A DNA stretch of 14,351 nucleotides from Flavobacteriaceae bacterium (GTDB lineage Bacteria > Bacteroidota > Bacteroidia > Flavobacteriales > Flavobacteriaceae): the NCBI GenBank assembly GCA_023301205.1, contig JALZVC010000088.1, forward strand, positions 1 through 14,351. The letters are read 5' to 3'. The translations under genes and the position numbers were made by a program. This document shows positions 1 to 14,351 of this stretch, in pieces. Within the stretch, counting starts at the first letter, position 1. Every line of letters begins with the position of its first letter. A model generated the notes under the pieces. The model did no database searches, was not told the origin of the DNA, and worked only from the letters and a program-made list of their open reading frames with translations.

Positions 1-85
1 AAAAACTAAACAAAGTTTATTAAAACATAACAATCCAATTAACCAAGTTTAAATTATTTTTGTAGTTAATAAAGTTATAGCGATT

Positions 86-133
86 GTTCTATTTGAACAC
101 TAAATAATAACCAAATGTTCTTTTGCAGAACAT
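86..133. promoter_or_regulatory. Two GTTC/GAAC dyads upstream of the first gene
   Basis: Two inverted repeats of the same kind lie 32 bp apart centre to centre, about three helical turns. The first is GTTC-N5-GAAC at 86-98. The second is a perfect ATGTTCT-N5-AGAACAT at 115-133. They sit 33-80 bases before the ATG at 166. A TAnnTTTG-type -7 box (TATTTTTG, 55-62) lies upstream without a good -33 partner, so the dyads could lie in the early transcribed leader as a roadblock operator. The arrangement is seen directly; an operator role is inferred and the regulator is unknown. Confidence 0.4.
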
Positions 134-165
134 TGTAAAAAAACCGGTCTTAACGGGCATTAAAT

Positions 166-660
166 ATGAAAAAGAGTTTATTTATGTACTTGTTTTTCTT
201 TGCAGTACTGTACATTTTGTTTCAGTATATGAATGAGAAAACCATATTCGAATCGCAAGAAAAGTCCATCAACGGATTGACTAAAAAGTTAGAAAAAGCA
301 AACGATTCTTTAGTTGTATTACAAAACTCCGTTTCCGAAAGTGATTATTTCCGCTTAATCGGCAACGATAATGCCATGACGTATTTAGAGCGATACGATT
401 TAGACCCCGTAAAAGTAAAACAAATGATAACCGATGAGATCTACGATAAAAACGGATTAGAAGGCGGTAACCCACTTGTAGAATTTAAAGGCGATCGAGG
501 CCCTATGCGTATCAATAAAATCAAGTTTTTAAACCATAGATGGATTCTAGCAGATTTCTCTGACGGCCAGCGCTGGGGCGAAGTGATCATCGAGTATTTC
601 TTTGATGAGAAAAATGAATTGGATATTTATCCAATTAAAACGGTGTTGTATCCTTTGTAG
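166..660 (+). CDS. Membrane-anchored coiled-coil protein, unknown function
   Basis: A 164-residue protein that I cannot assign to a named family. Residues about 5-22 form one hydrophobic segment after a short KK-containing N-terminus, so it is probably an N-in single-pass inner-membrane anchor. Residues about 28-60 are rich in Glu, Lys, Ser and Leu and look like a short coiled coil (the stretch around KKLEKANDSL). The rest, about 65-164, is a compact alpha/beta-looking domain with a conserved-looking NHRWILADFSDG segment and an aromatic beta-rich C-terminus. The ATG at 166 is the only start that includes the membrane segment. The gene stands alone, convergent with the esterase gene, with a palindromic element between them. 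It is probably a periplasm-facing protein of Flavobacteria; function unknown. Confidence 0.75.
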   Translation: MKKSLFMYLFFFAVLYILFQYMNEKTIFESQEKSINGLTKKLEKANDSLVVLQNSVSESDYFRLIGNDNAMTYLERYDLDPVKVKQMITDEIYDKNGLEGGNPLVEFKGDRGPMRINKIKFLNHRWILADFSDGQRWGEVIIEYFFDEKNELDIYPIKTVLYPL

Positions 661-735
661 ACTTTGGTCTTTAATTGGTAGGAGGCTTCACTGGTAGTAA
701 AAAAACAAAAGTAACAAACAAATAGTCTGCTCTAA

Positions 736-795
736 GCTCCTTCCCCTTTTTCAGGGGAAGGTGGGGCGGCTTTGGCGACTCGGAAGGGGGAAGCA
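736..795. repeat. REP-like G/C-rich palindromic element
   Basis: In an otherwise A/T-rich intergenic stretch (661-890) there is a dense G/C block. CCTTCCCCT (739-747) pairs perfectly with AGGGGAAGG (753-761) around a 5-base loop. A further G-rich arm (GGAAGGGGG, 782-790) can compete for the same C-rich arm, so two alternative folds exist. It lies between the converging ends of the genes at 166-660 and 891-1544, where it may also help stop transcription. It resembles dispersed intergenic palindromes of Flavobacteria, and a related-looking one lies at 13915-13960. The rest of 661-890 shows nothing else I can name. Confidence 0.5.
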
Positions 796-890
796 AGCGC
801 AGCGTCTCATGTATTGTGTATTGTTAAGTTTTTTTCTTCTATTCCATACAGTCCACTTACTGCAACCGAAGCGCCCTACGAGCTACAAAA

Positions 891-1544
891 CTAACTACTC
901 ATTAGCCATTCTTTCATTTCATGAAAATTTTGAGGTGCTACGCCGTGACCTACGGGGAATTCTGAATAGGCGCAATCGATGCCTAAATTTGCTAAAAAAG
1001 GTTTTGTTTTACGTGCCCAATCTACGGGTAATACTTGGTCTATATTTCCGTGAGAAGAATAGACGTTTAGTTTGCTAAAATCACTTTTTTCGTAGCCTTC
1101 TATTAGTAATTCGGTATTTATATAACCACTAAGTCCGATAATGTTTTTTACTTTTTCTGGATAGCTTAAACCTACCGAAAAGCTTAAAATAGTACCTTGA
1201 CTAAAACCTATAAGAGTAATATTATTGGCGTCTGCGTTATAGTTTTCTACCACTTCATCAATAGATTTTGCGATTAACTCTCGTGCGTCAATCGCTTGAG
1301 GGATGTCACTCATTTTACCATCTGTATTATCCCAATAAATATTATACCAGGCGTTACCAGAAGGTTGCATTTGTAGTGGCGCTTTTAGACTAATAATATG
1401 GTAATGATCGGGCAATTCTGGTGCGAAAGAAAATAAATCATCTTCATTGCTGCCATACCCGTGTAACAGAATTATTGCAGGATTTGAACCTGTATTTGTT
1501 GCAGGTGCTTTATAGTTATGTTCTAAAGAAAGGGTTTGTTCCAT
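891..1544 (-). CDS. Alpha/beta-hydrolase esterase (phospholipase/carboxylesterase family)
   Basis: A 217-residue serine hydrolase of the phospholipase/carboxylesterase (YpfH/acyl-protein thioesterase-like) family, at the usual family length. The oxyanion-hole segment LLHGYGSNEDDL is at residues 27-37. The nucleophile elbow GFSQG carries Ser115. The acid is Asp169 in HGNIDQVLP and the base is His200 in VGHGV, so the triad is complete. There is no signal peptide, so it is cytosolic and probably cleaves carboxyl- or thioesters of small acyl compounds; the natural substrate cannot be read. It is the last gene of the minus-strand cluster, about 100 bases after the small membrane protein gene. The ATG at 1544 gives the normal N-terminus. 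Family assignment is firm; specificity is not. Confidence 0.88.
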   Translation of the reverse strand: MEQTLSLEHNYKAPATNTGSNPAIILLHGYGSNEDDLFSFAPELPDHYHIISLKAPLQMQPSGNAWYNIYWDNTDGKMSDIPQAIDARELIAKSIDEVVENYNADANNITLIGFSQGTILSFSVGLSYPEKVKNIIGLSGYINTELLIEGYEKSDFSKLNVYSSHGNIDQVLPVDWARKTKPFLANLGIDCAYSEFPVGHGVAPQNFHEMKEWLMSS

Positions 1545-1592
1545 TGGTGTTCAATTTAATTCTCAACGATACGAATTTGTCAGAATTTGGTT

Positions 1593-1606
1593 CCGATAGC
1601 TATCGG
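1593..1606. repeat. Perfect 14-bp palindrome CCGATAGCTATCGG
   Basis: A perfect self-complementary 14-mer lies in the 99-base gap between the small membrane protein gene and the esterase gene, on a cluster read leftwards. It has no loop and no adequate U-tract on the minus strand, so it is a poor terminator candidate. I believe such CCGATAGCTATCGG words recur in flavobacterial intergenic regions, but this is recollection and not something this window proves. Confidence 0.4.
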
Positions 1607-1643
1607 GATTATTTTTTATTGGGATTTTCGCCATCAGGCGTAC

Positions 1644-1967
1644 TTAATCTAAGAATTTAAACCACTTATCAAACCAATCTGATAGGTAAGGTAATCCAGG
1701 TTTTTTGTTAGTAATGGCTCTAAACATAGAGTAAATAAGTAACACGATGGAGGTCCAGTAAAAAAGTTGGCCTAATAATAAGTTGATGTATTTGTCAAAC
1801 ACAATCGCACAAATCCAAAGCAGTACTATCCCAAACATGTTTTTTATGTGTGCCGTGGCAAAAGGGTGTTTCTCGTTACTATTCATAGACATCGAAATGA
1901 GCAAACCCACAAAAGTAATGTATGTAATAATTGCTTTGTTTTTTCCTGGAGGACTTGTTTCAGACAT
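1644..1967 (-). CDS. Small Tic20/DUF4870-like membrane protein
   Basis: A 107-residue protein with three or so hydrophobic segments, at about residues 12-28 (ITYITFVGLLISM), 42-60 (NMFGIVLLWICAIVF) and 64-85. A short polar N-terminus and a Trp/Lys-rich C-terminal tail (WFDKWFKFLD) flank them. The pattern of a first helix, a NEKHPFATAHIKN-type loop and two further helices is that of the Tic20/DUF4870-like family of small bacterial inner-membrane proteins, whose role is unclear. The ATG at 1967 lies one base past the stop of the dihydroorotase-like gene (1969), so the two are almost certainly co-transcribed and possibly translationally coupled. Family call moderate; no function assigned. Confidence 0.75.
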   Translation of the reverse strand: MSETSPPGKNKAIITYITFVGLLISMSMNSNEKHPFATAHIKNMFGIVLLWICAIVFDKYINLLLGQLFYWTSIVLLIYSMFRAITNKKPGLPYLSDWFDKWFKFLD

Positions 1968-1968
1968 C

Positions 1969-3222
1969 TTAATTCAGTTTCAATTTGTTTTTAGAAATAA
2001 TCCCATATACTTTTCCTTTCATTTTCTGGCGCACAAAGGCAGAAGTAGTGGAGGTAGATAAAATATGTTCACTCTCAAAAATCCAGTTCGGTTCAGGATT
2101 AAAAAGCGTTAGTGGTAGTTTGACACCTTCCTTGATTTCGCCCGTTTCAAGACCAAAACGTGCTCTTAGGCAAGTAAGTGCAGTGATTGCTTCGGAAATA
2201 TCAAACATTTGACCCAAAGCTCCAAAACAACTTTCTAGTCCGATGGTGCCGTATTGTGCGTGATCAAATTCTATTTTTTTGTATTCTATATCAATAGGAG
2301 CGTGGTCACTTGTCACACCATCGATTGTACCATCTTTTAAGCCTTTGCGCAAAGCTTTTAGGTCTGTTTTGGTTCTTAAGGGAGGCATTATTTTATATCG
2401 CGTGTCAAAGGTCGCTAACACATCATCTGTGAGCATTAAGTTATGCACAGCCACACTACAGGTAACATCTAGCCCTTTCTTTTTTGCTTTTTTTATGAGT
2501 TGCACTGATCTCTTTGTAGAGACAGTTGGGATGTGCAGTTTGCCTCCCGCGTATTCTAGCAAGTACAAATCTCTAGAGATTTGAAGTTCTTCGGCAAGTG
2601 TTGGTATGCCTTTTAATCCTAGTTCTGTGCTGGACTTGCCTTCGTTCACCATTCCTTTGTTAGCAATGGCAGTATCCATAGGGAAAGACTGTACAAGCCC
2701 GTCAAAGTTCTGTGTGTATTGTAATGCTATTTTTAGCAGGTTTGCATTTTGTATGGGTTGCTTGTAGTCATAAAAACTACTGGCACCTTCTTGTTGCATA
2801 TCATATAGCTCTGCTAGTTCCTCACCTTTTGCACCCTTAGTCATGGCACCAACAGGTAGGATGTTAACCGCGTGATTTATTGCTTTACTTATTAAAAATT
2901 GTACAGAGCCTTTAGTGTCTGTAACGGGTTGCGTGTTTGGGTTTACGCAGACATCTGTAAAACCCGAGGCTGCCGCAACGTTGAGACCATTTTCTATCGT
3001 CTCTCTTTCTTCATATCCAGGCTCCCCAAAACTTACGCTGCTGTCCATCCATCCTAGCGAAACGTGAAGGTTGTCTTTTTCTACCAATCGCATTTTATCT
3101 CTCGCGGCTATTTTTGACGCGATTTGCACGATGATACCATTTTCTATAAGAAGATCACGCTTCTTTAAATGAAGTGTGCCTTGAGGATCAACGATGGTGG
3201 CAGATTTTAGAAGTATTTTCAT
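1969..3222 (-). CDS. Dihydroorotase-like protein lacking metal ligands (probable pseudoenzyme)
   Basis: A 417-residue amidohydrolase-superfamily protein, full length for class I dihydroorotase. Family landmarks are clear: DSSVSFGEPG (60-69), NPNTQPVTD (94-102), PPLR (280-283), DGTIDGVTSDHAP (297-309) and GLES (328-331). The catalytic residues are mostly gone. The HxH metal pair and substrate-binding Arg of DxHVHxRxPG are Ser62, Ser64 and Gly66. The usual HVST histidine is Thr233, the PHH block is VHN (259-261), and the His after DHAP is Ile310. The usual HCED block is replaced around 178-183. Asp306 survives. It is therefore unlikely to convert carbamoyl-aspartate to dihydroorotate. Inactive paralogues (PyrC') that hold aspartate transcarbamoylase together are known in Pseudomonas. 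Here it is co-transcribed with membrane-protein and esterase genes, not pyrB. Databases may simply call it pyrC. Confidence 0.88.
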   Translation of the reverse strand: MKILLKSATIVDPQGTLHLKKRDLLIENGIIVQIASKIAARDKMRLVEKDNLHVSLGWMDSSVSFGEPGYEERETIENGLNVAAASGFTDVCVNPNTQPVTDTKGSVQFLISKAINHAVNILPVGAMTKGAKGEELAELYDMQQEGASSFYDYKQPIQNANLLKIALQYTQNFDGLVQSFPMDTAIANKGMVNEGKSSTELGLKGIPTLAEELQISRDLYLLEYAGGKLHIPTVSTKRSVQLIKKAKKKGLDVTCSVAVHNLMLTDDVLATFDTRYKIMPPLRTKTDLKALRKGLKDGTIDGVTSDHAPIDIEYKKIEFDHAQYGTIGLESCFGALGQMFDISEAITALTCLRARFGLETGEIKEGVKLPLTLFNPEPNWIFESEHILSTSTTSAFVRQKMKGKVYGIISKNKLKLN

Positions 3223-3246
3223 AGCTGTATCGTTTATAGTGGTTAG

Positions 3247-5166
3247 TTATTTCTTATAAAACCGCAACACGAACATTTCTGCTAACAGAAACAAGAAGGC
3301 TGCAATGGCAAACCATTTCCAAAATTCGTTTATTGTATTGTCTTTAACTATATTTTCAAAAAGTTCAGGGATGCTGTCAAAACTCGAAACACCTTCCCAG
3401 TCTTCTGGTAATGCGTATTGTAAAATACTTTCGTCACGAGAATAATTAAAACTAACGTTCTCAATAAAATCTTCATCCTTAAGTACTGCATAAGTGCTCG
3501 CAAGGTCTGGTGTTTCGTCTGTCGTGATCGTCACTTTATTTGCCCCCGCTACTTGTAAAGGTATAAAACTAGCCACACTATCTTTAAGTGTAATTGTTTG
3601 GTCTTGTTGTAACTTGTTAGGGACGGCAAACGTATTCGGTTTTCCTATGGTGTAATATAGTTTTGGCAAGGGTAAACTTTGCAGAGACATATTATATAGG
3701 GTAGGGACAATTAAAGGTGAGCTCTTGAAGTTGGTTATTTCCGAAGCAAAAGGAGCCGTGCTTAAAAAGTGATTGCCTTTTTGTACAATAAACGGCTTTC
3801 CATCTTCAAAAGATAGTGCAGCAGCATTTGTGCCTGCCAACTCATAAAACGAACTCGCCTTTGGGTATTGAAAATTCACTACGCGCTTTTCAAAAACGTC
3901 TTTATATAAAGGATGGTCAAAAGCGATTTTAGTAATCTGTTTTTCTGCGGAAATGCGCTCTCCCATAGTTCCCAGCTTTAAGCTATTGAGTAAGGTGTTG
4001 TAGGTGTTGATAGAAGCATTTGCCGAAGGGATAATAAAAATACTACCACCATTTTCTGAAAACGAGCGAAGGGCAGCAGTTAAAGGTGCAGGGATATTGT
4101 CTAGCTCATTAAGAATGATGAAATTTTGTTTCGGGATCGCATTATAGTCGAGATTCTTATGGGATTGCGGCGTAAAGTTAAATTGAGTACTATTAAATAA
4201 ACGGCTAATAAAACCACCAGCACCTTGATTAATAGCAAGCACGTTTACTTTATTTGCTTCGTTAAGGCTAAAGTAAAGTGTGTTATCATAATTCATGTTA
4301 GGATCGTTAATCACGATGCGACCATCTATCGCATTGTCCTTGTCTAACTCAAAATCGACCGATACGGTTGCACTTTCTGTAAATTCTGCTGTAGTTTTTG
4401 CTACAAGTACTTCTTTATTGTAAAGCGATACAGGAATCGCTTCGTTACTACCTTGAGCCGTTATACGTGCTTCGAGGGTAAGTTTTGAAGCGTCTTTACC
4501 TTTTATATAAACAGTGTCTATCGTTATATTTTGCTTTCGCTCTGGTGATAGCGCAACGGCATTTACCTTAAGATCTTCTGGTATAGAAGGGAAGGCCTCT
4601 TTTAATTGAAAATCTGAGATGTAAATTAGTCGTTTTTCTGCGCCCGTATTTTTAGAAAACAATTGCTCCGCTTTTAAAACAACTTGCTTAGGTGTTAATT
4701 GTTTAAAGCTGTAATCTGTTTGCAGTATTTTTGTCTGAAACGTTTTTAAAGTGACGTCTCTGTTAACATTATCGTTAGTGAACCAGGTTACTTTTTCTTC
4801 TCCTGGTAACTCATACAAACCTTGCATAGCACGCTGTAGTAATGGACCATCAGGACCTTTGGCTTGCATACTAAAAGAGTTGTCTAGGAAAACAACGGTT
4901 TCTTTGTTGGTGTTGAGTGCTGTTTTTGATGCCGAGAAGGGTTGTGCAAATGCCAGAACCAAACACGCAATGACTGCCATTCTTAACAATAAGGTAAGCC
5001 ACTTTTTTAGTTGCGAACTTTTACGCGTCTGGATGTTTACTTTTTTAAGAAAAGCAACATTGGTAAATTCAGTTTTCTGAAATTTTCGTAACTGAAAAAG
5101 GTGAATAATAATAGGAATGAGCAGTAGAAGAAGTGCGTAAAGTAATTCTGGATGTTTAAACTGCAT
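3247..5166 (-). CDS. BatA-like membrane protein with vWA domain
   Basis: A 639-residue inner-membrane protein that opens with the BatA-type N-terminal double-transmembrane module: KHPELLYALLLLLIPIIIHL (4-23), a basic loop with FQKTEFTNVAFLKK, then a second helix at about 56-76. A von Willebrand A-like domain follows, with a MIDAS DxSxS motif at Asp95-Asn-Ser97-Phe-Ser99. The middle (about 305-400) looks like a class I glutamine-amidotransferase-like fold without an obvious catalytic set. A final helix (about 615-633) ends in FYKK. Related proteins sit in Bat aerotolerance and MoxR-type loci of Bacteroidota; a role in envelope assembly is a guess. It is first in the cluster; the dihydroorotase-like gene starts 24 bases beyond its stop. 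Start at 5166 keeps the standard N-terminus. Confidence 0.85.
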   Translation of the reverse strand: MQFKHPELLYALLLLLIPIIIHLFQLRKFQKTEFTNVAFLKKVNIQTRKSSQLKKWLTLLLRMAVIACLVLAFAQPFSASKTALNTNKETVVFLDNSFSMQAKGPDGPLLQRAMQGLYELPGEEKVTWFTNDNVNRDVTLKTFQTKILQTDYSFKQLTPKQVVLKAEQLFSKNTGAEKRLIYISDFQLKEAFPSIPEDLKVNAVALSPERKQNITIDTVYIKGKDASKLTLEARITAQGSNEAIPVSLYNKEVLVAKTTAEFTESATVSVDFELDKDNAIDGRIVINDPNMNYDNTLYFSLNEANKVNVLAINQGAGGFISRLFNSTQFNFTPQSHKNLDYNAIPKQNFIILNELDNIPAPLTAALRSFSENGGSIFIIPSANASINTYNTLLNSLKLGTMGERISAEKQITKIAFDHPLYKDVFEKRVVNFQYPKASSFYELAGTNAAALSFEDGKPFIVQKGNHFLSTAPFASEITNFKSSPLIVPTLYNMSLQSLPLPKLYYTIGKPNTFAVPNKLQQDQTITLKDSVASFIPLQVAGANKVTITTDETPDLASTYAVLKDEDFIENVSFNYSRDESILQYALPEDWEGVSSFDSIPELFENIVKDNTINEFWKWFAIAAFLFLLAEMFVLRFYKK

Positions 5167-5187
5167 GTGCTGATTTCAAATATTATT

Positions 5188-5195
5188 CAAAGATA
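5188..5195 (-). promoter_or_regulatory. Candidate -7 box for the minus-strand cluster
   Basis: On the minus strand TATCTTTG matches the Bacteroidota -7 consensus TAnnTTTG exactly. It lies 21 bases before the ATG of the BatA-like gene, giving a very short leader. No good TTTG -33 box is found at 17-20 bases upstream, so the promoter is incomplete by consensus. Confidence 0.4.
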
Positions 5196-5215
5196 GAAAA
5201 ATGCATGCAATTGGG

Positions 5216-5593
5216 TTACTTCTTAATCGTAAAACTAAATATTGCTCCTTTACCAGGTTCTAAGTTGACTTTAATCTCGCCACCTAGTTTGGTGATAATA
5301 AATTTTACGGTGGTTAAGCCTATTCCAGTTCCTTTTTCACCAAAGCTATCTGCATCTTCCTCAGATTTAAATAACTCAAACATTAATTCTTGTTTATCCT
5401 TATGTATACCCACTATATTAACTTTAACCTGAAAATGATAATAATCTTGTGCCACAGAAAAGGCAATGGTTACTTGAGGAGTCTTATTTTGATTATCTTT
5501 TAAGGAGTAACCTACTAGACTCAAAAATATTTGAAATAGCGCCGCACGGTTTGCGCGCAAAAAAAACATCCTCATTGGGGTGCTATCATGCAA
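5216..5593 (-). pseudogene. Decayed C-terminal remnant of a histidine kinase (HATPase_c)
   Basis: The reading frame encodes about 120 residues that match only the ATP-binding domain of a flavobacterial PAS-type sensor kinase. From ANRAALFQIF onward it follows the family to the normal C-terminus GAIFSFTIKK. The kinase's dimerisation/phospho-acceptor helix and sensor are absent: the frame is open only back to a stop at 5678-5680, that part shows no kinase similarity, and it has no ATG. Two of the three nucleotide-binding boxes are ruined: the N box NLxxNxxK reads SLVGYSLK, and the G1 box DNGIGI reads VNIVGI. The G2 box GTGIGLTTVK and the F-box-like FELFK are intact. The frame could start at TTG 5593 or at an ATG at 5575 or 5569. 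A small expressed non-enzymatic protein is possible, but a truncated, decaying kinase is the simpler reading. Confidence 0.62.
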
Positions 5594-5723
5594 ACATAAG
5601 TTATACAGACGTTTACGTAATATCGCGAATGTAGATTTTTGTTTTTTAGAAAAAGTATCATAATCAGGAGTTGCTTTTTATAGCGGACTTCAGTTATTTG
5701 ATTATAGGTTTTAATTAAAGACT

Positions 5724-5758
5724 CATTCAGAACATTATAGCTTACGTTCAGAACATTT
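5724..5758 (+). promoter_or_regulatory. Predicted LytTR-regulator binding site, copy 1
   Basis: Two perfect TTCAGAACAT repeats at 5726-5735 and 5747-5756 are in the same orientation and exactly 21 bp apart, two helical turns. LytTR-domain regulators are known to bind pairs of 9-10 bp direct repeats with this spacing next to the -35 region. The whole 35-bp block recurs at 8978-9012 with 31 of 35 identities. A candidate -7 box starts 28 bases after the second repeat. The site points toward the kinase gene, suggesting autoregulation by the LytTR protein at 8051-8773. Confidence 0.65.
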
Positions 5759-5849
5759 CCCGCTGTTTAAAAACTTGTTACTATTACATTCGTAGAAGGC
5801 ACATCACAAAATATATTTGAATTATACCGATTTTAATTTTTATTTGGTA

Positions 5850-5895
5850 GTACATACAAAAATGCGGCTGAGAGACAGTCGCTTTTTGTTTGTAC
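5850..5895 (+). other. Imperfect hairpin in the kinase leader
   Basis: The arm at 5850-5866 (starts GTACATACAAAAA) pairs with 5880-5895 (ends TTTGTTTGTAC) over 15 base pairs with one mismatch (5855/5890) and one bulged base (5863), around a 13-base loop rich in GA. No U-run follows, so it is not a standard intrinsic terminator. If the promoter inferred at 5785 is right, this folds in the mRNA leader of the kinase gene. Confidence 0.45.
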
Positions 5896-5929
5896 GTTAA
5901 GTACCATCTTAACTTCTTGATTAAGTATT

Positions 5930-5965
5930 TATGGCATTTACTATGGTATTTACTATGGTATGTTA
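5930..5965. repeat. 12-bp tandem repeat, about three units
   Basis: Three consecutive 12-base units: TATGGCATTTAC (5930-5941), TATGGTATTTAC (5942-5953) and the degenerate TATGGTATGTTA (5954-5965). They end 34 bases before the kinase ATG. The repeat may be a slippage product with variable copy number, or a spacing element of the leader. No protein-binding role can be claimed. Confidence 0.6.
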
Positions 5966-5999
5966 ACATATATTTACAGTTTTAAAAATCAAAGTAAAA

Positions 6000-7946
6000 A
6001 TGAAAAAAAAAGTACTACTACTATATTTTTTTTTAAGTAGCGCTCTAGCGTTGTATGCGCAACCTCACACGGAGAATAAAGAAACGAAACCTCTTATACA
6101 TGCGATTGAAGATTTTATTTTGTCTAAGCAATTAGATTCTGCAGCCTATTACATTGATACAGTTAAAAATAAAACAGACTATACCAGTTTGTTGTTAGCT
6201 ATAGTTAATGGTGAAAAATTATCCTATAGAGCACACCAAACCTTTATTGATAATACATCAAAAAGATATGATATAGACTATATAGATGTTTCAGATTATA
6301 TCAATACATTTATTCAAACTCCAGAAGATGTAAATCAAATAAATGTTGATTATGCTAAGTTAAAAATAAGCCAGATCAATTATTTAAGAGAAGATGAAGC
6401 TTTAGACAAAGCATCATTTATAAACTCAGAATTAGATAGCTATTTAAATCAATTTGATGCTACAGATAAAACTGTGGTTATCAATAAAGCACACGCCAGT
6501 TCACACAATATTATTATGTTGTTTATCCAACGGGATTTTGAGACTGCGCAGGTAATAATTGATAAAAATCTTGCCATTGCTGAAAAATACAATGATAAAT
6601 ACTTAGCGATTGTTTCGTTATATCATCAAAGTGATATATTGGTGAACCAAAGAAAATTACAAGCGTTTATAGATGTTCTTGAAGAAAGTTTACGTATTGA
6701 GAGCCAGTTAGAGCAAAACAGCTCTTATCATAGTATCATAGTGCAACACTTAATTGATGGGTATATCTATAAAGGAGGGCATGAAAAAAGAGTGCTATCA
6801 CTATTAAACGATGTTTATAAAAACAAAGACACAAAATTAGATAGTTATGCATTATACGCTAAATATTTAGCTGCTTTACCATCAAACTCAGAGGCTAAAA
6901 AAGAGATGTTTAAAAAATTTGAAGTTACAAACACATTAGAGTTTACCCAAAAAATTAGAAGTGAAACTAAAGCTGTTTTTAACATAAACGATGATATCCA
7001 TATTGTTACAGAAAGTGCCAATGCACTAGAAAGAGATGGCTATATCGAAGAAGCTTTAAAGTATCAACGCCACGTAGTTAATCAAACAAAAAACTTGTAT
7101 TCTCAGGACCTATCAAAATCACTAGCCTCTTTTCAAACAGAACAGGCTGTTAAGATAAAAGACATTGACATTGAAAATGAAAAAACACGTTCTAAAATCT
7201 ATATTGGAGCTGGAGTAGTAGTAGCAATGTTTTTTTTAGTCGCGTTGTTTTTTCTTTGGAAATCTCAAAAACAAGCAACATTGCTTAAAGATAAAAACCA
7301 CATTATTGATGAAGCACTAAAAGAGAAAGTGTTACTTGTAAAAGAAGTACACCATCGTGTAAAAAATAATTTTCAAATCGTCTCGAGTTTACTAGAGTTG
7401 CAAACTAAAGGTATTGAAGATGAAAAGGCTTTGTCACTGGCTAATGATGGTAAGAACAGAGTAAAATCAATGGCGTTGATTCATCAAAAATTATATCAAA
7501 ATGAAAATGGTTTAATAGATTTTGAAGAGTATACTCAACTCTTGATAAAAGAAATCACTGCTCTTTATGCCTCAGATAAAAAAATCACAACAAATGTTGC
7601 GCTTACAGATATGTATTTTGATGTAGATACGGCAATTCCGTTAGGGCTAATCATTAATGAGATTATTACAAACGCGTACAAATATGCTTTTGATAGCGCA
7701 GAAAATAATGTGCTAAATATTTCTATAAACAAATTAGAAAAAACAGATACATATAATTTAATTATCGCAGATAGTGGACCTGGCTTAGACGATACGATTA
7801 ATCTTAAAAAGGTTAAAAGCCTTGGTTTAAGACTTGTTACACGATTAGTGAAGCAACTGCAAGGAACGTTAGTACAGTTTAATAAAGATGGAGCAAATTT
7901 TGAGATTACTTTTAAAAATACTAATGCTAGAAAAAGCGTGAGTTAA
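6000..7946 (+). CDS. Sensor histidine kinase, periplasmic helical-repeat sensor with HisKA_2
   Basis: A 648-residue membrane sensor kinase. Residues 1-20 are a signal peptide (KKK, hydrophobic core, LYAQP cleavage region). About 25-395 form an all-helical, TPR-like periplasmic region, ending in a coiled segment (about 360-398). One transmembrane helix spans about 400-420. The cytoplasmic part has a HisKA_2 dimerisation domain with EVHHRVKNNFQ, where His452 is the likely phospho-acceptor. The HATPase has an N box at about 550-560 (NEIITNAYKYAF), a G1 box DSGPG (591-595) and a SLGLRLVTRLV G2-like segment. It should phosphorylate the LytTR regulator encoded 104 bases downstream on the same strand. 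The ATG at 6000 gives the signal peptide directly. Codon use matches the neighbours. The ligand or stress it senses is unknown. Confidence 0.92.
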   Translation: MKKKVLLLYFFLSSALALYAQPHTENKETKPLIHAIEDFILSKQLDSAAYYIDTVKNKTDYTSLLLAIVNGEKLSYRAHQTFIDNTSKRYDIDYIDVSDYINTFIQTPEDVNQINVDYAKLKISQINYLREDEALDKASFINSELDSYLNQFDATDKTVVINKAHASSHNIIMLFIQRDFETAQVIIDKNLAIAEKYNDKYLAIVSLYHQSDILVNQRKLQAFIDVLEESLRIESQLEQNSSYHSIIVQHLIDGYIYKGGHEKRVLSLLNDVYKNKDTKLDSYALYAKYLAALPSNSEAKKEMFKKFEVTNTLEFTQKIRSETKAVFNINDDIHIVTESANALERDGYIEEALKYQRHVVNQTKNLYSQDLSKSLASFQTEQAVKIKDIDIENEKTRSKIYIGAGVVVAMFFLVALFFLWKSQKQATLLKDKNHIIDEALKEKVLLVKEVHHRVKNNFQIVSSLLELQTKGIEDEKALSLANDGKNRVKSMALIHQKLYQNENGLIDFEEYTQLLIKEITALYASDKKITTNVALTDMYFDVDTAIPLGLIINEIITNAYKYAFDSAENNVLNISINKLEKTDTYNLIIADSGPGLDDTINLKKVKSLGLRLVTRLVKQLQGTLVQFNKDGANFEITFKNTNARKSVS

Positions 7947-8050
7947 GGACGGAATTTTTTTATTGGCTAAATAGTAAACCTGTCATGTTTTCCGAAATTA
8001 TTATACTGACTATTTCTCTTTTAAAATAAAGCAAAGTCTAAATCATTAAT

Positions 8051-8773
8051 ATGAGTAAAGTTAAAATACTAGTTGTTGAAGATGAAATGATTATTGCAGA
8101 TACTATCTGTAATACCTTAGAGGATTTAGGCTATGATGCGTTAGAGCCTGCAATAAATTTTACGGAGGCCATAGCGGCTATTGAGACAGTGATGCCAGAT
8201 ATTGCTATTTTAGATATCCAGTTATCAGGGAGTAAGACGGGAGTAGATATTGCAAAAAAAATAAATGAGGATTATGACTTTCCGTTTATATTTTTAACTT
8301 CAAATTCTGACATCGCTACGATAGAAGAGGTTAAGAAAGTAAACCCGCCAGCGTTTTTAGTGAAGCCTTTTTCTAAAGAAGAATTATATAGCGCGATTGA
8401 GATTGTACTTTTTAATTATGCCTCAAAAACAGGGCAAGTAGATGTAGCAAATTTAATTATTAAAGATGCCTTTTTTGTAAAAGATAAAAGTGTGTTTTTT
8501 AAGTTTTTATTTGATGATATTCTCTACATAAGGAGCTCGCATGTATACTGTGAGATGTTTTTAAAAAATAATAAAATACAGTTGCTACGTATAAGTCTTA
8601 ATGATATTGTTAAAAAACTAAACCAAAAATTTATTAGGGTGCATCGCAGTTATATTGTAAATCTAGATTACCTAGAGCGAATAGATAATACCTCTATAAT
8701 TATTAAGGAAAATGTAATACCCATTGGGAAAAAATACAAACAAGATATTTTAAGTAAAATCAATTTTCTTTAA
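8051..8773 (+). CDS. LytTR-family response regulator
   Basis: A 240-residue transcription regulator. Residues 1-120 form a CheY-like receiver with Glu10/Asp11 in the acidic pocket, phospho-acceptor Asp55 in ILDIQLSG, Thr82 and Lys104 (FLVKPFS), all as expected for an active receiver. A short linker leads to a LytTR DNA-binding domain at about 137-240, with the family pattern of FFKFLFDDILYIRSSHVYCE, the conserved FIRVHRSYIVNLDYLERI core and the final IPIGKKYKQDI strand. It is the probable partner of the HisKA_2 kinase just upstream. LytTR proteins bind paired direct repeats; two matching 21-bp-spaced pairs flank this operon (5724-5758, 8978-9012), so its likely targets are its own operon and the lipoprotein gene at 9069. 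Terminated at 8855-8880. Confidence 0.93.
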   Translation: MSKVKILVVEDEMIIADTICNTLEDLGYDALEPAINFTEAIAAIETVMPDIAILDIQLSGSKTGVDIAKKINEDYDFPFIFLTSNSDIATIEEVKKVNPPAFLVKPFSKEELYSAIEIVLFNYASKTGQVDVANLIIKDAFFVKDKSVFFKFLFDDILYIRSSHVYCEMFLKNNKIQLLRISLNDIVKKLNQKFIRVHRSYIVNLDYLERIDNTSIIIKENVIPIGKKYKQDILSKINFL

Positions 8774-8854
8774 AAGATACTTCATTTTATAGTTGCTAGT
8801 TTTGCATGATAATAGGATTTTTATAATTAAGTCTAAACTTTACGTTTATGAAAG

Positions 8855-8880
8855 CGACTCCATTTGGAGTCGTTTTTTTT
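8855..8880 (+). terminator. Intrinsic terminator of the kinase/regulator operon
   Basis: CGACTCCA (8855-8862) pairs perfectly with TGGAGTCG (8865-8872) around a two-base TT spacer, which in practice means a tetraloop with the last pair open. A run of eight T follows (8873-8880). It lies 82 bases past the stop of the response regulator and insulates it from the lipoprotein promoter downstream. Confidence 0.88.
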
Positions 8881-8977
8881 GTTTAAATCAGCGGTATCTA
8901 GCGCAACTAAAGTTAGGTGTAATATGTTTTTTAAAGACGAAATACTCTTTTTTGCACCTTTTTTAATTTTTTATAGA

Positions 8978-9012
8978 CATTCAGAACCCTATAGGGTACG
9001 TTCAGAACATTT
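8978..9012 (+). promoter_or_regulatory. Predicted LytTR-regulator binding site, copy 2
   Basis: Repeats TTCAGAACCC (8980-8989) and TTCAGAACAT (9001-9010) are in direct orientation, 21 bp apart, with the 16-base segment TACGTTCAGAACATTT identical to copy 1 at 5724-5758. The second repeat ends 4 bases before the candidate -33 TTTG (9015) of the lipoprotein promoter, the usual position for an activator of the LytTR class. The intervening CCCTATAGGG is itself a palindrome but is not conserved in copy 1. Confidence 0.7.
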
Positions 9013-9014
9013 TC

Positions 9015-9046
9015 TTTGTCTAGGATTTTTTTTAGCTATTTTTTTG
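9015..9046 (+). promoter_or_regulatory. Candidate promoter of the lipoprotein gene
   Basis: TTTG at 9015-9018 is followed after 18 bases by TATTTTTT (9037-9044), an imperfect form of the Bacteroidota -7 box TAnnTTTG. Transcription would start near 9051, leaving a leader of about 18 bases before the ATG at 9069. The imperfect -7 box fits a promoter that needs the activator site immediately upstream. Confidence 0.5.
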
Positions 9047-9068
9047 GCAAATTTTATACCCCAATATA

Positions 9069-9965
9069 ATGAGATTACAAAGTCTATTTTTAAGTGCAGC
9101 CTGCGCACTAGTTTTTTTAACAGGATGTGAACAAGAAACAGTAGCTAAAGAAGCCGCTGCTGCAGATCTTACTGCACAACTTGATTTAAATGCAAAGCAA
9201 CAAAAGCCAAGTGTAGCTTTTGATACTAGTAAAAAAGGAATCTATCATGGTGTAGTGGCGCACGAGTCTAACCAGTCTAGAGGTAAGATCTGGATTAATC
9301 TAGGTAATAATACAAAGTATGACGCTACAATAGAGATGGTAGGAGATCAAAAAATGTATTTTAAATCAAGTTCCAATTATAATAAGGAACAAGAGTATAA
9401 TTATACTGGAAAAAGTGGAAGTTTTACAATAACCATGAATGACCTTAATAACCCAGAGATAACAAGTATGGCACTAAATAATGAGTCCTATTTTGGGTAT
9501 GTAATAAAAAGTACAAATGCTAATAGAGCGACAAGTTATACGGGTACGTTTAACCAAACAGGTGGTGGTTTCTCTGGAACTTGGAATATATTGTCTAATG
9601 GAGCTTTTAATCCTAATGCTTTTTCTGGTACAGCCATTAGTGATGTTATGGTAACTTTAAACGGAACTATGTATACAGATTCAACTATAGAAATTGGAAG
9701 TTTTAGCGCCTTAGGTTTTGCTTCGTGGATTCCTATTGTTGATATTCTTAGTACTAGTAACGAAGGTATTGTAGCTTTTTCTCAACAAACTACGATTGCT
9801 TCTGGTGTTACTTCTTGGAATCTTTGGTATAACACTAGCGCCTTAGGTGATACGGGTTATTATAGTGAAGGAGGTGCGCTTATTAATAGCGGTACTTTTT
9901 CTTGGAATAATCCAACGACAGGTAATACGATTTATGGAGAGATTTATATAGATATTTCTCTGTAA
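9069..9965 (+). CDS. Lipoprotein of unknown function, predicted LytTR target
   Basis: A 298-residue lipoprotein that I do not recognise. Residues 1-20 are a type II signal peptide with lipobox LTGC and lipidated Cys20. An Ala/Glu/Gln-rich linker runs to about residue 50. The mature part (about 55-298) is rich in Ser, Thr, Asn, Gly and aromatic residues, with alternating patterns typical of beta-sandwich or barrel-like secreted proteins (for example GSFTITMNDL, YTGTFNQTGGGFSGTWN, SGTFSWNNPTTGNTIYGEIY). It contains no further Cys and no visible catalytic motif. It stands alone between two strong terminators and directly behind a predicted LytTR site, so it is probably the output of the adjacent two-component system. 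It could be a surface sensor, a binding protein or a cell-envelope factor; nothing in the sequence decides. Confidence 0.8.
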   Translation: MRLQSLFLSAACALVFLTGCEQETVAKEAAAADLTAQLDLNAKQQKPSVAFDTSKKGIYHGVVAHESNQSRGKIWINLGNNTKYDATIEMVGDQKMYFKSSSNYNKEQEYNYTGKSGSFTITMNDLNNPEITSMALNNESYFGYVIKSTNANRATSYTGTFNQTGGGFSGTWNILSNGAFNPNAFSGTAISDVMVTLNGTMYTDSTIEIGSFSALGFASWIPIVDILSTSNEGIVAFSQQTTIASGVTSWNLWYNTSALGDTGYYSEGGALINSGTFSWNNPTTGNTIYGEIYIDISL

Positions 9966-9993
9966 ATGTTTAAGAGTTAAGAATCAGAAAAAA

Positions 9994-10020
9994 GCGACTC
10001 ATTTTTGAGTCGCTTTTTTT
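9994..10020 (+). terminator. Intrinsic terminator after the lipoprotein gene
   Basis: GCGACTCA (9994-10001) pairs with TGAGTCGC (10006-10013) around a TTTT loop, followed by T7 or more; the A-run before the stem extends the pairing with the T-run. It lies about 30 bases past the stop at 9965. The A-rich 5' flank could let it act on both strands. Its stem shares the word AAAGCGACTC with the terminator at 8855-8880. Confidence 0.9.
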
Positions 10021-10043
10021 TGTTTAAAACACGACCCAAACAC

Positions 10044-10074
10044 TTTGGTAATCAAAAGAAAAGAATTATTTTTG
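10044..10074 (+). promoter_or_regulatory. rpsA promoter, full Bacteroidota consensus
   Basis: TTTG (10044-10047), exactly 19 bases, then TATTTTTG (10067-10074): a perfect match to the primary-sigma consensus TTTG-N19-TAnnTTTG of Bacteroidota. Transcription should start near 10081, giving a leader of about 147 bases before the rpsA ATG. A strong consensus promoter suits a highly expressed ribosomal protein gene. Confidence 0.8.
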
Positions 10075-10180
10075 CTGCCCTCTAGCGATAGAAGTAAGAA
10101 ATAGAGTAGTTAAAACAATCAAAATCAAACCCTTCTGTGGGATCGTCGCATAATTTCTTGTAAAAGCACAGAATACAAAT

Positions 10181-10214
10181 CTGGCACATTTTGGCGAAAG
10201 CCAAATCAAACCAG
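10181..10214 (+). promoter_or_regulatory. Stem-loop with GAAA tetraloop in the rpsA leader
   Basis: TTTGGC (10190-10195) and GCCAAA (10200-10205) enclose a GAAA (GNRA) tetraloop. An outer stem CTGG (10181-10184) with CCAG (10211-10214) encloses the whole. The structure ends 13 bases before the ATG at 10228, where it could affect ribosome loading. S1 is known to autoregulate through its mRNA leader in E. coli; a similar role here is inferred from position and structure only. Confidence 0.5.
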
Positions 10215-10227
10215 AAGAACAATTATA

Positions 10228-12168
10228 ATGGCTGATAAAGCAAACAAAGAAGTAGCAGCAAAAGCTACAGAAGCAAAAGTAGAAGCTGTAGCTACAGAAG
10301 TAGTTGCAGAAACTAAAGAAGTAGCAACAGAGGTTACTGCAGAAGCAGTAGAGGCTGCCGCTGTGGTTGAAGAAGCTGCGGCTCCTACAAAACCAGTAAG
10401 AGAGCTTTCTTTAAAAGAGAGTGATCCAGACAAATTTTTAGCAGACTTTAACTGGCACAACTACGAGGAAGGTATTGACCCAATCGATGATGGTAAGTTA
10501 GACGAGTTTGAAAAATTAGTTAAGGACAACTTTGTAGATACTATTGATAATGAAGTAGTAGAAGGTGAAGTAGTATTTTTATCTGACCGTGATGCAATTA
10601 TTGACATCAACGCAAAGAGTGAAGGTGTTATATCTCTTAACGAATTTCGTTATAACCCAGACCTTAAGGTAGGGGATAAGGTAGAAGTATTAATTGATGT
10701 TCGTGAAGACGCAACAGGACAATTAATTCTTTCTCACCGTAAGGCAAGAACAATTATGGCTTGGGATCGTGTTAATAAAGCACACGATGAAGCAACTATC
10801 GTTAACGGTTTTGTTAAATGCAGAACTAAAGGTGGTATGATTGTAGATGTTTTCGGAATCGAAGCATTCTTACCAGGTTCACAGATAGATGTGAAGCCTA
10901 TTAGAGACTACGATGTTTATGTAGGGAAAACAATGGAATTCAAGGTGGTGAAAATCAACCACGAGTTTAAAAACGTTGTTGTATCGCATAAAGCGCTTAT
11001 TGAAGCAGATATCGAAGAACAGAAAAAAGAAATCATTGGTCAATTAGAAAAAGGACAAGTATTAGAAGGTGTTGTAAAAAACATTACTTCTTATGGTGTC
11101 TTTGTAGATCTTGGTGGTGTAGATGGATTAGTACACATTACAGACCTTTCTTGGTCACGTATTAACCACCCTAACGAGATTGTAGAATTAGACCAGAAGT
11201 TAAACGTTGTTATCCTCGACTTTGATGAGGACAAAACACGTATCCAACTTGGTCTTAAGCAATTAAGTGCACACCCTTGGGAAGCACTTGGTGATGAGCT
11301 TAAGATAGGTGATAAAGTAGAAGGTAAAGTAGTTGTAATCGCAGATTACGGTGCATTTATCGAAGTAACTGAAGGTGTGGAAGGATTGATCCACGTAAGC
11401 GAAATGTCTTGGTCTACACACTTACGTAGTGCACAAGATTTTGTAAACGTTGGTGATAAAGTAAACGCACAAATCTTAACGCTAGACAGAGAAGAGCGTA
11501 AGATGAGTCTTGGTATCAAGCAATTGACGCCAGACCCTTGGACAGATATTACTACTAAGTACCCTGTTGGATCACTTCATAAAGGTATCGTACGTAACTT
11601 CACAAACTTTGGTGTTTTTGTAGAACTAGAAGAAGGAATTGATGGATTAATTTACATCTCAGACTTATCTTGGACTAAGAAAATCAAGCATCCAAGTGAG
11701 TTTACTAACGTAGGAGACACACTAGAAGTTAAAGTACTTGAGTTAGACGTTGAAGGACGTAAGTTAAGTTTAGGTCACAAACAAACTGAGGAGAACCCTT
11801 GGGATAAGTATGAGGCTGAATTTGCAGTAGGAACTACACATACAGCCACTATTGATGAGGTTGTAGATAAAGGAGCTGTAATTAACTTTAACGAAGACAT
11901 CTCTGCATTTGTACCTAAACGTCATCTTGAAAAAGAAGACGGAACAGATGTGAAGAAAGGTGAAGAAGCAGAATTCCAAATTATTGAGTTCAACAAAGAA
12001 TTCAAGAAAGTGGTAGCATCTCATATGTCTATACATAAAGAAGAAGAAGCGAAGATTGTTAAGCAAGCCGCAGTTAAGGCGAAGCAACAAGCTGATGAGT
12101 CTAAACCTACATTAGGGGATGCAAACTCAGCATTACAAGCGCTTAAAGACAAAATGGACGGGAAATAA
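10228..12168 (+). CDS. rpsA: 30S ribosomal protein S1
   Basis: A 646-residue ribosomal protein S1, which binds mRNA on the 30S subunit and helps start translation; this matters in Bacteroidota, where Shine-Dalgarno sites are rare. Six S1 (OB-fold) domains can be followed at about 109-171, 189-254, 276-345, 361-432, 447-518 and 534-599. Domains 3-5 show the classic pattern (GVFVDLGGVDGLVHITDLSW and its counterparts), while 1, 2 and 6 are divergent, as usual. A low-complexity Ala/Glu/Val/Lys extension (about 1-55, with repeats such as EVATEV) precedes domain 1 and is absent from E. coli S1. The C-terminus (600-646) is charged and helical. It has its own consensus promoter, structured leader and terminator, so it is a single-gene unit. 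Confidence 0.97.
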   Translation: MADKANKEVAAKATEAKVEAVATEVVAETKEVATEVTAEAVEAAAVVEEAAAPTKPVRELSLKESDPDKFLADFNWHNYEEGIDPIDDGKLDEFEKLVKDNFVDTIDNEVVEGEVVFLSDRDAIIDINAKSEGVISLNEFRYNPDLKVGDKVEVLIDVREDATGQLILSHRKARTIMAWDRVNKAHDEATIVNGFVKCRTKGGMIVDVFGIEAFLPGSQIDVKPIRDYDVYVGKTMEFKVVKINHEFKNVVVSHKALIEADIEEQKKEIIGQLEKGQVLEGVVKNITSYGVFVDLGGVDGLVHITDLSWSRINHPNEIVELDQKLNVVILDFDEDKTRIQLGLKQLSAHPWEALGDELKIGDKVEGKVVVIADYGAFIEVTEGVEGLIHVSEMSWSTHLRSAQDFVNVGDKVNAQILTLDREERKMSLGIKQLTPDPWTDITTKYPVGSLHKGIVRNFTNFGVFVELEEGIDGLIYISDLSWTKKIKHPSEFTNVGDTLEVKVLELDVEGRKLSLGHKQTEENPWDKYEAEFAVGTTHTATIDEVVDKGAVINFNEDISAFVPKRHLEKEDGTDVKKGEEAEFQIIEFNKEFKKVVASHMSIHKEEEAKIVKQAAVKAKQQADESKPTLGDANSALQALKDKMDGK

Positions 12169-12194
12169 TGTTTTCTGAAATTTTAACACTAAAG

Positions 12195-12224
12195 AGCCTT
12201 TCATTTATTTGAAAGGCTTTTTTT
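12195..12224 (+). terminator. Intrinsic terminator of rpsA
   Basis: AGCCTTTCA (12195-12203) pairs perfectly with TGAAAGGCT (12210-12218) around a six-base loop, followed by an uninterrupted T-run to 12224. It starts 27 bases past the rpsA stop codon. The T-tract runs straight into the -7 box of the next gene. Confidence 0.92.
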
Positions 12225-12226
12225 AT

Positions 12227-12234
12227 TATCTTTG
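12227..12234 (+). promoter_or_regulatory. -7 box for the secreted-protein gene
   Basis: TATCTTTG matches TAnnTTTG exactly and lies 22 bases before the ATG at 12257. The only TTTG upstream (12208-12211) is inside the rpsA terminator and only 15 bases away, short of the usual 19, so the -33 element is weak. Promoter and preceding terminator overlap tightly here. Confidence 0.5.
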
Positions 12235-12256
12235 CATCTTAAATAAATATTATAAT

Positions 12257-13186
12257 ATGAAAAAAATTACTTTAATTACAACAATATTGTGTGGTGCAAT
12301 TGCATTTGGTCAACAATCTTTTACGGAGCTTGGAACTCAAGATGTAAACAACGAAAATAATAGTGGAACAGCTACAATTACTAGAGTAGACAATGGTCGC
12401 GCTGCTGTAGTAGATACTTTTGCTAACTTGGCAGATTTCACAGCTGCGGTAGATGAAAATTGTCCAGTTGCGGATTTGAGTTTGGAAATATTTGATAATG
12501 GCCCTGCGGCAATTATGAATTGTGGAACTTCAATAAGCTCTGCAGGTGATGCATGCTTTGCTGCTGGAGAAATAGAAGAAGGATTTGCTGTGGAGGCTTC
12601 TAATGGAACAGATATAATTAATATTCCAACTGGAGCTATTGGTAATGCAGAACCACTTGTAGGATCAAATACTTTTGCTGAATTTACTACGATAACTTTT
12701 GATCCTAGTGTGTTTGCAGCTGGTTTTGATATCTGGAACAATTCTGATCCTTTAACCACTTTAAGGATATTTGGAGAAGGTGATGTCTTAATAGAAACTT
12801 TTGATTTAGCTATTCCTGTAGCTGCTGAAACATTTTTTGGATTTTATGCAGACGAGCCTGTAACAAGAATAGAAATGGAAGGCGCTAATGCTAGTGGAGA
12901 ATTATTAGGTAATTTTTCTTATGGAGCTGTTTGTGTTTTAGGTCTAGAAGACAGCGCTTTAGAGGGAGCTTCTTTGTTCCCTAACCCAGTAACAAATGTT
13001 TTAAACATTAATTTACCTAGCGGTGCTGAATTGAATGAAGTAACTGTTTATTCTATTGAAGGAAGAAATATGAACGTTACTTTTAGTGATAACACGATTG
13101 ATGTGTCTTCTTTATCAACAGGGATGTATCTTGTTAATATCGAAACTTCTGCTGGTACTTTTACGCAGAAAGTATCTAAAAGATAA
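12257..13186 (+). CDS. Secreted protein with T9SS type A C-terminal sorting domain
   Basis: A 309-residue secreted protein. An in-frame ATG at 12209 would add 16 residues but falls inside the rpsA terminator and before the -7 box. The ATG at 12257 directly gives a signal peptide (MKKITLITTILCGAIAFGQQ, cleavage near residue 18-19) and is therefore chosen. Mature residues about 25-230 form an unassigned beta-rich, acidic, Cys-poor region (Cys in NCP, NCG, ACF and VCV, possibly two disulfides), faintly like lectin or jelly-roll domains. Residues about 235-309 are a Por/T9SS type A sorting domain: FPNPVTN, then VTVYSIEGR, then ISTGMYLVNIETSAG-like strands ending in FTQKVSKR. It should cross the outer membrane through the type IX system and be released or anchored at the surface. 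Natural role unknown. Confidence 0.87.
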   Translation: MKKITLITTILCGAIAFGQQSFTELGTQDVNNENNSGTATITRVDNGRAAVVDTFANLADFTAAVDENCPVADLSLEIFDNGPAAIMNCGTSISSAGDACFAAGEIEEGFAVEASNGTDIINIPTGAIGNAEPLVGSNTFAEFTTITFDPSVFAAGFDIWNNSDPLTTLRIFGEGDVLIETFDLAIPVAAETFFGFYADEPVTRIEMEGANASGELLGNFSYGAVCVLGLEDSALEGASLFPNPVTNVLNINLPSGAELNEVTVYSIEGRNMNVTFSDNTIDVSSLSTGMYLVNIETSAGTFTQKVSKR

Positions 13187-13210
13187 AAACGATCATTATT
13201 ATATTTTTAA

Positions 13211-13235
13211 AGCCTTCCACTGCGGAAGGCTTTTT
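13211..13235 (+). terminator. Intrinsic terminator of the secreted-protein gene
   Basis: AGCCTTCC (13211-13218) pairs with GGAAGGCT (13224-13231) around an ACTGC loop, followed by five T (13231-13235). It lies 24 bases past the stop at 13186 and separates this gene from pyrR. Confidence 0.88.
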
Positions 13236-13272
13236 CTATTGGGGAAACCATAGATTATTCAATGAAAACCCT

Positions 13273-13280
13273 TAAATTTG
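13273..13280 (+). promoter_or_regulatory. -7 box for the pyrR-pyrB transcript
   Basis: TAAATTTG matches the TAnnTTTG consensus, 28 bases before the pyrR ATG. No TTTG lies at the expected 19-base distance, so the -33 element is unclear. The leader would be about 20 bases, too short for a PyrR-type attenuator in front of pyrR. Confidence 0.45.
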
Positions 13281-13308
13281 TATCCTGAATATAATTTCAG
13301 AAACTTCT

Positions 13309-13854
13309 ATGAGCCAAAAAGTGTTACTCAACGCAACAGAAGTGCAAATAGCACTTCACCGACTGGCTTGTCAATTAATTGAAAATCACGATACATTTAG
13401 CAATACAGTTCTTGTAGGCATCCAGCCACGAGGTATTTTTCTTGCAGAACGGTTAAAAACAATGCTACAAGACGAATATAAAATTAAGGATATCCAGCTA
13501 GGGTATCTGGACATTACCTTTTATCGTGATGATTTTAGAAGGAATGACAGAACATTAGAAGCCAATAAGACACAACTTAACTTTGTCGTAGAAAATAAAA
13601 AAGTAGTCTTTATTGATGATGTCTTATATACTGGTAGAAGTATTAGAAGTGCGCTTACTGCCATACAAGATTTTGGACGTCCACTAGAAGTAGAATTACT
13701 GACATTAATAGATAGACGTTTTAGTCGTCATCTACCCATACAGCCAGATTACAGAGGAAGACAAGTAGATGCCATAGGTGATGAGAAAGTAAAAGTATGC
13801 TGGAAAGAGAATGATGGAGAAGATGCGGTTTACTTAATGTGCGATGAGCAGTGA
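13309..13854 (+). CDS. pyrR: PyrR-type regulator/uracil phosphoribosyltransferase
   Basis: A 181-residue type I phosphoribosyltransferase of the PyrR family, at the standard length. The PRPP-binding loop is VVFIDDVLYTGRS (99-111) with Asp103/Asp104 and Thr108-Gly-Arg. VGIQPRGIFLAERL (36-49) is the family's second PRPP/PPi loop, and LGYLDITFYRDDF (64-76) and LIDRRFSRHLPIQPDYRGRQVD (133-154) are strongly PyrR-like. In Bacillus PyrR is an UMP-sensing RNA-binding attenuator with uracil phosphoribosyltransferase activity; here only the enzyme fold can be read, and no PyrR-type leader is evident in front of pyrR. It is followed after 120 bases by pyrB on the same strand, fitting pyrimidine-pathway control or uracil salvage. 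Confidence 0.93.
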   Translation: MSQKVLLNATEVQIALHRLACQLIENHDTFSNTVLVGIQPRGIFLAERLKTMLQDEYKIKDIQLGYLDITFYRDDFRRNDRTLEANKTQLNFVVENKKVVFIDDVLYTGRSIRSALTAIQDFGRPLEVELLTLIDRRFSRHLPIQPDYRGRQVDAIGDEKVKVCWKENDGEDAVYLMCDEQ

Positions 13855-13914
13855 GTTGTTAGCATTGAAAATGAGATTATAGTTAAGGCAGGAAGTAGTT
13901 TAAAAATATAATTA

Positions 13915-13960
13915 GTTCTCTCCCTCGGGGAAAGATGCTCGCAGGGCAGAGAGGGAGAAC
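13915..13960. repeat. REP-like palindrome between pyrR and pyrB
   Basis: GTTC-TC-TCCCTC (13915-13926) pairs with GAGGGA-GAAC (13951-13960) over ten base pairs with a two-base bulge, around a G-rich loop of 24 bases containing GGGGAAAGATGC. G/C content is far above the flanks. No T-run follows, so it is not an ordinary terminator. It has the layout of the element at 736-795 (pyrimidine-rich arm, GGGGAARG core, purine-rich arm) and looks like a dispersed intergenic repeat inserted in the operon, where it could alter mRNA stability or read-through into pyrB. Confidence 0.5.
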
Positions 13961-13974
13961 AAAGAATAAAAAAA

Positions 13975-14351
13975 ATGGAATTAAGTGTAGACCATTTGTT
14001 AGGAATAAAATACATCACTGAAGATGATATCCAACTCATTTTTGAGACAGCAGATCATTTTAAGGAGGTAATTAATAGACCGATAAAGAAAGTGCCTTCA
14101 CTACGTGATATTACCATTGCCAATTTGTTTTTTGAAAACAGTACGAGAACTAGACTTTCCTTTGAAATTGCAGAAAAAAGACTTTCTGCAGATGTCATTA
14201 ATTTTTCGGCAGCATCCTCTTCTGTTAAAAAAGGAGAAACCCTTATCGATACGGTAAATAATATTTTATCTATGAAAGTAGATATGGTGGTAATGCGTCA
14301 CCCCAATCCGGGTGCGGGAGTTTTTCTTTCAAAACACGTAGATGCAAAAAT
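13975..14351 (+). CDS. pyrB: Aspartate carbamoyltransferase catalytic chain, 5' part
   Basis: The first 125 codons of an aspartate transcarbamoylase gene that runs off the window; the frame is open to the last base. The enzyme joins carbamoyl phosphate and aspartate, the committed step of pyrimidine synthesis in the cytosol. The carbamoyl-phosphate signature FFENSTRTRLSFE lies at residues 52-64, with Ser56-Thr-Arg-Thr-Arg60. The next conserved loop, SSSVKKGETL (81-90), supplies the mobile Ser and Lys of the neighbouring active site. VVMRHPNPGAG (105-115) follows as in the family. The ATG at 13975 gives the standard N-terminus (MELSVDHLLGI). It follows pyrR in probable co-transcription. Whether it forms holoenzyme with PyrI or a dihydroorotase-like partner cannot be seen here. 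Confidence 0.95.
   Translation, partial: MELSVDHLLGIKYITEDDIQLIFETADHFKEVINRPIKKVPSLRDITIANLFFENSTRTRLSFEIAEKRLSADVINFSAASSSVKKGETLIDTVNNILSMKVDMVVMRHPNPGAGVFLSKHVDAK

Follow-up and report, generated by a model that had tools for sequence, protein, structure and literature searches.

The window, the whole stretch of 14,351 nucleotides that was analysed, comes from a draft genome of a Flavobacteriaceae bacterium. It contains a gene pair encoding a sensor kinase and a response regulator, flanked by two similar 35-bp blocks at 5724–5758 and 8978–9012 (Table 1). The regulator is composed of a receiver domain (Response_reg, 3.6e-18) and a LytTR domain (2.2e-14), and the first-pass annotation was thus right to place a LytTR regulator between the two copies. 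Residue D55 of the receiver, which we take to be its phosphorylation site, is invariant in all five aligned regulators. The LytTR domain reads FIRVHRS and matches the motif FhRhHRS described for this domain (PMC4227749). The lipoprotein-like gene that follows the second block gave no Pfam family above the cut-off.

Table 1. Features of the kinase–regulator locus, in window coordinates.
Feature	Position	Strand	Basis or remark
LytTR box pair 1, TTCAGAACA twice	5726..5755 (5726-5734, 5747-5755)	+	pattern match
-7-like box TACATTCG	5785..5792	+	one mismatch to TAnnTTTG; 29 bp past box pair 1
Predicted short terminated RNA (or attenuated leader)	5799..5889	+	start estimated from -7 box
Terminator-like hairpin and T run, upstream of kinase start	5864..5887	+	terminator scan
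Sensor kinase, HisKA_2 + HATPase_c, 648 aa	6000..7946	+	ORF, domain search
LytTR response regulator, Response_reg + LytTR, 240 aa	8051..8773	+	ORF, domain search
Terminator-like hairpin past regulator gene	8850..8877	+	terminator scan
LytTR box pair 2, TTCAGAACC (8980-8988) then TTCAGAACA (9001-9009)	8980..9009	+	pattern match
Weak -7-like box TATTTTTT	9037..9044	+	one mismatch; 27 bp past box pair 2
Lipoprotein-like gene, 298 aa, likely target of box pair 2	9069..9965	+	ORF; paralogue of C253 lipoprotein
Terminator-like hairpin past lipoprotein gene	9988..10019	-	scored on minus strand; T run also on plus side

The two blocks form a direct repeat of 89% identity, reproducing the agreement at 31 of 35 positions noted earlier. 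The pattern TTCAGAACN13TTCAGAAC occurs exactly at 5726–5754 and 8980–9008, both on the plus strand. The kinase–regulator pair is indeed flanked by two TTCAGAAC-N13-TTCAGAAC pairs that point rightward, and the repeats of each pair are spaced by 21 bp, as first described. The 9-bp repeats are identical except for the first one of the second pair, which ends in C. With up to three mismatches allowed, the window gave four matches, corresponding to these two places on both strands; none of 200 dinucleotide shuffles reached four.

The draft genome (G000; 1.87 Mb, about 60% complete) contains three perfect pairs, the third located on contig C253. On this contig a pair or triple of boxes stands upstream of a 58-aa ORF, and a lipoprotein gene paralogous to that of the window is preceded by one as well, in line with the small regulon that had been suggested. 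All three perfect pairs precede a gene or an RNA-like unit. A blastn search of the draft with 5715–5900 matched only the segment itself and the other two pairs. Allowing up to three mismatches genome-wide yielded 41 matches versus 46 for a reversed-pattern control, a level at which only the best sites are informative. Two near-identical 35-bp copies within A/T-rich DNA might also represent a dispersed repeat or the end of a mobile element devoid of regulatory role. This explanation is extremely improbable, as the count of perfect pairs in the draft speaks against a dispersed repeat, and both phase and promoter distance are conserved in relatives.

The 21-bp phase recurs beside relatives of the regulator. 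When any repeated 10-mer was sought 3' of the regulator gene, a spacing of 21 bp turned up in 37 of 80 loci and every other spacing within 12–40 bp in 0–4 loci each, in a set that includes close species whose loci are not independent. By eye, 33 of these 37 repeats look like boxes. The same unbiased test detected no 21-bp repeat in 43 of the 80 loci; the majority of the more distant regulators fall into this group, as do L056 and L060 from the clade of the window. Pairs similar to TTCAGAAC showed the same preference, with 12 at 21 bp versus 0–1 elsewhere among 15 near loci, and 18 versus 0–3 among 65 far loci. Sites are thus kept beside many relatives of the regulator, and sequence comparison gives good support to the proposal that the paired sites are of LytTR type and belong with the adjacent regulator. 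Neither of the two sequence-based counter-indications named in the first-pass annotation, a dispersed repeat and missing conservation, was borne out. In the window's clade, the sites precede large surface or secreted proteins.

The boxes occur in two main dialects, TTYAGAACA (G-box) in the window's clade and TTCACAACA (C-box) in a sister clade. The C-box loci include those of Robiginitalea sediminis and Cellulophaga baltica, which are cultured, non-pathogenic species. Among 30 genomes searched, all nine exact G-box pairs were found in the 16 G-box genomes, and 13 of 14 exact C-box pairs were found in C-box genomes or G070; the remaining one sits in a G-box genome. A tree built from 50 of the 85 regulators unites the C-box members in one clade (99/97), and the G-box regulators correspond to one change with weak support. 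As judged from these sequences, box dialect follows regulator clade. LytTR domains are common, and the incomplete draft gave ten first-look candidates for the regulator query, so a different LytTR regulator encoded in this genome could in principle be the one that uses the boxes. Such an assignment is improbable, given that the sites adjoin relatives of this regulator in many genomes, that dialect goes with its clade, and that the draft holds one match to the query at E <= 1e-30.

Two positions of the LytTR domain differ between the dialect groups: all 17 G-box regulators have H at 164 and R at 199, where all 32 C-box regulators have N and K, respectively. Position 199 is aligned to N201 of AgrA, which makes a minor-groove contact (PMC12482169). 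A residue code at these positions is indistinguishable from descent, because several receiver positions separate the two groups equally cleanly and the groups relate in the tree as described above. The loose LytTR consensus is [TA][AC][CA]GTTN[AG][TG]. The motif was originally put forward as new, a claim that holds in part: TACGTTCAG matches the loose consensus, but no precedent was found in the literature searched for the longer core. The TTCACAACA dialect, the -7 geometry and a DNA box for any LytTR regulator of Bacteroidota were likewise not found there.

The sites are also positioned relative to a promoter element. TAnnTTTG, the Bacteroidota -7 box, starts exactly 28 bp past the repeats at 34 of 90 sites; a further 29 have it there with one mismatch. 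No other downstream offset gave more than one exact match, and an upstream control gave nine exact matches altogether. Seventeen of 29 G-type rows contain no -7-like box at offsets 27–29. The two -7-like boxes of the window each carry one mismatch, at offsets of 29 and 27 rather than 28. Two direct repeats of ~9 bp with a ~12-bp spacer above a promoter is the target layout of the LytTR family, and the sites described here share it.

The first-pass annotation directed one site toward the kinase operon and the other toward the lipoprotein gene. The latter assignment fits our results, as the lipoprotein gene is a likely target whose paralogue on C253 has its own site. The former is weakened. Since site 1 is separated from the kinase start by a -7-like box and then by a strong terminator, it more likely gives rise to a short RNA or an attenuated leader. 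The predicted RNA folds with -22.3 kcal/mol (z -3.84), with none of 200 shuffles equally stable, and its terminator portion alone has a z of -5.22. Outside G000, the search with this RNA gave short weak matches only, in 9 of 117 other genomes (E 2.7e-4 or worse), with no convincing sequence relative and no placement in a sequence family.

Alternatively, site 1 may be the autoregulatory promoter of the kinase–regulator operon, the hairpin being either irrelevant or a regulated attenuator of the leader. Positive autoregulation through repeats of this kind has been described in other LytTR systems (PMC6193735). Sister-clade loci often lack a terminator in the box unit closest to the kinase gene, whose start is 55–145 nt from the predicted RNA start, making kinase autoregulation plausible there. 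In the window, however, the strong terminator follows the predicted start by ~65 nt and about 200 nt separate that start from the kinase ATG, and in the nearest relative, L047, a site upstream of the kinase was not found. We regard an autoregulatory promoter as possible but doubtful here, and favour the short RNA or attenuated leader.

Box units in the sister clade give a highly conserved predicted small RNA, present in 70 of 397 family genomes. It is encoded by several near-identical predicted genes, each with the regulator's box. Of the copies examined, 41 of 41 have the box and 39 of 41 have the -7 box at +28. The RNA has no Rfam match. Complements of part of its core showed no clear excess over control once the RNA-gene copies were set aside, and this count does not support the idea that the core is complementary to ATG-AAA-rich gene starts. 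A Polaribacter RNA core was rejected as a genus-wide family: 11 of 78 genomes match at <=1 mismatch, two of them exactly, and the box is present at the two exact-match loci only. At three Polaribacter loci, kdtA is a less likely target as a terminator intervenes; the -7-like box before kdtA is, by eye, exact in L050 and weaker in L051 and L048.

We propose, with a probability of about 0.82, that both blocks serve the LytTR regulator encoded between them as activator sites. What the sequences show are the sites and their phase, the association with one regulator clade, the existence of dialects, and the promoter geometry in relatives. A dimer of the activated regulator would bind the two 9-bp repeats, two helical turns apart, just upstream of a Bacteroidota-type housekeeping promoter whose -7 box begins about 28 bp on, and would help RNA polymerase start. 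Site 2 would turn on the lipoprotein gene. Site 1 would most likely produce an RNA of about 90 nt ending at the terminator before the kinase gene, and any kinase expression would depend on read-through or on a different promoter. That the regulator binds and activates at these sites under the control of phosphorylation is predicted, as is the RNA, both as a transcript and as a functional molecule.

On balance, we lean towards a broader view in which a family of kinase–LytTR systems found across the Bacteroidota uses a fixed promoter grammar (two to three boxes in 21-bp phase, then TAnnTTTG after about 28 bp) to drive its own kinase and surface-protein genes as well as small terminated RNAs. 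A highly conserved small RNA that has gone unrecorded would then exist in multiple copies in the sister clade, and site 1 of the window would be a diverged unit of that design. Regulons should be predictable by scanning, because box, dialects, regulator clade and promoter distance can be read from sequence. The small RNA shared by those 70 genomes offers an experimental handle on a two-component output of several near-identical RNA genes. The sites before surface or secreted proteins in the window's clade bear on surface control in these bacteria.

The system invites comparison with agr, one output of which is a regulatory RNA, RNAIII, and whose kinase is peptide-sensing and of a different type from the kinase here. 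LuxO-Qrr and CiaR-csRNA are two-component systems that drive several similar small RNAs. Like them, the sister-clade system appears to combine one regulator with several near-identical predicted small RNA genes; their regulators belong to other families, and the sister-clade RNAs are unmatched in Rfam. As in agr P2/P3 of Staphylococcus aureus, where the LytTR response regulator AgrA acts on two direct repeats upstream of promoters (PMC4227749), a LytTR response regulator is predicted to bind two direct repeats. Unlike in agr, the box has another sequence, and the predicted RNAs are short, frequently occur more than once in a genome, and show no relation to RNAIII in Rfam. Rfp18 of Flavobacterium psychrophilum is likewise described as a conserved flavobacterial small RNA, and the text of its report contains no LytTR term (PMC9723704). 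The LRS systems HdrRM and BrsRM of Streptococcus mutans use pairs of 9-bp repeats, separated by a 12-bp spacer and located immediately upstream of the promoter, and engage in positive feedback (PMC6193735). LRS have no kinase and couple their LytTR regulator to a membrane inhibitor, whereas the regulator here contains a receiver and is partnered by a HisKA_2 kinase, which sets it apart from LRS; the paired 9-bp repeats with a 12-bp spacer above the promoter are common to both.

Two perfect copies of the pair TTCAGAAC-N13-TTCAGAAC flank a two-component system in the window. The twin blocks of the first-pass annotation are therefore real: they are identical at 31 of 35 positions and exceed shuffled sequence. 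A domain search places the kinase and the LytTR regulator between the two copies. A third perfect pair in the same draft genome lies on contig C253, where the boxes form two in-phase triples (units with 0–2 mismatches), one before a 58-aa ORF and the other before a lipoprotein gene. The latter product shares 29% identity over 178 aa with the window's lipoprotein in a pairwise comparison (E 6e-18), and a TonB receptor gene comes next. With up to three mismatches, the genome contains 41 pairs versus 46 in the control, that is, the control level, so only the best sites are informative.

Features of the window and of related loci (positions without a locus or contig name refer to the window)
Feature	Position	Strand	Remark
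Lone HATPase_c stretch	5216-5593	-	119-125 aa, without the rest of a kinase
Box pair 1	5726-5755
-7 box of first site	5785-5792		one mismatch
Terminator of first site	5864-5887		strong
Kinase	6000-7946	+
LytTR regulator	8051-8773	+
Box pair 2	8980-9009
Lipoprotein-like gene	9069-9965	+
T9SS-tail protein	12257-13186		309 aa, Por_Secre_tail, downstream
ORF behind box triple	L009:4186-4362 (contig C253)		58 aa, no Pfam match
Flavo-1 RNA (Rfam)	L073:14719-14801	-	57.9 bits, above gathering score
G-box pair, Lutibacter genome G148	L152:1501-1530 and ~100 nt beyond

Seven of ten other genomes of the window's genus lack a match to the regulator at E <= 1e-30, and the remaining three contain relatives of only 36–39% identity; closer relatives occur in other genera, at 56% in genome G078 and 70% in a Lutibacter MAG. 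Regulator loci were sampled as 80 named loci, the best 80 of at least 347 confirmed. TTCAGAAC-like pairs peak sharply at 21-bp spacing. A sequence-free test, accepting any 10-mer that recurs (at least 9 of 10 identical) at spacings of 12–40 in the 500 bp that follow the regulator gene, found a 21-bp repeat in 37 of the 80 loci versus 0–4 at every other spacing, and none at 21 bp in the other 43. Four of the 37 (L059, L069, L094, and L124) are not box-like by eye, leaving 33. The sites found are on the regulator's strand and mostly lie directly 3' of its gene, resembling the second site of the window; G078 has one between kinase and regulator.

The boxes fall into dialects. TTYAGAACA (G-box) accompanies regulators close to the window's, and TTCACAACA (C-box) those of a sister clade including Allomuricauda, Maribacter, and Robiginitalea. 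A third dialect, TTCATACCA, occurs twice at 21 bp after the L072 regulator; no exact 21-bp repeat was found at its sister locus L063. Among 30 genomes searched, the 16 of the G-box type account for all nine exact G-box pairs, which are spread over six of them. Of the 14 exact C-box pairs, 13 belong to C-box genomes or to G070, and the other to the G-box genome G153. Allowing one mismatch yields 39 G-box pairs versus 7 control matches, and 54 C-box pairs versus 12; several of the one-mismatch G-box sites fall inside genes. In a tree of 50 of the 85 regulators, C-box regulators form one clade (99/97), and G-box regulators are explained by one change with weak support. A search of openly licensed papers found no LytTR box described in Bacteroidota, which does not imply absence from print.

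Many C-box loci contain up to five box-promoter units between regulator and kinase, and in many units a terminator lies within ~110 nt of the predicted start with no gene following. One predicted RNA family is nearly invariant in its core. Among the sampled loci, 22 of its units can be aligned, all of them preceded by a box pair; in the terminator stem, 7 of 13 pairs show changes on both sides. The core TTTTCATTTTCATATAGTGTTC (at most one mismatch) is present in 70 of 397 family genomes, and the reversed control has no match among the matches listed. Thirty loci from 30 of these 70 genomes, which were not a random draw, contain 41 cores. Each of the 41 is preceded within 130 nt by a C-box pair scoring at least 14/18, and 39 have a -7 box (at most one mismatch) at exactly 28 bp past the second repeat; of 1200 random 130-nt windows taken from these loci, 51 reach a score of 14, and some of the 51 may be genuine boxes. 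Of 81 genomes covered by both the core search and the regulator search, 10 contain the core. All 10 are among the 15 with the regulator at E <= 1e-50, a set to which the G-box genomes G078 and the window's own also belong; none of the other 66 has the core. Rfam gave no match to the sister-clade RNAs at gathering thresholds (seven sources). At E <= 1 (three sources), all matches scored below their families' gathering scores; two overlap RNA units of L073 and are taken as chance. The Flavo-1 RNA of that locus has no relation to the box units. Terminated units of a second family, with CCCAAATCTTA or similar past the predicted start, lie between regulator and kinase in L067, L073, L079, and L087.

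Outputs in the window's clade were surveyed in 18 loci (17 with G-box regulators, plus L058). A large protein of 884 to >3100 aa is encoded after the box in ten, seven of which run off the locus. Eight were scanned (L052 and L061 fell outside), and seven contain domains of surface or secretion type (LamG, SprB, beta-helix, DUF285, thrombospondin-3, Ig-like, or a T9SS tail); that of L047 has no domain match. The gene after the box is OmpA-like in L059 by Pfam and, judged by eye, in G141, and loci L057 and L099 end too soon to show it. Three Polaribacter loci have a predicted terminated RNA of roughly 70–110 nt before kdtA. In the window, the likely outputs are the lipoprotein gene and a predicted short RNA unit. 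The downstream T9SS-tail protein has no box pair of at least 14/18 in front.

Box pair, -7 box, and terminator at the first site of the window are arranged as in the RNA units, and the RNA predicted there is more stably folded than 200 of 200 shuffles, mainly through the terminator. A search for related sequences gave nothing convincing: apart from the window's own genome, 9 of 117 genomes matched over 24–57 nt (E 2.7e-4 to 0.009), and homology therefore cannot confirm the RNA. The layout suggests that the site makes a short RNA or a terminated leader (probability about 0.6); plain autoregulation of the kinase that follows is a possible but more doubtful explanation. Nearby, the lone HATPase_c stretch, upstream of which the other frames are full of stops, looks like the remnant of another sensor kinase.

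The promoter geometry was evaluated on 90 sites picked by boxes alone, a few of which are chance matches inside genes. The Bacteroidota -7 consensus, as given in an excerpt of PMC7366714, is TAnnTTTG. An exact copy starts 28 bp past the second repeat in 34 sites and a one-mismatch copy in 29 more; these are mostly C-type rows from related species and thus not independent. Every other downstream offset has at most one exact copy, and the upstream control nine altogether. Twelve of 29 G-type rows have a -7-like box (at most one mismatch) at 27–29, including both window sites (29 and 27), and 17 have none there. At offset 38, which is one helical turn further, lie an exact TATATTTG in one C253 site and a box with one mismatch in a Lutibacter site. 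At L152, the G-box pair is followed by a -7-like box at +38 and a short ORF (MNKPIQKKKTWTAPEVVDLNV...) that by eye resembles a modified-peptide (RiPP) precursor; a similar short ORF lies upstream. In LytTR regulatory systems, as described in an excerpt of PMC6193735, the repeats sit ~10 bp above the -35 element.
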